The translations under genes and the position numbers were made by a program. Positions 1 through 63,448 of a DNA stretch of 63,448 nucleotides are shown here, one piece after another; the stretch's first letter is position 1; each line of letters opens with the position of its first letter. The stretch comes from Methanoregula sp. PtaB.Bin085 (GTDB lineage Archaea; Halobacteriota; Methanomicrobia; Methanomicrobiales; Methanospirillaceae). Location of the stretch: positions 1 to 63,448 of the forward strand of contig NZ_MVQB01000059.1 of the NCBI RefSeq assembly GCF_002067035.1, read 5' to 3'. The notes under the pieces were generated by a model. That model worked only from the letters and a program-made list of their open reading frames with translations. It searched no databases and was not told where the DNA came from.

Positions 1-345
1 GCAGCCGCTGGCGCCGGAGCCTGCGACAAGCCAGGGGCGTCTTCGTCTGCCCAATCAACCGAAGAAAAGCAGCGAAGTGATGTGAGCGGAACGGGCGCGA
101 GCCCGTGGAGACGAACATGACTGAGCGTCACCGGCATGTCCCGAACAGCATACGGTCGATCGCCGCCCCGCTGCGCACGCTTCGTGCACCTGCGGCGCAC
201 TCGCACGTGCTCCGCGGACCGGCTCCCTGTCGAAAATTCATAATTTTCAGCCCTGATGTTGAATTTAATATCTCATGCGCGAAATGGAATAGGACAAATT
301 CCCATTATGGAAATTTGCCGAGTGTAGTTAACTAAATCTTCATAG
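1..345. other. left window edge, no confident gene
   Basis: This stretch has no convincing complete gene. Frame 2 is open from the window edge to a TGA at 83-85, with GC-rich third positions, so it could be the last 27 codons of a gene cut by the edge, but I cannot recognise it. From about 230 the base composition turns AT-rich (TTTAATAT near 263) towards the tRNA, which fits a promoter region. A perfect 10-bp palindrome, TAGTTAACTA, lies just before the tRNA. Confidence 0.35.
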
Positions 346-418
346 ACCCCCGTAGTGTAGCGGTCAATCATGCAGGACTTTGGATCCGGCGACACCAGTT
401 CGAATCTGGTCGGGGGTA
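346..418 (+). tRNA. tRNA-Gln (anticodon UUG)
   Basis: The sequence folds as a tRNA. The acceptor stem pairs ACCCCCG (346-352) with CGGGGGT (411-417), and 418 is the discriminator base A. The T arm is ACCAG-TTCGAAT-CTGGT. The anticodon loop CTTTGGA (378-384) puts UUG at 380-382, so it reads CAA and by wobble CAG glutamine codons. The anticodon stem has one A-G mismatch. CCA is not encoded, as is common in archaea. The same window encodes GatD and GatE, which make Gln-tRNA(Gln) from misacylated Glu-tRNA(Gln), so enzyme and substrate are both here. Confidence 0.92.
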
Positions 419-544
419 CTTCTCATTGACATCCGGTCCTGCGTCCCGATCATGGTACCCGAAGAACCAAACTGAGGGCATAGGCACAGCTGTTATTGTG
501 CGCCAAACCGACGGTTTATATTTCATCAGGATCACGATCACTGA

Positions 545-1369
545 ATGATGAACCTCTCCCTCTCCTTACGGATGCGGGTATACCTGAGTATCCTTTTCTG
601 CGTCCTGGTCGCGGGCATGATCGGGCTCATGGTCTTCGAACAGCTCGCGCCCCTTGACGCCTTCTATTTCCTGATAGTGACCATCGCAACGGTCGGGTAC
701 GGCGACATTCACCCGGTCACGCCGGCAGGGAAGGTCCTCGTGATGCTCGTCATCATAACCGGTGTCGGTTGTTTTGTCGGGGTCGCAGCGAACTCGATCG
801 AAGCCATGATCGACGAACGTGAGCGGAAGATCCGGATCGAGAAGCTGAACATGATCATCGGGATGTTCTTCTCTGAGATCGGCACGAACGTGCTGAAAAT
901 CCTGAGTTCCCGCGATCCCGGGATAAACGAGATCCGATCGGTCCTGATCGTCAGGGACACCTGGTCGGACGCGGAGTTCTCCCGTGCCCGGTCGGTGATC
1001 ACAAACCACACCTGTGCTCTCGACAGCTGCGATGTTCCCATGGACGATCTCTGTCGCTTCCTGAAGGACCACCGGCAGTATCTTCTCGTCATCCTTGAGA
1101 ATCCCCAGCTTATCGAGCACGACACCTTCACGCCCCTCCTCCAGGCACTCTACCACCTGACCGAGGAGATGATGGCGAGGGAAACCTTCACCGGCCTTCC
1201 CAAAACCGACTGTGCCCACCTCTCCGGTGATCTGAACCGGGTGTATCGCCTCCTGTTGACCGAATGGCTGAATTACATGCAGTACCTCAAGCGTAATTAC
1301 CCCTACCTCTTCAGCCTTGCGATGCGTAAAAACCCGTTCGATACGAATGCGTCGGTAGTTGTAACGTGA
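545..1369 (+). CDS. two-transmembrane potassium channel family protein
   Basis: A 274-residue protein with the fold order of a simple K+ channel: first membrane helix at about residues 9-30, pore helix, selectivity filter TVGYGD at about 50-55, then a second helix at about 65-85. The filter is the K+ channel signature, so a K+-selective pore is well supported. The remaining 185 residues are cytoplasmic and do not show the GxGxxG nucleotide-binding motif of an RCK/TrkA_N domain, so this is not an MthK-type channel and its gating signal is unknown. Two ATGs in a row open the frame and I took the first. A hairpin followed by T residues at 1523-1542 may end its transcript. Confidence 0.85.
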   Translation: MMNLSLSLRMRVYLSILFCVLVAGMIGLMVFEQLAPLDAFYFLIVTIATVGYGDIHPVTPAGKVLVMLVIITGVGCFVGVAANSIEAMIDERERKIRIEKLNMIIGMFFSEIGTNVLKILSSRDPGINEIRSVLIVRDTWSDAEFSRARSVITNHTCALDSCDVPMDDLCRFLKDHRQYLLVILENPQLIEHDTFTPLLQALYHLTEEMMARETFTGLPKTDCAHLSGDLNRVYRLLLTEWLNYMQYLKRNYPYLFSLAMRKNPFDTNASVVVT

Positions 1370-1522
1370 GACGGAAAAACAATTTTCGTAAATCAATAAC
1401 CCGCGTTCCTCCCACGTACGCCCCCAGCGTCGACAAGCCCGATGGAGTTCCTCCTGTTTCAGCTCCCTGGAATGCAACATCCCCGTGGGGGGCTGGTGGC
1501 AGAAGAAGGGGATAGCGTTATC

Positions 1523-1542
1523 ACGTACAAGTACGTTTTTTC
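1523..1542 (+). terminator. hairpin plus T tract between K+ channel and tnpB
   Basis: ACGTAC-AA-GTACGT (1523-1536) is followed by six T residues. It could terminate the plus-strand channel gene. The same hairpin sits just beyond the 3' end of the minus-strand tnpB, where IS200/IS605 elements carry their right end and the omega-RNA, so it may instead be the remnant right end of that element. The sequence alone does not decide between the two. Confidence 0.4.
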
Positions 1543-1582
1543 AACCCCGTCGGTTTTTCCGTTGTAAAAAAGAAAAAAATTA

Positions 1583-2347
1583 TCACTCCAGCACGGCAAG
1601 CATGTTCTCCGTGCAGGTGATCTCCGCGGCAACCGGGACCGGCAGTGCCGGCAGAACCTGAGCCTGATGCAGCAGGCGCATCTGCCGTTTCAGCTCCTTT
1701 TTCCCGGGCCTTGCCGGGCCAGGCGTCCGGTATGCAAGGTACTCCCCGGACGCGCTGCGCAGGGAGGCTGCCGCGATGTTGAACGCTGCGTTCACGTCGG
1801 CATTGGCGACATACCCGCAGTGCGGGCACTCGAAGTGCTTCCGTGACCTCCGCCCGAACCCCCCGCACCGGCTGCAGCGCTTCGACGTGTATGCCGGGTT
1901 GACGTAGATGACGGGGATGCCCCGGTTCCATGCCCGTTTCTCAACCTGCTGCTGGAGCGAGAAGAACGAGCCGTTGTCGAACGAGAACTCAAAGGAACCG
2001 CGTGCCCTTTCGCGGTGTGCATAGCGTGGCGAGAAGAGTTTTTCAAACTTGATGCCCGACCCAAGCGACTCGGCAAACGAGACGATCTGCCGGGAGATGG
2101 CATTGAGTGCCGACCGGAACGTTTTCCGTTCACGGGACTTGATTTTCTTGAGTTTCCAGAGTTTGCCCTCCTTCCATAATTTCGTGCAGTGTTTTGAAGA
2201 CTGGCGGTGATTATAGTGGATATTTTTTCCCAGTTTCATGGTTTTCCCGCTCACGATGTCGGCGGCAACCGCCACATGGCCGGTTGTGTTGAGGTCGACA
2301 CCGATCCAGCGGGACGCTATGAGTGTGGCTGGATGAACTTCGATCAC
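1583..2347 (-). CDS. tnpB: N-terminally truncated TnpB (IS200/IS605 OrfB family)
   Basis: RNA-guided nuclease family encoded by IS200/IS605 elements. The RuvC-like core is here: Asp18 in GVDLN, Glu102 in KFEKL, a zinc ribbon CxxC...CxxC (Cys158, 161, 174, 177) and Asp184 in ANADVNAAF. Typical TnpB is about 370-420 residues; this frame gives 254 from a GTG start. The reading frame stays open upstream to about 2434 with TnpB-like sequence before an in-frame TAA, so the real gene lost its N-terminal recognition half. No tnpA is nearby. All catalytic residues remain, but without the N-terminal domain guided cutting is unlikely. It is a remnant, and its translation is doubtful. Confidence 0.8.
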   Translation of the reverse strand: MIEVHPATLIASRWIGVDLNTTGHVAVAADIVSGKTMKLGKNIHYNHRQSSKHCTKLWKEGKLWKLKKIKSRERKTFRSALNAISRQIVSFAESLGSGIKFEKLFSPRYAHRERARGSFEFSFDNGSFFSLQQQVEKRAWNRGIPVIYVNPAYTSKRCSRCGGFGRRSRKHFECPHCGYVANADVNAAFNIAAASLRSASGEYLAYRTPGPARPGKKELKRQMRLLHQAQVLPALPVPVAAEITCTENMLAVLE

Positions 2348-2534
2348 CTTTCTCCTCTGGTGTTCAACCGCTGTACGACAGTTCTGCGTGATACTGCGTT
2401 CTTTGTACCTTCCTCCTTCCCTTACAAGGGATTACCGTTATCCTCATGAATATATCTTGCGGTCAAATGCCCCGGATTCAAAAATGCATGATAAATCGTG
2501 GCAGATCGCAGGAACCGGGCGCCTGATGGCGTTT

Positions 2535-4349
2535 TCATGACGCCATGACGATCCAGGCAATGATGGAAAGGAGGAATGCCAGGAGGAGCATCGCGAGGGA
2601 GAGCGGCGCAACAAAGACCAGCATCGCGTTGACGGTGCTTGCCAGCTGCGAGATCCGGTTCGAGCCAAAGACCACGATATGGTCGCACTGAGCTGTGCCC
2701 GCCGCAGCCTGCGATGGTGTCAGGTTCTCGATCGCAGCATCCAGTGCCCGGAGCACGTACGGCACGATTTCGGTAACGGGCACATTCAGCCCCACCGGGT
2801 TCTTGCCGGTGATGGTGTTGACCACGTGCGAGTCCGTAGTCATGATCTCGGCGTCGTCAACGATCTTGAGGATCTCCGAAAGCAGGACCTCGCGTGCGCC
2901 GAGCGCCATATTGTTGCCGTCGATGAGAATGTACGCCGTCCGCTGCCCGTCCGCCTCGATCACGAGGACCTGGACCCCGAGGTCGCCAAAGCCGCTCTCC
3001 CGGCTGTACGGCAGGGTGTGGTGCGCAACCCCGGCACGGAACGGCTGCAGCGAGGAAGTCAGGCAGGCCTCCATTGCCCCGGCTGCAGCTTTCTGGTACT
3101 CGCGCGCTGCCTGTGTTGCAAGGAGCACCGGTGAGGAGAGGTCGGTCATGCAGTTGTGTGCATCCACGACAGCAACATGCGGGAACCAGCGGTGCCCCTC
3201 AGCCATGATCGACATCCCGACCGGGAAGTCGACATCCTCGGTCCGGTACGGCGAGCGGGTGGTAACGAGCAGCACCGAGTCGCCGAATCTCTGGTACAGC
3301 ACCTTCACCGTTCCGGCCATTATCCGACCGGACCTGCCTGCGCCCGAGGAATACACCAGGTTACTCCTCGAGCGCTGGACTGCATCGATCACCTTGTTGA
3401 TCTCTGACTCGGAAACGAGATTGAAGTCGTGGGTCGCGCACCCGTGGGCAACGAGCACCTCCTCTTCGAAGTTGTCGTGGATGATCTTGGGGAGGTTTCC
3501 CCCTCCGATCTCGCCCATCGGCCCCGGGTGCAGATTCGGTACCGTGAAGATGACCTGCTTGCCCCTCTCGCGCTTAAAGAAGAAACTCACCTGCGGGACA
3601 TAGATCTCCTCACCAATCTCCCGGAAGAAGTTCTCCATCCCGTGGGAAGAACCGTCGGTCATGTGGGCGATGAACGCGTTGATGAACGCGAGCCCCCGGA
3701 TCCCGAACGCCCGCTTGAGGGGGATCTCGATGATCCAGATGAGGATGCCAAACCCGAGTCCGAAGACGATGTGGAGGACGAGCGCATACACGACGAAAAA
3801 CGGCGAAAAGAGGACCATGCCCACGATGATCCCGGCGAGACTCTGGGTGAGCGCCGGGGCGACCATCCGGGGGACGCGGTAGTCCGCGATAGCCGCCAGC
3901 ACCAGCAGCCGGAGGCCGAAGATGAACCCGAGCGAGATCGCGTACGTGAGCGGGAGGAGCGTGACGGAAGCCGCGAGGGCACAGAGCGTGATGATGACGG
4001 AGAAGACCGTGCAGGTCAGGGCAAGGAGGGCAGACCGGTTCCAGGTCATCGTCTTCCCACCCATCTCGATGACCGGTTTTGTCAGGGCAAGGGCAAAGAG
4101 CGCCGGGATCGTAAAGATGAGGGTCCCCGAGAAGACGAACTTCTCCGGTAAAAAGAGCGTGCTGCTGATGACTGTCGGGAGGTAGAAGGAGACGGGACCC
4201 GAGAGGTTGAGCACCAGCCAGGACTTCACCCCCGCCGCATCGATGAAGAACCCGAGCATGAGGATGAGGAACAGGGACCGTTTCCAGGACGGGGCGGTGA
4301 AGATGAAGCGGGCGAGCTGGCCCATTTTCACATCGCCCTCGTGCGCCAT
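2535..4349 (-). CDS. DUF2070 family integral membrane protein
   Basis: A 604-residue archaeal-specific membrane protein of the DUF2070 family, function unknown. About residues 15-240 hold a series of hydrophobic helices, followed by a soluble domain (about 250-560) rich in conserved His, Asp and Gly (PNLHPGPMGEIGGGNLP, HGCATHDFNL, DSHVVN) that suggests a metal- or phosphate-binding enzyme-like domain. Two more hydrophobic segments close the C terminus. Its ATG overlaps the stop of dph6 by one base (TGATG), so they are very likely co-transcribed. Length and order of domains match the family. I infer no specific reaction. Confidence 0.88.
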   Translation of the reverse strand: MAHEGDVKMGQLARFIFTAPSWKRSLFLILMLGFFIDAAGVKSWLVLNLSGPVSFYLPTVISSTLFLPEKFVFSGTLIFTIPALFALALTKPVIEMGGKTMTWNRSALLALTCTVFSVIITLCALAASVTLLPLTYAISLGFIFGLRLLVLAAIADYRVPRMVAPALTQSLAGIIVGMVLFSPFFVVYALVLHIVFGLGFGILIWIIEIPLKRAFGIRGLAFINAFIAHMTDGSSHGMENFFREIGEEIYVPQVSFFFKRERGKQVIFTVPNLHPGPMGEIGGGNLPKIIHDNFEEEVLVAHGCATHDFNLVSESEINKVIDAVQRSRSNLVYSSGAGRSGRIMAGTVKVLYQRFGDSVLLVTTRSPYRTEDVDFPVGMSIMAEGHRWFPHVAVVDAHNCMTDLSSPVLLATQAAREYQKAAAGAMEACLTSSLQPFRAGVAHHTLPYSRESGFGDLGVQVLVIEADGQRTAYILIDGNNMALGAREVLLSEILKIVDDAEIMTTDSHVVNTITGKNPVGLNVPVTEIVPYVLRALDAAIENLTPSQAAAGTAQCDHIVVFGSNRISQLASTVNAMLVFVAPLSLAMLLLAFLLSIIAWIVMAS

Positions 4350-5005
4350 CAGGCGAACCCCCCGAGGATGAGCTCGTGCCGGCCTGCCGCCGACCGTACC
4401 TCCGCGGTCGTATAGGTGACCGGCCGGGAATAGAACGGGGCATTGAGCGTGAGGCTCTCGTACTCCCCGCCCTCCCCTGCGATATTGATGTGGCGGGAGC
4501 GTGCAACTGCCTTCAGGCGCGCGATCAGGTTATTGTCGAAACGGGCGCCGAGGAAGCTCTCGTCAAGCCCGTCTGCTGCCGTGACTACGATCCGTGCATC
4601 CATGCGCTGCGCGACCTCCCGCACCAGCAGTTCAGTATCCATGTGCCAGAGGGGCGTGTACAGGCTTAAACCCAGCCGGTCCGTGATCGCCCGGACGCGC
4701 TCAGCCTGGTATTCCGACGCAACGGCGCCGGCGGTGACCCCCTCGATGTCGAGCGCTGCGAGGCCTTCTTCGAGATCGGCAAGTTCTTCCTCCTTTTTCC
4801 CGTGGGTCCGGATCTCGACGTACTCCAACCCGGCAACCTTCGCGATGACCGGCACTGCATCGAGGTTGGCAGAGTGGAACATGTACGAGTGCGGGTTCTT
4901 TGGCCTGACGGTGACGAGGAACCCCACGTCCATTCCGGCATCGATTGCCTTCTGGCAGGCGAGGACGGAGTCCTTCCCGCCCGATGTCAGTGCGGCCCAG
5001 CTCAT
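4349..5005 (-). CDS. dph6: diphthine--ammonia ligase (Dph6 / ATP_bind_4 family)
   Basis: Probable last enzyme of diphthamide synthesis, amidating diphthine on translation factor aEF2 with ATP and ammonia. The N terminus carries the PP-loop ATP pyrophosphatase motif TSGGKDS (residues 6-12), and the rest follows the ATP_bind_4 (DUF71) pattern, including GEGGEYESL near residue 185. I chose the ATG at 5005 because the family begins right at MSWAALTSGGKDS; the open frame continues upstream without family similarity. It starts five bases after the PfkB stop and overlaps DUF2070 downstream, making a tight four-gene run. The family also has members of uncertain function, so the exact reaction is inferred from family membership. 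Confidence 0.85.
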   Translation of the reverse strand: MSWAALTSGGKDSVLACQKAIDAGMDVGFLVTVRPKNPHSYMFHSANLDAVPVIAKVAGLEYVEIRTHGKKEEELADLEEGLAALDIEGVTAGAVASEYQAERVRAITDRLGLSLYTPLWHMDTELLVREVAQRMDARIVVTAADGLDESFLGARFDNNLIARLKAVARSRHINIAGEGGEYESLTLNAPFYSRPVTYTTAEVRSAAGRHELILGGFA

Positions 5006-5010
5006 GACGC

Positions 5011-5904
5011 TCACCGGTTCTGTGGTGCCTCGAGGGTGCCGAAGTGCTGCCGGTAACGTGTCTCCATGGCCTTCCAGTCCGGCAGGTGTGTCTGGCACCC
5101 GACGTGCTCAACAACGAACGATGCGGTGACCGTACCGATCCTGCAGCAGGTGAGGGGCGGGTATCCCCGGACGTATGCCGACAGGAACCCTGCACGGTAC
5201 GCGTCTCCGGCGCCAGTCGGGTCGGCAAGCGTTACAGGTACAACCGGGATGAAGTGCTCATCTCCTTTGGTGTACAGCGTGCTGCCGTTGCCGCTCATCG
5301 TGAAGATCGCCATATCCACCTTTTTTATCAGGTCATCACGGCTGATGGAGAGCGTCTGGCACATCTGCTTGACCTCGTGCTGGTTGGCAAAGAGGATGTC
5401 GGCATTCTCGATGATGGTGCCGAGCGTCTCCTTATCATACCAGAAGACATCCTGCCCCGGGTCGAACGAGACGAACTCGCTCTTCTCCGCAACCCGGCAG
5501 TTGAAGTGCGGGTCCGCCGTTGCCATGTGGACGAACGGCAGCGCAGGGGCTTCTGACCGCGCAAACGCCGCCGAGGCCCCCCATTCAAAGAAGGTCATCT
5601 GGTCGCCGTTGTCGTCCGTGAACATGAAGGCGGTCGGGGTATGGGCGTCAGGGACCTCAAAGAACTCGCGGCAGATCCCGAGTTTTTGCATCCACCGGTC
5701 ATAGTCGCTGCCGGCAAAATCGCCACCGATGCAGGAATGGAGTATCACCTCCTCCCCCAGTGTCGCGATCCCCGCGGCAATGTTGGAGGCGCCGCCGCCG
5801 AAGTAGATCTGACGGTCCGTGATATGGGTCGAGCAGTTGGCCTTCGGCAGGTGGGGGACCTTCGAGATGTGATCGATGGCTGTATGCCCGACGATATGGA
5901 TCAT
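5011..5904 (-). CDS. PfkB/ribokinase-family sugar or nucleoside kinase
   Basis: A 297-residue PfkB-family kinase. The N-terminal glycine motif [10 protein letters not shown] (about residues 36-45) and the C-terminal signature [13 protein letters not shown] (about 228-240), with the catalytic Asp in GAGD, are both present, so it should phosphorylate a hydroxyl group with ATP. The substrate cannot be read from the sequence; archaeal members act on nucleosides, ADP-dependent sugars or ribose. It overlaps the DUF555 gene by four bases (ATGA) and precedes dph6 by five, so it is part of the same transcript. Confidence 0.87.
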
Positions 5905-6239
5905 ATTTCCTCCACGTCCAGCACCTTGAGCGGGACGTCACGGAGGGCCTTGCCGACAACCGACTTTGCGATCCGCTCGGCATGCTCCTTCGACTCGCCG
6001 CGGAAGACCTTCATCTCGAGGATGAGACCGACAAGCGCAGTATCGGCAACGACAATGGCGCTCGAGAGCGTCTCCTCGCAGTACGGGCAGCTCAGGAACC
6101 CGGCCTCGACCTCGACGAACTTCGCTGCCGGATTCAGCCGTTTTCCCGCCTCGCTGATGGCGATCCCGATCGCGTCGTCAAGTGACTTGACATCGCGAAC
6201 GAGCCACGCGGCCTCCATGGTTACGATAAAATCCGGCAT
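5901..6239 (-). CDS. DUF555 / UPF0212 family protein
   Basis: A 112-residue conserved archaeal protein of the UPF0212 (DUF555) family, function unknown. It has the family's [12 protein letters not shown] start, a CPYC motif near residue 51 that could bind metal or form a redox pair, and no membrane segment. It is the first gene of the DUF555-PfkB-Dph6-DUF2070 run, seven bases or fewer from its neighbours on both sides. Confidence 0.87.
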
Positions 6240-6245
6240 TCTTCC

Positions 6246-6773
6246 TCACCAGGTATCGCGGTGGACGTGCTCCCCGATGCTCATACGTTCCGTGTGCTGT
6301 GCGGGGGCATGACCCTTTCCAACGGCAAGCAGAGAGACCGGGCGGGAGTGCTGCGGGAGATCAAGGACCTCCCGGACTGCCTCGTCATCGAACGCACCCG
6401 TCCAGCAGGTCACGAGGCCGCGTGAATGGGCTGCAAGCATCATATACGTGCATGCAATGGTGGCATCCTCGAGACCGTACAGGATCCCGCGTTCGCCATA
6501 CCGGGACATGGACCGGACATAATTTGCGCAGACAGCGAGGACCACCGGGGCCAGCCGGATATGCTCCTGCGAGAACGCGGCCTCAGAGAGCGCCTCCTTC
6601 GTCTCATCGTCCCGGACAACGACAACGTCCCACGCTTCCAGATTCCCCGCGCTGGGGGCTGTGCCGGCGCACTTCAGGACGTACCCGATCTCATCATCCG
6701 TTACCGGCTCGTCGTCGTACTCGCGCACCGATGACCTGCCCGCACAGAGTCCGAAGAAATCAGACGAGTCCAT
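6246..6773 (-). CDS. nitroreductase-family FMN oxidoreductase
   Basis: A 175-residue nitroreductase-fold flavoprotein. The RSSVREYDDEPV motif near residue 13 is the usual FMN-phosphate contact, and GLEDATIACTYMMLAA (about 103-118) with the following TCWTGAF segment is typical of the dimer core. The physiological substrate is unknown; F420- or NAD(P)H-dependent reductions are common in this family. I chose ATG 6773 because family similarity starts at MDSSDFFGLC and the longer frame only adds Arg-rich shadow sequence. Its start overlaps the upstream 118-residue gene by 14 bases, suggesting translational coupling. Confidence 0.85.
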   Translation of the reverse strand: MDSSDFFGLCAGRSSVREYDDEPVTDDEIGYVLKCAGTAPSAGNLEAWDVVVVRDDETKEALSEAAFSQEHIRLAPVVLAVCANYVRSMSRYGERGILYGLEDATIACTYMMLAAHSRGLVTCWTGAFDDEAVREVLDLPQHSRPVSLLAVGKGHAPAQHTERMSIGEHVHRDTW

Positions 6774-7116
6774 GCTCCGACAGTACCTGCCATGCTTCTG
6801 CAGCCGGGGTGGTGACCGCGCTGACCGCCTGTGCGATCTTCTGCGATGCCTGCTCCGGCTGGTTGCTCTCGACAAGGGAGATAGCCTCGCTGAGGGAGTT
6901 TATTGCCCGGTTGAATTCGCGGTGGGAGGTGCCCCGGTGGGCGAACGCAAGCTCGGTCCGTACCGACTCCATCATCATCAGAAGCATCTTTTTGCCACCG
7001 GCCTTCTCCTGGTCCGGGAACCCGGATAAGGCGATGGCAAGCTGGGACAGGATGATCAGGCCTGACTTCGCCCGCTCCCCGTACTGGTAATTCATAACTG
7101 CAGCCTTCGGATCCAT
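6760..7116 (-). CDS. conserved hypothetical helical protein
   Basis: A soluble, mostly helical protein of 118 residues with no signal peptide and no family that I recognise. It contains a Met-rich stretch (KKMLLMMMES) and Ser/Gln/Ala-rich helices, and looks like a flagellin-FliS-like or four-helix-bundle protein only in composition. I chose ATG 7116 because GGTGAG lies seven bases upstream on the minus strand; ATG 7125 is a possible longer start. It overlaps the nitroreductase gene by 14 bases, so they probably form one operon. Confidence 0.6.
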   Translation of the reverse strand: MDPKAAVMNYQYGERAKSGLIILSQLAIALSGFPDQEKAGGKKMLLMMMESVRTELAFAHRGTSHREFNRAINSLSEAISLVESNQPEQASQKIAQAVSAVTTPAAEAWQVLSEHGLV

Positions 7117-7247
7117 ACTCACCATGGTTGTTGCGGATAAAAGAGTGTTTTCCCTGACGATTGAAGCCGAAAACAATGTTCCGTTGCAAAGAAAAATGCG
7201 GGGGCAAAAAACCGGTGGTCCCCGGTGTATCCCGACTGTGAACAGAA

Positions 7248-7568
7248 TTATTTGGACTTTGCCTTTGCACCGAGCGCGGAAGCCTTCGAGCGTTTCATGC
7301 GCCTGCGGATCATCGGGTTTGCCGTTGACTCGTTCATACCGGATCCACCCGAGCGGTCGCCTCCGCGCCTGCCACCGCGCCCGCCGCCACGCCCGCCGCG
7401 GCCTGCCATGGCCTCGTTCATCTGGTCGATCTGCTTGACGTTTGCGCCGGCCTTGAACCGCTGGTTCGGGCCGGGTGTCTTGGCCTCCCCCTCCTTCTTG
7501 GGGACGAGCCGGATCTGGCCCTTGACGCCTTTTACCTGTGCCCAGGCTGTAGTTCCTGTCTTGCCCAT
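7248..7568 (-). CDS. small basic Gly/Arg-rich protein (DUF5350-like)
   Basis: A 106-residue basic protein. Residues 1-35 (MGKTGTTAWAQVKGVKGQI...) resemble the small methanogen family DUF5350. Residues 55-78 are a Gly/Arg-rich RGG-type tract (GRGGRGGGRGGRRGG), and the C terminus is Lys/Arg/Ala-rich. RGG tracts usually bind RNA, so an RNA- or ribosome-associated role is plausible but is inference. It is monocistronic on the minus strand, followed by a gap before the nitroreductase operon. The family name is from memory and should be treated as tentative. Confidence 0.65.
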   Translation of the reverse strand: MGKTGTTAWAQVKGVKGQIRLVPKKEGEAKTPGPNQRFKAGANVKQIDQMNEAMAGRGGRGGGRGGRRGGDRSGGSGMNESTANPMIRRRMKRSKASALGAKAKSK

Positions 7569-7680
7569 AATCTGAACTCCTTATCTAATTCTTCCGCCCC
7601 GCTCATAAAGGTTCGCGCCTGATAGGAGAGATCGTTCAGGTACAAAAAAGGTGAATCATCGGATGGTTTTGCTGGTATGC

Positions 7681-7876
7681 CGCCCCCCCCTCTTGCGCCA
7701 CCAGTCCCCCCATGGGGGGGGACGGGGTGCAGTTAGGATAGCGCAGCATTACCGGTTCACAAAACATTCAATGAACTCCGGAAAAAAAAACGAGTACTCC
7801 CATGCAGATCATGCAGAGGCATCATATGCGCCCCCGCCCCCCGCGACGGGGGGGCAGGGCTGGCGCAAGGGGGGCG
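7681..7876. repeat. GC-rich inverted-repeat element (MITE-like)
   Basis: In the 371-base gap before gatE, an imperfect inverted repeat of about 29 bases frames a 195-bp block. The left arm (7681-7711) has a C run, then CTTGCGCCACCAG; the right arm (7848-7876) ends CTGGCGCAAGGGGGGCG. Each arm also has its own local hairpin (CCCCCCATGGGGGG at 7706-7719 and C6-gcgac-G6 near 7837-7853). The centre is AT-richer and I see no real gene in it. It resembles a small non-coding mobile element, but no target-site duplication is evident. Confidence 0.45.
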
Positions 7877-7939
7877 ATCATTCAGTTTATATCAGAGTTC
7901 CCCCAAAAACCGACACTTACTGAAAAAAAGGCAACCGGT

Positions 7940-9790
7940 TTACTTCCCCCCGCTCACCGCCGCGATCTCCTTTCTGAGGATCTCGCTCACGACTCTGCCG
8001 TCCACCGACCCGCGCACCTCTTTCATGACAACGCCCATCAGGGGGCCGAGCGCACCCATCCCCTTCTGGGCAACGAAGTCCTTCCGCTCTGCGATGATCT
8101 TCCGGACGATCGTTTCGAGCTCGTCGCGGGAGACCGAGGGGGCAAGCTTTGCGAGGGCTTCAGTAAAGGTACTTCCCCCGGCAATACTCCGGAAGATCTC
8201 GGGGATTGCCTCCTTTGCGGCCTTCCCGTCCTGCACGGCATGCCAGGTATCGAGGTATGCCTGCTCCGGTATCTTCGCTATGTCCACACCGTCGCGACGG
8301 AGCTCCGTGGTGGTGGAAAGGATGGTGAAGGCCGCGAGCTTTGGCCTGATGCCTTCCTTCACGGACTGTTCGAAGAGCGGGAGCTTATCCGAGGAGGCAA
8401 GCTGGAGGGCGTAGTTCTTCTCGATCCCGTACTCCGCGGAGAACCGCTCGGCGCGTGCGGTGAGGAGCTCGGGGATCTCCACGCCCGCCCACCGGTTATC
8501 ATCAATGAGGACCGGAAGCACGTCCGTCTCGGGATACATCCGGGCCGCCCCGGGGAGCGGGCGCATGTAGGCGGTGCTTCCGGTCTCGAGCATCTTCCGC
8601 GTCTCCTCCGGCACCGGTCTGTCCGAGCACGCGATCATTGCCCGGGTGATCACCTGGCCGATGGCGCAGGCTGCCTGCTTCTCGCTGGCACCCGCGACGA
8701 TCACCACGCAGTCCGGCTCCACCGCGTGCATATGGCTGCGGAGCTGTGCCACCTCTTCAGCCGTGACGCCGTAGGCCGGCAGTTCGTCGGTATGGAAGAT
8801 ACCGCCGACGCCGCACTTCTTGGCGTAGTCCGACATCTCGCTCCCGAGCCGCCGCTCCGGCTGGATCTCCCTTCCCACGAGGCCGGCGAACCCTTTCAGA
8901 ACGATGGCATGGATCTTCTTTGCCTTTTTGAGCACCGCGGACTTTGTGTCCTTAAAGAGGGCCGTGACATCGGTTCCGCCGGCTGCATCGACCGAAGCCC
9001 CCCGCTTCACGAGCTCGTCACGGATGGAAAGCAGGTTCTGCTGCCGCTGTACTTCGCGCCGGACCACCTCAGCGATCAGGTCAAGCTCCTGCACACCCTT
9101 GATCTCCACCCGGGCACCGGATGCTATCGAGATGTTGACGTCCTGCCGGATCGTGCCAAGCCCCCGCTTCACCTTTCCCGTTGAGCGGAGCACCATGCCG
9201 ATGTACCCTGCAACCTGCTCGACCTCCTCCGGCGTGTGCATGCAGGGCGCCGTGGTGATCTCCACGAGCGGGATCCCGAGGCGGTCGAGGCTGAAGACCT
9301 CGTCTTTCACCCGCTGCGCCGCCTCCTCCTCAAGACAGATCGTCTCGATTTGCCCGCCGTCCGGGAGTGCTCCGTTGAACGCTACGAGCGCCGTGCGCTG
9401 GAACCCGCTCGTATTGGAGCCGTCGATGACAAGTTTGCGCATCGTGTGCACCTGCGGCACGGGGGTCATGGAGAACATCTTCGCGATCGTGAGGCAGACC
9501 GCAAGCGCTTCGTCATTGAGCGGCGCCGGCGGCTCCTCGTCGTTCTCGACAAGGCAGGTGGTGTCGTACGTGTAATACCGGAACATCCGGTTGCTCTTCA
9601 TCTCCTCCTTTGCCGCCCGGTCGATCTCGCCCATCTCGCTGACCGTTGCCCGGAGGTAGCGGGAGAACTCCCCGTTGTGCTCCGCGGTCTCGCGCAGCGC
9701 GGTCGGGCAGTGGCAGAAGAGCTTCTCCTTCGTGTCCAGCTGCTGGTGGATCTCGATGCCGGCAACGAGGCCGAGCGCCTTATAATCCAT
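7940..9790 (-). CDS. gatE: Glu-tRNA(Gln) amidotransferase subunit E
   Basis: Kinase/tRNA-binding subunit of the archaeal GatDE enzyme. It phosphorylates the gamma-carboxyl of Glu-tRNA(Gln) and transfers ammonia from GatD to make Gln-tRNA(Gln), the only archaeal route to this charged tRNA. The start MDYKALGLVAGIEIHQQLD is the GatB/GatE signature, and 616 residues is the normal length, with a cradle domain, an inserted AspRS-like domain in the middle and YqeY-like helices at the C terminus. ATG 9790 has GGAGGA five bases upstream and overlaps the end of gatD by 11 bases, so the subunits are translationally coupled. Confidence 0.96.
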   Translation of the reverse strand: MDYKALGLVAGIEIHQQLDTKEKLFCHCPTALRETAEHNGEFSRYLRATVSEMGEIDRAAKEEMKSNRMFRYYTYDTTCLVENDEEPPAPLNDEALAVCLTIAKMFSMTPVPQVHTMRKLVIDGSNTSGFQRTALVAFNGALPDGGQIETICLEEEAAQRVKDEVFSLDRLGIPLVEITTAPCMHTPEEVEQVAGYIGMVLRSTGKVKRGLGTIRQDVNISIASGARVEIKGVQELDLIAEVVRREVQRQQNLLSIRDELVKRGASVDAAGGTDVTALFKDTKSAVLKKAKKIHAIVLKGFAGLVGREIQPERRLGSEMSDYAKKCGVGGIFHTDELPAYGVTAEEVAQLRSHMHAVEPDCVVIVAGASEKQAACAIGQVITRAMIACSDRPVPEETRKMLETGSTAYMRPLPGAARMYPETDVLPVLIDDNRWAGVEIPELLTARAERFSAEYGIEKNYALQLASSDKLPLFEQSVKEGIRPKLAAFTILSTTTELRRDGVDIAKIPEQAYLDTWHAVQDGKAAKEAIPEIFRSIAGGSTFTEALAKLAPSVSRDELETIVRKIIAERKDFVAQKGMGALGPLMGVVMKEVRGSVDGRVVSEILRKEIAAVSGGK

Positions 9791-10967
9791 GGGTGCTCCT
9801 CCGCGTGCACTCGCCCTTGAGGCAGTCCTGCATCATCCCGACGGCAGTCTTCCGGTCCGGCGCATTGGCAAGCACCCACATCAGCTTGACGAGCGCCACC
9901 TCCGGCAGCGTGTCGCCGCCCTCGATGATGCCAGCGTCCAGCAGGTCGCGGCCCGTGTCGTACACCCGGTCGCAGACCCGGCCGTGCATGCACTGCGAGG
10001 TCATGACGATAAGCGTCCCGTTGTCCGCAAGCTGCTTCAGCACCGGGATGAGTGTGGTGCTGGTGTGCCCGAGGCCGGTCCCCGCGATCACGAGACCGTG
10101 GTAGCCGTCGTATGCCTTCAGGAGATTGGCGGACATGCCCGGAAAGAACTGTACCAGGGCGCAGTGCGGGTCCAGCGCGTCGTGGAGTGCCGGTTCCCGC
10201 GTACCCCGCCGGACCGCATCCGGCGTGAGGGTGACCTTCCGCGAGGGGTACTCCACGGTGCCGATCGGCTCCGTGCCCAGGCTCCGGAACGCGTCGCGGC
10301 GGGAGGTGTGCATCTTGCGCACCCGTGTGCCCCGGTGGATGGCGCAGGCGTCGTCGTTTGTCGTCCCGTGCATCACGACCGCGACCTCGCCGAGATCGCT
10401 TGTCGCCGCTGCAGCAGCGCACACCGCGTTCATCGCGTTGTCGCTCGATGGCCGGTCCGCGGACCGCTGGGATCCGACAAAGACGATCGGCACCGGCGAA
10501 TCCACCATGAAGCTGATCGCGGCAGCGCTGTAGGCCATCGTGTCCGTGCCGTGCGTGACGATGATGCCCCGTGCACCGCCCTTTATCTCGTGGAAGATCG
10601 CCCGCGCCAGCTCCTGCCAGATCGGGGGCGTCATGTTCTCCGAGAGGATAGTGGCGAGCGGGATTGTGCGGTAGTTCGCTATCTCCTTCAGTTCGGGGAT
10701 TGCCGTGAGGATATCGGCCGCATTGAACTGGCTCGTGACCGAGCCGGTCCGGTAATCGATCCGGCTTGCGATGGTGCCGCCGGTCGAGACGATGGCAAGG
10801 GTGGGGAGTTTATCATCCTGCACAATCTGCGGCTGCTGCGGCGTGACGGGTGCTGCCCGGGAAATGAGCGTGCAGCTGACGGGAGGGACGCCGATGTTGT
10901 ACCCGGAGTCAAGCTTGATGACGGCCATGCGGTCGCGCTCGGTGATGTACACGCCCTTCTTGTCCAT
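9780..10967 (-). CDS. gatD: Glu-tRNA(Gln) amidotransferase subunit D (asparaginase-like)
   Basis: Glutaminase subunit of GatDE, releasing ammonia from an amide donor. The L-asparaginase core is clear: STGGTIASR (about residues 61-69) with the first catalytic Thr, then HGTDTMAYSA (about 138-147) with the Thr-Asp pair. From ATG 10967 the protein is 395 residues, short for GatD at its N terminus. In-frame sequence upstream of this ATG, FRSGDLVRCTYRG, matches the conserved GatD start pattern GD-x-V, and no ATG, GTG or TTG covers it. The only candidate start is an ATA at 11018-11016, 8 bases after GGAGG and overlapping the argH stop. I keep ATG 10967 as the conservative boundary; the true start is probably 11018. 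Confidence 0.93.
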   Translation of the reverse strand: MDKKGVYITERDRMAVIKLDSGYNIGVPPVSCTLISRAAPVTPQQPQIVQDDKLPTLAIVSTGGTIASRIDYRTGSVTSQFNAADILTAIPELKEIANYRTIPLATILSENMTPPIWQELARAIFHEIKGGARGIIVTHGTDTMAYSAAAISFMVDSPVPIVFVGSQRSADRPSSDNAMNAVCAAAAATSDLGEVAVVMHGTTNDDACAIHRGTRVRKMHTSRRDAFRSLGTEPIGTVEYPSRKVTLTPDAVRRGTREPALHDALDPHCALVQFFPGMSANLLKAYDGYHGLVIAGTGLGHTSTTLIPVLKQLADNGTLIVMTSQCMHGRVCDRVYDTGRDLLDAGIIEGGDTLPEVALVKLMWVLANAPDRKTAVGMMQDCLKGECTRRSTHGL

Positions 10968-11014
10968 TCCCCGGTACGTGCACCGGACCAGGTCGCCGGA
11001 TCGGAAGACTGCGG

Positions 11015-12496
11015 TTATGCTACCAGCCTCCGGGCCTTGGCGATAAGCTCGGTCCTGGACTTTGCCGTCTTCGTCAGTTTCTGCTCGACAAGGTTCGTGT
11101 CGGCAGCAAGCTGCTTCTTCCTGTCGTGGATGGCTCCCTTGATCGCCACCGGCGCCGGTGCGCCGGGAGCTTTCCGGAGGCTGATGGAGTACTCCGGGTC
11201 GAGCACCCTGTTGATCTTCGCCTGCGTGAGGCCGAGTTTCCTGAACGAGATGCCACAGTCCAGATCCTTTGCCGCCTTCTCGAGGGTTGCAAGGGAAAGG
11301 TCGCCTTTCTGCACGGCCCGGCCCACGATGTTGTGGGCGGTCCGGAACGGGATATCGTAGGCGCGCGCAAGCGAGTCCGCAAGCTCGGTTGCCGTGGAGA
11401 AGCCCTTTGCCGCCTCCTCCTTCATCCGTGCTGTGTCGAACTCCGCGCTCGCGAGCATCTCCCCGAGCAGCTGGAGGCTCTCCTTGGCATCGTGCATCCC
11501 GCGCCAGACGTGCGGCGTGAGTTCCTGCAGGTCGCGGTTGTAACTCATGGGGATACCCTTGACGGTGACCAGCGCACCCGTGAGCGCCCCGAAGACCGAA
11601 CCGGACTTGGCCCGCATGATCTCGGCGATGTCCGGGTTCTTCTTCTGCGGCATGATGGATGAGGTCGAGCAGAAGGCGTCGTCGAGGGAGACAAAGCGGA
11701 CAAACGATGTGGACCAGACGATCAGCTCTTCGCAGAGCCGGCTGATGTTCGCCATCAGGATCGCGATATCGGCGAGGGTTTCGAGCGCGAAATCCCGCGT
11801 GGCGACCGCGTCCATGGTGTTGGTGACCAGGCCGTCGAATCCGAGCAGCGAGGCCGTATAGTCACGGTTGACCGGGTAGCCGGTGGAGGCGAACGCGGCA
11901 GCGCCGAGCGGGGAGAGGTTGACCCGCGTGTATGCATCCCTGAGCCGGTCGAAATCGCGGGAGAAGGACTGTTCGTACGCGAGCAGGTGATGGGCGAGCG
12001 TTGTCGGCTGGGCGTGCTGCAGGTGGGTGAAGCCCGGCATCACGCTGTCCTTGTGCCGGTCGGCGAGTGCGATCAGCACGGTTCGGATCTTCAGGATTGC
12101 CGCCATCTGCTTGAGGATCTCCTCGCGGAGCCGGATCCGGATGCAGGTTGCGACCTCGTCGTTCCGGGACCGGCCGATATGCAGCCGCCCGCCGATCTCG
12201 GGCCCGGCGTCGGCGATGAGGAACGACTCGATTCCGGCATGGATGTCCTCGAACCGGTCGTCAAAGGCCTCTTCCGGTACTCCCTCATCATACATCTGCA
12301 GCAGGGCCGGAAGGAGCTTCTTCGTGACGCTCCGGTCGAGGATCTTCTGCTTGTCGAGCATCAGGACGTGGGCAATATCCACGAGGATATCCGCGTCCGC
12401 GATATGGCGGTCGGCCTGCATCGAGGAGAGGAAGTGCATCATGGCGCCGCTCCGCTTCCCCGACAGGCGTCCCAGCCGGACAACATCGGTTCGCAT
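11015..12496 (-). CDS. argH: argininosuccinate lyase
   Basis: Last enzyme of arginine synthesis, splitting argininosuccinate into arginine and fumarate. The fumarase/aspartase superfamily signature SSIMPQKKNPDIAE (about residues 281-294) carries the catalytic Ser on its mobile loop. Upstream, HIGRSRNDEVAT (about 106-117) and FTHLQHAQPTT (about 154-164) hold the expected Arg, Thr and His active-site residues. At 493 residues it is full length. GGGTGA lies five bases before the ATG. It is followed without a gap by gatD and preceded at 42 bases by an HTH regulator in the same direction. Confidence 0.95.
   Translation of the reverse strand: MRTDVVRLGRLSGKRSGAMMHFLSSMQADRHIADADILVDIAHVLMLDKQKILDRSVTKKLLPALLQMYDEGVPEEAFDDRFEDIHAGIESFLIADAGPEIGGRLHIGRSRNDEVATCIRIRLREEILKQMAAILKIRTVLIALADRHKDSVMPGFTHLQHAQPTTLAHHLLAYEQSFSRDFDRLRDAYTRVNLSPLGAAAFASTGYPVNRDYTASLLGFDGLVTNTMDAVATRDFALETLADIAILMANISRLCEELIVWSTSFVRFVSLDDAFCSTSSIMPQKKNPDIAEIMRAKSGSVFGALTGALVTVKGIPMSYNRDLQELTPHVWRGMHDAKESLQLLGEMLASAEFDTARMKEEAAKGFSTATELADSLARAYDIPFRTAHNIVGRAVQKGDLSLATLEKAAKDLDCGISFRKLGLTQAKINRVLDPEYSISLRKAPGAPAPVAIKGAIHDRKKQLAADTNLVEQKLTKTAKSRTELIAKARRLVA
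11016..11031 (-). promoter_or_regulatory. Shine-Dalgarno and putative AUA start codon of gatD
   Basis: On the minus strand GGAGG (11031-11027) is followed after 8 bases by ATA (11018-11016), which overlaps the argH stop as ATAA, the same arrangement as the usual ATGA overlap. The frame after it encodes the conserved GatD N terminus missing from the next ATG. This points to a non-standard AUA start, or to a mutated ATG still used weakly. Confidence 0.55.
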
Positions 12497-12538
12497 TGTT
12501 CACCCTTCTGTATCGTGTAATTATTGGCTGCGCGCTGA

Positions 12539-13072
12539 TTAAAGCCACGCCTTCCGCGCAGCGAGTTCGATCGCCCGCTGGACCGACTCCTTCGGGATGA
12601 TGGTTGCCACGGGGATGTGAACGAGCTGCTCGATCACACTCGAAACGATCGGGGCGCAGACGATGGCAACCGCTCCCTCGCGCTCGGCCCGGACGGCCGC
12701 GATGATGGCGTCCTCCATGGTGTGGACCGGGTACTCCCGCACCTTTACCCGCTTTGCATCGACCTCGGCCGTCCGCTCCTCGATGGTCTCGAGCACCGGG
12801 CGGGCAACGATGAGCCCGATAAACTCACCCTCACCGGCCCGGTAAAATTTCCGCATGGCACGGAAGATCGCCCGGAGGGTCGAGAGATTCGGGGACCGTT
12901 TGCCGTGCAGGATCTTGTACAGCGAGCTCTGGGCAATTCCGCTGGTCTCTGATAATTCCCGGATACTGATCCGGAGATCACGGCGGAGCAGTTCGTCGAG
13001 GGCGGCAACGAACTCCTCATCAGACGTGAGCGCAGCGCGCATGAGCCGGTCAATCGGGTCGGTCTGTACCAT
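12539..13072 (-). CDS. archaeal HTH (XRE-like) transcriptional regulator
   Basis: A 177-residue protein with an N-terminal helix-turn-helix at about residues 36-70 (IRELSETSGIAQSSLYKIL, then a KRSPNLSTL turn) and a C-terminal alpha/beta domain (about 95-175) with the alternating pattern of a PrpR_N-like ligand-binding domain. It is divergent from the ABC transporter, with 201 bases between the starts, so it may control the transporter, the argH-gatDE run, or both. No Shine-Dalgarno is visible before ATG 13072, while an AT-rich TATA-like stretch lies about 25-30 bases upstream, which suggests a leaderless mRNA. The ligand is unknown. Confidence 0.8.
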   Translation of the reverse strand: MVQTDPIDRLMRAALTSDEEFVAALDELLRRDLRISIRELSETSGIAQSSLYKILHGKRSPNLSTLRAIFRAMRKFYRAGEGEFIGLIVARPVLETIEERTAEVDAKRVKVREYPVHTMEDAIIAAVRAEREGAVAIVCAPIVSSVIEQLVHIPVATIIPKESVQRAIELAARKAWL

Positions 13073-13115
13073 ATAATGGATACAATCAGGCTGATTTTAG
13101 AAAAATTTTTTCTTT

Positions 13116-13176
13116 TTGTCCTGAAAAAGGCCCGGGCCTCCTGCCTTCCAGTGGACAAGAGGACAACCATTTGTCT
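13116..13176. promoter_or_regulatory. GGACAA/TTGTCC operator-like repeats
   Basis: Four copies of a half-site lie in the divergent gap between the HTH gene and the transporter: TTGTCC (13116-13121), GGACAA (13153-13158), GGACAA (13161-13166) and TTGTCT (13171-13176). The last two form the inverted repeat GGACAA-ccat-TTGTCT. Such clustered sites suit a dimeric regulator, and the neighbouring HTH protein is the obvious candidate. The link is inferred. Confidence 0.45.
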
Positions 13177-13273
13177 ATTTCTGTCATATTTTTTAGAAAA
13201 ATCTGCTACAAAAAGAGATTTTTTCTTACCGATAGAGACACTTTTTTATTTGCGACAATACAACAGTGTGCCC

Positions 13274-14302
13274 ATGAACGCGATGAAGTTCACGGCCATG
13301 GCATGCATTGCCCTGGCCTTCCTTATGCTCATTGCCGGCTGTACGCAGCAGACCGGCACGACCGCGGTAACGCCTGCCGGCACCGCCGTACCGACCGCCG
13401 CAGCGCCGATCAAGGAGCTGAAGATCGGGTACCAGCCCAGCACTCACCAGATGGCCGAGATCACGGCCATGGAGAAGGGCTGGTGGCAGCAGGACCTTGC
13501 CCCGCTTGGCGTCATGAACGTTTCTGACAAGGTCTTCCCGAGCGGCCCGCCCGAGATGGCGGCCATGCAGGCCGGCGAACTCGATGTTGCATACGTTGGC
13601 GCTGCCCCGGTCCTGACCGCGCTGGCCACAGGGCTTGACGCGAAGATCGTTGCCGGTGCCAACTCGCAGGGCTCCGACCTGGTCGTGCGGAACGATCTCG
13701 ACTACAAGGGCCCGCAGAGCCTGAAGGGCACGACCATCGCCACGTTCCCGGCAGGGAGCATCCAGGACACGATCCTGAAAGACTGGCTCAAGAAGAACAA
13801 CCTGGTTCCCGACAAGGATGTCTTCATCAAGGGCATGGCCCCCGGTGACGCGGTCACGGCCATCACGGCCGGCAAGGTCGACGGCGTCTTCCTCCCGACC
13901 CCCTCCCCGAGCACCGTTGTCAACCAGGGCAAGGGAAAGATCGTGGTCCACTCGGGTGAGATGTACCCCAACCACACCTGCTGTGTCATCGTTGTCAGCG
14001 GAAAGCTGATCCGCGAGCACCCGGAGGTCGTCCGGCAGATCATAAAGACGAACGACCGTGCCGTTGCCTTCAACAAGGCGAACCTTGACGAGGCCGCATC
14101 CATCTATGCAAAGAAGACCAGTGCGAACCTGACCGATGTGAAGTCCTCGCTTGAGGAATGGGACGGCAGCTGGGTCTCCGACCCGAACATCATCGTCTCC
14201 CCGGTCCTCGATTACGCGACCATGCAGTACAACCTCGGGTACATCAGGAAGTCCCTCTCCAAAGACGACATCTTCGACCTCACCTTTTACCAGACGAGCT
14301 GA
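13274..14302 (+). CDS. SsuA/NrtA-type ABC transporter substrate-binding lipoprotein
   Basis: A 342-residue extracytoplasmic solute-binding protein. Residues 1-23 are a lipoprotein signal with lipobox LIAGC, followed by a Thr/Pro/Ala linker of about 20 residues. The mature domain opens LKIGYQPSTHQM and has the two-lobe pattern of the NMT1/SsuA family, which binds sulfonates, nitrate, taurine or thiamine precursors. The ligand cannot be set from sequence. I chose ATG 13274 because the upstream 66 codons are AT-rich promoter sequence and the signal peptide begins exactly there. It is the first gene of a three-gene importer operon. Confidence 0.87.
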   Translation: MNAMKFTAMACIALAFLMLIAGCTQQTGTTAVTPAGTAVPTAAAPIKELKIGYQPSTHQMAEITAMEKGWWQQDLAPLGVMNVSDKVFPSGPPEMAAMQAGELDVAYVGAAPVLTALATGLDAKIVAGANSQGSDLVVRNDLDYKGPQSLKGTTIATFPAGSIQDTILKDWLKKNNLVPDKDVFIKGMAPGDAVTAITAGKVDGVFLPTPSPSTVVNQGKGKIVVHSGEMYPNHTCCVIVVSGKLIREHPEVVRQIIKTNDRAVAFNKANLDEAASIYAKKTSANLTDVKSSLEEWDGSWVSDPNIIVSPVLDYATMQYNLGYIRKSLSKDDIFDLTFYQTS

Positions 14303-14406
14303 GGAAATTTTCCCAACCTTTTTTCTAGTCCTGCACAGGTACTATTAATGAGAATCAGAACCGGCACGTCCTTCAGTATCAGTACAGGAGCAGCCGTTCC
14401 AGGGAA

Positions 14407-15201
14407 GTGAGTACCATCACAGGCAAAGCACAACGGGTGAGCGAACACTGGCCGGGCATCCTTGCCATCGTCCTTGCGCTGGCAGTCTGGCAGATTTATG
14501 CCATTTTCATCATCAAAAACCCCTTCCTGCTGCCCGGCCCCCTGGATGTTCTCAATGCCTTTGTCAGCCTCCTGCAGGAAGGCCGGCTTCTCATCGATTT
14601 CCGGGTGAGCCTGACGCACTTTGCCATTGGTCTCGGTGCGGCCCTTCTCGCAGGGATCCCGATCGGGATTGCCATGGGCTGGAACAGCCGGGCTGATGAA
14701 TTCTTCAACCCCCTTATCGAGATCCTCCGCCCGATCCCCCCCCTTGCCTGGATCCCGTTTGCCATCATCTGGTTCGGTTTCACGCCCGTTTCGGCCGGAT
14801 TCGTCATCTTCATGGGCGCGGTCTTCCCGATCCTGATCAACACCTACACCGGCTTCCGCGGGGTGCCCCGCATCTTTGTCGAGGCAGGGCGGATGCTTGG
14901 CTGCACCGGCACCTGGTCCCAGATCCGGCACATTGCGTTCCCGGCGGCCCTCCCGTCCGTCATCTCCGGCGTCCGGATCGCGACCGGCGTGGGCTGGATG
15001 TGCCTTGTTGCGGCCGAACTCTTCGGCGTCTCCAACAACGGCCTGGGAAAAGACCTCTGGTTCTTCTACGACATCCACCAGATGGACTCCGTGGTCGTCT
15101 TCATGCTTCTCCTGGGCCTCATCGGCCTTGTGATCGACATGATCTTCCGGTACTACATCGAGGGCCGGTTCCTGAAGTGGCGGACCGGGGAGGTTGCGTG
15201 A
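14407..15201 (+). CDS. ABC transporter permease (SsuC-like)
   Basis: A 264-residue inner-membrane permease with six predicted helices. The EAA loop that docks to the ATPase is visible as EAGRMLGCTGTWSQIRHIAFP (about residues 159-179). It starts at GTG 14407, preceded by an AGGGAA ribosome-binding site, 104 bases after the binding protein. Its stop overlaps the ATPase start (TGATG). The subfamily is that of sulfonate/nitrate/taurine importers, and the substrate is undetermined. Confidence 0.9.
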   Translation: MSTITGKAQRVSEHWPGILAIVLALAVWQIYAIFIIKNPFLLPGPLDVLNAFVSLLQEGRLLIDFRVSLTHFAIGLGAALLAGIPIGIAMGWNSRADEFFNPLIEILRPIPPLAWIPFAIIWFGFTPVSAGFVIFMGAVFPILINTYTGFRGVPRIFVEAGRMLGCTGTWSQIRHIAFPAALPSVISGVRIATGVGWMCLVAAELFGVSNNGLGKDLWFFYDIHQMDSVVVFMLLLGLIGLVIDMIFRYYIEGRFLKWRTGEVA

Positions 15202-15962
15202 TGGGCGGTCTTGAGATACGGAACCTTTCCCAGTCCTTTGCCCGCGACGACGGCTCCCGGCTCGTGGTGCTCGAGAACATCAGTCTTGAGGTTGCGGACA
15301 AAGAGTTTGTCTGCATCCTCGGCTCCTCCGGCTGCGGCAAGACAACCCTCCTGCGCATGATCGCCGGTCTCGACACCGCAGAGTCGGGCGCCATCCTGCT
15401 GGATGGTAAGGAGATGCACGGCACGAGCGACAAAGTCGGAATGGTATTCCAGGAGTACTCGCTCTTCCCGTGGCGGACCGTGATCGACAATATCGCCTTC
15501 GGCCTCGAGATGCAGGGAATGAAGAAGGAGGAGCGGTACCGCGTGGCGGAGGAGTACCTGCAGCTTGTCAACCTCGCGCAGTTCCGCGACAGTTACCCGT
15601 CGCAGCTCTCGGGCGGGATGCGCCAGCGGGTGGCCGTTGCCCGGGCGCTGGCACTCGACCCGTCCGTGCTCCTCATGGACGAGCCGTTCGGGGCGCTCGA
15701 TGCCCAGACGCGGAACATGCTCCAGACCGAGCTCCTGGAGATCTGGGAGAAGACGAAAAAGACCGTCATCTTCATCACCCACAGCGTCGATGAGGCGGTC
15801 TTCCTCGCTGACCGGATCGTGGTCATGACGCCCCGCCCGGGCAGGGTCTGCCGGATATTCCCGGTAGACCTCCCACGGCCCCGCGACCGCACGGGCCCGA
15901 AGTTCGCTGAGGTCCGGCGCGAGGTCCTTGACCTTATAAGCCAGAAGTGCTCAATCCAGTAA
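15201..15962 (+). CDS. ABC transporter ATP-binding protein (SsuB-like)
   Basis: A 253-residue ABC ATPase. Walker A GSSGCGKTT lies at about residues 43-51, the Q-loop in VFQEYSLFPW, signature LSGGMRQR at about 139-146, and Walker B VLLMDEPFGALD followed by the switch His in ITHSVDEA. Length and motifs fit the SsuB/TauB/NrtD group. It powers import by the adjoining permease and lipoprotein, and its ATG overlaps the permease stop by one base. I infer nothing about specificity beyond this group. Confidence 0.93.
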   Translation: MGGLEIRNLSQSFARDDGSRLVVLENISLEVADKEFVCILGSSGCGKTTLLRMIAGLDTAESGAILLDGKEMHGTSDKVGMVFQEYSLFPWRTVIDNIAFGLEMQGMKKEERYRVAEEYLQLVNLAQFRDSYPSQLSGGMRQRVAVARALALDPSVLLMDEPFGALDAQTRNMLQTELLEIWEKTKKTVIFITHSVDEAVFLADRIVVMTPRPGRVCRIFPVDLPRPRDRTGPKFAEVRREVLDLISQKCSIQ

Positions 15963-16089
15963 GGTTTAATACGCCACATCTCCATTTTATTAAAGCAGTC
16001 AAGAGGAAGCGTACCGGCATGATTTTTGGTGAAATACCCGGAATTCCTGCCCGCTTTTTATCACTCACATCCAATCACAGGAGCAGGAC

Positions 16090-16845
16090 ATGGTAAGAAA
16101 ACCGGCAAAGATGTACAGGAACATCTCCAAGAAGGCCTATACCCGGCGCGAGTACATGGGCGGTGTTCCCGGCAACAAGATTGTACAGTACGAGATGGGC
16201 AACCTCTCGCAGGAGTTCCCCCTCCAGGTTGACCTCGTGATCGAGGAAGCATGCCAGATCCGGCACAGCTCCCTCGAAGCAGCACGCATCACCGCCAACC
16301 GGCGGCTGTTGAAAGACGTTGGCCGTTCCAACTTCCACTTCAAGGTCCGCGTCTTTCCCCACCACGTCCTGCGCGAGAACAAGCAGGCAACCGGCGCCGG
16401 CGCCGACCGTGTCAGTGAAGGCATGCGCCTCGCGTTCGGCAAGGCCGTCGGCACGGCCGCGCGGGTCGACCCGGGCCAGAAGATCATGACGGTCTTCTCC
16501 CAGCACCAGTACCTCGAGAAGATCAAGGATGCCCTCCGCCACTCCGGCCACAAGCTCCCGAGCCCCTCGCACCTGAAGGTCTCCACCATCAAGGTCAGCG
16601 GCAGGATCGTTGCGGCACCGAAGCTCGTGGGCGAGAAGGTTGTTGCAGCACCGGTCGTGACCGAAGAGGCAGCAGCCGAGCCGGCAGCGGCAGCAGCCGC
16701 ACCGGCCAAGGGAGCCAAGGGCGGCAAGGAAGCAGCCGCCCCGGCCAAGGCCGACGACAAGAAGGGAGCAGCACCCGCGAAGGGAGCTGCCCCGGCCAAG
16801 GATGAGAAGAAGGGAGCTGCCCCGGCAAAGGGCGGCAAGAAGTAA
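16090..16845 (+). CDS. rpl10e: 50S ribosomal protein L10e (uL16) with extended C-terminal tail
   Basis: Large-subunit ribosomal protein of the L10e/uL16 family near the tRNA A site and P site. Residues 1-170 are the normal archaeal protein ([11 protein letters not shown]..., [33 protein letters not shown]). Archaeal L10e usually ends near residue 165-180; this one continues to 251 with a low-complexity tail of Ala, Pro, Lys and Gly, including repeated PAKGA units. The tail keeps the local GC-rich codon use and ends in a normal stop, so it does not look like a frameshift. AGGAG precedes the ATG, a TTTTTATC box lies 30 bases upstream, and a strong terminator follows. Confidence 0.94.
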
Positions 16846-16861
16846 ATTTTCTTACCATTTT

Positions 16862-16888
16862 TGCCGGGTTCCCCGGCACGTTTTTTTT
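16862..16888 (+). terminator. intrinsic-type terminator after rpl10e
   Basis: TGCCGGG-TTC-CCCGGCA (16862-16878) forms a 7-bp GC-rich stem and is followed two bases later by eight T residues (16881-16888), 17 bases after the rpl10e stop. Confidence 0.7.
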
Positions 16889-16987
16889 CGGGCGTTCCGG
16901 GCTGTCCCGGCCGTACCGCATCATGAACCCGTCACGGCCTGCCCCCGCAGGACCGCACGGATCACCTCCGCATTCACAGGCATAAAA

Positions 16988-17809
16988 ATGACACGCTATG
17001 GTTTCATCGGTACAGGATCGATGGGGAGCATGCTCATCCGGAAGTTCATCAGCACCGGTATGATCGCTCCCCGGGACATCACGGCAGGCTCGAAGAGCGG
17101 CAACTCCGCCCGGGCACTGGCAGAAAAGACCGGCATCACCGCCGCTCCATCCAACACCGCGGTTGCTCAGGAGGCAGACGTCCTCTTCCTCTGCGTGAAA
17201 CCGGCCGACGTGAAGAGAGTCCTCGACGAGGTCTGGGGTTATCTGCAGCCCGGTGTGCTGGTGGTCTCCATCGCGGGCAGCATCACCCTTGCCGAACTCG
17301 CACGCTCAGCCGGCCTCCACGCACGGGTGGCCCGGGTCATTCCGGCCGTGACCTCGGAGCAGGAAGCCGGGGTATCACTTGTCGCCTTCGGCCGCGGCGC
17401 GACACCGGAGGACCGGGCGCTCGTCCTCTCGCTCTTCAATGCCATCGGGACTGCCGTGGAGACGGAGGAGGAGAACCTCGACCTCTACGCTGACCTGACG
17501 AGCTGCGCCCCGGCGTTCATTGCCGCCATGATGCGGGAGTATGCCGCCGCAGCGGTGCGGACAGGCGCGGTGGAGCCCGCTGTTGCGGAGTTCCTGGTCC
17601 GGAAAACCCTTGCCGGGACAGCCCGGCTCCTCGAGGAGAACGGGACCGGGTTTGACGAGGTCATCCGGCGGGTGGCGACAAAGGGTGGCATCACCGAAGA
17701 GGGTGTGAAGGTGCTGGATGCCCGGCTCCCTGCGGTCTTTGACGAGGTGCTCCGGGCAACGGAGCGGAAACGGCTGATCCGGGCGCAGCAGCTCGTGCGC
17801 GGGGCGTGA
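16988..17809 (+). CDS. proC: pyrroline-5-carboxylate reductase family protein
   Basis: A 273-residue NAD(P)-dependent reductase of the ProC family, which makes proline from pyrroline-5-carboxylate. It opens MTRYGFIGTGSMGSML, a Rossmann GxGxxG variant, and carries the ProC C-terminal dimer domain with TSCAPAFIAAMM (about 175-186) and the signature region VATKGGITEEGVKVL (about 228-242). I chose ATG 16988 because it is where family similarity begins. Several ProC-like proteins act on other imines, so proline synthesis is probable but not certain. It stands alone between rpl10e and a surface protein gene. Confidence 0.85.
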   Translation: MTRYGFIGTGSMGSMLIRKFISTGMIAPRDITAGSKSGNSARALAEKTGITAAPSNTAVAQEADVLFLCVKPADVKRVLDEVWGYLQPGVLVVSIAGSITLAELARSAGLHARVARVIPAVTSEQEAGVSLVAFGRGATPEDRALVLSLFNAIGTAVETEEENLDLYADLTSCAPAFIAAMMREYAAAAVRTGAVEPAVAEFLVRKTLAGTARLLEENGTGFDEVIRRVATKGGITEEGVKVLDARLPAVFDEVLRATERKRLIRAQQLVRGA

Positions 17810-17924
17810 GCGGGCAGGCTGTGGGGGGGATTGCAGGGCGCCGGATCCTCCGGACCTCCCCGGACAGAAGGTTTTTCCCCCGCGTGCAGAAACCTGTTTA
17901 ATCACATCCCAAGAGATCATCGCT

Positions 17925-18911
17925 GTGAAACGCCTGGCAATCCCCGCCCTCCTTATTCTCCTTCTCGTCCTGGTACCGCACGTACCCGCTGCGATCGGCC
18001 CGTCCATTACGGGGGTCACCCCCATATCCGGCCCCAACAACGGTGTTGTCACCATCACGGTCACCGGCACGGGTCTCGATACAACAACGGTGATCCGGCT
18101 GAACAAGTGTGCAGCCCGGACCGGCAGCACCGGCCAGCCCGCGTTCTCCGGCACCATTCTCCGGAAGGACTCCGACTCCGTAACTGCCGCGTTCGATCTC
18201 CGGAACAAGGTGGCAGGCCCGTACGATGTTTCGCTGAGCGCCCTCTGGGAGGGGCAGGAAGTCTGGGCGGTCTCCTACGCTTCCTTCTCCGTGTATCAGG
18301 CATCCGGCCAGCCGGATCCTGTCATCACGTTCACCATCCCCCCGGTAACCACCACCACGACCACGGCACCGACCCCGCAGGGGAAGAACAGCGTCCTGTT
18401 CGACTCAAACCCCCCCGGCGCGGCGATCTCCCTTGACGGGGAACGGATCGGCACAACCCCGTTCGTATATTATACCGATAAAGACGGTACCTTCAACGTT
18501 GTTGCATGGAAGGAAGGGTACGCCGAGTACGAGTCCAAAGTCACGATCTATGAGGGGAGACGTGTCGGTTTCCTCGCACCACTCACCCCCCGCTCCGCGG
18601 TCACGACCACCACCGTTCCAACTGCCACGTCAGCGACGACACCAGCGACCACAGCCAAAACCACGGCAACGACCGCGGCAACGGTAAAGACCTCCTCGGT
18701 CCCAGCAACCGGGGTGCCGGCGGGCACGACAACGGAGGTGACCCAAACGGCCCTGCAGGTAACCGGCACGATATACACTCCCGTATCGATCGTCATCCCG
18801 ACACCCTGGCCGACGGATACTCCCGGTGCGAAAAAATCGTCGGCCGATCCCTTCCTTGCGCCGGGCGCTGCCGCCCTTGCAATCCTGGCCGTCCTCACGC
18901 GGCGCAGGTGA
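17925..18911 (+). CDS. TIG/PEGA-domain surface protein
   Basis: A secreted, membrane-anchored 328-residue protein. Residues 1-22 are a signal peptide; about 25-125 form an IPT/TIG immunoglobulin-like domain (ITGVTPISGPNNGVVTITV); about 150-222 hold a PEGA domain (SNPPGAAISLDGERIGTTPF), common in archaeal surface proteins. Residues 223-300 are a Thr-rich linker, likely heavily glycosylated, followed by a short hydrophobic helix and RRR at the end, an S-layer-style anchor. The start is GTG 17925. It opens a long region of surface and secreted proteins. Confidence 0.82.
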   Translation: MKRLAIPALLILLLVLVPHVPAAIGPSITGVTPISGPNNGVVTITVTGTGLDTTTVIRLNKCAARTGSTGQPAFSGTILRKDSDSVTAAFDLRNKVAGPYDVSLSALWEGQEVWAVSYASFSVYQASGQPDPVITFTIPPVTTTTTTAPTPQGKNSVLFDSNPPGAAISLDGERIGTTPFVYYTDKDGTFNVVAWKEGYAEYESKVTIYEGRRVGFLAPLTPRSAVTTTTVPTATSATTPATTAKTTATTAATVKTSSVPATGVPAGTTTEVTQTALQVTGTIYTPVSIVIPTPWPTDTPGAKKSSADPFLAPGAAALAILAVLTRRR

Positions 18912-18969
18912 AGGAGCAGGCAGGACCCGGCCGTAAGATTAATCGTCTTTTCCCGCGGTATCTTGTGCA

Positions 18970-19635
18970 ATGAAGTATATCTGTCCCTTCATGCTTGCTG
19001 CCCTCATCCTGTCTGTACCGGTTCTTGCTGCTGCCGATGCGTCAGCTGCACCGGCCGGGATACTCCGGACCCTGCAGCCTGTCCCGGAATCCATCCTGCC
19101 GGCAGCCGCTCCGGATGGTGAAAACCCCGGCACCTGTCCTGAAGGCCAGGATTGCATGACCCTTGCCCGTGCGGAACAGGTATTCCTTGAGGGGACCTGG
19201 TGGAACGGCACCATGATCTGCGGGTATGCGGCAGCAGGCAACCAATCCGTGCCGGAGTACTGCTGCAACGGAACCTGGAAACAGGCCGCCGGGACATTGG
19301 TGGCCCCGGCTGTGGAAACGCTCCCTGCGGACAAGCGGATAACGCAATCCGGCACCCCGGCCGTATCCCTGCACACCGGCAGTACCATTGTCGCATCCGG
19401 GAGTGCCCCCCGGAGGGTACCGGCGATCCGGAAGGAGGAGGGTTTGGTCGACTCCTTCATCGTGTTCTTCTCCGGCATCCTCACCCGGCCGGACTGCCCG
19501 CCGTCACTCCGGGCCTGCGGAAAGCAGTGCGTTGACCTGCAGACCGATGCCGCACACTGCGGCCTGTGCGGCTACACCTGTCCTGACGGTGCAGTCTGCA
19601 CCGGTGGCGAATGCCGAATCTATAGCAGCACGTGA
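18970..19635 (+). CDS. secreted Cys-rich protein with Stig1-like C-terminal motif
   Basis: A 221-residue exported protein with a signal peptide (about 1-21) and no other membrane segment. Cysteines cluster in CPEGQDC, EYCCNGTW and especially a C-terminal knot at about 179-216: CGKQCVDLQTDAAHCGLCG followed by YTCPDG and CTGGEC. The same C-x-x-x-CxDxxxDxxxCGxCG pattern occurs in the large metalloprotease at 36.8-39.3 kb, and is otherwise known from Stig1-like and bacterial secreted proteins. It probably forms disulfides outside the cell. Function unknown. Confidence 0.7.
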   Translation: MKYICPFMLAALILSVPVLAAADASAAPAGILRTLQPVPESILPAAAPDGENPGTCPEGQDCMTLARAEQVFLEGTWWNGTMICGYAAAGNQSVPEYCCNGTWKQAAGTLVAPAVETLPADKRITQSGTPAVSLHTGSTIVASGSAPRRVPAIRKEEGLVDSFIVFFSGILTRPDCPPSLRACGKQCVDLQTDAAHCGLCGYTCPDGAVCTGGECRIYSST

Positions 19636-19790
19636 GGCCCGCATCGCCCGGTCTCCCTGCCGTGCATTTTTTTTATTTTTTACCCATCAGTCCCGGAACC
19701 GTTTTCGTTTGGCGGTCTCTTCTGTAAGTGGCATATCCGAAAAAAGGCGGGATCCCCCCGGGCGCGGGCTTGCCGTATGCTGCCGCACAC

Positions 19791-20297
19791 TCAGTGGTTC
19801 TTCACGGCATCGGGGACCGGCATATTTGACATGGCAGCGCCGGAGACGACCGGGCAGAACATGCCGTCCAGCCTGACGAAGTAGGATGGGGTCTTGCCCT
19901 GGTATTTGATATCCGGGAATATGACAAACGGTTTCATGACAGGTTCATTGCCTCCGAGCGGGACCGAGCCGGACCGGAAGGTGTTATTGTCATCATACAT
20001 GGCAATGACCTGGACATCCTCGTATGCCCCTTTCGGGATGCGGACGATCCCGTTACAGTGGTACGCTGCCTCCGAACGGTCGCCGACAGCACACTGGATA
20101 CCGGAGATAAATGCAACCGCTTCCGGGGCAGGTGTCGGTGTTGACGCCGGAGTATCGGGCGCAGCGGCCGGTGCAGTGGTCACCGGTGTTGCGGTCACGG
20201 TTGCTGCGGGAGCGGGTTCTTCAACGCATCCTGCGGTCATGAGAACTGCCAGGGTAACAAGGACTGTGAGAAAATGCCTCATCGTTGTCTTATTCAT
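19791..20297 (-). CDS. hypothetical lipoprotein
   Basis: A 168-residue lipoprotein. The signal peptide ends in lipobox LMTAGC at about residue 24, followed by an Ala/Pro/Thr-rich linker (about 25-60) and a small beta-rich domain with Cys pairs (GIQCAVGD, YHCNG, DGMFCPV). I chose ATG 20297 because the signal peptide begins there; the longer frame has an unlikely leader. It is convergent with the preceding Cys-rich gene, with a T-rich stretch (about 19,667-19,682) between them that could stop transcription on the plus strand. No family recognised. Confidence 0.65.
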   Translation of the reverse strand: MNKTTMRHFLTVLVTLAVLMTAGCVEEPAPAATVTATPVTTAPAAAPDTPASTPTPAPEAVAFISGIQCAVGDRSEAAYHCNGIVRIPKGAYEDVQVIAMYDDNNTFRSGSVPLGGNEPVMKPFVIFPDIKYQGKTPSYFVRLDGMFCPVVSGAAMSNMPVPDAVKNH

Positions 20298-20503
20298 TCC
20301 CGCACATAAAAAAAATATCGGATTGTCCGCCGGTCCGGAGGGATCGGAGAACCCGCGGGCCTGCACGTTTGTCAGGAAGTCATACTGGTGTGAAATGATT
20401 GGGAGAGCCACGCCCGATTAATGGTACCCGGCAAAATCCTGAAGGCTGCGAAACCTGAAGGATGAGAATGCTGCCTTAACGAGGGTTATCTGACCCGAAC
20501 CAC

Positions 20504-20530
20504 GAGAAGATTTCGTCAGACATCTTCGAA
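20504..20530 (+). repeat. REP-like hairpin
   Basis: GAAGAT (20506-20511) pairs with ATCTTC (20522-20527), with the shoulders CGA and TTCGAAAC, around a GTCAG-containing loop. It is one member of a dispersed family with shoulders GATGAGAA...TTCG. Confidence 0.45.
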
Positions 20531-20551
20531 ACCGAAAGGTCATCAGACCAT

Positions 20552-20585
20552 GAGGGTGAGAAGAGTGCATCAGCACTCTTCGAAC
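20552..20585 (+). repeat. REP-like hairpin, 9-bp perfect stem
   Basis: GAAGAGTGC (20560-20568), loop ATCA, GCACTCTTC (20573-20581). Left shoulder GAGGGTGA, right shoulder GAAC. It overlaps the last codons and stop of the minus-strand beta-helix gene, where it could also work as a transcription terminator. Confidence 0.6.
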
Positions 20586-23119
20586 AGTGCCGGGTTCTGC
20601 CGGCGGATCCACCAGCGCCGGGCGTACCAGCCGCCGCCGATGATCCCGGCGCAGCAGATAACCGCAATCACCGGCACGAGGGGAAACGGGGAGGATTTGG
20701 CCGGCACCTGTGCGGGAGCCGCCGGTGCGGTGGTCTGCGTTGTTACCGGCTCCTGCGTGGTAACGGGCGGGGTTGTCACCTGCTCCGTGAACGGCGTGCT
20801 GACGATATCCTGCGTGGCCGTAACCTCCGGTGTCACAACAGCCGTTGTCCCGGCAATTGCGAACGATGAGAACCCGGACGACTGCGCCGAGTAGTACACC
20901 GTGCCATCCTTCGTGGTGAGCAGCGTTGTCGGGAGCGGCTGCCAGCAGTCCGGGGTCATATGGTGCAGCACGATGCTCTTTGGATCGATGTGATTCTCAT
21001 CCAGCCATGCCTGCGGTACCGTGAAGTGGATCACGGCGTTTGTGATCGTGCCGTACCGGGCCGGCTCAAGGCCGAGGTACTGGAAGACGGTGCCGACCGG
21101 TGGGGTGCAGCTGCCGGACTGACCGTGCTGCACGGTACCGGTGACGATAAGATCCCGGAGGTTCGTCCCGGTCACGGTCGCCTGCCCGGCCTTCGAGTCG
21201 CCGCCGATGTTCACGGTCACGGTCATGACGGGGTATCCGGTGGATCCGGTTGCTGCCGTTCCGCCCCCGCCACCTCCTCCTGATACCCCGCTGCTGACCT
21301 GTGGCCAGTCGTCGTCATTGGGAACCTGGATGGGTGCCGGCGTCCAGTCTCCCTGCGCAACATTCAGGGTGATGTACACCGTCTGTCCGTCGACCGTCCC
21401 GCTGATGGTCGGGGCGCCGGCAACCGTGGTGATATAGGTTCCCTGTGCAGCGCCGCCGGCCGTACCGGCCGTTGCAGGTGCAACGATACCAGTACCGGAG
21501 ATTACCGCGTACGCGTTCGGGATGCCGTTTGGTACGAAGATATCGCCCGGGATCGTGTCGACGCCATTCGAGTCATATGTCAGGTTTGTCCGGATGTACG
21601 CGGTCTGGGGGAGCGTGATTGCCTGAGGGGTTGCAGTGATGCCGAGCACGAGCCACGGATCATATGCTACCGGGCCGTTCATCATCGCCCCGGGATCGCT
21701 GTTGGTGCCCCACCAGGTGTGGGTTGCATCGATCGCACCTGAGGTATAGATGGCCGGGCCGGCAATACTCGCGGTGTTCCCGTATATCCGGCAGAAGTGA
21801 ATGTCGGCCGTGGTGTAATAGTTCCAGATCGCACCGCCCTGTGCAGCCGAGCAGCCGGTGATGGAGGAGGAGAGCATCGTGAGATCGCTGCCCAGTGATG
21901 CGATCGCACCACCGTTCCCGGATGTTGTACAGCCGCTGAACGTTGAGTTGATAATATCCCCGGTTAAGGATCCGATATAGAGCGCCCCGCCAAAAAGGTC
22001 GGCCGAGCAGCCCTGGAAGGTACTCCCGGTGGTGATGATGTCGCCACCTGTTGCAATCGCACCACCGGCCATGCCGGCCGAGCAGCCGGTGAAGGATGTG
22101 CTGTCGATAACGAGTTCCTCGCCGAGCGCAATGGCACCTCCGATTGAATCCGCCGAGCAGCGGGTGAAGGAGGATCCAACGATGTAGACCGGGCCGCCGT
22201 CAGCCCAGACTGCACCGCCATATCCCGATGCCGTACAGTCCGTGAAGGTGGATGCGAGTATCTGGGCGCCCTCATCGTAAAAATCAAGCGCCCCGCCGTC
22301 GATGGCGGAACAGCGGGTGAATGTCGAGTACCAGACTATGAGCTGGCCGCCGGCCTCGATCGCGCCACCCCAATCGTCCGGTGCAGAACAATCGGTAAAA
22401 GTCGTGTAGACTGCACCGAAGATGTTGTCATCAGAATAGACCGCCCCGCCGGAACCATTCACCGCAGTGCAGCGGGAAACTGTTGACCACCCGATGACGG
22501 TCGTCATACCCCCGGACCAGATTGCCCCACCATTCCCCGCAGCCGAGCAGTTGGTGATGGTTGAGGAAATGATGCCGGTTAAGGCGTTCTTTGCGAAGAT
22601 TGCTCCGCCGTCATCGCTGACATACCCGTTCCGCAGGGTCAGGTTATCGAAATAGAACATGCCTGCACCGGTTACATTGAAGATCCTGCCCTCCATGCGG
22701 GCATCAATGATGGTGTTTGCCCGGGTGCCACCGAGAGTCGCGTTGGCCATGATGATGAGTTGTTTATTGATGATAAGATCATGCTCATAATAGATTCCCG
22801 GGTCAAGGTACAGGACACTGCCGGCGGGTGCAGCATCGATCGCAGCCTGGAGCGACTCACCGGGATGGACACTTTCCATAACCATGGAGGATGGCGCAAA
22901 GGCGCTCGTATCATTGACCGCCATGGCATCGAACATCGCCCGGGTGGAGGCGTCCATGACGTGCGGCGAGGGGGATGGAGCTGGTCCCGGGGCCAGTGCC
23001 TCCGTCAGGTTGAAGGATCCCGGCACCGAGTGGGAATATGCCGATACCGGCGCTGCCAGCGCAAGCACCGCGATCAACAACACTGCAAAAACCAGACTCT
23101 TCCGTACTGCAACCATCAT
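20570..23119 (-). CDS. giant beta-helix surface protein with PGF-pre-PGF-like domain
   Basis: A secreted protein of 849 residues. Signal peptide about 1-27. About residues 65-480 are right-handed beta-helix repeats with the recurring pattern GGAI-x-S-x-F-x-x-C-S-A, as in polymorphic outer-membrane and pectate-lyase-like folds. About 650-770 is a domain resembling the archaeal PGF-pre-PGF domain (FTVPQAWLDENHIDP ... GFSSFAIAGT). A Thr/Pro linker, a membrane helix (PFPLVPVIAVICCAGIIGGG) and a basic tail anchor it. It is a paralog of the next gene. I chose ATG 23119, immediately before the signal peptide. It is probably part of the cell envelope or an adhesion structure. Confidence 0.82.
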   Translation of the reverse strand: MMVAVRKSLVFAVLLIAVLALAAPVSAYSHSVPGSFNLTEALAPGPAPSPSPHVMDASTRAMFDAMAVNDTSAFAPSSMVMESVHPGESLQAAIDAAPAGSVLYLDPGIYYEHDLIINKQLIIMANATLGGTRANTIIDARMEGRIFNVTGAGMFYFDNLTLRNGYVSDDGGAIFAKNALTGIISSTITNCSAAGNGGAIWSGGMTTVIGWSTVSRCTAVNGSGGAVYSDDNIFGAVYTTFTDCSAPDDWGGAIEAGGQLIVWYSTFTRCSAIDGGALDFYDEGAQILASTFTDCTASGYGGAVWADGGPVYIVGSSFTRCSADSIGGAIALGEELVIDSTSFTGCSAGMAGGAIATGGDIITTGSTFQGCSADLFGGALYIGSLTGDIINSTFSGCTTSGNGGAIASLGSDLTMLSSSITGCSAAQGGAIWNYYTTADIHFCRIYGNTASIAGPAIYTSGAIDATHTWWGTNSDPGAMMNGPVAYDPWLVLGITATPQAITLPQTAYIRTNLTYDSNGVDTIPGDIFVPNGIPNAYAVISGTGIVAPATAGTAGGAAQGTYITTVAGAPTISGTVDGQTVYITLNVAQGDWTPAPIQVPNDDDWPQVSSGVSGGGGGGGTAATGSTGYPVMTVTVNIGGDSKAGQATVTGTNLRDLIVTGTVQHGQSGSCTPPVGTVFQYLGLEPARYGTITNAVIHFTVPQAWLDENHIDPKSIVLHHMTPDCWQPLPTTLLTTKDGTVYYSAQSSGFSSFAIAGTTAVVTPEVTATQDIVSTPFTEQVTTPPVTTQEPVTTQTTAPAAPAQVPAKSSPFPLVPVIAVICCAGIIGGGWYARRWWIRRQNPALFEEC

Positions 23120-23505
23120 GCACCCACAGGATATGAGAATCATTGTACCGGACATGCAGCTGCACTGCGCACGCCCGTATGATAAATGATAAACGATAAA
23201 CATGATTTCCCTGCCTTCTTATTCGTTTCTAAATCTACCGTCGGTGCCTCTATGGAGGAATTATTGTTCTGTCCGGTATATCCGGCATTGAATGAGGGAT
23301 GGTGCCGGCTCTACGTAATAATTCGTGCCCGGTCACCAGGTCACGTCAGCCATCCTCCCGGAATCGTGAAAGCTGTCAGGCCGGGAGAAGGGAAAACTAC
23401 GTCAGCAGTCTGTGTTGGTTTCACAAAACCCGGAGGATGAGAGGAATCCGTCAGAATTCCCCGGGGTCTGCCTGATCATCAGGTCAGGATGACGAGAAGA
23501 CTGCG
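23120..23505. other. gap between paralogous surface genes
   Basis: This 386-base gap has no convincing gene. Its right half carries two of the REP-like hairpins (23434-23462 and 23488-23520). The left half is promoter-proximal sequence for the beta-helix gene on the minus strand. Confidence 0.5.
23434..23462 (+). repeat. REP-like hairpin
   Basis: Shoulder GGATGAGA, stem GGAAT (23443-23447) with ATTCC (23456-23460), loop containing CCGTCAG, right shoulder CCGG. It follows the dispersed hairpin family with a different stem sequence. Confidence 0.5.
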
Positions 23506-23520
23506 TCAGCTTTCTTCGAA
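23488..23520 (+). repeat. REP-like hairpin
   Basis: Shoulder GGATGACGA, stem GAAGA (23496-23500) with TCTTC (23513-23517), loop with GTCAG, right shoulder GAAC. It overlaps the 3' end of the second beta-helix gene in the same position as the copy at the end of its paralog. Confidence 0.5.
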
Positions 23521-26500
23521 CAGGGCCGGGTTCTGCCGGCGGATCCACGAGCGGCGGACGTACCAGCCGCCGCCGATGAGTCCGATGCAGCCGATAACGG
23601 CAACCACCGGTACGAGCGGGAACGGGGAGGATTTGGCCGGTGCCTGTGCCGGGGCCGGCGGGGTGGTGGTCTGCGTTGTCACCGGCACCTTCGCGACTGC
23701 TGCCGGTGCGGGAGGCTGTGCCGCCTCAGCGATACCCGGTTGCGATGTTGTGACGGCAATGGCCGGTGTCATTTCCCCTGGTGTTCCCGCGATCGCGAAC
23801 GACGAGAACCCGTTCGACTGCGCCGAGTAATATACCGTCCCGTCCTTCGCCTCCAGGAACGTTGTCGGCAGTGCCTGCCAGCAGTCCTGTGTCATGTGGT
23901 ACAGCACGATGTTGCCGGGTGCGATATTATTTGCGTCCAGCCACGCCTGCGGGACGGTGAAGTTTATCACAGTATTCGTGATCGTCCCGTACCGGGCCGG
24001 CTCGAGGCCGAGGTACTGGAAGACGCTGCCGGCCGGCGGGTTGCAGCTGCCGAAGGGCCCGTACTGCTCCGTGCCGGTCACGATCAGGTCCCGGAGGTTC
24101 GTGCCGGTGACCACCGCCTGCCAGGCCTTCGAGTCGCCGCCGATGTTCACGGTCACGGTCATGAGCGGGTTTGTGGGGGAATTGGGGAAGTCGCCAAGCG
24201 TTTCACCGGTGTCCTGCTGGGAATAGGTCGGGAGCGGGGTTGGAACTGGAACCGGTACGGTCACGGTAAATCCCCCGGGGAGCACAGCCTCCTGCCCGTC
24301 CATGTTGATCATGACAACATCCCATGCCCCGGCCTCTGCGCCGGTGATCGGCAGTATGCAGGTTATCTGCAACGGGCTGACGACCGTGACGCCGATTGCC
24401 GTGATGTTGGTATGCCCGGCCCGCACCAGCCGGACCGCAGGCCCGCTTAGGAATCCCGAGCCTGCAAGATTTGTAATGGCGATGGCCGAGACGTTCAGGC
24501 CGGTATTCGGAGTGATACCGGAAATAACCGGGGCTGCAGGCGTGACCGTAAACGCCCCGGGGAGCACCGCTTCCCGCTCGTCCGGGTTGATCACGACAAC
24601 ATCCCATGCCCCGGCCTCTGCACCGGCGATCGGCAGTGTGCAGTTTATCTGCGACGGGCTGACAATCGTGACGCCGGTTGCCGTGATATTGGTATGCCCG
24701 GCCCGCATCAGGCGGACCACGGTTGTGCCATGAATGGTGAACGATGACCCGGCCAGGTTCGTGATGGCGATGCCCGTGGAGTTGACACCCGTATTCGGGG
24801 TGATTCCTGTGATCGCTGGTGCACCCTGCGCAACCGGCAGGTCAATGTACACCGTCTGGCCGTCGACCGTGCCGGAGATGTTGACTGTCTCGCCATAGAC
24901 CGGTGTAAAGGTCGTTTCTGCAACGCCGTTCACCGTCCAGTCGGTCAGGGGCGAGACCGAACCGGAGCCGGAGATCATGGCATACGTGTTCGAGATAGCA
25001 TCCGGGACATATCCACCCCCCGGGGGAAGGTCATCTGAATTGAACGTCAGGTTCGTCCGGATCGCGGAGGTCCCTGCCGTATCGATGGATGCCGGGTCAG
25101 CGGTGATGCCGAGCACAAGCCACGGGTCGGCAGCGACCGGGCCGCTGATGAACGCAGCCGGGCCTGCATTGGTGCCCCACCAGTTGTTCTCTGCAGAAAA
25201 CACCGATGAGCCGCTGCAGTAGAACCCGGGCGCGCCGGCAGCAGTATTCTGGTAGATGTGTGAGTAATGGACGGCGGCGGTTCCGCCCCACGTGTTGTAG
25301 ATCGCACCGCCAACATTGCCCGCCGAACAGCCGGTGAAGGTGGAGCGGGTAACCGTTGCTGTACCCCCGCCGTTGAAGATCGCGCCGCCATTCCCGACGG
25401 TTGCCAAGCAGCCGGTAAAGGTTGTGTCGGCGGCTGTCACGGCGCACGTGGTGTCGATCGCGATCGCACCGCCATCCATGCCGGTCGAACAACCCGTGAA
25501 GTCAGAGCCCGTGATGAGTATCGTACCACCGGTTGCATCGATCGCGCCGCCACTGTCGGTTGCCGTGCAGCCGGAGATGGTGGAGGATGTGATCGAGATA
25601 GCGGCGCCATTGCTCCCGATCGCGCCGCCGCTGTCTGCTGCCGTGCAGCCGGAGATGGTGGAGCTGATGACATCCACCGTGCCGCCATTGGACAGGATCG
25701 CGCCGCCCGTGTCCGCCGAGCAGCCGGAGATGATGGAGTTGGTGATGGAGAGGGTACTGGTAGTACGGATCGCGCCGCCACGACCGGTTGCTGTGCAGCC
25801 GGAGAACGTGGAGCCGGTGATGGTCAGGGGGGCCTCGCTGTAAATCGCACCGCCTTCTTCAGCCGAGCAGCCGGTGAACGTGGAGCCGGCAATGGCAGCG
25901 GACCCGCCCGTGACATGGATCGCACCGCCGCCGGGTGCAGAGCAGCCGTTGAATTCCGATGATGTGACCGTGAGCGTGCCCCCCACATTCTGGATCGCGC
26001 CTCCCCAGTAATGATAGGTTGCTGCCCCGGAATGGCAGTTGGTGAACACCGATGAGGTGATGGTCGCCGTTCCCTGATAGTTATAGATCGCGCCGCCCGC
26101 GGACAGGTATGTGGCAGCCTGCGCTGAGCAGTCGGTGAACGTGGAGGACGTGACCACGAGGGTACCCATGTTACCGATCGCACCTCCTTCTGCCTCATAG
26201 TCAAATGGATCGGGCGACACCGTGCACCGGAGGAATTCAGAGGATGTGATGGTAACAGTGCCGGGACTCTCCCAATAATTTGTAATCGCACCGCCAAACC
26301 ATGATGAACAGTCGGTGAAGGCAGAGCCGGTGATCGTGACGGTACCTCCATGATTATTGAAGATCGCGCCTCCGACATTTGCAGAGCAGTTGAAGAACCG
26401 GGAGGACGTGATCGTCAGGGTACCGCCATTGTCATTAAAAACCGCACCACCAAAATCGACATTCATCATCGTCGCGTTCTGCAGGGTCAGGCTGTCAATG

Positions 26501-26817
26501 GTGAGTGCGTATCCCGCACTGTTGACGAAGATCCTGCCGGCACGCATTGCATCGATAATCGTATCCGCGGCACTGCCGCTCCGGGAGCGGACGGTGATGT
26601 CCTTGTCGATGAGGATATCATGCTCGTTATAAGTCCCCGCTCCGAGGATGATCCTGTCCCCGGAGCTCGCATTGATAATTGCCCCGCGGATCGATCCCTG
26701 GACCGGATCATTTGGTACAATCGTGATATCCGCAGCCTGTACCGGAACTGCCAGCACCAGAAGCCCGATGATCAGCGATACCGAAAAAAACAGAACATTT
26801 TCCCGTTTACCCATCAT
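23506..26817 (-). CDS. giant beta-helix surface protein with two TIG domains
   Basis: A secreted protein of 1103 residues, paralog of the previous gene. Signal peptide about 1-28. About 35-520 are beta-helix repeats (GGAI-x-x-x-x-G-T-x-x-I-T-x-S-x-F/I-x-x-C). Two IPT/TIG domains follow (PAITGITPNTGVNSTGIAI and PVISGITPNTGLNVSAIAI), which the paralog lacks. Then come the PGF-pre-PGF-like domain, a linker and an anchor almost identical to the paralog (WIRRQNPALFEES). The shared ends and differing middles indicate duplication followed by domain gain or loss. The start was chosen at the MMGKR signal peptide. Confidence 0.82.
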   Translation of the reverse strand: MMGKRENVLFFSVSLIIGLLVLAVPVQAADITIVPNDPVQGSIRGAIINASSGDRIILGAGTYNEHDILIDKDITVRSRSGSAADTIIDAMRAGRIFVNSAGYALTIDSLTLQNATMMNVDFGGAVFNDNGGTLTITSSRFFNCSANVGGAIFNNHGGTVTITGSAFTDCSSWFGGAITNYWESPGTVTITSSEFLRCTVSPDPFDYEAEGGAIGNMGTLVVTSSTFTDCSAQAATYLSAGGAIYNYQGTATITSSVFTNCHSGAATYHYWGGAIQNVGGTLTVTSSEFNGCSAPGGGAIHVTGGSAAIAGSTFTGCSAEEGGAIYSEAPLTITGSTFSGCTATGRGGAIRTTSTLSITNSIISGCSADTGGAILSNGGTVDVISSTISGCTAADSGGAIGSNGAAISITSSTISGCTATDSGGAIDATGGTILITGSDFTGCSTGMDGGAIAIDTTCAVTAADTTFTGCLATVGNGGAIFNGGGTATVTRSTFTGCSAGNVGGAIYNTWGGTAAVHYSHIYQNTAAGAPGFYCSGSSVFSAENNWWGTNAGPAAFISGPVAADPWLVLGITADPASIDTAGTSAIRTNLTFNSDDLPPGGGYVPDAISNTYAMISGSGSVSPLTDWTVNGVAETTFTPVYGETVNISGTVDGQTVYIDLPVAQGAPAITGITPNTGVNSTGIAITNLAGSSFTIHGTTVVRLMRAGHTNITATGVTIVSPSQINCTLPIAGAEAGAWDVVVINPDEREAVLPGAFTVTPAAPVISGITPNTGLNVSAIAITNLAGSGFLSGPAVRLVRAGHTNITAIGVTVVSPLQITCILPITGAEAGAWDVVMINMDGQEAVLPGGFTVTVPVPVPTPLPTYSQQDTGETLGDFPNSPTNPLMTVTVNIGGDSKAWQAVVTGTNLRDLIVTGTEQYGPFGSCNPPAGSVFQYLGLEPARYGTITNTVINFTVPQAWLDANNIAPGNIVLYHMTQDCWQALPTTFLEAKDGTVYYSAQSNGFSSFAIAGTPGEMTPAIAVTTSQPGIAEAAQPPAPAAVAKVPVTTQTTTPPAPAQAPAKSSPFPLVPVVAVIGCIGLIGGGWYVRRSWIRRQNPALFEES

Positions 26818-27087
26818 CCACGTCCACGGCATTGCCCCGCGGGCGCCCGGAACCACCTTCCCCGATCGTTCCGGCACCCGGCGAATTCTTTGGAATTATA
26901 TCCTATGGGTAATGAACGTGCCGATATGGATCCGGCGGGTTCACGACGGTCCGCCGGCATTCCCCTAACCGCCCGGTTCAATCCATGAACCCGGACTATT
27001 GGGGCAATATTTCCCTGACCCTGCAAACCGTATGATCATCTCTGCGGCATGCTTCCGGACGTGCGGCAGGATGGAGGTTTTTTTCCC

Positions 27088-27234
27088 ATGACCAATCTAG
27101 GAGACGTAATCCGACAGATCGAGACTGCCCTCTCCGACAGCCGCGATCCACCAACGCCCCACGAGCGTGAGGTGTTCCACCGCATCCTCACGAGCGTCTA
27201 TACCGGCGCGGTCGATGCAAAGGGCAGCTGGTAA
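27088..27234 (+). CDS. small conserved-looking protein, 48 residues
   Basis: A 48-residue ORF beginning MTNLGDVIRQIETAL, acidic and helical, with no membrane segment. GGAGGT (27073-27078) lies nine bases upstream of ATG 27088, a well-placed ribosome-binding site, which is the main reason to believe it. I recognise no family. A longer start at 27049 is possible but has no such site. It stands alone between divergent surface protein genes. Confidence 0.5.
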   Translation: MTNLGDVIRQIETALSDSRDPPTPHEREVFHRILTSVYTGAVDAKGSW

Positions 27235-27352
27235 TCTTCCCCTCTATTTTACCAGACAGTGATGGTACCGGATTTCCTGCACCCGTGCTCCTCACGGAGA
27301 TTCTGAACCTGAAAAAAAATTCTCATGCCGGCGCTCTGCCGGCCCGGCCCGT

Positions 27353-27991
27353 TCACGGGGCAATCGTGACCGACTTCACAATCTCTTCTGTCCGGCCCTG
27401 GAGAGCGCGGACGGCCGTGGGTTTGTTCTCGCCCCGGAACGCGAGGATATACATCCCCTTGTCAGTCTTGGTGAAGATGTAGTATCCCTTCACCACCTCG
27501 GTCTGGAAGTCCAGCTGGTACGCCTTGGTGCCGGAAACGGTGAGCGTGCTGCTCTTGACGATGCTGTGGGAGTCCAGCCGGGTCTTGTAGTAATCCTGGA
27601 GCGCAAGGGTTGCCTGGTTGAAGTACGCCTCGAAGTCCGCGCCGGGATTCTCGTCAATGTCGACACTGAGGGTATTTACCGACTTTGCGTCGCCCGGGAT
27701 CGTGACGGGGGAGGAGAAGGTAGCGATCCGCACCGCCCGCCTGCCATAGTCCCGGATATCGCTCGTCATGACATCCTGCCGCGACCAGTCCGCGGGAACC
27801 GTGACGGTAACGCCGTACGGGAGGGTGGCCGCTCCCGGGCCGGCAGCGCCGGCAGCAGCGACGGGCTGTGCGGTAGGCACAGGGGTGTATACATGGGTGG
27901 CCGGCCCGGATGCGCAACCGGCGGCGAGCACGGCAGCGATTGCGAACGCGGCGATGGTGATATACATGGGGAGATTGTCAGCGTGTTTCAT
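27353..27991 (-). CDS. lipoprotein with PsbP-like domain
   Basis: A 212-residue lipoprotein: signal peptide with lipobox VLAAGC at about residues 21-26, an Ala/Gly/Pro-rich linker, then a globular domain from about 58. That domain (GVTVTVPADWSR, then a strand-rich body ending in RTEEIVKSVTIAP) resembles the PsbP/DUF1795 fold, which is widespread in archaeal exported proteins with unknown ligands. AGGAGTG lies five bases before ATG 27991, which fixes the start. Anchored on the outer face of the membrane. Confidence 0.75.
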   Translation of the reverse strand: MKHADNLPMYITIAAFAIAAVLAAGCASGPATHVYTPVPTAQPVAAAGAAGPGAATLPYGVTVTVPADWSRQDVMTSDIRDYGRRAVRIATFSSPVTIPGDAKSVNTLSVDIDENPGADFEAYFNQATLALQDYYKTRLDSHSIVKSSTLTVSGTKAYQLDFQTEVVKGYYIFTKTDKGMYILAFRGENKPTAVRALQGRTEEIVKSVTIAP

Positions 27992-28302
27992 AGGCACTCC
28001 TGAATATCCGGAGTTTGTAATTAAGGGTGAAATAGATTGTGCGGTTTGTTGAGGGCCTGCAGCCGCAAAGGCCGGCATCGCTTCCCCTCTTCTGAGTGCA
28101 TAGCGTTCTTCGACATACGTCCCCGGATCCGGCCCGCTCACCCCATCAGTCCGGTGCCCCACGGGCAGCCCGGGGGCATGTTGTTTCCCCGCCCCCGCCT
28201 GTCACGGGATGCCTGTCCCGGCCTGCCGGCCCCGGGATAACACATATCCGACGGTTTTTTATGGTTGCCGGATCGAGTACCGTCTGTATAAGGTGGCTCC
28301 CG
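27992..28302. other. divergent promoter gap
   Basis: This 311-base gap separates two divergent exported-protein genes. Apart from their ribosome-binding sites I see no strong repeat or RNA structure. Confidence 0.4.
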
Positions 28303-29745
28303 ATGAAGCAGGTGCACATTCTCCTTCTTTTTGCGCTCCTCCTCCTCGCGCCGGCCGTTCCTGCGGCGGACACGGGCGGGGATTCCTGGAGTTCGCAGTG
28401 GCGTATCGATCTCTCCCGCCCGACACCCTCGGACAATTTTCCGGTAAAAGTCTCCCTCTCCCCGGCGATCTTTGACTTTGCCGGTGCGCAGGCGCACGGG
28501 GAAGACCTCCGGTTTGCAGATGAGGACCGGACCTCCTTTGCATACTGGATCGAGTCCTGGGACCCGCTGCAGGGCGCCGTTGTCTGGGTGAACGTGCCGG
28601 AGTCCGGCACACGATCGTTCTACATGCTCTCGGGGAACCCGGCAGCGGAAGCGGAGTCGGACGGGGCAGCGGTCTTCACCTTCTTCGATGACTTTTCCGG
28701 CCCGTCGCTGGACACCGGCCGATGGACCGCAACTGGCGGTGGATCAGCCACCTTTGCCAACGGTATCCTGATCAGCACCGGCAAAAAGGGCCTGTTTGGC
28801 ACCACGGCCGTGCCGGGCATCTACGACAAGGTGCTCGAGGTCCGGGGGAAGTTCCACGCCTCCTCCGGCAATGACGTGGACATCGGCTTTGGCCGGCTCA
28901 GCGGCACGAACCTCTGGGCCGGGGCGGCAGAGGGCGAATGGATCAATGCCCACGGCTGGGAGGGGACCGGCATGACGCTCAGAAACGCCGGCGATACGGA
29001 GGACTGTTACAATATGCTGTACCCCGCAACCCCGCTCTGGGACTCCTCCGGGTACCATACCTACAGCCTCTCATTTGAGCCCGACCGCATGGCCGTGGAG
29101 AAGGACTATGAACCGTACGTGACGTACAACACGACCGGCTGCCACCTTGCCACCGACACCCTGCCGGTCGAACTGATCCTCGACCATTCTGACGAGCAGC
29201 CTGACTACCCCCAGTACGTCGACTGGATCCGCGTCCGCCCCGCGGCCGATCCAGAACCGGAGGCTTCGGTGACAAAGCTCGGATCGGCACCAGCCGCTGC
29301 CCCGCAGAAGACCGGAACCAGCAGCCTGGTCCCGCTGGTGCCGGTCATGGTCACCTTTATCTTCCTCATCATCATCGCGTACATCGTGTATACCCACCGT
29401 CACGTCTTCCACCGGAAGACACCCGCTGAGGTGATCCCCCGGCCGGCTGTCAGTATGACAAAGGAGGCGGCATTCGGCGACCCCGGCGGCATCGAGCTCG
29501 AGATCACCAATACCGGCTCTGCTGAAATCTCATCCATCCGCGTCACGGTCAATCCCCCTGCCGACATGAAACGCGAATCAACCGTGCACGAGCTGGCCGG
29601 GCTCGGGCCCGCGGAGAGCCGCATCTTCCCCGTCACCTTCTTCCCGCCGGCAAAGGGAACCTACGTGCTGAAGGTTGTTATCGAGTACGAGGTCTGGGGC
29701 CTGAAGCATACGCTGGAGTTTCCGGAGCGGGTGAAGGTGAAGTAG
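28303..29745 (+). CDS. DUF2341-domain membrane-anchored surface protein
   Basis: A 480-residue protein: signal peptide about 1-22, then a DUF2341 domain (about 27-125: SQWRIDLSRPTPSDNFPVKV), a concanavalin/LamG-like region (about 130-310) with FFDDFSGPSLDTGRW at its start, one membrane helix (about 332-352), and a C-terminal NEW1-like or CARDB-like beta-sandwich (about 380-478: GGIELEITNTGSAEISSIRV). DUF2341 proteins are secreted archaeal and bacterial sugar-binding-type proteins. I chose ATG 28303 by the signal peptide and an AGGTGG motif six bases upstream. Unlike its neighbours, the C-terminal sandwich lies after the membrane helix. Confidence 0.8.
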   Translation: MKQVHILLLFALLLLAPAVPAADTGGDSWSSQWRIDLSRPTPSDNFPVKVSLSPAIFDFAGAQAHGEDLRFADEDRTSFAYWIESWDPLQGAVVWVNVPESGTRSFYMLSGNPAAEAESDGAAVFTFFDDFSGPSLDTGRWTATGGGSATFANGILISTGKKGLFGTTAVPGIYDKVLEVRGKFHASSGNDVDIGFGRLSGTNLWAGAAEGEWINAHGWEGTGMTLRNAGDTEDCYNMLYPATPLWDSSGYHTYSLSFEPDRMAVEKDYEPYVTYNTTGCHLATDTLPVELILDHSDEQPDYPQYVDWIRVRPAADPEPEASVTKLGSAPAAAPQKTGTSSLVPLVPVMVTFIFLIIIAYIVYTHRHVFHRKTPAEVIPRPAVSMTKEAAFGDPGGIELEITNTGSAEISSIRVTVNPPADMKRESTVHELAGLGPAESRIFPVTFFPPAKGTYVLKVVIEYEVWGLKHTLEFPERVKVK

Positions 29746-29830
29746 GAGCGGGTATCCTCATTTTTTTTAATTCTGTAGAAAAGTTGACGAAATTTTTGAT
29801 AGTATTGCGATGGGGCCACGGGCGCTCGCC

Positions 29831-29858
29831 GCTCGAAACCTGTGGTTTCTCATGTTCG
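29831..29858 (-). repeat. REP-like hairpin
   Basis: Read on the minus strand: ATGAGAAACC, loop ACA, GGTTTCGAGC. The stem GAAACC (29849-29844) pairs with GGTTTC (29840-29835). It keeps the family shoulders ATGAGAA and TTCG with a different stem. Confidence 0.45.
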
Positions 29859-30006
29859 GGTTCTGATGACCCCACACACCTGGAAGCCTGACGGCTTCTG
29901 CAAATCAGTCCTACTTCGCAGGCCTGATACTCAGCGTGGCAAAGAGATGTGGGTTACGAGGAATGGAGGATTCGCATGATCGCGGACGTCTCCGGCTGGC
30001 AGGATA

Positions 30007-30020
30007 AATATCGCGATATT
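30007..30020. promoter_or_regulatory. 14-bp palindrome upstream of NHL protein gene
   Basis: AATATCGCGATATT is a perfect palindrome in an AT-rich stretch about 80 bases before ATG 30101. It is a plausible operator for a dimeric regulator, with nothing else to support it. Confidence 0.35.
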
Positions 30021-30100
30021 AATAAATCGGGCTCACGAACCCTGAATGTGTCTGATACCAGTCCATGATAACACAGGACAGTCTCAGGGGAACTCTACCG

Positions 30101-32305
30101 ATGAAAAAGATAAAAACAATTTTCGCAATTTCCTTCGTTCTGGCAGCATTATTGATCGCGCCGGCTGCCGGTAGTTGTGCCGGACCCCCGCAGCCCGTTC
30201 CGGATGCCAGTATCTTTCAGAATTCAACCGGTATTGCTCTGGATCCTGCCGGGAATATTCTTGTGACAATCCGGCATCATGCAGTACGGACTTTTTCACC
30301 ATCGGGTCAGATTATCTCAACATGGGGTTCGGAAGGGTTTGATGAAGGAAAGCTTGGCTGGGCAACATACAGCACGAGTGACAGCCAGGGTTTTGTCTAT
30401 ATCACCGATCAGAAAAACCGCCGGATCCTGAAGTTTTCTCATGATGGTGAATACATTACCCACTGGGACTATTTCCGGGATGATCCCGGGTGGTGCCCGG
30501 TACCGAGAACAACGTGTGACAGTAATTGGTATATGGCAACCCATTCCCTTGGCGGGATAGCTGCAGGTCCTGACGGAAATCTGTACATTGCCGACGTACT
30601 CAATAATAGTATCTCCGTCATAACATCCGACGGGAAATTCCTGGAAAAATGGGGACCAGACGGTACAGGAACCGGGAAACAACTCTCCCCTCAGACTGAG
30701 ACCGCACAAGATGGTGCCGGCGGGAAAATTTTCATTTTTGATGGGATCCCCGCTGTTGTCCCCAGGGAAAACGGACAATTATTCCTCCCGCAGGATGTTG
30801 CTGTTGACCGCGAGGGAAATGTGTTTGTATCTGATTATGGAAATTACCGGATCCAGAAATTTTCATCAGACGGTGCCTTCCTGACTGCATGGGGATCGGA
30901 AGGAACCGGTGATACACAATTTTTAGAGCCCGGAGGTATTACAGTCGATCGAAATGGCTTTGTCTATGTTATCGATACTGGTCTGTCCTGTGTGAAAAAA
31001 TTCACGGGTAACGGGACTTTTGTAAAAAAATGGGGGACACGGGGCGTCCGGAACGGTCAGTTTCTGAAACCTTTTGACATTGTGATCGATGAGACCGATC
31101 ATGTCTATGTTACCGATTCCTCGGATGAGAGTGTCCAGAAATTCACTGCGGATGGTGTTTTTCTTTACAAATGGAAAACATCGCCGGAAACTCCCGGACA
31201 GGTGCCTGAACAATCCGGTTTCAGCATCCTCCGGCGGGATGATATACCCCTCATCAGGTCAATTGCTGCAAAACAGGTTCTTAATATCTCTGTCCGGAGA
31301 GTGCCTCAGAGAATCGCCCTGGATTCTGCTGATAATATCTACATGATTGATGGCATTAATGCAACCATCTGGAAATTTTCTCCATGGGGAGAGGTTGTTG
31401 CGTACTGGGGTTCATACGGATCCGGGAAGGGGCAGTTCAGGGAATCTGAGAATATCGCAATTGACAACCGGGATTTTATCTATATCACCGATTCTGTGAA
31501 TAACCGCATCCAGAAATTTTCTTCTGACGGGGAATATATCACCCACTGGGATTTCCTTGAAAACGATGGGATCAGATGTCTGAGTTCGCTGAGTTCCTTT
31601 GGTGTCTATGAGTTATTCTTCCATGTTGCCAGTGGAGTAGCAGTGGATACTCAGGGAAACCTGTATATCGCTGATGGGGCGCACGACAGCATCTATATAA
31701 TGACACAGGACGGAGAATACATTGCAAAATGGGGTTCATCAGGATCGGGTAACGGACAATTCAACCAGCCGTATGATATTGCCTTCGACAGGCAGGGAAA
31801 TTTTTTTGTTGTTGATAAGGGAAACTACCGCGTCCAGAAATTCTCCTCCAACGGCACGTTCCTGACCTCATGGGGCTCGGAAGGAACCGGCAACGGCCAG
31901 TTCATGCTCCCCCTCGGTATCACGGTTGATCGGAAGGGATTTGTGTATGTGATTGATCCAAAAATCGGGTGCATCCAGAAATTTACCGGTTCCGGGACAT
32001 TTTTGCTCAAATGGGACCTGAAGAGTTTTTCAAAAAACCCGGAGGCCACATTTTATGATGCTGCGACAGACCGTGATGATAATATCTATGTCACCACGGG
32101 TGCCGACAACTGCATCCTGAAGTTCAATTCTGATGGAAAATATCTCAAAGAGTTCTGCGGTGTCCCTTATCGTTCCCCACGGACTCCTTCACCAGGTCAG
32201 CAGATCCCTTCACCAGACCAGCAGACACCATCGGCTCCCGGTTTCCTGGATTTCCCGGCGATCGCTGCGATAGTTCTGGTATGGCTGAACATATGCAGAA
32301 AATGA
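30101..32305 (+). CDS. NHL-repeat surface protein
   Basis: A 734-residue exported protein with a signal peptide (about 1-24). About 40-700 hold NHL beta-propeller repeats with the recurring unit VxVDxxGNVFVxDxxNxRIQKFSxDGxFLTxWGSEGTGxGQF. The repeats come in two large blocks, about 40-380 and 395-700, that resemble each other along their length, so the gene probably arose by internal duplication giving two propellers. The C terminus has a Pro-rich linker (TPSPGQQIPSPDQQTPS) and one membrane helix. NHL propellers bind proteins or carbohydrates. AT content is higher than in neighbouring genes. Start chosen at MKKIKTIF. Confidence 0.85.
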   Translation: MKKIKTIFAISFVLAALLIAPAAGSCAGPPQPVPDASIFQNSTGIALDPAGNILVTIRHHAVRTFSPSGQIISTWGSEGFDEGKLGWATYSTSDSQGFVYITDQKNRRILKFSHDGEYITHWDYFRDDPGWCPVPRTTCDSNWYMATHSLGGIAAGPDGNLYIADVLNNSISVITSDGKFLEKWGPDGTGTGKQLSPQTETAQDGAGGKIFIFDGIPAVVPRENGQLFLPQDVAVDREGNVFVSDYGNYRIQKFSSDGAFLTAWGSEGTGDTQFLEPGGITVDRNGFVYVIDTGLSCVKKFTGNGTFVKKWGTRGVRNGQFLKPFDIVIDETDHVYVTDSSDESVQKFTADGVFLYKWKTSPETPGQVPEQSGFSILRRDDIPLIRSIAAKQVLNISVRRVPQRIALDSADNIYMIDGINATIWKFSPWGEVVAYWGSYGSGKGQFRESENIAIDNRDFIYITDSVNNRIQKFSSDGEYITHWDFLENDGIRCLSSLSSFGVYELFFHVASGVAVDTQGNLYIADGAHDSIYIMTQDGEYIAKWGSSGSGNGQFNQPYDIAFDRQGNFFVVDKGNYRVQKFSSNGTFLTSWGSEGTGNGQFMLPLGITVDRKGFVYVIDPKIGCIQKFTGSGTFLLKWDLKSFSKNPEATFYDAATDRDDNIYVTTGADNCILKFNSDGKYLKEFCGVPYRSPRTPSPGQQIPSPDQQTPSAPGFLDFPAIAAIVLVWLNICRK

Positions 32306-32410
32306 AAAAAGCACTTCACCGGCCCCCCTCCACAGGAAACCGCACCGCCCCTTCCCTCCCCTTCACTTTCACCCCGCTGACCGGAAACGGTTTAACCAAC
32401 GGGTTCAAAA

Positions 32411-33577
32411 ATGAGCTCAAGCATTCAATGCGGTGTGATTATGAGCAGTTCCGCAACCGCCCCGGTATCCCCGCAGGCCGCGGGGAAAAAACAGGCTAAA
32501 AAGAAGAAGAAGACCGGCAGCGCCGACGATTTCTACCCGTCCCGTGCCGAGACCCAGACCGATTTCATCGTGGTGTACGACGCCGACGGGCACATCCTGT
32601 ACGCGAACCCGGCGCTGGTGCGGACGCTGGGGTATACCGCTGACGGGATGGCCGGCGTGCCCCTCCTCGCGTATATCGCAAAGGAGTTCCAGGGAACGAT
32701 GGCAGCCAACATGGAGGCCTGCCGGAAGACCAACGACCCGCCGTTCTACGAGACAATGCTGGTTGCCGCCAACGGGTTCCGGCGCCCCGTTATCGTGAAG
32801 GGCCGGCCGGTACGGTACAATGGCGAGCCCGCGGGCCTCTTCTTCTTAATCGACATCACCGAGCGCAAGGCGCTCGAGGGCCTCCTCCGGGAGCGGGCGG
32901 ACCAGCTGCTCCAGTTCTCGAACGCCCTCCAGGTCGCAAACAAGAAGCAGCGGCTCCTCTCCTCCATCACCCGGCACGACATCAACAACCAGCTGACGGG
33001 CCTCAAGATCTACCTCGGCCTCATCGAGCAGGAGCAGACCGACCCGGCACTCGCGGTATACTGCCAGAAGGCAACGGCCGCAGCCGACCAGATCGCCGGC
33101 ATGATCCAGTTCACGCGCGAGTACGAGCAGATCGGGATCTCCGCGCCGGTCTGGCACGACTGCCGGTCCATTGTGGACGGGATGGCGGGTGGGGACTTCG
33201 GGCGGATCGCCGTCCACAACGATCTCCCGCACGGCATGGAGGTCTTCGCCGACCCGCTCATCGTGAAGGTCTTTTACAACCTCCTCGACAACGCGGTGCG
33301 GTACGGCAACAAGATTACCGCAGTCCAGTTCTATGCCCGCGAGGAGGATGACGGCACGGCGGTCATCATCTGCGAGGACAACGGCGACGGTATACCGGAG
33401 AACGAGAAGGAGCGGATCTTCGACATGGGCTTCGGGAAGAACACCGGTCTTGGCCTTGCGCTCTCAAAAGAGATCCTGGACATCACCGGCATCACGATCA
33501 AAGAGACCGGCACCCCCGGCGCCGGTGCCCGCTTCGAGATGACGGTGCCGCCGGAGAACTGCCGGTTCGTGGAGTGA
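32411..33577 (+). CDS. PAS-domain sensor histidine kinase
   Basis: A 388-residue soluble two-component kinase. After a Lys-rich leader comes a PAS domain (about 49-152: DFIVVYDADGHILYANPALV ... FLIDITERKA). The phospho-accepting region follows at about 180-200 with His189 in SITRHDINNQL, then a HATPase domain with N box NLLDNAVRYG and G box CEDNGDGIPE, ending GLGLALSKEI. No membrane segment, so it senses an internal signal. No response regulator is adjacent. An ATG at 32441 is a possible shorter start. A 22-bp palindrome plus T tract follows. Confidence 0.88.
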   Translation: MSSSIQCGVIMSSSATAPVSPQAAGKKQAKKKKKTGSADDFYPSRAETQTDFIVVYDADGHILYANPALVRTLGYTADGMAGVPLLAYIAKEFQGTMAANMEACRKTNDPPFYETMLVAANGFRRPVIVKGRPVRYNGEPAGLFFLIDITERKALEGLLRERADQLLQFSNALQVANKKQRLLSSITRHDINNQLTGLKIYLGLIEQEQTDPALAVYCQKATAAADQIAGMIQFTREYEQIGISAPVWHDCRSIVDGMAGGDFGRIAVHNDLPHGMEVFADPLIVKVFYNLLDNAVRYGNKITAVQFYAREEDDGTAVIICEDNGDGIPENEKERIFDMGFGKNTGLGLALSKEILDITGITIKETGTPGAGARFEMTVPPENCRFVE

Positions 33578-33584
33578 ACAGGAC

Positions 33585-33623
33585 ATCCTCCTGCCGGCAG
33601 GAGGATCCCACGGTCTTTTTTTT
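33585..33623 (+). terminator. strong palindromic terminator
   Basis: ATCCTCCTGCC-GGCAGGAGGAT (33585-33606) is a perfect 22-bp palindrome followed by eight Ts (33616-33623), eight bases after the histidine kinase stop. Its position between convergent genes suggests it limits transcription from the kinase side. Confidence 0.7.
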
Positions 33624-33624
33624 A

Positions 33625-33873
33625 TCACATGCACATGACGAAAGGTCCCCGGATGGTCAAGGCAACCATTACGGAAAAATACACAAGGATAAGAAGAAGG
33701 ATGACGGCGAGGATTTCATAAAGAGCCTGCATGTTCCGCCCCTGGTGTGCCTGCGCTCCCCCGTCCGGCCAGGATCCTTTCCGGCCCGCCTTCAAATGTG
33801 CCCCGATCAACCCCGCGGCGACCATCGCGACGATGACGACAGAAACGACCGCTGTCAGGATAACCAGTCCTGC
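33625..33873 (-). pseudogene. C-terminal part of the lipoprotein gene, separated by an in-frame TGA
   Basis: Directly after the TGA (33876-33874) of the next-listed gene the same reading frame continues for 82 codons to a TGA at 33625. It encodes a hydrophobic segment, LVILTAVVSVVIVAMVAAGL, completing a membrane helix that would begin before the stop, then a polar stretch and another membrane helix (YEILAVILLLILVYFSVMV). No start codon near the stop would make a sensible protein. The simplest reading is a nonsense mutation in a gene of about 328 codons; readthrough is the alternative. Confidence 0.6.
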
Positions 33874-34611
33874 TCAGAAGGCGGTGATGGTAATGGTGGT
33901 TCCGGATAAGGGCAGGCGGGGATGGAAGATCTGTTTTGTCACAACCCCGATGAAGAGGATGGCGGAGAACGTGACCAGTGCCCCGGTAAAGACGTGCTCG
34001 TCAGTGATACGGCTTGCGTATGTGCGGATTTGCCCGGCCGCGGGCACGAGGTTCATCCTGAAAAGCGAACAGGTGTATGCTGCCAGAAGCGCCGGAAGGA
34101 AGCTGCACAGGATAACAAGAATAAAAATAATGACGATATCCAAGGACTTGATCTTTCCGCAACCTTCTGATACACCGAATCTTTGGCGCTGCAGTGCTTC
34201 GGTATACGATTCATTCGCCTTGGTGAATGCATCCTGTGCCTTTTCGCGTGCCCGTTGATAATTCCCCTGTGCTAACTCATCCTCCGCGGCAACAACGTAA
34301 CTATACGCAATTTCCCGTTTCGTCATGATCACCGGGAGCTGCGAATCATCTCTCGTGCTCAGGTTTCCTCTGAACCAGTCGATAACAGCATCGGTCTTCT
34401 CTATCTGCATCTTTGCATCGGCAATGGCTTTTTCCGCAAGTTCCCTGTCGGTCAGCGGAGCGGTTGGTGTGGGGGAGATCGCGGGGGTGGCAGGTGTGTC
34501 CTGCACCGGTGCTGTGCACCCCGCCGCCATCACCATCGCGAGCAGCAGCACCAGCGCCGCCGCTGCGCTCACCGGCCTCTGGCGCTCAGTGACAATCGGG
34601 CGTGCGGTCAT
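33874..34611 (-). CDS. lipoprotein with membrane helices, probably truncated by a nonsense codon
   Basis: A 245-residue protein. Lipoprotein signal with lipobox MAAGC at about residues 28-32, a Pro/Thr linker, a helical region of about 60-150 with a TPR-like pattern (AYSYVVAAEDELAQGNYQRAREKAQDA split over two helices), then two membrane segments (IVIIFILVILCSFLPALLA and VFTGALVTFSAILFIGVV). It ends TTITITAF and then TGA, but hydrophobic coding continues in frame (see 33625-33873). I chose ATG 34611 (MTARP) because the paralogous gene at 36136 starts MTVRP. Function unknown. Confidence 0.6.
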   Translation of the reverse strand: MTARPIVTERQRPVSAAAALVLLLAMVMAAGCTAPVQDTPATPAISPTPTAPLTDRELAEKAIADAKMQIEKTDAVIDWFRGNLSTRDDSQLPVIMTKREIAYSYVVAAEDELAQGNYQRAREKAQDAFTKANESYTEALQRQRFGVSEGCGKIKSLDIVIIFILVILCSFLPALLAAYTCSLFRMNLVPAAGQIRTYASRITDEHVFTGALVTFSAILFIGVVTKQIFHPRLPLSGTTITITAF

Positions 34612-34625
34612 TTCGGTCATACCCT

Positions 34626-35489
34626 TCAGGAAATCCATGTTTTAGAGAGGATGTAATATACACCCCGGTATTCGAGACAGTTACGAAATTTCGACGAATA
34701 TCCTGAAGGACTGGCATACCTGCTTATGTTCGCTCCATCTTCGCAGTGATATGAGCCACCGCCTGCACAGGTTGTGTTAATCCGAAAGGACCGGTTCGTG
34801 CAGTATGATTCTTTCTCTCCGCGTAGTACTTCCCCGAGTTCCGGGAGGTTTGCGATATCCTGTTCCGTGACGCTGATAACCTCGCCTTCACATTGGGGAT
34901 CCTGATTCAGGCGGTATACCTCGAATCCGCCCCCGCAGAGTTTGATCGGGCCCCTGTTTACGACATCTTCTGAGCGGTATATCACATGCAGCGGGGCCGG
35001 ATTGTCCCTGCCGCGGGACCTGTTTTCAACGGCTTCGATCCAGAACGTTTCCCCGTTGAGGGTAAAGCGTCCTGTCAGAAGGTTTGAACTTGTCGTAAAC
35101 AGGACCTCGCTGGATTTTTCGCCATCCAGCTTACCGCGGTATGAATAAATCCCGTTATCGGTTGCTGCAAAATTCATCCGGCTCATGGTGGCCGTATACT
35201 CTTTCCCCCGGATCCGTACGGGAAGTCCCTGCCCGGACTCCAGTTTTTTGTTGATCGCTGCGTGATCGAAGGTAACCAGATCGAACCTGCGTAATGAGGG
35301 AAGAAGCCTCAGGCTTTCCGGATCCTGCACACCTTTTTCACCAAGCCCGCTGACGGAAGTTGCTCCAGCTACCACAACGCTGGTGCTCCCGGGAATTTCA
35401 AAGGGCATCTCTGAATCTCCTGTGCACCCCGCCGCCATCGCCGCTGAAAACAGAACGATCACGAGAATGACGAACCGCGACACAGTCAT
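34626..35489 (-). CDS. lipoprotein resembling a metalloprotease propeptide
   Basis: A 287-residue lipoprotein with lipobox MAAGC at about residues 18-22. About residues 60-160 (RRFDLVTFDHAAINKKLESG ... YSYRGKLDG ... SNLLTGRFTLNGETFWIEAV) look like the N-terminal domain seen before the catalytic domain of secreted archaeal zinc proteases. No HExxH motif follows. The C-terminal 90 residues hold six Cys in close pairs (YCTNRS, TTCAGGGSYHCEDG) and are unlike a protease. It begins right after the next gene's stop, eight bases away, in a run of three similar lipoprotein genes. The propeptide resemblance is tentative. Confidence 0.6.
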   Translation of the reverse strand: MTVSRFVILVIVLFSAAMAAGCTGDSEMPFEIPGSTSVVVAGATSVSGLGEKGVQDPESLRLLPSLRRFDLVTFDHAAINKKLESGQGLPVRIRGKEYTATMSRMNFAATDNGIYSYRGKLDGEKSSEVLFTTSSNLLTGRFTLNGETFWIEAVENRSRGRDNPAPLHVIYRSEDVVNRGPIKLCGGGFEVYRLNQDPQCEGEVISVTEQDIANLPELGEVLRGEKESYCTNRSFRINTTCAGGGSYHCEDGANISRYASPSGYSSKFRNCLEYRGVYYILSKTWIS

Positions 35490-35497
35490 TTCCTCCT

Positions 35498-36136
35498 CTA
35501 GCGTACCCGGAGAACGATGCTTTTCTTATCCATGAGACCGGCATTATAGAATGCATCGGTGGTAATGATCTCTGCAGTACAGTTTTTACTGTATGCCGGC
35601 CGGTTGCGTGTTTCCATAACACGGGTGATGTTTTCCCAGCTTTCACCCGTTTTGAGAGATAACTGCCTGTCCTGATAATGAAAATGAACCGTCCCGTCTG
35701 CCATGATGGAATCGAGGGTCATATCGCCGATTGACCGGGGCAATGCATACACAGGACCTGCGCCGGATCTCTCGCCCCCTCCCTGCACTCCGCTCAGGCT
35801 TTCGCCACTGCCGTAGAACATGAGCAACGAATCATTTACCCATTCGCCTTTGGGAACCGTAACCGTCAATATCCGTTTGTTTCTGTCAAAATGATAAAAG
35901 GGGAAGTCAATCATCAGGAGGGGCGAGCATTCTCCGGATACGGTGACACCATTTGTGTTAACGTGGTGCTCAAGGAAAATGTACTTGTCTTCCGGTATGA
36001 CCTGTGTTCTGTTATTCAGGCCTGGTGAAGCAGCGCACCCCGCCGCCATCGCCATCGCGAACAGCAGCAGCATCGCTACCACTGCACTCACGGGCCATCT
36101 CCTGCAGCACCCGGGATCAAAAGGGCGTACCGTCAT
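35498..36136 (-). CDS. hypothetical lipoprotein
   Basis: A 212-residue lipoprotein with signal MTVRPFDPGCCRRWPVSAV and lipobox MAAGC near residue 34. The mature part is beta-rich with one Cys pair and no recognised family (KYIFLEHHVNTNGVTVSGECSP cut here for length: the motif is near residues 51-72). The open frame extends 155 codons upstream with Arg-rich shadow sequence, so I chose ATG 36136, matching the start of the paralogous signal in the gene at 34611. First gene of a three-gene lipoprotein run. Confidence 0.6.
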   Translation of the reverse strand: MTVRPFDPGCCRRWPVSAVVAMLLLFAMAMAAGCAASPGLNNRTQVIPEDKYIFLEHHVNTNGVTVSGECSPLLMIDFPFYHFDRNKRILTVTVPKGEWVNDSLLMFYGSGESLSGVQGGGERSGAGPVYALPRSIGDMTLDSIMADGTVHFHYQDRQLSLKTGESWENITRVMETRNRPAYSKNCTAEIITTDAFYNAGLMDKKSIVLRVR

Positions 36137-36313
36137 GCGATGAAAAAGTCGGTGCGGTGCGGTATATATCTTTTGAAATATTATTCCGATCATTCGCAGG
36201 CTCCGACGGCACCCGGCCGGTGCATTGAACCGCACGGTTAGCTGAATGAACCCTTCGGATTTGGCGAATATATGAGCCCGGCATGCCCATCTTTTTTCAG
36301 GAGAGTTCAGCTG

Positions 36314-36682
36314 ATGAAGACCATGTCTGCCCGCACCGGATTCGGAATGAATGCCCACACCATTTATGTTGACGCCCTTGCCCGGCAGGCCGGGCTGCTT
36401 GCGGGCAGCGGGCGCATGCCGGCCCCCGTCCCGGCACAGCCGCTTCTGTTCACGCCGGTCCCGGTACAACCGCGTGTGTCCACGCCCGCCCCGATTCAAC
36501 CGCCTGCAATCGTGCCATCCGCCGCAAAACCACCTCTGTCCACGCAGGCCCCGGTACAACCGCCTGCGACCAAGCCCGTCCCCCCGAAACCGGCGGCGCA
36601 TGTGTCCGTCCCCCAGAGACGTGCGGCATACGTGCCCGCCCCCGTCCGCCCGGTCTCCAGCGGGTTTTTCGAGGACTCCTGA
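36314..36682 (+). CDS. Pro-rich repetitive protein
   Basis: A 122-residue ORF with a short N-terminal unique part (MKTMSARTGFGMNAHTIYVD) and then a degenerate tandem repeat of Pro, Val, Gln and Ala units (PVPVQPRVSTPAPIQPPA and similar) to near the end. The underlying DNA is a degenerate tandem repeat with a unit of about 45 bases. GGAG lies about ten bases before the ATG. No signal peptide. It may be a real low-complexity protein or a chance frame across a DNA repeat; the ribosome-binding site slightly favours a gene. Confidence 0.4.
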   Translation: MKTMSARTGFGMNAHTIYVDALARQAGLLAGSGRMPAPVPAQPLLFTPVPVQPRVSTPAPIQPPAIVPSAAKPPLSTQAPVQPPATKPVPPKPAAHVSVPQRRAAYVPAPVRPVSSGFFEDS

Positions 36683-36840
36683 GCCGGCACTCCCCCCGGC
36701 CCCGGCTTCGGATCACTCTTTTTACCAGACCCTTCACCGCCCCCGTTTCCCCGGCGTATCATCCGGGGAATCCCGCACCCCCCTTTTTGCCTGCATCGCC
36801 CGCCGGGGGGTCTTTCGGCAATCCAAAAAAAGGGAACTTC

Positions 36841-39294
36841 CTATCTCGTCCGCTGCAGGAACCAGCCCGCGCCGGTGACCGCCGCGATCAGCAGAACGAT
36901 CCCGGCCAGGACAAGCACCCACGACGGGATCCCGCCCGGCGGCAATCCCGCTCCCCCGCCGCCTGCCGGTACCGCCCCGCCGCAGTCCGGGTCAATGCCG
37001 GCGCTGCAGTCCGGGTCGCAGGTGCCGTCGGCGTCCTTTGTGCAGACGGTGTCCTTCTTACCGAGCGGGCAGTCTGCGGGACAGGTGGCATGGGTCTCGG
37101 ACGAGCCGCAGGAACCGTCATTGTTGCAGAAGTCCAGTTCCTTCTCGAAGATCAGCGTGTCGCCGTGGTAGATGCGCACCTTCTTCATCGCGGCCGTGTA
37201 CGGGATGCGGTAGCTGATCTCCACGGCGCTGGTCGCGATCCCGGAATAGTCCTCTCCCAGGAGCCGGGGGCCGTCGTAATCGAAGTACACGTCGAACGGG
37301 TGGCTGTACAGTTCCGCACCGCTGCCGTCAGCCGCCGTGAGCCGGTACTGACCGCTCCTCGCGATACCGGACGATGGCCTGCCATCAGTGAGGACGATGC
37401 GGTCGTTGCTCACCATGCCGCCGTCATGGATGGTGGCGGAGATCTCCACGATGGTTCTGTTGAGCGGCAGGGGCGGGGAGTGGCACTGGAGCTGGGGGAC
37501 CGACGCGAGCCAGTCTTTGCAGTGCGTACAGAAACTCCGGGGATCAGCCGAGGCATCCAGGTAGGACATCACGCACCGGCCGCCGTAGGATTCCTGGTTG
37601 CCCCGGCAGCAGATATTGTAGTTCACCACCGAGCACGTGTGGCTGTTGTCCCAGCTGCAGCAGGTTCCCGATGACGGGCTGCACCCGAGGTTCGAATCGA
37701 GCCAGTTGCGGTCGCCGGTCTTTGCCCCGTCGCCGCCGCTGACACCGCAGGTGGTGGACGCCTTGTCGCCGTCATTGCACCGGCAGTCGGTGGAACCGGC
37801 CGGGTTGCTGCAGTACTCGTCCGAGAGCCCGTAGATGTGCCCGAGCTCGTGGGCCGTGCAGCTGGTGTAGTTCGCGATATGCAGGACCCAGACCGTATCG
37901 GCAAGGTTGCTCCAGCCTGCAACGTTGGGGCAGGGGGACGCCTGCACGATCCCGACAACGGCATCGTAATCCGCCCGGTTGATCCCGAGGCCGTCCACGT
38001 AGTCCCGGATGTGGCCGAGGCCCGAGTCGGAGCCCTTGACGCAGGTGAAGGTGTTGAAGTTCTGGGTGGCGACGCTCAGTTTCGTGACGCCGATCCGGCC
38101 GGGACAGGACGCGAGCGGGATGGATCCGGCGAAGAACTGTACCTGCTGGTCCACCGCGGCATCGAAGCTGGCCTGGTTGCCATTCCAGTTGAGCGGCACG
38201 AAGAGGAGTTTCACGTACGGGTCATAACACTGGCCGCCATAACAGGTCTGGCCCGCGGCGCAGGCATGCCCGCAGGCGCCGCAGTTGGCAGTATCGCCCG
38301 AGACATCCCGGCAGGTGCCCGTGCAGTTGGCCTTCCCGATCTTCACGCACGGGTCGCAGGCATCCCCGACCCCGTCGTTGTTGGTGTCCTTCTGGTCCGG
38401 GTTGTACACGGACGGGCAGTTATCGCAGGCATCCCCCACACCGTCCGGCTTCGGGTCGCACTGGATCCCGCCGCCCATGTTCACGGGGAGGACGTGGCAG
38501 GTGGTCCCGAGATCTGAATCTTCCTGCCCGGGGTTGAAGACGTGCGGGCAGTTGTCGCAGGCGTCCCCGAACCCGTCGGACTTCATATCGCACTTCGTGC
38601 CGCCGCCCATGCTCTCCGGCAGCACGCTGCAGACCTGCTTTTCATCGGAGTCCTCCTGCCCCGGGTTGTAGACTGCGGGGCAGTTGTCGCAGGCATCCGG
38701 GATGCCGTCCGCCACGGGGTTGCAGAGCCTGTCGCCCGGCAGCGGCCCGGTCTGGATGCACTGCGACATCCCGTAATCGGTGTCGCTCCCGCCCGCGCAG
38801 GTCAGGTTCACGTGCGGCGCCACCGCGATCTTCGTGATGCCGGGCTGGACGGCGACCGGGGCCGCGGTGGTCGTGGTGGTGACAAAGAGCGCCGGGCTGA
38901 TTGTCCGTACCTCAGGGCCGGTCCTGATGGCGGTGACCTTCTTTCTGAAGCAGTACGACGACGGGATAGCGGCAGTCACCCCGTACGTGACTGCGCACGG
39001 CCGTTCATTGCACTGCGTGAACCCGTCCTCACCCCACAGGCGGATCGCAGAGGTGCGCTGCATGCACTCGCAGGGCGCCTGGCAGGTGACGGTCTGCTGC
39101 GGTGCTGTCGTGGTGGTGGTTGCAAGCACGATGTCCGGGTTCACCGTGAGCCGGACCAGGCTGCTTCCGCTGCCGGTACTGGCAGCCGCAGCGGCGGGAG
39201 AGATGGCAGGGCAGCAGAGCAGGAGCAGGAGGATGGCGATACATGCAGCGGAACGGGACGGGCCATTTCCGGACGATCGGCAGGGCAGGACCAT
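36841..39294 (-). CDS. secreted metalloprotease with thrombospondin type-3 repeats (M64-like)
   Basis: An exported 817-residue protein. Signal peptide about 1-37. Three or four thrombospondin type-3 calcium-binding units lie at about 196-314 (ADGIPDACDNCP, SDGFGDACDNCP, PDGVGDACDNCP, NNDGVGDACDPC). A Stig1-like Cys knot follows at about 324-356 (CTGTCRDVSGDTANCGACG). Then comes the protease domain with zinc motif HELGHIYGLSDEY (His482, Glu483, His486), resembling family M64 with its HExxH...DEY pattern. A beta domain, a Cys-rich stretch, a Gly linker, one membrane helix and RTR form the C-terminal anchor. Start chosen at MVLPCRSS by the signal peptide. Probably an ecto-protease acting on surface proteins. 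Confidence 0.82.
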   Translation of the reverse strand: MVLPCRSSGNGPSRSAACIAILLLLLCCPAISPAAAAASTGSGSSLVRLTVNPDIVLATTTTTAPQQTVTCQAPCECMQRTSAIRLWGEDGFTQCNERPCAVTYGVTAAIPSSYCFRKKVTAIRTGPEVRTISPALFVTTTTTAAPVAVQPGITKIAVAPHVNLTCAGGSDTDYGMSQCIQTGPLPGDRLCNPVADGIPDACDNCPAVYNPGQEDSDEKQVCSVLPESMGGGTKCDMKSDGFGDACDNCPHVFNPGQEDSDLGTTCHVLPVNMGGGIQCDPKPDGVGDACDNCPSVYNPDQKDTNNDGVGDACDPCVKIGKANCTGTCRDVSGDTANCGACGHACAAGQTCYGGQCYDPYVKLLFVPLNWNGNQASFDAAVDQQVQFFAGSIPLASCPGRIGVTKLSVATQNFNTFTCVKGSDSGLGHIRDYVDGLGINRADYDAVVGIVQASPCPNVAGWSNLADTVWVLHIANYTSCTAHELGHIYGLSDEYCSNPAGSTDCRCNDGDKASTTCGVSGGDGAKTGDRNWLDSNLGCSPSSGTCCSWDNSHTCSVVNYNICCRGNQESYGGRCVMSYLDASADPRSFCTHCKDWLASVPQLQCHSPPLPLNRTIVEISATIHDGGMVSNDRIVLTDGRPSSGIARSGQYRLTAADGSGAELYSHPFDVYFDYDGPRLLGEDYSGIATSAVEISYRIPYTAAMKKVRIYHGDTLIFEKELDFCNNDGSCGSSETHATCPADCPLGKKDTVCTKDADGTCDPDCSAGIDPDCGGAVPAGGGGAGLPPGGIPSWVLVLAGIVLLIAAVTGAGWFLQRTR

Positions 39295-39464
39295 GGAGGA
39301 GACCTCAGGATTCCCATTAAGGAAAGCGGGGGTAAAAGGATTGTGGAATGGAGCCGGGCAGGGTCCGGGGCAGGATGCAGGAAAAAGGGAGGATCCGGCC
39401 TCGCCGGGAGGGGACGCAGCCCGCCGGGCCCGGGGAACGGGGCCGGTAAAAACAGACAGACGAT

Positions 39465-40292
39465 TCACTTCATCCCGAGCATATCATCCGGGATGCCGAG
39501 GTACGGCACCCCGCTCGCCCAGCCGGCATTGCGGCGCTTTGCGTACTCGAGCATGAACCTCTCCTTCAGATCCGGGTCATGCAGGAACCGCTCGTACAGG
39601 TTCCTGGCAAACTCCGGGAAGATCACGAGCCCCTCCTTCTTTTCCACGCCGTCAAGGATGATCCGTGCCGCCTCATCGGCCGGGATCGCCTCTTTGGGAA
39701 CCTCTGCGCTGCCGAAGATTGCGGTCGCGACGTTCGCGGGACAGACGGTCGTGAACGAGATGCCCTGGTCGGAGAACTCGTAGCGGAGCGACTCGGTCAT
39801 GCCCGTGACGGCGTACTTGGTGGCGCAGTACACGGCCTGGGACGGTGGCGCGATGATCCCGGCAACGGACGACGTGTTCACGATGTGCCCGCCCTTCTGC
39901 GCGAGCATGACCGGCAGGGCATAGTGGATCCCGTAGATGACGCCCCAGAGATTGAGGTCAACGGCCTTCTTCCACATGTCGAGCGTCAGGTGACGGCTCG
40001 GGTGCGTCATACCGATCCCGGCATTGTTGAACAGGTAATCGAGCCGGCCGTCCACGCGGACGCAGGTCCCGATCATTTCCTTCACCTGGTCACCGACCGT
40101 CACGTCCACGGCCGCAAACCTCGCCTTCGGGTACGCCGCAAGGGACTTCTTTGCCTTCTCAACACTCTCCTGCCGGCTGCCGATGACCCAGACGGTTGCC
40201 CCGCGTTTCAGCAGCTCTTCCGATACCGCACCGCCGATGCCGGAGGTGCCCCCGGTCACGACGGCAATCTTTCCTTCAAACGCATTGCTCAT
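39465..40292 (-). CDS. short-chain dehydrogenase/reductase (second copy)
   Basis: A 275-residue classical SDR. Cofactor motif TGGTSGIG at about residues 13-20, NNAG near 90, catalytic Ser in TSSVAG, and YCATK near 154-158 with the catalytic Tyr and Lys. It should reduce a ketone or oxidise an alcohol with NAD(P). It is closely related to the preceding gene, sharing long stretches such as ELLKRGATVWVIGSRQESV, so the two arose by tandem duplication. Start chosen at MSNAFEGK by analogy with the paralog's MSTAFAGK. Substrate unknown. Confidence 0.87.
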   Translation of the reverse strand: MSNAFEGKIAVVTGGTSGIGGAVSEELLKRGATVWVIGSRQESVEKAKKSLAAYPKARFAAVDVTVGDQVKEMIGTCVRVDGRLDYLFNNAGIGMTHPSRHLTLDMWKKAVDLNLWGVIYGIHYALPVMLAQKGGHIVNTSSVAGIIAPPSQAVYCATKYAVTGMTESLRYEFSDQGISFTTVCPANVATAIFGSAEVPKEAIPADEAARIILDGVEKKEGLVIFPEFARNLYERFLHDPDLKERFMLEYAKRRNAGWASGVPYLGIPDDMLGMK

Positions 40293-40329
40293 CACGTTCA
40301 CCTTCTCACAGGGCATGCATGCCGCACGC

Positions 40330-41154
40330 TCATGGTTTCTGCCCCTTCTTCCCGTCTGCCACGAACTTCCGGTACTCCGGTGATTCGAACATCTCGCGGG
40401 ACTCCTTCTCGGAATATTTGTGCGCAAGGTCCCGGAATTCCGGGTCTTTGCATTTCTCCAGCACCTCCTTCATGAAGTCCGGGAAGACGATCAGCCGTTC
40501 CTTCCTTTCCACGCCGTCAAGGATAATCCGGGCGGCCTCCTCCGCCGGCACGGCACCCTCCGGCACGCGGCCCCGGAAGATCGGCGTTGCAACATCGCCC
40601 GGGCAGACCACGGTGAAGAAGATGTTCTTTGGCAGGTACTCGTAGTACAGGCAGTCGGTCAGGCCGATGACCGCGCTCTTGGTGGCAACGTACAGCGTCT
40701 GGTACGGGGTGCCGTAGAGCGCGGCAACCGACGACATGTTGACAATGTGGCCGTTTCCCTGGTTCTCCATCACCGCAAGGGCCGCGTTCACGCCATGGAT
40801 AACGCCCCAGAGGTTGATGTCGATCATCTCCTTCCAGTCCGCAAGCGTGCTCTCGGTATAGGGATTCTTCTGGCTGATGCCGGCATTGTTGAAGAGGTAG
40901 TCGAGGCGGCCGTCGTTTTTGACACAGTCCTTTACCATCCGCTCCACCGCGGCAATGTCCCGGACGTCCACGGCAGCAAACCTCGCCTTCGGGTACGCCC
41001 CAAGCACCTTCTTTGCCTTCTCAACGCTCTCCTGACGGCTGCCGATGACCCACACGGTTGCCCCGCGTTTCAGCAGTTCCTCTGAAAGGGCAGCACCGAT
41101 CCCGGAGGTTCCCCCGGTCACGATCACGACCTTTCCCGCGAATGCAGTGCTCAT
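40330..41154 (-). CDS. short-chain dehydrogenase/reductase (first copy)
   Basis: A 274-residue classical SDR with TGGTSGIG (about 13-20), NNAG (about 89-92), MSSVAA with catalytic Ser, and YVATK (about 154-158). The C terminus (from about 215) differs from the paralog and is charged. It starts nine bases after the acetoacetate-decarboxylase-like gene and precedes the other SDR by 37 bases, so the three are probably one transcript. Confidence 0.87.
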   Translation of the reverse strand: MSTAFAGKVVIVTGGTSGIGAALSEELLKRGATVWVIGSRQESVEKAKKVLGAYPKARFAAVDVRDIAAVERMVKDCVKNDGRLDYLFNNAGISQKNPYTESTLADWKEMIDINLWGVIHGVNAALAVMENQGNGHIVNMSSVAALYGTPYQTLYVATKSAVIGLTDCLYYEYLPKNIFFTVVCPGDVATPIFRGRVPEGAVPAEEAARIILDGVERKERLIVFPDFMKEVLEKCKDPEFRDLAHKYSEKESREMFESPEYRKFVADGKKGQKP

Positions 41155-41163
41155 GGTGTCGCC

Positions 41164-41967
41164 TCACGGGAGTGCACGGGCAAGGTCCATGCGCATGGTG
41201 CACGATCCCTTCCGGAACGAGCCCGGGAGGTATTCATACACGGGGAGGGCCGCGATGGCCGCGATGATGCCGTGCTGGGTCGGGTGCTGGCCGGACTGCG
41301 GCACGGTCCATTTCACCGTTCCGGTACAGGCAGACACGGCCGTGTACACGTTGTCCACCGGATAGTACGTTGCCTCGGAGAGGGCGGGGCCCGGGAACGG
41401 GCCGACCTTCGGGATGTAGCGCCAGCCGAACTGGACTATGCGGCCGCTGTCCGCGTTGATCGCAGCAAGTTCGTCCGCGGTGCAGTCCCGCCCGATGGCA
41501 AGTTCCATCTCGAGAAACGTGCGGCCTTCGTGGCTGAGATTGACCGAGAGATCGTTGCCGAGCCTCCGGTACTGCGGGATGTCGCAGAAGACCTTGGGCA
41601 TCCCGGCTTCCTCACGCCCCCCGATGACGGGTTCGGTCCTGTCCTCCCAGATGACGAGATGGTAGACCCCGTCGATTGGCTCTTTCCCGGCGATGTACTG
41701 CACCGGCACCGAGACGGAGGCGAGCGAATACGCCGACCCGCCCATCCACTGCACGCCGCAGCACCGCTCGTACATCAGCATGACAAGCGGCCGGGTGACG
41801 GCGAACTCTTCCGGCACGTACTGCCGGAGCTTCTCCGCGTCGGTCGTGTACCTGATCTCGATTGTCGTACAGTCGTCGTAGGGGCATACGCCCCCGGCTG
41901 GCATCCACTGCCGGAAATGGGCCGGCATGCGGCGCGTGACCTTCTCGTCCCTGTTGTTAATCCGCAT
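41164..41967 (-). CDS. acetoacetate decarboxylase family protein
   Basis: A 267-residue protein of the ADC family (PF06314). It has the family's internal motif IGGREEAGMPKVF (about residues 115-127) in which the Lys corresponds in position to the Schiff-base Lys of the characterised enzymes, though not every member keeps that chemistry. The rest (FRQWMPAGGVCPYDD, PQSGQHPTQHGI) is less common. Together with two SDRs downstream it suggests a small pathway on a beta-keto acid or ketone, but methanogens are not known to make acetone, so the true substrate is open. First gene of the operon. Confidence 0.75.
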   Translation of the reverse strand: MRINNRDEKVTRRMPAHFRQWMPAGGVCPYDDCTTIEIRYTTDAEKLRQYVPEEFAVTRPLVMLMYERCCGVQWMGGSAYSLASVSVPVQYIAGKEPIDGVYHLVIWEDRTEPVIGGREEAGMPKVFCDIPQYRRLGNDLSVNLSHEGRTFLEMELAIGRDCTADELAAINADSGRIVQFGWRYIPKVGPFPGPALSEATYYPVDNVYTAVSACTGTVKWTVPQSGQHPTQHGIIAAIAALPVYEYLPGSFRKGSCTMRMDLARALP

Positions 41968-42068
41968 TCCTGATCATTCCGGAAACGCGTCTGCGGTTCC
42001 CAATTTTCTGTTATGGCCGGCGCTATTTGCAGTTTCCTTTTTGTGCCGGGCGGGGAAAGGGGGATCCT

Positions 42069-43325
42069 TTACGCCGCTGCCGGCAGCCGGCCGAGGATGT
42101 ACGCGAGGGCGAAGAGGAGGATGCCGTTGCAGAACAGGATCACCGCCACCACCATTCCCGGGATGAGCCCGGGCAGGAACATGGAGGCGCCAAAGAGGAT
42201 CCCCACGATGTTGAGTACGGTCTGGACAATCAGGAGATGTTTGAGCACCGGCGGTATGGCGACCGGCGCAGCGGGCGGATTTCTCACCTGCTGCACGATC
42301 GGGTACACCCTCAGGGCGAGCGGCACGATGCCGCCAGCGATGTTGAGAGCCCCGAGCATGACCACGAGCATCCCTGTCACGATTCCCGGGACAACGCAGG
42401 AGAAGACCCCGAGCGCCACAAAGGCAAGGCCGATGAGCACGACCGGCCACGAGCGCCGGAACCGGCCGACCGGCGTCTCGCCCGCCGCGAGCACCTGGAT
42501 CGCCATGATGACGAGGAGGAGGCCGAGCTGCCCGTCGGGAGAGAACGGGAGGGTGCCGAGGTTGACGGGTACGAGCAGGATCGCGAGGAACGCAAGGAGG
42601 GTGCCAAGGAAGACGAGGATGGCGGTGGTGAAATCAAGGGGTGCGTCCTGCAGGAGGAGGCAGAACGGGCAGCCTCCCTCCCATGCCGGGGCGGATGCGG
42701 GGGCTGGCTGCGGGTACAGGCGCTCAACGGTATTGATGCTCCACGCGAGCCAGGCAAGGGCGATCCCGTCGATGAGAAGGAAGGCAGCGGTGAGGTAATC
42801 CGTGGTGACGGCAGGGACGAGCGTGACCAGGCCGAGGAGGAATGCCATGAGGTACACGAGGCCGCAGGAGAGGGCAAGGTGGGAGAGGACGCCCCCGTGA
42901 CGGATCCATTTCCGTGCCCGCTCCCGGTCCATCGCGTGCCGGAGGAGGAGGGTCGCACCGCCGAGCAGGAGGATGGCGCCGGCCAGCGTGCGGACCGTTG
43001 CCGAGAGCGCCCCGGGGATGAAGCAGGCCCCCATACCCGTGACGGCTGCCGCGATGCCGACGAGAATAACGAGCCACGAGCGCCGCACATTGCCAAAGGG
43101 TGTCCGCCCGAGCGTGATGACCTGCAGCGCGATGATGACCAGAAAGAGCCCGTACGTGCTGTCAGGGGCGTACGGGAGGGTGCCGGTATGGATCGGGACG
43201 AGAAGGATGCCGAAGAGGAGCATGAAGACAGAGAGGACGAGCAGGATGACCGGCTCGAGCGTGAAATCGAACCCGCGGGCCGGAGCCGGGGTCTGCGGTG
43301 CCGTGTGCGGTGTGTCGTTTGTCAT
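42069..43325 (-). CDS. polytopic membrane protein with internal duplication
   Basis: A 418-residue membrane protein with ten or more predicted helices and no recognised family. Two halves align: ILLVPIHTGTLPYAPD ... LGRTPFGNVRRSW ... GACFIPGA in the first, and ILLVPVNLGTLPFSPD ... AGETPVGRFRRSW ... FSCVVPGI in the second. Each half starts with a hydrophobic segment and ends in further helices, so the gene arose by duplication and fusion of a five- or six-helix unit, as in many transporters. No catalytic residues stand out. The start is uncertain: ATG 43325 chosen, ATG 43334 and 43346 are also in frame. Confidence 0.65.
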   Translation of the reverse strand: MTNDTPHTAPQTPAPARGFDFTLEPVILLVLSVFMLLFGILLVPIHTGTLPYAPDSTYGLFLVIIALQVITLGRTPFGNVRRSWLVILVGIAAAVTGMGACFIPGALSATVRTLAGAILLLGGATLLLRHAMDRERARKWIRHGGVLSHLALSCGLVYLMAFLLGLVTLVPAVTTDYLTAAFLLIDGIALAWLAWSINTVERLYPQPAPASAPAWEGGCPFCLLLQDAPLDFTTAILVFLGTLLAFLAILLVPVNLGTLPFSPDGQLGLLLVIMAIQVLAAGETPVGRFRRSWPVVLIGLAFVALGVFSCVVPGIVTGMLVVMLGALNIAGGIVPLALRVYPIVQQVRNPPAAPVAIPPVLKHLLIVQTVLNIVGILFGASMFLPGLIPGMVVAVILFCNGILLFALAYILGRLPAAA

Positions 43326-43603
43326 ACGTACCATCCCTGGGTGCATGTGCCGGCGCAGGCGACTGTTCCTGCCTGCCGGCCATGCAGTCCTGTGATTTTT
43401 CTGCCGGAAGTATGGTGGGTTGCGATCGTTTTTGTAAGCTGCGGAATCTCCAGCGCCCCCGGGTTGAAGACAGGGTGGTCTTCCAAGAACTTGTTCATTT
43501 CATCGTTGGAGTCTGAAGACTTTCGGGATTCTCCTGCACCAGAGCTGACGATCCTTGACACCCCCAACGGGGTCCGGAATGGCGCGAAGGAGCGTGTTCT
43601 CAT
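43322..43603 (-). CDS. doubtful small ORF
   Basis: A 93-codon frame whose middle (DEMNKFLEDHPVFNPGALEI) reads like protein, while its start lies on a degenerate REP-like hairpin and its end overlaps the first bases of the membrane-protein gene. No ribosome-binding site and no family. It could be a decayed gene fragment. Reported so the gap is not left silent. Confidence 0.2.
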   Translation of the reverse strand: MRTRSFAPFRTPLGVSRIVSSGAGESRKSSDSNDEMNKFLEDHPVFNPGALEIPQLTKTIATHHTSGRKITGLHGRQAGTVACAGTCTQGWYV

Positions 43604-43689
43604 CCTATGAAAATAATTTCCGTTGAAAATCATTTTATTCGACCAATGATGGGGGCTGATGCCCCCATACCCCCGGTCAGGATCCCTGC

Positions 43690-43724
43690 CGTCTCCCCGA
43701 AGAACGCGGGGGTTCTTCTCATCC
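43690..43724 (-). repeat. REP-like hairpin
   Basis: On the minus strand GGGATGAGAAGAAC, loop CCCCGC, GTTCTTCGGG. Stem GAAGAAC pairs with GTTCTTC (positions 43718-43712 and 43705-43699). It keeps both family shoulders. Confidence 0.5.
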
Positions 43725-44094
43725 CCATGGTTCTTACGAACCATTCGGACCCCGCGGGGGCGCCCCGCGGTGGCCCTCAATTGCCGGTTTTTCCATAACC
43801 TGCTCTGGCCCCGCCGTGTCCCGGGAGGGGCCCTGAAGCGGGGACCACTCATAAATATCCCGGATTGTGTAATTTTCATTCTTCGGATATGAATTCCGGT
43901 TCATGAACAATTCTCCGGGATTTTTTGCTCCGGAGAAACCCACTCCTGCAATGCACTGAGTGGAATTGTGAGGGTGACCCCCTCTCTCCCCTTGAGGGGG
44001 ATGCAGCCCGATGGGGCAGGCCCCCTTGACCCCCTGCCATTTTTTTGATGCAAGGATAAGCTCATGCTTCACGGTCCGAACAGTCGACAGACCG

Positions 44095-44128
44095 TGAGGA
44101 TGAGAAGAATCCGTAGGATTCTTCGCGT
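44095..44128 (+). repeat. REP-like hairpin, 9-bp perfect stem
   Basis: Shoulder GAGGATGA, GAAGAATCC (44104-44112), loop GTA, GGATTCTTC (44116-44124), shoulder GCG. It has the same shoulders as the copy at 20552-20585 with a different but fully paired stem. Confidence 0.6.
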
Positions 44129-44306
44129 GGCGGGGGTCGGCAGACCCCGGGCGCCCGTGGCCCCATCCCGCTCTGTCGCTCCCCCGGGAAGTTTTCTCAG
44201 GAGCAGAATCTTTTGTCAGCACTCCCCCCTCCCCCGGCGAAGCGTTTAGGAGCAATGAAGCCCAATACTGAGGACACACACCGGTCGTTGTGAGGAGATA
44301 CAGAGC

Positions 44307-45095
44307 ATGGCAGACACCTGCATCGAGGCTCCCGGCGGGGGCGAGGAACACGAAGAGGAGTTCGTGAAACGGTACGGAGAGAGGATCGGCGCCGGCCAGT
44401 CCGCGGTCATCTATGCCCGGGACGGTATCGTGGCCAAGGTGTACCGGACCGGCCAGCCCCGGAAGCAGGTCTTCCAGGAAGCCTTCACCCTCGCGGTGGT
44501 CGGGGACAACAACATCCCGGCCCCGAGAGTGTACGGGGTCGAGACCTTCCGCAACCGGACGGCGCTCCTGATGGACCAGGTCCGTGGCGACACGCTGATG
44601 GACATCATGCTCCGTGACCCGGCAAAGATGGAGGAGTGCACGGACCGGGTCGTTGAGCTGCAGGCCGCGATGCATAAGGTACAGACAACCGAGTTCCGCC
44701 CGATCAAGCTCGTCCTTTACGGCACCATCATGATCAGCCCGGGCCTGAGGCAGGCCGAGAAGGACCGGCTCTTTGCGCTGATGGCACAGCTCCCCGACGG
44801 CTATTCCATCTGCCACGGGGACTTCCACCACGGCAACATCCTCCTGGAGAACGGCGTGTACCGCATCATTGACTGGGCCGAGGTCGCGGTCGGCGACCCG
44901 GCAGCCGATGCCGCCCGGACGTACATGGACCTCATACTCGGCGGCAGAGGGCTTGAGGAGATGTACCTGCAGAAGTACTGCAGGGCCACCGGCCGGACCC
45001 GGGAGGAGATCCTAGCCTGGCTGCCGGTCATGGCCGGCTCGATGTACGGCTTCCTCCCTGAAAAGGCCCGGCAGGTTCTCCGGCCGCTGTTCTGA
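44307..45095 (+). CDS. APH-fold phosphotransferase / small-molecule kinase
   Basis: A 262-residue protein of the aminoglycoside phosphotransferase/choline kinase fold. The N lobe has a Gly-rich loop (IGAGQSAVIYARDG) and the Lys of VAKVYR. The catalytic loop is CHGDFHHGNIL (about residues 169-179) with the Asp base, and the metal-binding motif IIDWAEVAVGDPAAD follows (about 188-202). It phosphorylates a small molecule; the substrate is unknown and antibiotic resistance is not implied. The frame starts at ATG 44307, where similarity begins. Confidence 0.83.
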   Translation: MADTCIEAPGGGEEHEEEFVKRYGERIGAGQSAVIYARDGIVAKVYRTGQPRKQVFQEAFTLAVVGDNNIPAPRVYGVETFRNRTALLMDQVRGDTLMDIMLRDPAKMEECTDRVVELQAAMHKVQTTEFRPIKLVLYGTIMISPGLRQAEKDRLFALMAQLPDGYSICHGDFHHGNILLENGVYRIIDWAEVAVGDPAADAARTYMDLILGGRGLEEMYLQKYCRATGRTREEILAWLPVMAGSMYGFLPEKARQVLRPLF

Positions 45096-45328
45096 GAGCG
45101 GGCGTGGGTGGGCGATGCATGGGTGTGGGCGGGATGTGCCTTACCTCCCCTGCAACCGCTCCCGACAGCGGATCTGCACGTCCCCGGAGAGGTGACCCGG
45201 CAACAGGTGGCTGGGTCATTCCGGGGTTCTGTATATTGTCCGGTGGAATCGGGAATATCTCTTCAGATCTGCCGGGATAATAATTAAAAAGGGCTCCCGT
45301 TGTATATTGATCCGTGTGATACCGATTC

Positions 45329-45640
45329 ATGAATGCACTCATCCGGAGCCGGAAAAAACAGATTGAAGCCTTCTGTAAAGAATGGAATATACGGGAGCTC
45401 CAGGTATTCGGATCGGTTACTACCAATAATTTTGGTCCACAGAGCGATATCGATATCGTTGTGGATTTCCCGAAGGGATCCCGTCATACCCTCATCCAGC
45501 TCGCCCGGATGGAGGAGGATCTCGAACGGATCTTTGGCAGGCGTGTCGACCTCCTTACCCGGCAGGCGGTGGAACAGAGCCGGAACTACATCCGGAAAAA
45601 AAGCATTCTGGCATCCCTGGAGAAGGTCTATGGTGCGTGA
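45329..45640 (+). CDS. mntA: MntA-type minimal nucleotidyltransferase (antitoxin)
   Basis: A 103-residue MNT protein with the DNA polymerase-beta-like motif GS-x10-D-x-D: FGSVTTNNFGPQSDIDIVVDF (about residues 27-47). In MntA/HepT pairs this antitoxin blocks the HepT toxin by adding AMP residues to a conserved Tyr. It ends 11 bases inside the HepT-type gene, the usual arrangement. An AT-rich block near 45,277 (AATAATTAAAAA) is a likely TATA box. Confidence 0.83.
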   Translation: MNALIRSRKKQIEAFCKEWNIRELQVFGSVTTNNFGPQSDIDIVVDFPKGSRHTLIQLARMEEDLERIFGRRVDLLTRQAVEQSRNYIRKKSILASLEKVYGA

Positions 45641-45974
45641 CGATGCGTACCTGCTGGACATTCTCCTCATGGCAAAGGATGCTCATGAATTTATCCGGAG
45701 CCAGACCCGGGATTCTTTTTCTGCTGATCGCCAGTGCCAGTATGCGGTCATCCGCTGCCTTGAAGTGATCGGTGAAGTATCGAAGCGGCTCTCACCGGAA
45801 ACGATCCAACGGTTTGCTGCCATAGAATGGTCGGCAATGGCAAGAATGCGGGACATGCTCATCCATTCCTACGGCAAGGTTGACCTTGATGAGATCTGGG
45901 ATACGGTGACAACAGATATCCCCCGCCTTATTGCCATTCTTGAACCGGAAGTCCTTACCGAAGAACAGGATTAA
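45630..45974 (+). CDS. hepT: HepT-like HEPN-family toxin
   Basis: A 114-residue helical protein of the HepT/DUF86 family. The HEPN RNase motif R-x4-H-x-Y is visible as RDMLIHSY (about residues 73-80), with the Tyr that MntA modifies. HEPN proteins cut RNA, usually tRNA, when the antitoxin is lost. ATG 45630 overlaps the mntA stop; GTG 45633 is also possible. Start region and length fit the family. Confidence 0.83.
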   Translation: MVRDDAYLLDILLMAKDAHEFIRSQTRDSFSADRQCQYAVIRCLEVIGEVSKRLSPETIQRFAAIEWSAMARMRDMLIHSYGKVDLDEIWDTVTTDIPRLIAILEPEVLTEEQD

Positions 45975-46182
45975 CCGGTTACTTTCGTCCGGGATTTTTT
46001 TGAACCCGGCATCACCGGTCCGGAAAATGTGTACCAAGAAACGTTCAGAGCACCTGCTACCTCCCGACTCTTCGGAAGAATGACTCCCATCCTCCCTGAT
46101 CCCCCCGGTGCAGGGTTATACCTGCGGGTTCAGGGAGACCACGAACTATTTATTCTCAATTATCTTTCTGAGTTTAATCACC

Positions 46183-46461
46183 ATGCGCGATGAGTCCTGC
46201 ATTCCCGTGATGATGAGGCTGATCGGCGAGGGCCGCCCGGTCGTACTGACCGGCCGGTTTGCCGTTCTCCTCGTCCTCCCGGTCGTCCTGCTCTGGGCTA
46301 TGATGGGCCTTGCCTCCCCGGCGCCTGAGTACATCGTACTGCAGGAACCGGAGCCGGCAGGCCCCGTGCCCGGGCCGGCCCGCAGGCACCGCTGCACCGG
46401 TGGGATTATTTCCGGTATTTCTGATTCCGCGGGCGATCCCCGCACAGTTTTCGCACGATAG
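46183..46461 (+). CDS. small single-pass membrane protein
   Basis: A 92-residue ORF: charged N terminus, one hydrophobic helix (FAVLLVLPVVLLWAMMGLA, about residues 28-46), then a Pro/Glu-rich and basic tail. No family recognised and no clear ribosome-binding site, so translation is uncertain. An upstream ATG at 46108 exists but adds a leader with no support. Confidence 0.4.
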   Translation: MRDESCIPVMMRLIGEGRPVVLTGRFAVLLVLPVVLLWAMMGLASPAPEYIVLQEPEPAGPVPGPARRHRCTGGIISGISDSAGDPRTVFAR

Positions 46462-46672
46462 TTGTCCTCCCGCTCTACCGGCGGTGGCCGTTGTTGTTGT
46501 ACGCTGTACGGACGTCTGCCGTTGTTCCGGGCGGGGATGGTGAGCCCCGGGTTTGCGGATGCTGAGGCCCGTCAGGGCTGAAACAGGAAAAGAACGTGTT
46601 GTGTTCTTTGACTGACCGGGAGTGTGCGGCGATGAACGTTGAACACATTCACCAGATATCGGGGTGATAGCA

Positions 46673-46891
46673 ATGGAAAGCGAAAATTACAGCCGGGAGA
46701 TTGCAGGCCCGGCAGATACGATGAATGAATGTGACGGAGGACCGGCTGAAGACTGCGCAGCGGTGCGGCACAGCAGGGCCGGCTTCTTCCTCCGTGCCGG
46801 AGACCGGTTCCGGTTACCGGATCGGCTGGCAAACAAGATCGACCGCCTTGCCCGGCACCTCTTCCGGGCAGAGGAGCGGAGGTGGACGTGA
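46673..46891 (+). CDS. small hypothetical protein, first of an overlapping trio
   Basis: A 72-residue soluble protein (MESENYSREIAGPAD...) with an acidic N half and a basic helical C half (NKIDRLARHLFRAEERRWT). GTG 46664 is a possible longer start. Its stop overlaps the next gene's ATG by one base (TGATG), which supports it as real. No family recognised. Confidence 0.5.
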   Translation: MESENYSREIAGPADTMNECDGGPAEDCAAVRHSRAGFFLRAGDRFRLPDRLANKIDRLARHLFRAEERRWT

Positions 46892-47100
46892 TGCCCCGGC
46901 GCCGGACAGCGCACGACGTGGATATCCCGCTCTGGCTCATCCCGAAAGTGATCTATGAATGGATCCGGCGGTTCGGCGAGGAGCTGGAATGGATCCGGGT
47001 GAAGCGCTCGGAGCTCCGCTTCTATACGGTGAGCATCCGGACCCGGCCGATCCGGCGCGAGTTCCGCCGCGTGGCGCGGGCGGCCGGGGGTGCGGTATGA
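46891..47100 (+). CDS. small basic hypothetical protein, second of an overlapping trio
   Basis: A 69-residue basic protein, MPRRRTAHDVDIPLWLIPKV..., with amphipathic helices (YEWIRRFGEELEWIRVK) and an Arg-rich end. GGAGGTGG six bases upstream of the ATG is a strong ribosome-binding site. Its stop overlaps the next start as ATGA. It could be a DNA- or RNA-binding accessory protein, but nothing proves that. Confidence 0.55.
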   Translation: MPRRRTAHDVDIPLWLIPKVIYEWIRRFGEELEWIRVKRSELRFYTVSIRTRPIRREFRRVARAAGGAV

Positions 47101-47642
47101 GCAAGGGACCGCAGCCGGACCGGGGATTTGATGCAGCCCTGCCGGTTGCATTCGCCAGGGGCCACGTTGAGTTCTTCCGGCGCACGCGGGGCGGCACAGC
47201 CGACCTGATGGTGTCGGGCAGCGGGATCATCGCGATCATCCGGATCCGGTACGCCCCGCGGCTGTACCTGGACCTCGCGGAGATTGAATGGGAATTTGCC
47301 GATCCCATTGCCCGGCTCCGGCTCCATCCGGCCGGCAGCCCGGTCTCCCGCGAGCTCTGGCTGTACTCGCGGTACGGCGTGCTCCGGTTCTTCCGCGTGC
47401 TGGATCACGGCATTGTGGAGATCGGGACGGACGGGAAAGAGCTGGCTATGGCCGGACCGGCAAAACCGGAGGAAAAAATTCAGGCAGTGGTCGAAGAAAA
47501 AAATCCGGCAGAACCGGAAGAAAAAAAACCGGCAGCGCCGGAACCTGCTGCTGCCGGGAATACTCCGGAAAACCCGGTCGCATCCGCTCTTGTTGCTGTA
47601 CTGCCGGATCTCCTGGCTGAGGAAGGCCCGGGAGGAGGGTGA
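47097..47642 (+). CDS. hypothetical protein with Lys/Glu/Pro-rich tail, third of an overlapping trio
   Basis: A 181-residue protein. Residues 1-120 form a compact alpha/beta-looking domain (FDAALPVAFARGHVEFFRRT ... YLDLAEIEWEFADPI). The last 60 are low complexity (KPEEK, EEKNPAEPEEKKPAAPE) and the C terminus is hydrophobic. It overlaps the previous gene by four bases (ATGA). Function unknown; the three genes are co-transcribed and probably act together. Confidence 0.55.
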   Translation: MSKGPQPDRGFDAALPVAFARGHVEFFRRTRGGTADLMVSGSGIIAIIRIRYAPRLYLDLAEIEWEFADPIARLRLHPAGSPVSRELWLYSRYGVLRFFRVLDHGIVEIGTDGKELAMAGPAKPEEKIQAVVEEKNPAEPEEKKPAAPEPAAAGNTPENPVASALVAVLPDLLAEEGPGGG

Positions 47643-47997
47643 GTAGCGAGAGGACACCCATCCCCCGCCGGCAGGGGGTGAATCCGCCCTCCCCTATCGG
47701 GGCTGATCCCATCCGGGCCCGTATTGAGCCCGGACTGACCACTTTTCCACCCCTTCTGACAGTGTTGTACGGAAAAACAGCAGGGTATCGGGCCAAAACC
47801 GGCGTTTTCACGACGGAGAATAGTGACAGGATATGGCAGGATTGGGGCTGCGGAAAAGGGGGCCCGATGACCTGCAGCACGCAGGGGGATCCAACACACG
47901 GTTTTCCGGGAGCACTCTCTGGTATCATCCGGACCAGACTCCCATTTCCCTCGACAGGAACAGAAGATGAACAACCATAGCAAAGGAGGAAATAACG
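47643..47997. other. gap holding copy 1 of the 174-bp repeat
   Basis: No gene seen. Most of the 355 bases is the repeat at 47687-47860. The remaining part is a short leader to the next gene with AGGAGG near 47,987. Confidence 0.5.
47687..47860 (+). repeat. 174-bp direct repeat, copy 1
   Basis: From CCCTCCCC to CGGAAAAGGG. It is nearly identical to the block at 50842-51015 in the same direction, including GACCACTTTTCCACCCC, AACAGCAGGGTATCGGGCC and GGAGAATAGTGACAGGATAT. It has an internal hairpin CCGGGC-N9-GCCCGG and the palindromic AAAACCGGCGTTTT. No coding frame. It may be a non-autonomous mobile repeat. Confidence 0.75.
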
Positions 47998-48582
47998 ATG
48001 ACAAAACTCTTTGAAACAATGATTCCCGAAGCGCAGGAAGAACTCATCCGCGACGGCATGATCGAGATCGTATGCGTATGCGTCGATGCCGTGCCGGACC
48101 CGGGAAGACCGGGCGACCGGGCCGCGATGATATTTTCAGCGGAGGTGTACCACGACTTCCGCGACGGGGTGCCGGCGGTCGATGCCGGCATTGCCCGCAT
48201 CCGGGAGATCTGCAGTAATGCAGCGGAAGATCTCTCTCCCGCAGTGCGGGACCGGCTGCTCGCGGCCCTTGCCGTTGACCTGCAGCAGAAGGATGAGTTG
48301 CGGCAGGGGAAGATCGATGGCGAACCGTTCGAATCGCGCTTTGGCCCTGACATCGCGAAGCTGCTTCGGCCGGAAAACCTGGACCTCGATCCGAAGGTCA
48401 CGGTCTGGTGCCACGCGTGGTCGGCCGGGATGGATGACAGCGGCCTGATGTGCATCGATCGCGACGAGCCGGTGATCTTCAACGGGATAGACAATGAGAC
48501 GGAAGTCCGGATCCTTGAGCGGATTACCGCACTGGATGCCAGGATTGCTGCGATCGTCAAGCCGCTGATGCGGGAGGGGTGA
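47998..48582 (+). CDS. hypothetical acidic protein
   Basis: A 194-residue soluble acidic protein beginning MTKLFETMIPEAQEEL. It has no membrane segment, no signal peptide and no motif I recognise, apart from a VCVCV strand near residue 27 and an acidic C half (DNETEVRILERITALDARI). AGGAGG lies seven bases before the ATG, so translation is well supported. It stands between the 174-bp repeat copy 1 and the Fic gene. Confidence 0.6.
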   Translation: MTKLFETMIPEAQEELIRDGMIEIVCVCVDAVPDPGRPGDRAAMIFSAEVYHDFRDGVPAVDAGIARIREICSNAAEDLSPAVRDRLLAALAVDLQQKDELRQGKIDGEPFESRFGPDIAKLLRPENLDLDPKVTVWCHAWSAGMDDSGLMCIDRDEPVIFNGIDNETEVRILERITALDARIAAIVKPLMREG

Positions 48583-48706
48583 GGCCGCCCCCAAATACCG
48601 GCCGGAAAATTCCCGCGGGGCCGCCTCCGGAAGACCGGGTGATTTTTTTACTCCGGCACCATAATCACTTTTCAGGAACGAAAACGTGTCGTGATCTGGA
48701 GATTTC

Positions 48707-49759
48707 ATGAAGGATACCCCTGCATTTGTCCCGGTCTTTACCTACTCCCATGATATGGTCCGGCGGCTGGCAGCCATCACTGCTGCACGGGAAGTGATCC
48801 TTCATGCGCACCTTGTTCCGAAATGGGAGGTTTCGGTCCGGCGGGAGCAGCTCGTCCGTGCGGCCCATGCGTCCACGGCGATTGAAGGCAACCCCCTTTC
48901 CCTCGAGGAGGTAAGCCGGCTGGCAGACGGCCGGGAGGTCATGGCATCCCGCCGGGCCAGGGCCGAGGTGCTGAATTATCTGCACGTGCTGGAGCATATC
49001 GGCAGGTACCGGAAAAAACAGATAGTTTCTGAAACCGAAATTCTTGCGCTGCACCGCGACATCACGAGGGATACGCTCGATGATCCGGCCGCGGAAGGGG
49101 CGTTCCGGACAGTGCGGGTCGTTGTCGGGAACCGTCGTACGAAGGAGGTTGTGTTCTCGCCGCCGGCTCCCGGGGAGGTCCGGCCGCAGGTCGAACGGCT
49201 GGTTGCCTGGCTGAACTCGGACGATGCCCGCCGGTTGCACCCGGTCCTGGTTGCCGGCCTTGCCCATTACGAGCTGGTCCGGATCCACCCGTTCGTGGAC
49301 GGCAACGGCCGGACGGCCCGTGCGCTTGCAACCCTGGTCCTGACGATGCGGGAGTTCGATACCAGGCGGTTCTTTACGCTCGATGATTTCTATGACAGCG
49401 ACCGGAACGCGTACTATACAGTGCTGAAACGCACCAACGGGACGTATCCCGACTGCACCGCCTGGCTGGAATATTTCCTGGAGGGCGTGGAGATCTCGCT
49501 CTCGCGGGTAAAGGAACGGGTGCTGCTGCTGTCGTCCGATGAGCACCGGAAAGCGGCCCGCGGCCAGGTGGCCCTTTCCGAGCGGCAGATGCGGATCATC
49601 GAGTTCATCCACGCGAACGGGTCGGTGAAGAGCGGGGACCTGGTATCGATGTTCAGGATTTCCCGGCAGGCAGCGCTCAGGGAACTGACGTCCATGATGG
49701 AAAAGGACCTGATCCTGCGCGAGGGCGACCGGCGGGGAGCCCGGTACGTCCTCCGGTGA
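48707..49759 (+). CDS. Fic-domain protein with C-terminal winged helix
   Basis: A 350-residue Fic protein, a class that transfers AMP (or another phosphate-linked group) from a nucleotide to a target hydroxyl. The Fic motif HPFVDGNGRTAR is at residues 193-204 with the catalytic His. Residues 56-62 STAIEGN are an N-terminal inhibitory-helix motif ((S/T)xxxE(G/N)), so it is a class II, self-inhibited Fic. About 290-350 form a winged-helix DNA-binding domain (VKSGDLVSMFRISRQAALRE). No antitoxin gene is next to it, as expected for class II. Target unknown. Confidence 0.88.
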   Translation: MKDTPAFVPVFTYSHDMVRRLAAITAAREVILHAHLVPKWEVSVRREQLVRAAHASTAIEGNPLSLEEVSRLADGREVMASRRARAEVLNYLHVLEHIGRYRKKQIVSETEILALHRDITRDTLDDPAAEGAFRTVRVVVGNRRTKEVVFSPPAPGEVRPQVERLVAWLNSDDARRLHPVLVAGLAHYELVRIHPFVDGNGRTARALATLVLTMREFDTRRFFTLDDFYDSDRNAYYTVLKRTNGTYPDCTAWLEYFLEGVEISLSRVKERVLLLSSDEHRKAARGQVALSERQMRIIEFIHANGSVKSGDLVSMFRISRQAALRELTSMMEKDLILREGDRRGARYVLR

Positions 49760-49761
49760 TA

Positions 49762-49797
49762 GTTGTCATTTCGGTTGTCATTTCGGTTGTCATTCCG
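49762..49797 (+). repeat. three tandem 12-bp repeats
   Basis: GTTGTCATTTCG occurs twice and GTTGTCATTCCG once, head to tail, three bases after the Fic stop. Short tandem repeat of unknown role. Confidence 0.65.
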
Positions 49798-49842
49798 GTT
49801 CCCGGCCGGGGGTGACCGGATACCTCCCGGAAAAAGTTTTTT

Positions 49843-50715
49843 TTAGTTTATGGTATTTTCATTGACGATATACGCGTAATCGAGCTTCTTTACCAGCAAT
49901 GGCATCATGTTGTCCACATCATAGTAGGTGGTATTGCCCGGGAAATCGGTGTATGAAAATTTCACCTCCATCCGGCTCTCGAGGTCCGCGACGGCTCTGG
50001 ACACTTCCCTCTCCGGTTTCCAGTTATCCGGGGTTTTTGGATAGATCTCGTAGGTCTTGTCGCTGATCAGGATCATTCTCCTGATATGGTACCCGTCTGC
50101 GGTGAAGTTGTACGGGAACGAGAGATCCTTCAACGAAAAGGTATCCTGGGCGATGGTCCCGCTCCCCCCGCACATGAACCAGTCCCTGGCGTGCGTGTGG
50201 AAGACGAGATACGAATGGTTCCGGAGCATGTGCTGCCGGAAGGCACTGCCGTTGATCGACCCGTAATCCCCCGAGATGTATGCGTCTTCACCGGTTTCGG
50301 TGTCGATGACGTACCCGAGTTCCCGGGACTGTTTTATCGAGCAGGATTCCGACTGAGAAACAACGGTCCCGGCCTTGTCGCTGTTCCGGTATATCTCCAG
50401 CTTGTTTTTTGCATCCTGGACACGGGCATTCATTGCGCCGTCATCGAGGATTCGCGGGGTTTTTTCCGGTGCGGGCGTTGCCCGTTCCGTTGTCCCGGCT
50501 GCTGCCGGGACCGAAGGGGCGATCGGAATTTCCTCTGGTATCACCGCAGATGCCGGCACGGGCGATTGCGGGACCGGTGCCTGCACGGTGGTTTCCGGTA
50601 CACGGCTGTCTCCCGGATGCGTGCAGCCTGCAGCAAGAATGCATGCAAGAAGGAGGATCCCGGGGAAAATCTTCGCGGTACCTCCCGGTTTTTTCCGGTT
50701 GCCGGCAGTATTCAT
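49843..50715 (-). CDS. lipoprotein with JAB/MPN-like His-x-His segment
   Basis: A 290-residue lipoprotein. Signal ending ILAAGC at about residue 31, a long Pro/Thr/Ala linker (about 35-90), then a globular domain of about 95-290. It contains YLVFHTHARDWFMCGGS (about 167-183) and, 18 residues past the His pair, FSLKD. This resembles the H-x-H ... S-x-x-D metal site of JAB/MPN proteins, but the spacing is longer than usual, so the link is tentative. Start chosen at MNTAGNRKK, immediately before the signal peptide. Confidence 0.6.
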   Translation of the reverse strand: MNTAGNRKKPGGTAKIFPGILLLACILAAGCTHPGDSRVPETTVQAPVPQSPVPASAVIPEEIPIAPSVPAAAGTTERATPAPEKTPRILDDGAMNARVQDAKNKLEIYRNSDKAGTVVSQSESCSIKQSRELGYVIDTETGEDAYISGDYGSINGSAFRQHMLRNHSYLVFHTHARDWFMCGGSGTIAQDTFSLKDLSFPYNFTADGYHIRRMILISDKTYEIYPKTPDNWKPEREVSRAVADLESRMEVKFSYTDFPGNTTYYDVDNMMPLLVKKLDYAYIVNENTIN

Positions 50716-51400
50716 AACAGGTATTTTTTCTGCTGGTTATATTCTCGCTCCTGCCCGCGCCCGGGTTCTCCCGCGGGCTGCCGGCCGGGCAGGACCGGAG
50801 GAGACCTGTTCCCCCCTGATCGGGGATCTGTAACCGGTCCACCCTCCCCCGGACGGGCTGATTCCATCCGGGCCCGTAATGAGCCCGGATTGACCACTTT
50901 TCCACCCCGTTTGACAGTGTTGCGGGGAAAAACAGCAGGGTATCGGGCCAAAACCGGCGTTTTCATGACGGAGAATAGTGACAGGATATGGCATGATTGG
51001 GGCGGCGGAAAAAGGGATCTAACGTGTTAGGGGACGTGGGGGGTCCCGGGGCCTGTTCCCGGGAGGGGTCTCTCCGGGGGGACCCGGATCAGGTTCTTTT
51101 CCGCGTTTCTTTTTTTTGCAAAAATCCCGGCCCGGAATTTCCGGAGAATTTTTCCGGCGCCGGGCGTCTTTGAGCATTGTCCTGTAAAACAAAACGCGAT
51201 CCCCTGGGGAAGCCCGCGGGCTTCCTCCGGCATCACATCCTTGTATGTGTGGGCGGGGCGGGATGAAAAAGGGAGGGGAGGCAAAGATGTATGGACCCGG
51301 CAGGAAATTATTTCCGGACTTCTTTCATCACGAGATGTGCATGAATCGCAATCCATGCCTGCACCGGCCTTGCGGACAGCAGCCTTTTTTGCTCTCCCGA
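50716..51400. other. gap with repeat copy 2 and GC-rich hairpins
   Basis: No gene is evident in this 685-base gap. It carries the second 174-bp repeat (50842-51015), then a GC-rich hairpin-prone stretch (CCCGGGGCCTGTTCCCGGG near 51,043) and a T-rich run near 51,105. The last 140 bases are the unstructured 3' side of vapC. Confidence 0.5.
50842..51015 (+). repeat. 174-bp direct repeat, copy 2
   Basis: Same orientation as copy 1, 3.15 kb away, with scattered single-base differences, for example GACAGTGTTGCGGGG against GACAGTGTTGTACGG. Both copies lie between genes, downstream of one gene and unconnected with the next. Confidence 0.75.
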
Positions 51401-51811
51401 TCAGATCATCCCGATAAGGTCACGGGTAGTGCAAACGTTAAGGAAATCCTGTTTCAGGAAATGCCGGTCCTCTGTCCAGATGCGGCTGATGCCAAGAGCG
51501 AGACCCACTGCCAGAAACGGTGCATCGTTTTCATCAACGGGTTCCATGACCTGTATCGCGTGCAGGTATTCGGATTCGAAGTCTTCGAACGGGACAAGGA
51601 CAACCCTTTCAAGCAGGATCTGCATGAGATTATCGAAGTCCTGCTCCGTGATCTTTGCCTTTTTCATGAGATATTGCCGGTGCTTCAGGAGTTCGGTCTC
51701 GCAATAATCGGGCGCAAAAAATGAAAAGGAGCGGTGCAGGATGATTCTCCGGGAAGTGGAGTCTTTTAAAAGACCTGCCATGATTCGGTTTGTATCGATG
51801 ACAAGTCTCAT
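51401..51811 (-). CDS. vapC: PIN-domain toxin (VapC-like)
   Basis: A 136-residue PIN-fold ribonuclease. The acidic site residues are in place: Asp6 in VIDTNRI, Glu40 in ETELL, Asp96 in DENDAPFL and Asp115 in WTEDRHF. It belongs to the subgroup with MRLVIDTNR at the N terminus. It follows its antitoxin by 16 bases on the same strand and should be neutralised by it. Free toxin is expected to cut RNA, usually tRNA. Confidence 0.85.
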   Translation of the reverse strand: MRLVIDTNRIMAGLLKDSTSRRIILHRSFSFFAPDYCETELLKHRQYLMKKAKITEQDFDNLMQILLERVVLVPFEDFESEYLHAIQVMEPVDENDAPFLAVGLALGISRIWTEDRHFLKQDFLNVCTTRDLIGMI

Positions 51812-51827
51812 GCGTTCCGGTCCGTGC

Positions 51828-52073
51828 TCAGCTGCGGGTCTTTTTCAATGCTTTCCGCTTGTAGTGCTCCTGGATGCCTTCCTTGACCTTGTAATCGAGC
51901 GCCGTGATATCCTCTTCCGCAACCGCGCTGTGCTTTGTGATGGCGTCAAGCAGGGCCAGTTTTTTTGCGTAATCCTCGATCGCACGCCGCGCAATCTCGC
52001 TCCATCGCACTTCGCTGTGCGCCTTGACAATCCGGTGGACATCTTCCGGGAGTGACAGGGTTATGTTCGGCAT
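51828..52073 (-). CDS. vapB: ribbon-helix-helix antitoxin (VapB-like)
   Basis: An 81-residue protein with an N-terminal ribbon-helix-helix (MPNITLSLPEDVHRIVKAHS) that would dimerise on DNA and autoregulate the pair, followed by a charged tail (EEDITALDYKVKEGI) that should wrap round the toxin. It lies upstream of the PIN gene. GGTGAT precedes the ATG, and a TATA-like TTAAATA sits about 35 bases upstream (52107-52113 on the minus strand). Confidence 0.82.
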   Translation of the reverse strand: MPNITLSLPEDVHRIVKAHSEVRWSEIARRAIEDYAKKLALLDAITKHSAVAEEDITALDYKVKEGIQEHYKRKALKKTRS

Positions 52074-52395
52074 CGCATCACCACACAGGAATATGTGAGT
52101 TCACCTATTTAAGAGGATTCCGGAGGACCTCCCGTCAGAAGGATTTCGCGAAGGTTTGCCGGATCTTTCCGGGATTTTTGTTTCCGGGCTGGCAATCGAT
52201 GGGCGGGGGAATACGGTGATTGGGTTTTTACCGGGGAGAGGAAAATGTTGAGGGCAGGATTTTTCATGAAAATCTGCCGGGGTTTCAACTTCCGGCACAG
52301 GTCTTCCGGATGACAGTATTTTTCCTCACCATACCACAATACCATACCTTAATCGTTGAACCGGTGTACCTGAATTATCAGCACCAGAGAGGAGA
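52074..52395. other. divergent promoter gap
   Basis: A 322-base gap between vapB and a zinc-ribbon gene. Apart from the vapB TATA-like site I see no strong structure. The right end has GGAG before the zinc-ribbon start. Confidence 0.4.
52106..52113 (-). promoter_or_regulatory. TATA-box-like element of vapBC
   Basis: CTTAAATA on the minus strand, about 33-40 bases before the vapB ATG, with an A/T run around it. Confidence 0.4.
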
Positions 52396-52815
52396 ATGAT
52401 GGTACGATACTGTCCGAATTGCGGAAAAGCGGTAACAGATGACATTACCCGGGTGTGTTCTTCCTGCGGGTACACCCTGGCGAATCCCGCTGCGCAGATC
52501 CCGAAACAGATCACCGCGTCCCGTACGGAAATCATTGAGCGGGCCATTCCGTTCTTTGCCGCGAAAAAATATGCCGTGCAGGCCCAGACCGACTATTTTG
52601 TCTCGTTCGAGTCCCAGGATCGTGACGTGAGCTGGCTGATCTTTATTGTCTTCTGCTGCCTTGGCCTTATCCCCGCCATTGTCTATTACTACTGGTTTAC
52701 CCACAATCACCAGGTCACCGTCTCGCTTGGCGGAACAACCCCCGTCACGATGAATGTCATCGGCAACACCGCCCAGGCAAAAAAAGATGCCGCGGAATTC
52801 ATGCAGTTATTCTGA
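52396..52815 (+). CDS. zinc-ribbon membrane protein
   Basis: A 139-residue protein with an N-terminal zinc ribbon (CPNCGKAV ... CSSCGYTL, about residues 6-27) and one membrane helix (about 78-100, WLIFIVFCCLGLIPAIVYYY) between a globular segment and a C-terminal domain. The fold order is that of small archaeal DZANK/zinc-ribbon membrane proteins of unknown function. Two ATGs in a row (52396, 52399); GGAG at 52391 better fits the second. Its 3' end overlaps the convergent DUF2085-like gene by nine bases. Confidence 0.65.
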   Translation: MMVRYCPNCGKAVTDDITRVCSSCGYTLANPAAQIPKQITASRTEIIERAIPFFAAKKYAVQAQTDYFVSFESQDRDVSWLIFIVFCCLGLIPAIVYYYWFTHNHQVTVSLGGTTPVTMNVIGNTAQAKKDAAEFMQLF

Positions 52816-53256
52816 TCGTTTCTCATCCCTTTTCCGGAATTCTTTTTCCAGCTCGCGTTGTACCGACCAGACCCGTATGAAGAGATAGAGTCCTGCGCCC
52901 GCTGCCAGCAGCAGGAGTGCGACCCATTCGTCGTTTAAGAGCGCCCACCATGCCCCGCCCAGGCCGAATCCCAGCGCAACCCCGGCAACGATCCTGCCGA
53001 AATGCTGCACCGCGACATTCCCCGAAAACTTCCGGAGCTGCGACACGATGGCGAGGAGCAACGCCAGCAGGATGCTTTCGAATCCCGACAGCCGCAGGAG
53101 AACGAGCGTTATGAGAGCCGCGGGGTAGCCGAGCAGGCAGCCGGCGCAGATTCTTCTGTTGTTGATTATGATCACGTCGTTTCTGAATGCCGGGAGGTCC
53201 GGGTGGTGGGAGAGCAGGAGTTCCCGGAACTGCTGGGGGCTGAGGGAGATTCTCAT
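52807..53256 (-). CDS. DUF2085-like membrane protein
   Basis: A 149-residue membrane protein with a SHHPDLPAF motif near residue 16 and RRICAGCLLGYPAAL near 34-48, the Cys-containing signature of the DUF2085 family, followed by three or four hydrophobic helices. It may bind a metal or heme at the membrane, but function is unknown. Convergent with the zinc-ribbon gene, with a nine-base overlap. Confidence 0.65.
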   Translation of the reverse strand: MRISLSPQQFRELLLSHHPDLPAFRNDVIIINNRRICAGCLLGYPAALITLVLLRLSGFESILLALLLAIVSQLRKFSGNVAVQHFGRIVAGVALGFGLGGAWWALLNDEWVALLLLAAGAGLYLFIRVWSVQRELEKEFRKRDEKRSE

Positions 53257-53520
53257 GCGTTGGAGTAACCGGTGTTATGCAAGGGGTTATTGGTATCGGG
53301 GGCCGGGTGGGGCATCCGGACCGGGAAAAAAACAGACAGATATGATTCTCAACCGGTTAGTTGGATTTATTTCAAAGAGATGGAGAATGATTTTTTTGAA
53401 TTTTTTATTTTACGCTCAACGGGGCTTCGCCCCTCGCCGCGTGGGCTTCCCTGGAATTTTAATCCGAATCTTTATCGATCAGCCCAGGCTACCTACTCCT
53501 CATCACGAGTTGTTTCTCTG

Positions 53521-55542
53521 ATGGATGAAAAAAAACCCTGCGGCTGGTCCGGTGCCATTCACAATTTTCTCAGCCTCTCCAAGCCGCACTGGCTCATCGC
53601 GATGCAGGAGCATCATAAGAGGTGCATGAATACTCCCGCTGATGAGAGCCAGATCCTTGCATGGGATTATTCGTTTGAAATCCTCCAACGAGAACTCAAA
53701 CAACTCGTTCAGATCAAACCGGCAATTGCATCGTACGCGATCATTTTCGAATACGAATTGCCACGGGAACGAGGCCGACGGCCTGATGTTGTGATTCTCG
53801 GCCCCTGCGTCTTTGTTCTCGAATTCAAGGATTATGCAAAACTCCTTGCAGCCCATAGCGATCAAGTCGCAGCGTATGCTCGGGATCTGAAGAACTACCA
53901 CGCTGGATCGCAGCAGTACACAGTTCTCCCTATCCTAGTTCTTGCCCGAGCAAAGGATCTCATTCAACGTGATGAAGATGTGCTAGTCATTTCACAGGAT
54001 CATCTTGCAGATGTTTTCGATGTGGAAGTTGAGTTGGAGAACGGACCTCTAATCGATCCGCAGAAGTGGATCACCGCTGAATACGCTCCACTACCGTCGC
54101 TGATCCAAGCGGCCCGGACCATCTGGGAGAAACAACCCCTCCCGCAGATTAAACGAGCCCAGAGTGCCGGCATCCCGGAGACGATTGCCGAACTCATCCG
54201 TATTGCAAAGGAAGCCCAAGAAAAGAATGAGCTGCATCTTGCGCTTGTGACCGGCGTTCCCGGGGCTGGCAAGACTCTTGTCGGGATTCAGCTGGTGTAT
54301 GAGAATCATCTCGAAACGTTTGCGCCAAGTCCGGTCTGTTTCCCTTCATCACCTCTTGCATTGTCCCAACCGATTGCTCCTTCGGCAATTGCAGACTCGG
54401 GTACACTCGCTTATGGCAAGAAAAAGCGTGAAAAAAACCCGGCATCTCGAAACATCGCCGTCTTCCTCTCCGGTAATGGTCCGCTCGTGAAGGTCCTGCA
54501 GCATGCCTTGAAGAACAACATCTTTGTCCAAGATGTCCATGGATTCTTGAAAGAGTATGGCGGCACGACTGCCAAGATCCCACACGAGCACATCTGGGTG
54601 TATGACGAGGCCCAGCGAGCCTGGGATGCGGAGCGGGTTAGTGAGAAACGCGGCCATGCTACGAGTGAGCCAGAGGATTTCCTCAAACTTGCCGAGCGAA
54701 TGAACTCGTGGGCCTTGATGGTTGCCCTCATTGGCGAAGGACAAGAGATCCACCTTGGCGAAGAGTCCGGTCTCCCGCAATGGAACGATGCACTTGCGAA
54801 GATGCAAAAGCCGTGGGTTGTTCATTGCCCCACGAAGATCGCCGGCAATTTTCCAGTTGTTAAAAATTGCTTGACAACTGACGTTCTCGATCTCTCCGTC
54901 ACCCTCCGCTCGCATCTTGCCGAGGATGTAGCGCAATGGATCGCCGCCATTCTCTCCGGTGATCTCACGCAGGCAAAGATGCTTGCCGAACGCGTCACGA
55001 GCCAGGGCTTTGACGCATACATCACGCAGGACATTAATGTAGCCGTTAATTATGTGAAGGAGCGGTATCAAGGACAAGAAGAGAAGAGATATGGATTACT
55101 TGCCTCTTCGAAAGCAAAAAACTTACCCGCATGGGGTATCAACAATTCCTTTAATTGTACCCAAAACATACGCGTTGGAAATTGGTATAACGATCCTCCA
55201 AATTCCTTTACCTCCTGTTGTTCTTTGCGTGAGGTAGTTACAGAATTCGGTTGTCAAGGAATGGAACTTGATTTCCCAATAGTATGTTGGGGCAACGATT
55301 TTGTTTGGGATGGAATGTGGAAGAGCCCTGCTGCAAAACGCTCAAAGGCGAAAGATCCACACCGGTTACGAATGAATAGTTATCGGGTCTTGTTGACCCG
55401 AGGTCGGGATGGGTTCATTATTTTTATCCCAAAGGAGATTGGGATGGCTTCGACATACGCTGCATTGGTGGGGGCGGGGGTGCGGGAGGTACATTGCGGG
55501 CAGCACACAGCAAATTTGGAAAAGGGATTATTCAAGATTTAA
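53521..55542 (+). CDS. PD-(D/E)XK nuclease fused to DUF2075 helicase-like ATPase
   Basis: A 673-residue two-domain protein. The N-terminal nuclease domain has RPDVVILGPCVFVLEFKDY (Asp, then Glu-x-Lys; about residues 90-108) and then HSDQVAAYARDL, the usual PD-(D/E)XK order with its Q-x3-Y motif. The rest is a DUF2075 P-loop ATPase of the helicase SF1 type: Walker A VTGVPGAGKTLVG (about 246-258), Walker B IWVYDEAQRAW (about 357-367), and late VLLTRGRDG. It probably cuts or unwinds DNA in a host-defence role, and is found with other defence genes here. ATG 53521 chosen: the longer frame has an AT-rich upstream leader with a hairpin. Confidence 0.8.
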   Translation: MDEKKPCGWSGAIHNFLSLSKPHWLIAMQEHHKRCMNTPADESQILAWDYSFEILQRELKQLVQIKPAIASYAIIFEYELPRERGRRPDVVILGPCVFVLEFKDYAKLLAAHSDQVAAYARDLKNYHAGSQQYTVLPILVLARAKDLIQRDEDVLVISQDHLADVFDVEVELENGPLIDPQKWITAEYAPLPSLIQAARTIWEKQPLPQIKRAQSAGIPETIAELIRIAKEAQEKNELHLALVTGVPGAGKTLVGIQLVYENHLETFAPSPVCFPSSPLALSQPIAPSAIADSGTLAYGKKKREKNPASRNIAVFLSGNGPLVKVLQHALKNNIFVQDVHGFLKEYGGTTAKIPHEHIWVYDEAQRAWDAERVSEKRGHATSEPEDFLKLAERMNSWALMVALIGEGQEIHLGEESGLPQWNDALAKMQKPWVVHCPTKIAGNFPVVKNCLTTDVLDLSVTLRSHLAEDVAQWIAAILSGDLTQAKMLAERVTSQGFDAYITQDINVAVNYVKERYQGQEEKRYGLLASSKAKNLPAWGINNSFNCTQNIRVGNWYNDPPNSFTSCCSLREVVTEFGCQGMELDFPIVCWGNDFVWDGMWKSPAAKRSKAKDPHRLRMNSYRVLLTRGRDGFIIFIPKEIGMASTYAALVGAGVREVHCGQHTANLEKGLFKI

Positions 55543-55547
55543 TTCTC

Positions 55548-55625
55548 TTATTGGATTCTGATGAAGGTCCGGCCGGGGTCGGTTAGTCTGGTGGGTTTTT
55601 CCAGAGATATCATTTTTGCTTCTCG
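55548..55625 (-). pseudogene. fragment of an XRE helix-turn-helix gene
   Basis: In one minus-strand frame this stretch reads EAKMISLEKPTRLTDPGRTFIRIQ-stop in outline (given here in two pieces: KMISLEKPTRL and TDPGRTFIRI). It is clearly related to KKISQEKLAKL-TGPGRTFISL of the XRE gene at 57699-57896, including the DNA string GATGAAGGTCCGGCCGGGG. The rest of the domain is missing and a stop follows. It is a decayed duplicate. Confidence 0.55.
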
Positions 55626-55632
55626 TACTTCA

Positions 55633-55968
55633 TCACTCAAACCGGATCGAGAACCCCCGGGTCTCATCCCGGGCATTCGCGATCCCGTTTTTGTACAGCC
55701 GGCATAACTCCCGGAAGTACCAGTCAGCGATCTTCCGGTCCTTTTTCCGGAATTTCCGGACGGTTCCCACAACGGGGAGAGCCGTCTCATCTCCCATCAG
55801 CCCGATTGCCGGCGCAAATACGGCGACGGTGATCTTCCGTTTCCGGCAAACAGGGACATTCTTTTTCGCGGGCATATAGCACCCGACGGCGATCTCCTTC
55901 TCATCATAGACCTTCATTTTCAGCCATTTCACGGGGCACTGCTGAAGGCAGTATTCAAGCACGATCAT
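55633..55968 (-). CDS. hypothetical protein
   Basis: A 111-residue protein, MIVLEYCLQQCPVKWLKMKV, with no membrane segment and a basic middle (RKFRKKDRKIADWYF). No family recognised. It lies between the DUF2075 fusion and the DUF3883 gene, in the same direction as the XRE gene. No obvious ribosome-binding site, so it is less certain than its neighbours. Confidence 0.4.
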   Translation of the reverse strand: MIVLEYCLQQCPVKWLKMKVYDEKEIAVGCYMPAKKNVPVCRKRKITVAVFAPAIGLMGDETALPVVGTVRKFRKKDRKIADWYFRELCRLYKNGIANARDETRGFSIRFE

Positions 55969-56321
55969 TCCGGGTTCTCTCCTGGCCGACGGTTCGCTGG
56001 AAAGCGTGTCGTCGCCACGTCCCTATGGTTTGATACGGGTGAATGAAGGGTGAGATGAAAAAATTGGGAGAAAAAGGGGGGGCGTTCCGGGATCGCCGGG
56101 ACGATGTTTATACAAAGGATCTTTAGAATACTTGGCGTGATGGGGGAAAAATTTTGCTTTTTGATAGGAAGGTGTATGCTCAATTGAGTGTGGATTGCCC
56201 GACCGATCCTCTTTTGTAATTTGGCAACTCTCAACTTCTTACACGTTCCCCTGAGATCCCCCTCAACAGATAATAACCTCAAACCGATATCCCTTTACCG
56301 GATCGAACCGTACTTTTCATC
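55969..56321. other. AT-rich gap upstream of the DUF3883 gene
   Basis: A 353-base gap with no convincing gene. Base composition is near 45 percent GC by eye and there is no strong repeat. It probably holds the promoter of the DUF3883 gene. Confidence 0.4.
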
Positions 56322-57563
56322 ATGCAGTCATCCAAATCTGAAATCCAAAACTTTGAGGAAATAATTGAGAAGTTTAAACGATTTGTTGCGGAAAAGAATC
56401 CGGATGGATCCTCTTCATTTAATGACGGCTGGCTGAACGATCAGGAAGGTTATAAGAAAAAAATTCCGGAGGGTGCAAAAAAGTCACTTCATATCAATGA
56501 ATGGGAAAAATCCTGGATCGGTTCTGGGAAAATTCATGCCCGTGTCATGGCTGCCCTGAATTATATTCCCCAGAATGAAGGCAATAATCTTGTTGATTGG
56601 CATCAGAAATCAGATTTCGACGAGATCAGAAATGGCGATGCCGGTCGGATGAAGAGGATTGAGTCATTACTTTTCAGGCTGTATACAGAGAAAAATACGG
56701 ACGATGAGCTATTTGATGAATTAACTGATGCCGGAGCGTTAGGAAAGTATTATGATCTTGTCTCGTACCTGTTCTTCATCAAGGACCCTCTCCTGTATCT
56801 CCCGAACCGGCCGAATAGTTTCCAGCAGGCTTTCGAATTACTGGGAGATTCATTTATTTTCCGGATGTCCGGACGTTGTTCCTGGGTAAATTACCTGGGG
56901 TTCTTCACGAGAATTGCGAAAGTTCGGGAGCTTCTTGCACCGGCGTTTGAAGAAAATGTTTCACTGATCGATGCGCATTCGTTTTGCTGGGTCATCGCTC
57001 ATAATCCGCAGATAGTAAAAGGAGATCTGAAACCGGCCCAGAATGAAGGTGCGAAACTGGTTTTTTCCGAACCATACTGCGTTTCAACCAATGATGTGCT
57101 CATACCCAGCGGTGTCCGGCGGTTCAATCCGATAACACGGAAAAAGAGAATAAAAGACGAATTGCGGAATAACCAGATCGGCGATGCCGGTGAGCTGTAT
57201 GTCCTGACCGCAGAGAAAAATCATCTTATAGTCAGCAAAAGACCGGACCTCGCGGCAATGGTGCGCCATACAGCAAAGGAGGAAGGGGATGGTAAAGGAT
57301 ACGATATCGAGTCTTTCTCGCCGAACGGGCAAAAGAAGTACATCGAAGTGAAAACAACAACCGGGAAGAAGAATTCCCGGTTCATGATCTCCGACACGGA
57401 ACTTGCTTTTTCCGCTGAGAACCCGGACAATTATTATCTTTACCGACTCTATGATTTCAAAGCATCAGCAAAGGAAAATTCCTGCTTTGTTCTTCATGGG
57501 AATATGCGGGAGATACTCGTGTTATATCCCATTCAGTTCACGGCGCTTCCGAAGGAATTCTAA
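56322..57563 (+). CDS. DUF3883-containing nuclease-like protein
   Basis: A 413-residue protein. The C-terminal third is a DUF3883 domain: GEL-Y near 297 and GYDIESFSPNGQKKYIEVKT (about 333-352) with the Asp ... Glu-x-Lys core of a PD-(D/E)XK nuclease. The N-terminal two-thirds is helical and has no family that I recognise. DUF3883 is common in R-M-like and defence proteins. It is AT-richer than the core genome, lies alone on the plus strand, and is flanked by two relics of XRE sequence. Probable DNA-cutting defence protein. Confidence 0.7.
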   Translation: MQSSKSEIQNFEEIIEKFKRFVAEKNPDGSSSFNDGWLNDQEGYKKKIPEGAKKSLHINEWEKSWIGSGKIHARVMAALNYIPQNEGNNLVDWHQKSDFDEIRNGDAGRMKRIESLLFRLYTEKNTDDELFDELTDAGALGKYYDLVSYLFFIKDPLLYLPNRPNSFQQAFELLGDSFIFRMSGRCSWVNYLGFFTRIAKVRELLAPAFEENVSLIDAHSFCWVIAHNPQIVKGDLKPAQNEGAKLVFSEPYCVSTNDVLIPSGVRRFNPITRKKRIKDELRNNQIGDAGELYVLTAEKNHLIVSKRPDLAAMVRHTAKEEGDGKGYDIESFSPNGQKKYIEVKTTTGKKNSRFMISDTELAFSAENPDNYYLYRLYDFKASAKENSCFVLHGNMREILVLYPIQFTALPKEF

Positions 57564-57698
57564 TTTTTTCGGTTATTTCGGGAATTTCCCGAAGAGTACC
57601 CGGGCGCAATGAAGGTTTTCCGGACGACAAGCTGCTGCCGGGATGAGCGTAGGAATTTAAGAATCAAGGCCGAACCTGGATCTGGAAATCCACGTTTT

Positions 57699-57896
57699 CT
57701 ATCCATTCTTTAATAAATATTGATGAAAAATTTTCAAAATCGTCGTAAAGGTTGGGTTGCGCTTCCCGTTCCCGGTGAGACTGATGAAGGTCCGGCCGGG
57801 GCCGGTGAGTTTTGCGAGTTTTTCCTGCGAGATCTTTTTGGCTTTTCGTTCTTCCTGGAGGATTTTGCCGAGGATCTCTTCTTTGGTCGGTGTCAC
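57699..57896 (-). CDS. small XRE-family regulator
   Basis: A 65-residue helix-turn-helix protein starting at GTG 57896. The HTH runs about residues 10-55, with RKAKKISQEKLAKLTG, GPGRTFISL and GKRNPTFTTILKIF in the usual order. It is the size of R-M controller (C) proteins. It points away from the four-gene GHKL operon with 188 bases between starts, so it probably represses or times that operon. Confidence 0.75.
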   Translation of the reverse strand: MTPTKEEILGKILQEERKAKKISQEKLAKLTGPGRTFISLTGNGKRNPTFTTILKIFHQYLLKNG

Positions 57897-57937
57897 TGGA
57901 GCAGAGATTTCTGGTAATGGGGCTTGTGGTTATCGCA

Positions 57938-57947
57938 GACTATAGTC
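57938..57947. promoter_or_regulatory. 10-bp palindrome in the XRE-operon gap
   Basis: GACTATAGTC, 41 bases before the XRE start and 27 bases before the TATA-like block. A possible binding site for the XRE protein, judged only by position and symmetry. Confidence 0.35.
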
Positions 57948-57973
57948 GACAAAAAAATGTGTGATTATCAATT

Positions 57974-57988
57974 AAAATATATTTTATA
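57974..57988 (+). promoter_or_regulatory. TATA-box-like block of the GHKL operon
   Basis: AAAATATATTTTATA, an A/T block typical of an archaeal TATA box, followed by about 95 bases of leader before ATG 58085. Confidence 0.45.
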
Positions 57989-58084
57989 GAGAATAATGGT
58001 GCGCACAAATGAAAACATATATCGGTCAACATCTCGTAAAATGAAATCTAGCACAGTGTAAAAACTTACCAGAAGTGGATTTAA

Positions 58085-59857
58085 ATGTCAAGTGAGGGAA
58101 GAATACCAGCAATTGAAGGAGCCCATCTGTTACAATCCTTACGTGCTTCCGATTTTGATATCCCAAGCGCAATCGGAGAATTGATTGATAATTCAATTCA
58201 GGCAGATGCAAAAACAGTAAACATTAAAGTGAAAGATGTCGTTGCAGGAACTCATAAAAAATACAAGCTGATTCAGGAAATTGTTTGTGCTGATGATGGA
58301 TATGGTATGGATGCAACCCCGGGATCTACACTTCACAGCTGTATCAAATTAGGATATTCCACGAGGTTTAATAACCGGGATGGTATAGGCCGGTTTGGTG
58401 TCGGTATGACTCTTGCCGGGATCAGATTTGCCACTAAAATTGAGGTTTACTCAAAGCAGAAGGGAAAAAAGTGGAATTACATTATATTCGATCTGAATAA
58501 TGATGAGGATATCAATGAGGGGATAGCTCCACCTGTCGAAAAAGAACCTCCTGCCGAATATTTAACATTAGTTGGTAAGAGTGAGGGCACTCTTGTAATC
58601 TGGTCGGGATTTGATAAATTCGCGGAACAGGATCTTCATGCGACAACATATTCTGATGGCTTTGAGGCTCCTGACTCGCTTGATCCTTATGGATATCTGA
58701 ATCACTGGATTGGCAGGACATATAGGAAATTCATCTGGCAGGGCGTTAAAATCAATTTGAATGACCAGGAAGTATATAGCTTTGATCCGCTCTTTATCAG
58801 CAAACAGAAAAATCAGTTCCCGGAAGACCCCAAGGCAAAAATTATCTTCGAAAAGGAGATTGACTGGAATGTTTCCCATAATGGAAAGAAAGGTGGATCT
58901 GAAACCTCGAAAATCAAAATAAAAATTTCATTGCTCCCTGAATTCTATCGGGAAAACATTAGTAAAGGCGGTCTTCAGTTCAAAGGAAGATACATCGAAG
59001 AAAATCAGGGAATTTCCATATTAAGGAGTGATAGAGAAGTCTACTATGATGAAATCCCCTATTTTGGCGAAGGACGTGTTAAAAAATTAAACTGGGAGGA
59101 TAAAGATCGCTGGTGGGGTTGTGAAATCAGCTTCACACCTGAACTTGATGAGCATTTCACAGTAAAAAATATCAAAAGGGGTGCAGTTCCCGCTAAAGAA
59201 TTAAAAATTGCGTTATATTCTCTCATAAAACCAGTGAGGGATGCATGTATTGAACAAGTCCAGGCTCACTGGGCCCGTGTAAAAGCTAATCAGGAACGGG
59301 GAAAATTTGAGACAGGAACTGATATTAAAACAACTCATGCCACCGCTGAGACACTTGCCAAAACCACAAAAATCCCAGAGAAACCGAAAGCCGGAAAAAA
59401 CCTTACACCTGCAGAACAGGAAAATCGTCTTGAGAATCTGACGAGGGAACTTGATGAGACTGATGCACAAAAATGGAGGGTAAAATTTGAAAGTCAGCCC
59501 TTCACCATTATGGACGGTCACTGGAAGGGAGACACATTCATCGACATGAATTATCTTGAAGGAAAAGCAATTCTCCAGTATAACCTGAATCATGTCTTCT
59601 TCGAAGAAATGAGTAATATCAGAAAACAACTTCAGAATATGGATGATCCGACAAAGGCAGTCAAGCTTGCCCAAAAACTACACGAACTTATCGATATACT
59701 GCTGATGTCATTTGTTCGGGCGCGTCAGGGATTTGATGAAGACTCAGAATATTCCGTAAAACAGATCATGGAATATACCGTCCGTGACTGGGGCAGATAT
59801 CTTCACACATATACCCGGGCCTATGAAAAGGAACACCTGTTTGAAGAAGACGTATGA
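58085..59857 (+). CDS. GHKL (Hsp90/MORC-like) ATPase
   Basis: A 590-residue ATPase of the GHKL fold. N box AIGELIDNSIQADAK (Glu32, Asp35, Asn36), G1 box CADDGYGMDA (about 68-77) and G2 box GIGRFGVGM (100-108) are all intact, so it should bind ATP and close as a dimer in the way of MutL, Hsp90 and MORC proteins. A transducer-like domain follows to about 400, then a Lys/Glu-rich segment with a predicted coiled coil (about 430-470) and a helical C terminus. It is the first gene of the four-gene operon; its stop overlaps the helicase start as ATGA. Probably the energy-using clamp or sensor of a DNA-targeting system. Confidence 0.8.
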   Translation: MSSEGRIPAIEGAHLLQSLRASDFDIPSAIGELIDNSIQADAKTVNIKVKDVVAGTHKKYKLIQEIVCADDGYGMDATPGSTLHSCIKLGYSTRFNNRDGIGRFGVGMTLAGIRFATKIEVYSKQKGKKWNYIIFDLNNDEDINEGIAPPVEKEPPAEYLTLVGKSEGTLVIWSGFDKFAEQDLHATTYSDGFEAPDSLDPYGYLNHWIGRTYRKFIWQGVKINLNDQEVYSFDPLFISKQKNQFPEDPKAKIIFEKEIDWNVSHNGKKGGSETSKIKIKISLLPEFYRENISKGGLQFKGRYIEENQGISILRSDREVYYDEIPYFGEGRVKKLNWEDKDRWWGCEISFTPELDEHFTVKNIKRGAVPAKELKIALYSLIKPVRDACIEQVQAHWARVKANQERGKFETGTDIKTTHATAETLAKTTKIPEKPKAGKNLTPAEQENRLENLTRELDETDAQKWRVKFESQPFTIMDGHWKGDTFIDMNYLEGKAILQYNLNHVFFEEMSNIRKQLQNMDDPTKAVKLAQKLHELIDILLMSFVRARQGFDEDSEYSVKQIMEYTVRDWGRYLHTYTRAYEKEHLFEEDV

Positions 59858-61491
59858 TCAACAGATTACAGATTCAGGAACTGCAGGATCTCGTTGGAAA
59901 AGAAACCCTTCAGAGACTTGCAGCAATAATCCAATTCATTCCAAATAGCGGGATATCTCACCCGAATGACATCTATGAGAAACAAAATCTCGAGCGTATT
60001 TTCCTATCATTTGCCGGTCAGGATGCTTTTCAGAAAGAAGAATTTAGGAAAAAAATTATCAGCAGACTTTCTGATGAGGAAATACGATCTCTCGCTCAAA
60101 AATTAGGATTATCTGATTTGCTACCTTTTTCTGATCTCGTAAACCTGATCAGTCATAAGGCATGGACAGACAATTCTGAAACAAAGATTTTGATTGATTT
60201 TTTGAGATTGCCGGAAAGTTACATTCCCAGCGCTCGAACTGTCATTCCTAATATTGAAACTGTTAAAAGACCTGAAAGTCCTTATAAATCCCTTAAGGAT
60301 TATCAGAATGAAATATTTCGAAAAGTTGAAGGAAATCTCGAAAATCCGCTCCAAAAAATTTTGATCCAGATGCCAACAGGGTCTGGAAAAACCCGGACAG
60401 CGATGGAGATTATCTGTGCCGAAATGAATAAAAATCCGGGAAAATCAGTTATCTGGATTGCCAACTCTGAGGAATTATGCGAGCAGGCTGTCGAATGCTT
60501 CAGGGATGTATGGTCTCATATCGGGACATTTGATGCAGATATTATCCGGGCGTGGGGTCCAAATGATGTAAAGTATCCCATTAACAGCTCTTTTCTCGTC
60601 GCGGGTTTTGCGAAACTTCATTCTGCATTCAAACGAAATCCTGAGCTGGCAAAAGTAATTTCAAATAATCTTCATTTACTCATTATCGACGAAGCTCATC
60701 AGGTCATGGCTCCAACCTACAAGGAAGTCGTTACGAAATTGAGGGAAGATAATTTCAGTATCCATATGCTGGGACTGACTGCAACCCCCGGTCGTGGAAA
60801 TCTGGATAATGAAGAAACACGAGAGTTAATCGGTTTCTTTTCCGGGAATCGTATTGATATTGAATCAGGTAATCAGACCGTTTTCCAGTATCTCCGCCAT
60901 AAGAAAATTCTCGCACATATCAAAAAAGACCCCTTGTATACGAATATGGTATTCGAATTGACTCCTGCAGAGAAAAAATACCTGAAAAGTCATTATGACT
61001 TTTCAATGGAGTTCCTCGAAAGGATCTCTCTTGATGATATGAGAAATCTTGAAATTATTAAAAAATTGAAAAAAGAGTGTGAACTCAGGAAGAAAATTCT
61101 CTTCTTTGCCGGTTCAGTTAACCAGTCAAAATTCATCTGTGCGATTCTGAATTTCATGGGTTACAGAGCTGAGCATCTGGATGGATCAACAAAACGGGAT
61201 CGCCGAAGAAATATTATCACAGAATTTAAAAGTGGAGATCTCAATATCATTTGTAATTTTGGCGTTTTGACGACAGGATTTGATGCACCCAAAATTGATG
61301 TTGTTTTCATTGGTAGACCGACAATGTCGGTCGTATTATACAGTCAGATGGTTGGCCGTGGGTTACGCGGTCCGGCGATCGGGGGAAAGGAGTCATGCAA
61401 ATTAATCGATGTCATCGATAATATAGAAGCATACAATAGTCCGGACAATGTTTACGAGTATTTTGGAGAATACTGGGAGGAGAATGTCTGA
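59854..61491 (+). CDS. SF2 DEAD/DEAH-type helicase
   Basis: A 545-residue superfamily-2 helicase. After a novel N-terminal helical domain of about 140 residues come motif I MPTGSGKTRTA (173-183), motif II IIDEAHQV (277-284), motif III GLTATPGR (307-314), motif V LTTGFDAP (472-479) and motif VI QMVGRGLRG (498-506). The DEAH box and the late motifs resemble those of type I and III restriction subunits and DNA translocases. It should use ATP to move along or open DNA. ATG 59854 overlaps the GHKL stop by four bases, and the PLD gene starts eight bases before its stop. Confidence 0.88.
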   Translation: MINRLQIQELQDLVGKETLQRLAAIIQFIPNSGISHPNDIYEKQNLERIFLSFAGQDAFQKEEFRKKIISRLSDEEIRSLAQKLGLSDLLPFSDLVNLISHKAWTDNSETKILIDFLRLPESYIPSARTVIPNIETVKRPESPYKSLKDYQNEIFRKVEGNLENPLQKILIQMPTGSGKTRTAMEIICAEMNKNPGKSVIWIANSEELCEQAVECFRDVWSHIGTFDADIIRAWGPNDVKYPINSSFLVAGFAKLHSAFKRNPELAKVISNNLHLLIIDEAHQVMAPTYKEVVTKLREDNFSIHMLGLTATPGRGNLDNEETRELIGFFSGNRIDIESGNQTVFQYLRHKKILAHIKKDPLYTNMVFELTPAEKKYLKSHYDFSMEFLERISLDDMRNLEIIKKLKKECELRKKILFFAGSVNQSKFICAILNFMGYRAEHLDGSTKRDRRRNIITEFKSGDLNIICNFGVLTTGFDAPKIDVVFIGRPTMSVVLYSQMVGRGLRGPAIGGKESCKLIDVIDNIEAYNSPDNVYEYFGEYWEENV

Positions 61492-62437
61492 CCTTTACTT
61501 TTCCGAAGAGGAGATCTTCCTCAAGAAAGTCCAGGATTTTCTCTCAGCAACAGATTGTGAAGTTCTGATAATCTCCCCGTACATTAAAACTGATGTTCTT
61601 GATATTCTTTTAAAAAAATGTTCGGCAAAAATCAACATTATCACAACCTGGAAACTTCGGGATCTCCAGTTAGGAGCATCCGAACTCGATTTGTATCAGT
61701 ATTGTAAAAAGAGGGGAATTTTTCTCTATCTCAATCCCCGAATCCATCTGAAAGCGTTTGTGAATAATTATTCAACATGCATTTTCGGGAGTGCGAATAT
61801 TTCAAAAAAGGGATTTGCACTCGTCGCCGATCATAATTATGAGCTAGATGGAGAAGTCGAAATTATTGACGCTGAGACTATTATAAGATTTAAAAAGATT
61901 CTGAATGAGTCGATTCTTGTCAATGATGAAATCTATAAAATATACCTGGATGCCGTAAAAAGGTTAGAACCATTACCAGAACTGGATGAACCAGACATCT
62001 CTTCATTACCCCGGAAATCGGAATTCCTTATCTCGGCTCTTCCTATGAGTTATGACATCAAGGAGTTATTCGAAATTTATTCGAATAAATTCGAGCATGA
62101 ATCTGAAGAAAAAAGAGAATGTGCAATCCACGATATTATACTCTATAACCTTCCTCCAAACCTTGAATATCAAAAATTCCGGAATATACTTAAAGAACGT
62201 TTTTTTTCGTCGAAGTTTATCCAACGATTACTGGAATTCATTACAGATAATGGCCGTTATTTCGGTGAAGTAAAAGAATGGATTCAGAAAAATTGTGAGG
62301 ATGTTCCGGTTCCGAGCAGAAGAGATTTGACTGGGAATATTCAGGTGTTATACAAATGGATCGCAGATTTAAGTGATGGAGAATATAAGGTTGACCGGCC
62401 TCGTCATTCAGAACGGCTTTACCGGGTGAAAAAATGA
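61484..62437 (+). CDS. phospholipase D-like nuclease with one HKD motif
   Basis: A 317-residue protein. The PLD domain at about residues 20-150 has a single HKD-type motif, His88-x-Lys90 in PRIHLKAFV and GSAN (102-105), so it should work as a dimer with one motif from each chain, as in several restriction nucleases. The C-terminal 170 residues are helical and unrecognised, perhaps for partner binding. ATG 61484 has GGAGGAG directly upstream. Its stop overlaps the next start as ATGA. It is the probable DNA-cutting subunit. Confidence 0.82.
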   Translation: MSDLYFSEEEIFLKKVQDFLSATDCEVLIISPYIKTDVLDILLKKCSAKINIITTWKLRDLQLGASELDLYQYCKKRGIFLYLNPRIHLKAFVNNYSTCIFGSANISKKGFALVADHNYELDGEVEIIDAETIIRFKKILNESILVNDEIYKIYLDAVKRLEPLPELDEPDISSLPRKSEFLISALPMSYDIKELFEIYSNKFEHESEEKRECAIHDIILYNLPPNLEYQKFRNILKERFFSSKFIQRLLEFITDNGRYFGEVKEWIQKNCEDVPVPSRRDLTGNIQVLYKWIADLSDGEYKVDRPRHSERLYRVKK

Positions 62438-63246
62438 TGGATGCAGATGATGCAGGAAAACATCTGGAGAATATTAAAACCGGGATCTCCGTTGAGATTA
62501 TTCTGAAGGAGGATCGATCAGGTAAAAATCCCATTCAGGGGATTGTCAGTGAAATTCTCACGCATTCTTCATTTCATCCTCATGGGATCATGGTCCGTTT
62601 GGAGGATGGAAAGATCGGACGCGTTCAGAAGATTCTTTCAGAAATCTCTTCGACAATACTTGTTAAACCCCCAGTAGTAAACAATGAAATCGATTTTACC
62701 GAACTCGTGAAAAATGGAGAGAATGAATTTGTAGAGTTTAAATCAAGTGCTCTTTGGAGTAAAAATCTGAATGAACAACAACTCAAGGATCCAAATGCAT
62801 CCCCAGATATTCGGAAGTTTGGTCGAGAGGCTTCACGAGCAATTATCGGTAAAACAATTGCCGGTTTTATGAATACCCATGGCGGGAATCTGATAATCGG
62901 TATCAAAGAAAATAAAACAAAAAAACCTGATGAAATCATTGGCATAGAGAGTGAGTTTGGTAAACTCGAAGATCCATGTTCTGATGGATATCGTCGAATG
63001 GTTGTTGACAGCATTATTCGAAAATATTTCCCGTCGGAAATTTTCAACCACTTTAGTGATTACCTTAAGATAACATTCCCAGAAATCGAAGGTAAGATTG
63101 TTTGTTGGATTCAGATTCAAAGATCAAAAATCCCAGTGTTTCTAACGATCCGAAATGAAGAGTATTTTTTCATTCGGCTAGATGCAGAAACACGAGAATT
63201 GGATGGGAAACAGATGGGGGAGTATTGTGCAAAAAAATTTAATTAA
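62434..63246 (+). CDS. YwbE (DUF2196) domain fused to AlbA_2/Schlafen-like domain
   Basis: A 270-residue protein. Residues 12-67 (GISVEIILKEDRSGKNPIQG ... FHPHGIMVRLEDGKIGRVQ) match the small YwbE family (DUF2196), normally a separate protein of about 65 residues. Residues 86-270 form an AlbA_2 domain, related to the Schlafen core: FVEFKSSALW near 99, then GKTIAGFMNTHGGNLIIGI (139-157). The AlbA_2 fold binds nucleotide or nucleic acid, and in Schlafens it can cut RNA. The fusion of the two is unusual to me. It closes the operon, four bases after the PLD gene starts to end. Confidence 0.72.
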   Translation: MMDADDAGKHLENIKTGISVEIILKEDRSGKNPIQGIVSEILTHSSFHPHGIMVRLEDGKIGRVQKILSEISSTILVKPPVVNNEIDFTELVKNGENEFVEFKSSALWSKNLNEQQLKDPNASPDIRKFGREASRAIIGKTIAGFMNTHGGNLIIGIKENKTKKPDEIIGIESEFGKLEDPCSDGYRRMVVDSIIRKYFPSEIFNHFSDYLKITFPEIEGKIVCWIQIQRSKIPVFLTIRNEEYFFIRLDAETRELDGKQMGEYCAKKFN

Positions 63247-63282
63247 AAAGATTTTTTATTGTTAAGTTCCTTCGTCTAATAT

Positions 63283-63387
63283 ATGGCTGCATTACAAGAA
63301 ATTCAAAAACAAGCCGCTGCCGAAGATATTGTAATCGAGCGCTTTTTTAATAACGGAACTCCTTTAGCAGTCCCAGTACTTCACTAA
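63283..63387 (+). CDS. short ORF at the right edge
   Basis: A 34-codon frame, starting MAALQEIQKQAAAEDI and ending in TAA at 63385-63387, in the AT-rich tail after the operon. No ribosome-binding site is clear and no family fits. It could be the cut-off start of a gene, a leader or noise. The bases up to 63448 hold nothing else I can support. Confidence 0.2.
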   Translation: MAALQEIQKQAAAEDIVIERFFNNGTPLAVPVLH

Positions 63388-63448
63388 TTTTTAGCTCGGG
63401 CTGAGAGAACAGTAAGATCTAAATAGTCGGCGGGCGCCGAATATGCTC

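Follow-up and report, generated by a model that had tools for sequence, protein, structure and literature searches.

A GHKL ATPase, SF2 helicase and PLD nuclease operon in Methanoregula as a candidate restriction module of a phosphorothioation-based system

Four overlapping genes lie near the right end of a 63,448-nucleotide contig of Methanoregula sp. PtaB.Bin085 (NZ_MVQB01000059.1, analysed as a whole and termed the window), and they raise the question of what a GHKL ATPase, an SF2 helicase, a PLD nuclease and a YwbE-AlbA_2 fusion protein do together and how such a set would tell self from foreign DNA. We confirmed the layout proposed by the initial annotation: the open reading frames occupy positions 58085-63246, successive genes overlap by 4, 8 and 4 bases, and each of the four domain assignments was borne out by Pfam models (Table 1). 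The start of the PLD gene was set to the ATG at 61484; the mechanically called frame begins at 61448. Because distant genomes carry this gene set as well, its assembly goes beyond chance, and its reading as a defence-type operon is supported.

Table 1. Genes of the four-gene operon in the window.
Product	Position	Strand	Pfam match
GHKL (MORC/paraMORC-like) ATPase, 590 aa	58085-59857	+	HATPase_c_3 1.3e-19
SF2 helicase/translocase, 545 aa	59854-61491	+	ResIII 4e-25, Helicase_C 2.4e-15
Single-motif PLD-superfamily nuclease, helical C-terminal half, 317 aa	61484-62437	+	PLDc_2 4.8e-7
YwbE (DUF2196)-Schlafen AlbA_2 fusion, accessory gene, 270 aa	62434-63246	+	DUF2196/YwbE 8.9e-22, SLFN_AlbA_2 3.3e-13

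The GHKL boxes are intact by sight (E32, D35-N36, D70-x-G-x-G74, G102-G107 and T169), and the solved structures closest to this ATPase are human MORC4, MORC3 and MORC2. MORC and paraMORC ATPases are defined by a GHKL domain followed by an S5 domain and by the MORC-specific motif GhXhhpXXRhl, and the segment GISILRSDREV of the window protein fits this motif by sight at 10 of 11 positions. The SF2 motifs of the helicase are also intact by sight (TGSGKT, DEAH, TATPGR and QMVGRGLRG), and its nearest solved relatives are RadD and then SauUSI, an enzyme that cuts modified DNA. The structure model of the PLD protein (pLDDT 88.7) has SauUSI as its top Foldseek match, with NucT and Nuc further among the matches, so that SauUSI ranks first or second among solved structures for the helicase and the PLD protein alike. 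The single-HKD motif previously ascribed to the PLD protein holds for the H and the K, but its D is replaced by N in the window protein (HLK-x4-N...GSAN). Across 35 PLD homologs, the H, the K and the asparagine of GSxN are kept (conserved HxK...GSxN, with H88, K90 and N105 invariant), whereas the D position varies.

We found no named system matching the exact set, in line with the initial annotation, and PADLOC 2.0 has no entry specific to the GHKL-helicase-PLD trio. Its models are not close to any of the three proteins; the matches are partial, the best being MzaB (GHKL ATPase domain), PbeA (helicase core, 6.9e-25) and DrmC (PLD, 3e-6), and the YwbE-AlbA_2 protein is without any PADLOC 2.0 match. 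The analogies drawn earlier with DISARM and with GHKL proteins of defence loci are sensible, with weak similarity to DrmC and MzaB. DISARM likewise combines a PLD subunit (DrmC) with a helicase, but matches to DrmA, DrmB and its methylase are absent from the operon; the MzaB match is confined to the ATPase domain and scores 45 bits where the cut-off is 850, and the operon contains no other Mza proteins. A literature search, with most subscription journals and preprints outside its reach, returned no description of the trio together with phosphorothioation (PT).

Several described systems share parts of this design. The predicted restriction-modification operons with MORC/paraMORC ATPases (Iyer 2008, PMC2292703) combine a GHKL protein with an SF2 helicase and a nuclease, sometimes of the HKD type, but their modification partners are DNA methylases, and phosphorothioation, desulfurases and AlbA are all unmentioned in that text. 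SauUSI (PDB 7clg) joins a PLD nuclease and an SF2 translocase that together read DNA modification, but does so in one polypeptide and without a GHKL protein. PbeABCD (PMC6459918, reinterpreted in PMC10853773) is archaeal and Dnd-linked and likewise has PLD and SF2 helicase components; however, PbeA carries both in one chain where the window has separate genes, and the system includes the CxC ABC ATPase PbeC and the DndE-like PbeD but no GHKL protein, whereas the window operon encodes neither an ABC ATPase nor a DndE. SspABCD-SspFGH (PMC8092258) is similar in being a multi-gene restriction module that adjoins sspBCD and pairs an ATPase with a DNA motor, and it damages DNA that lacks PT, as we propose for the window trio. 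Identity with SspFGH was our first guess and was dropped: SspF is a Walker A protein and SspH has an FtsK-like C-terminus (PMC8092258), and neither is found among the four operon proteins, which comprise GHKL, SF2 and PLD components instead. Because an FtsK-type cassette adjoins a helicase-GHKL pair within one sspABCD cluster of the Agrobacterium plasmid pAtCFBP7129b, the two cassette types are distinct. In an Agrobacterium plasmid cluster of this composition (L142, NZ_CP039925.1 352000-376000), the third place is taken by a 359-aa protein without a PLD motif. Identity of the trio with SspE, DndFGH or DndI was rejected as well; the HerA/FtsK protein of the DndH type, which defines DndFGH, is not encoded in the operon.

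When plasmids were searched with the window GHKL, the matches included helicase-GHKL-PLD cassettes in Mesorhizobium and Pleomorphomonas, among others, adjoining a cysteine desulfurase, a DUF4007 protein, a large ATPase and a PAPS reductase. Curated models identified the Mesorhizobium proteins as SspB, SspC and SspD, and identities among the relatives were confirmed with curated models of SspB, SspC, SspD and DndC. A scan of genome contigs with the single sequence gave no matches and an alignment-based scan was required, which yielded 79 loci. Helicase homologs adjoin the GHKL gene in 38 loci. When the scan loci were pooled with 13 plasmid loci, the GHKL, helicase and PLD genes occurred together in 34 loci, accompanied by at least two of SspB, SspC and SspD in 27, by Dnd in three and by SspD only in two. 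In the other two, PT genes were missing from the first stretch examined and present just beyond it on the same plasmid: SspD, SspC, SspB and a desulfurase lie some 6-12 kb from the cassette in Rhodobacteraceae SC52, and the genes from DUF4007 to the PAPS reductase (SspD) lie 9-16 kb from the helicase in Cyanobacterium HL-69. PT genes are therefore on the same replicon in all 34 trio loci. The Nitrosopumilus locus L049 carries the same GHKL-helicase-PLD trio convergent with dndBCDE-A, and at a Cenarchaeum GHKL-helicase locus a DndC gene lies ~14 kb from the GHKL gene.

The contig-scan count is partly biased because seeds adjoined ssp genes and the helicase-first clade was partly chosen in this way: the eight-seed alignment A2 held four PT-adjacent trio sequences (L017, L019, L022 and L023), one ssp-adjacent helicase-GHKL locus (L018) and the Nocardiopsis GHKL. 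The GHKL-first clade was seeded by the window and SC52 only, and the PT linkage of SC52 was not yet known when it was picked. The plasmid test was independent of the contig scan, being seeded with the window GHKL alone and covering 72,556 records, of which 37 had a GHKL match and 78 an SspD match. Both matches fell within 12 kb of each other in 13 of the 37 GHKL-bearing records against 0.04 expected (p ~3e-30), two of the 13 being near-copies (Trichormus), as are some of the other relatives. A phage search with the helicase gave generic SF2 matches only. In several actinobacterial loci (L061, L067, L070, L074, L077, L080 and L091), GHKLs of the same superfamily lie beside dndBCDE without the trio helicase and PLD, representing a second GHKL-Dnd combination.

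The window GHKL shares 32-42% identity with the GHKLs of PT-linked cassettes and falls, on a long branch, within a 20-row clade (SH-aLRT 98) in which the GHKL gene precedes the helicase gene at 18 loci and the remaining two rows are short truncated contigs; the tree was built by a quick method, and the exact position of the window protein inside this clade is unsure. Loci with the helicase first group apart, in 21 rows (SH-aLRT 99). Members of the GHKL-first clade come from archaea (Nitrososphaerota, an unclassified archaeon and the window host) and from at least the bacterial phyla Pseudomonadota, Bacteroidota, Planctomycetota, Myxococcota, Verrucomicrobiota and Zixiibacteriota. A search of 232 genomes of the order gave no close relative of this GHKL outside the host.

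The host genome itself encodes a PT modification system. Contig C53 carries a canonical dndBCDE-A operon in which TIGR03233, TIGR03183, TIGR03185 and TIGR03184 all score over their cut-offs and a DndA-like cysteine desulfurase gene adjoins those of DndB, DndC, DndD and DndE; full-length DndB occurs in 12 of the 232 genomes. DndH (TIGR03237) and SspB had no match in the host genome, a weak negative, as control genomes were also silent. Next to dndB on C53, a 744-aa ORF (L028:3158-5392, minus strand) appears by eye to be a NERD nuclease-UvrD helicase. The initial annotation had concluded from the lack of a methyltransferase that self would have to be recognised by the structure or state of the DNA; this conclusion is not supported, given the PT-linked relatives and the dndBCDE-A operon of the host. 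Instead, self is probably told apart by a chemical mark, sulfur, in the DNA backbone, and in this host the mark is probably supplied from another locus; the link to PT had been missed because it lies outside the window.

Against this reading, the dnd genes are on a different contig from the window operon (C53 versus C59); they reach to ~260 bases from the end of C53, and the window operon stops 202 bases short of the C59 end. An end-to-end join of C59 and C53 would give a convergent trio/dndBCDE-A arrangement as in Nitrosopumilus L049, but a check for a tail-to-tail junction via one insertion element showed end repeats that differ and match different contigs. Most relatives pair with sspBCD, and a Dnd mark reportedly gives no protection in the case of SspFGH (PMC8092258), so pairing across the sspBCD and Dnd mark types is not a given, yet three Dnd-linked cassettes exist.

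The linkage of its relatives and the dnd genes of the host make it likely that the operon serves as the restriction (effector) module in a restriction-modification system based on phosphorothioation. Sulfur would be placed in the host DNA backbone by modification enzymes, here DndBCDE-A and in most relatives SspBCD with a cysteine desulfurase; the GHKL ATPase would close on DNA as an ATP-driven clamp and, with the translocating SF2 motor, survey it; and where the complex meets no host PT marks, the DNA would be nicked or cut by the PLD protein, probably acting as a dimer. We infer complex formation, DNA cutting and PT recognition by the trio from analogy, and likewise the partnership of the window cassette with the unlinked dnd operon. 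The proposal that PT inhibits cutting is modelled on DndFGH, DndI and SspFGH: these systems damage PT-lacking DNA and harm PT-minus hosts (PMC8092258, PMC11662687). The missing motif Asp of the PLD protein counts against a role in PT restriction.

The same genomic linkage would arise if PT marks switched the module on for an attack on invading DNA, which is how SspE, another partner of SspBCD, works (PMC8092258). We consider such activation unlikely, since a set of motor and nuclease is closer to the PT-inhibited DndFGH and SspFGH than to the single-chain SspE, and no PT-binding pocket was identified in the window proteins. More improbable still is a stand-alone GHKL/helicase/PLD defence, akin to DISARM or MZA, that reads DNA structure and owes its PT linkage to clustering in islands. 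It would suit an operon that is unlinked to dnd on its contig, is weakly similar to DrmC and MzaB and lies in defence-rich surroundings. The right end of the window is indeed a defence island, because a Schlafen-g3 helicase protein (53272-55542; PADLOC PDC-S41, 1.5e-132) and a NOV_C protein (56322-57563; PADLOC PDC-S36, 4.9e-44) are encoded upstream of the operon, and the lower G+C of the operon stretch (38-41% versus ~60% further left in the window) is in keeping with an island. However, PT genes on the same replicon in every trio locus are far above what general island clustering would give, and the host has PT genes of its own. A decayed or orphaned relic, acquired with no fitting modification module and now inactive, or with the AlbA_2 protein acting alone, would agree with the unlinked dnd operon, the replaced PLD Asp and the repeat after the operon at the contig end, but is the least probable reading of all, given four intact frames, kept catalytic residues and a D position that varies among PT-linked PLD homologs as well.

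Beyond this host, a PT-dependent reading of the operon has a broader counterpart, to which we give somewhat better than even chances: that PT-dependent restriction modules combining an SF2 motor and a PLD nuclease with a MORC-like clamp form a class that is undescribed and widespread, with two clades (GHKL first and helicase first), some members having a PC4-like or YwbE-AlbA_2 subunit, and that the Methanoregula module works in trans, together with a Dnd mark. Of 2,678 sspBCD loci surveyed, 196 had SspFGH, 199 had SspE and a further 36 had both (PMC8092258). Most of these loci are thus without an assigned restriction partner, and the GHKL-SF2-PLD cassette is a candidate for some of them; if real, the class would fill part of the gap at sspBCD loci without nearby SspE or SspFGH. 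It would also place a MORC-type ATPase, whose prokaryotic role is little understood, where self and foreign differ by one backbone mark.

The co-occurrence of all four genes in other genomes, proposed earlier as a check, was found in distant organisms. The YwbE-AlbA_2 fusion directly follows the PLD gene in the archaeon SI039_bin30 (L037; 48% identity to the window protein) and in a Pseudomonadales locus (L042; 43%), both with the order sspB-sspC-sspD ... GHKL-PC4-helicase-PLD-YwbE/AlbA_2. By this recurrence in gene order, the fourth gene is part of the cassette, as an optional accessory. In many cassettes, the GHKL and helicase genes are also separated by a gene for a PC4-like protein (PF02229 in SC52), which is absent from the window operon. 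The C-terminal part of the PC4-like protein at L035:10671-11309 and of its homologs resembles the GHKL C-terminus, which suggests from sequence resemblance that it is a partner subunit of the GHKL protein.

The AlbA_2 part of the fourth protein matches SLFN12 and SLFN11 structures, and its structure prediction, from an alignment of three sequences, reached a pLDDT of only 44.8. For the Schlafen triad, E96 and E101 are conserved and fit by spacing, the profile alignment to SLFN12 beginning after these residues, and the third acidic position would fall at K158-E159. The protein may regulate by binding nucleic acid or may be a further nuclease effector, of the Schlafen type; the RNA- or nucleotide-sensing role suggested earlier is a guess. 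At other sites in related methanogens, AlbA_2 domains of this subfamily are joined to TPR, membrane and other domains, and because of these varied fusions we regard the domain as mobile. Scanning viral contigs with YwbE-AlbA_2 gave two distant AlbA_2 matches only.

The window also encodes an archaeal GatE and, on the minus strand at 51401-52073, a PIN_2 domain protein with an 81-aa partner that looks like a toxin-antitoxin pair. Downstream of the operon, a short ORF (63283-63448; MAALQEIQKQAAAEDIVIERFF...) runs into a ~75-base repeat that is common to the ends of contigs C63, C19 (both ends) and C10, and was probably interrupted by a mobile element. On host contig C46 (L134:7732-9485), a TPR-AlbA_2 gene is convergent with a lone YwbE gene, so that the host genome has both halves of the window fusion as neighbours at another site.
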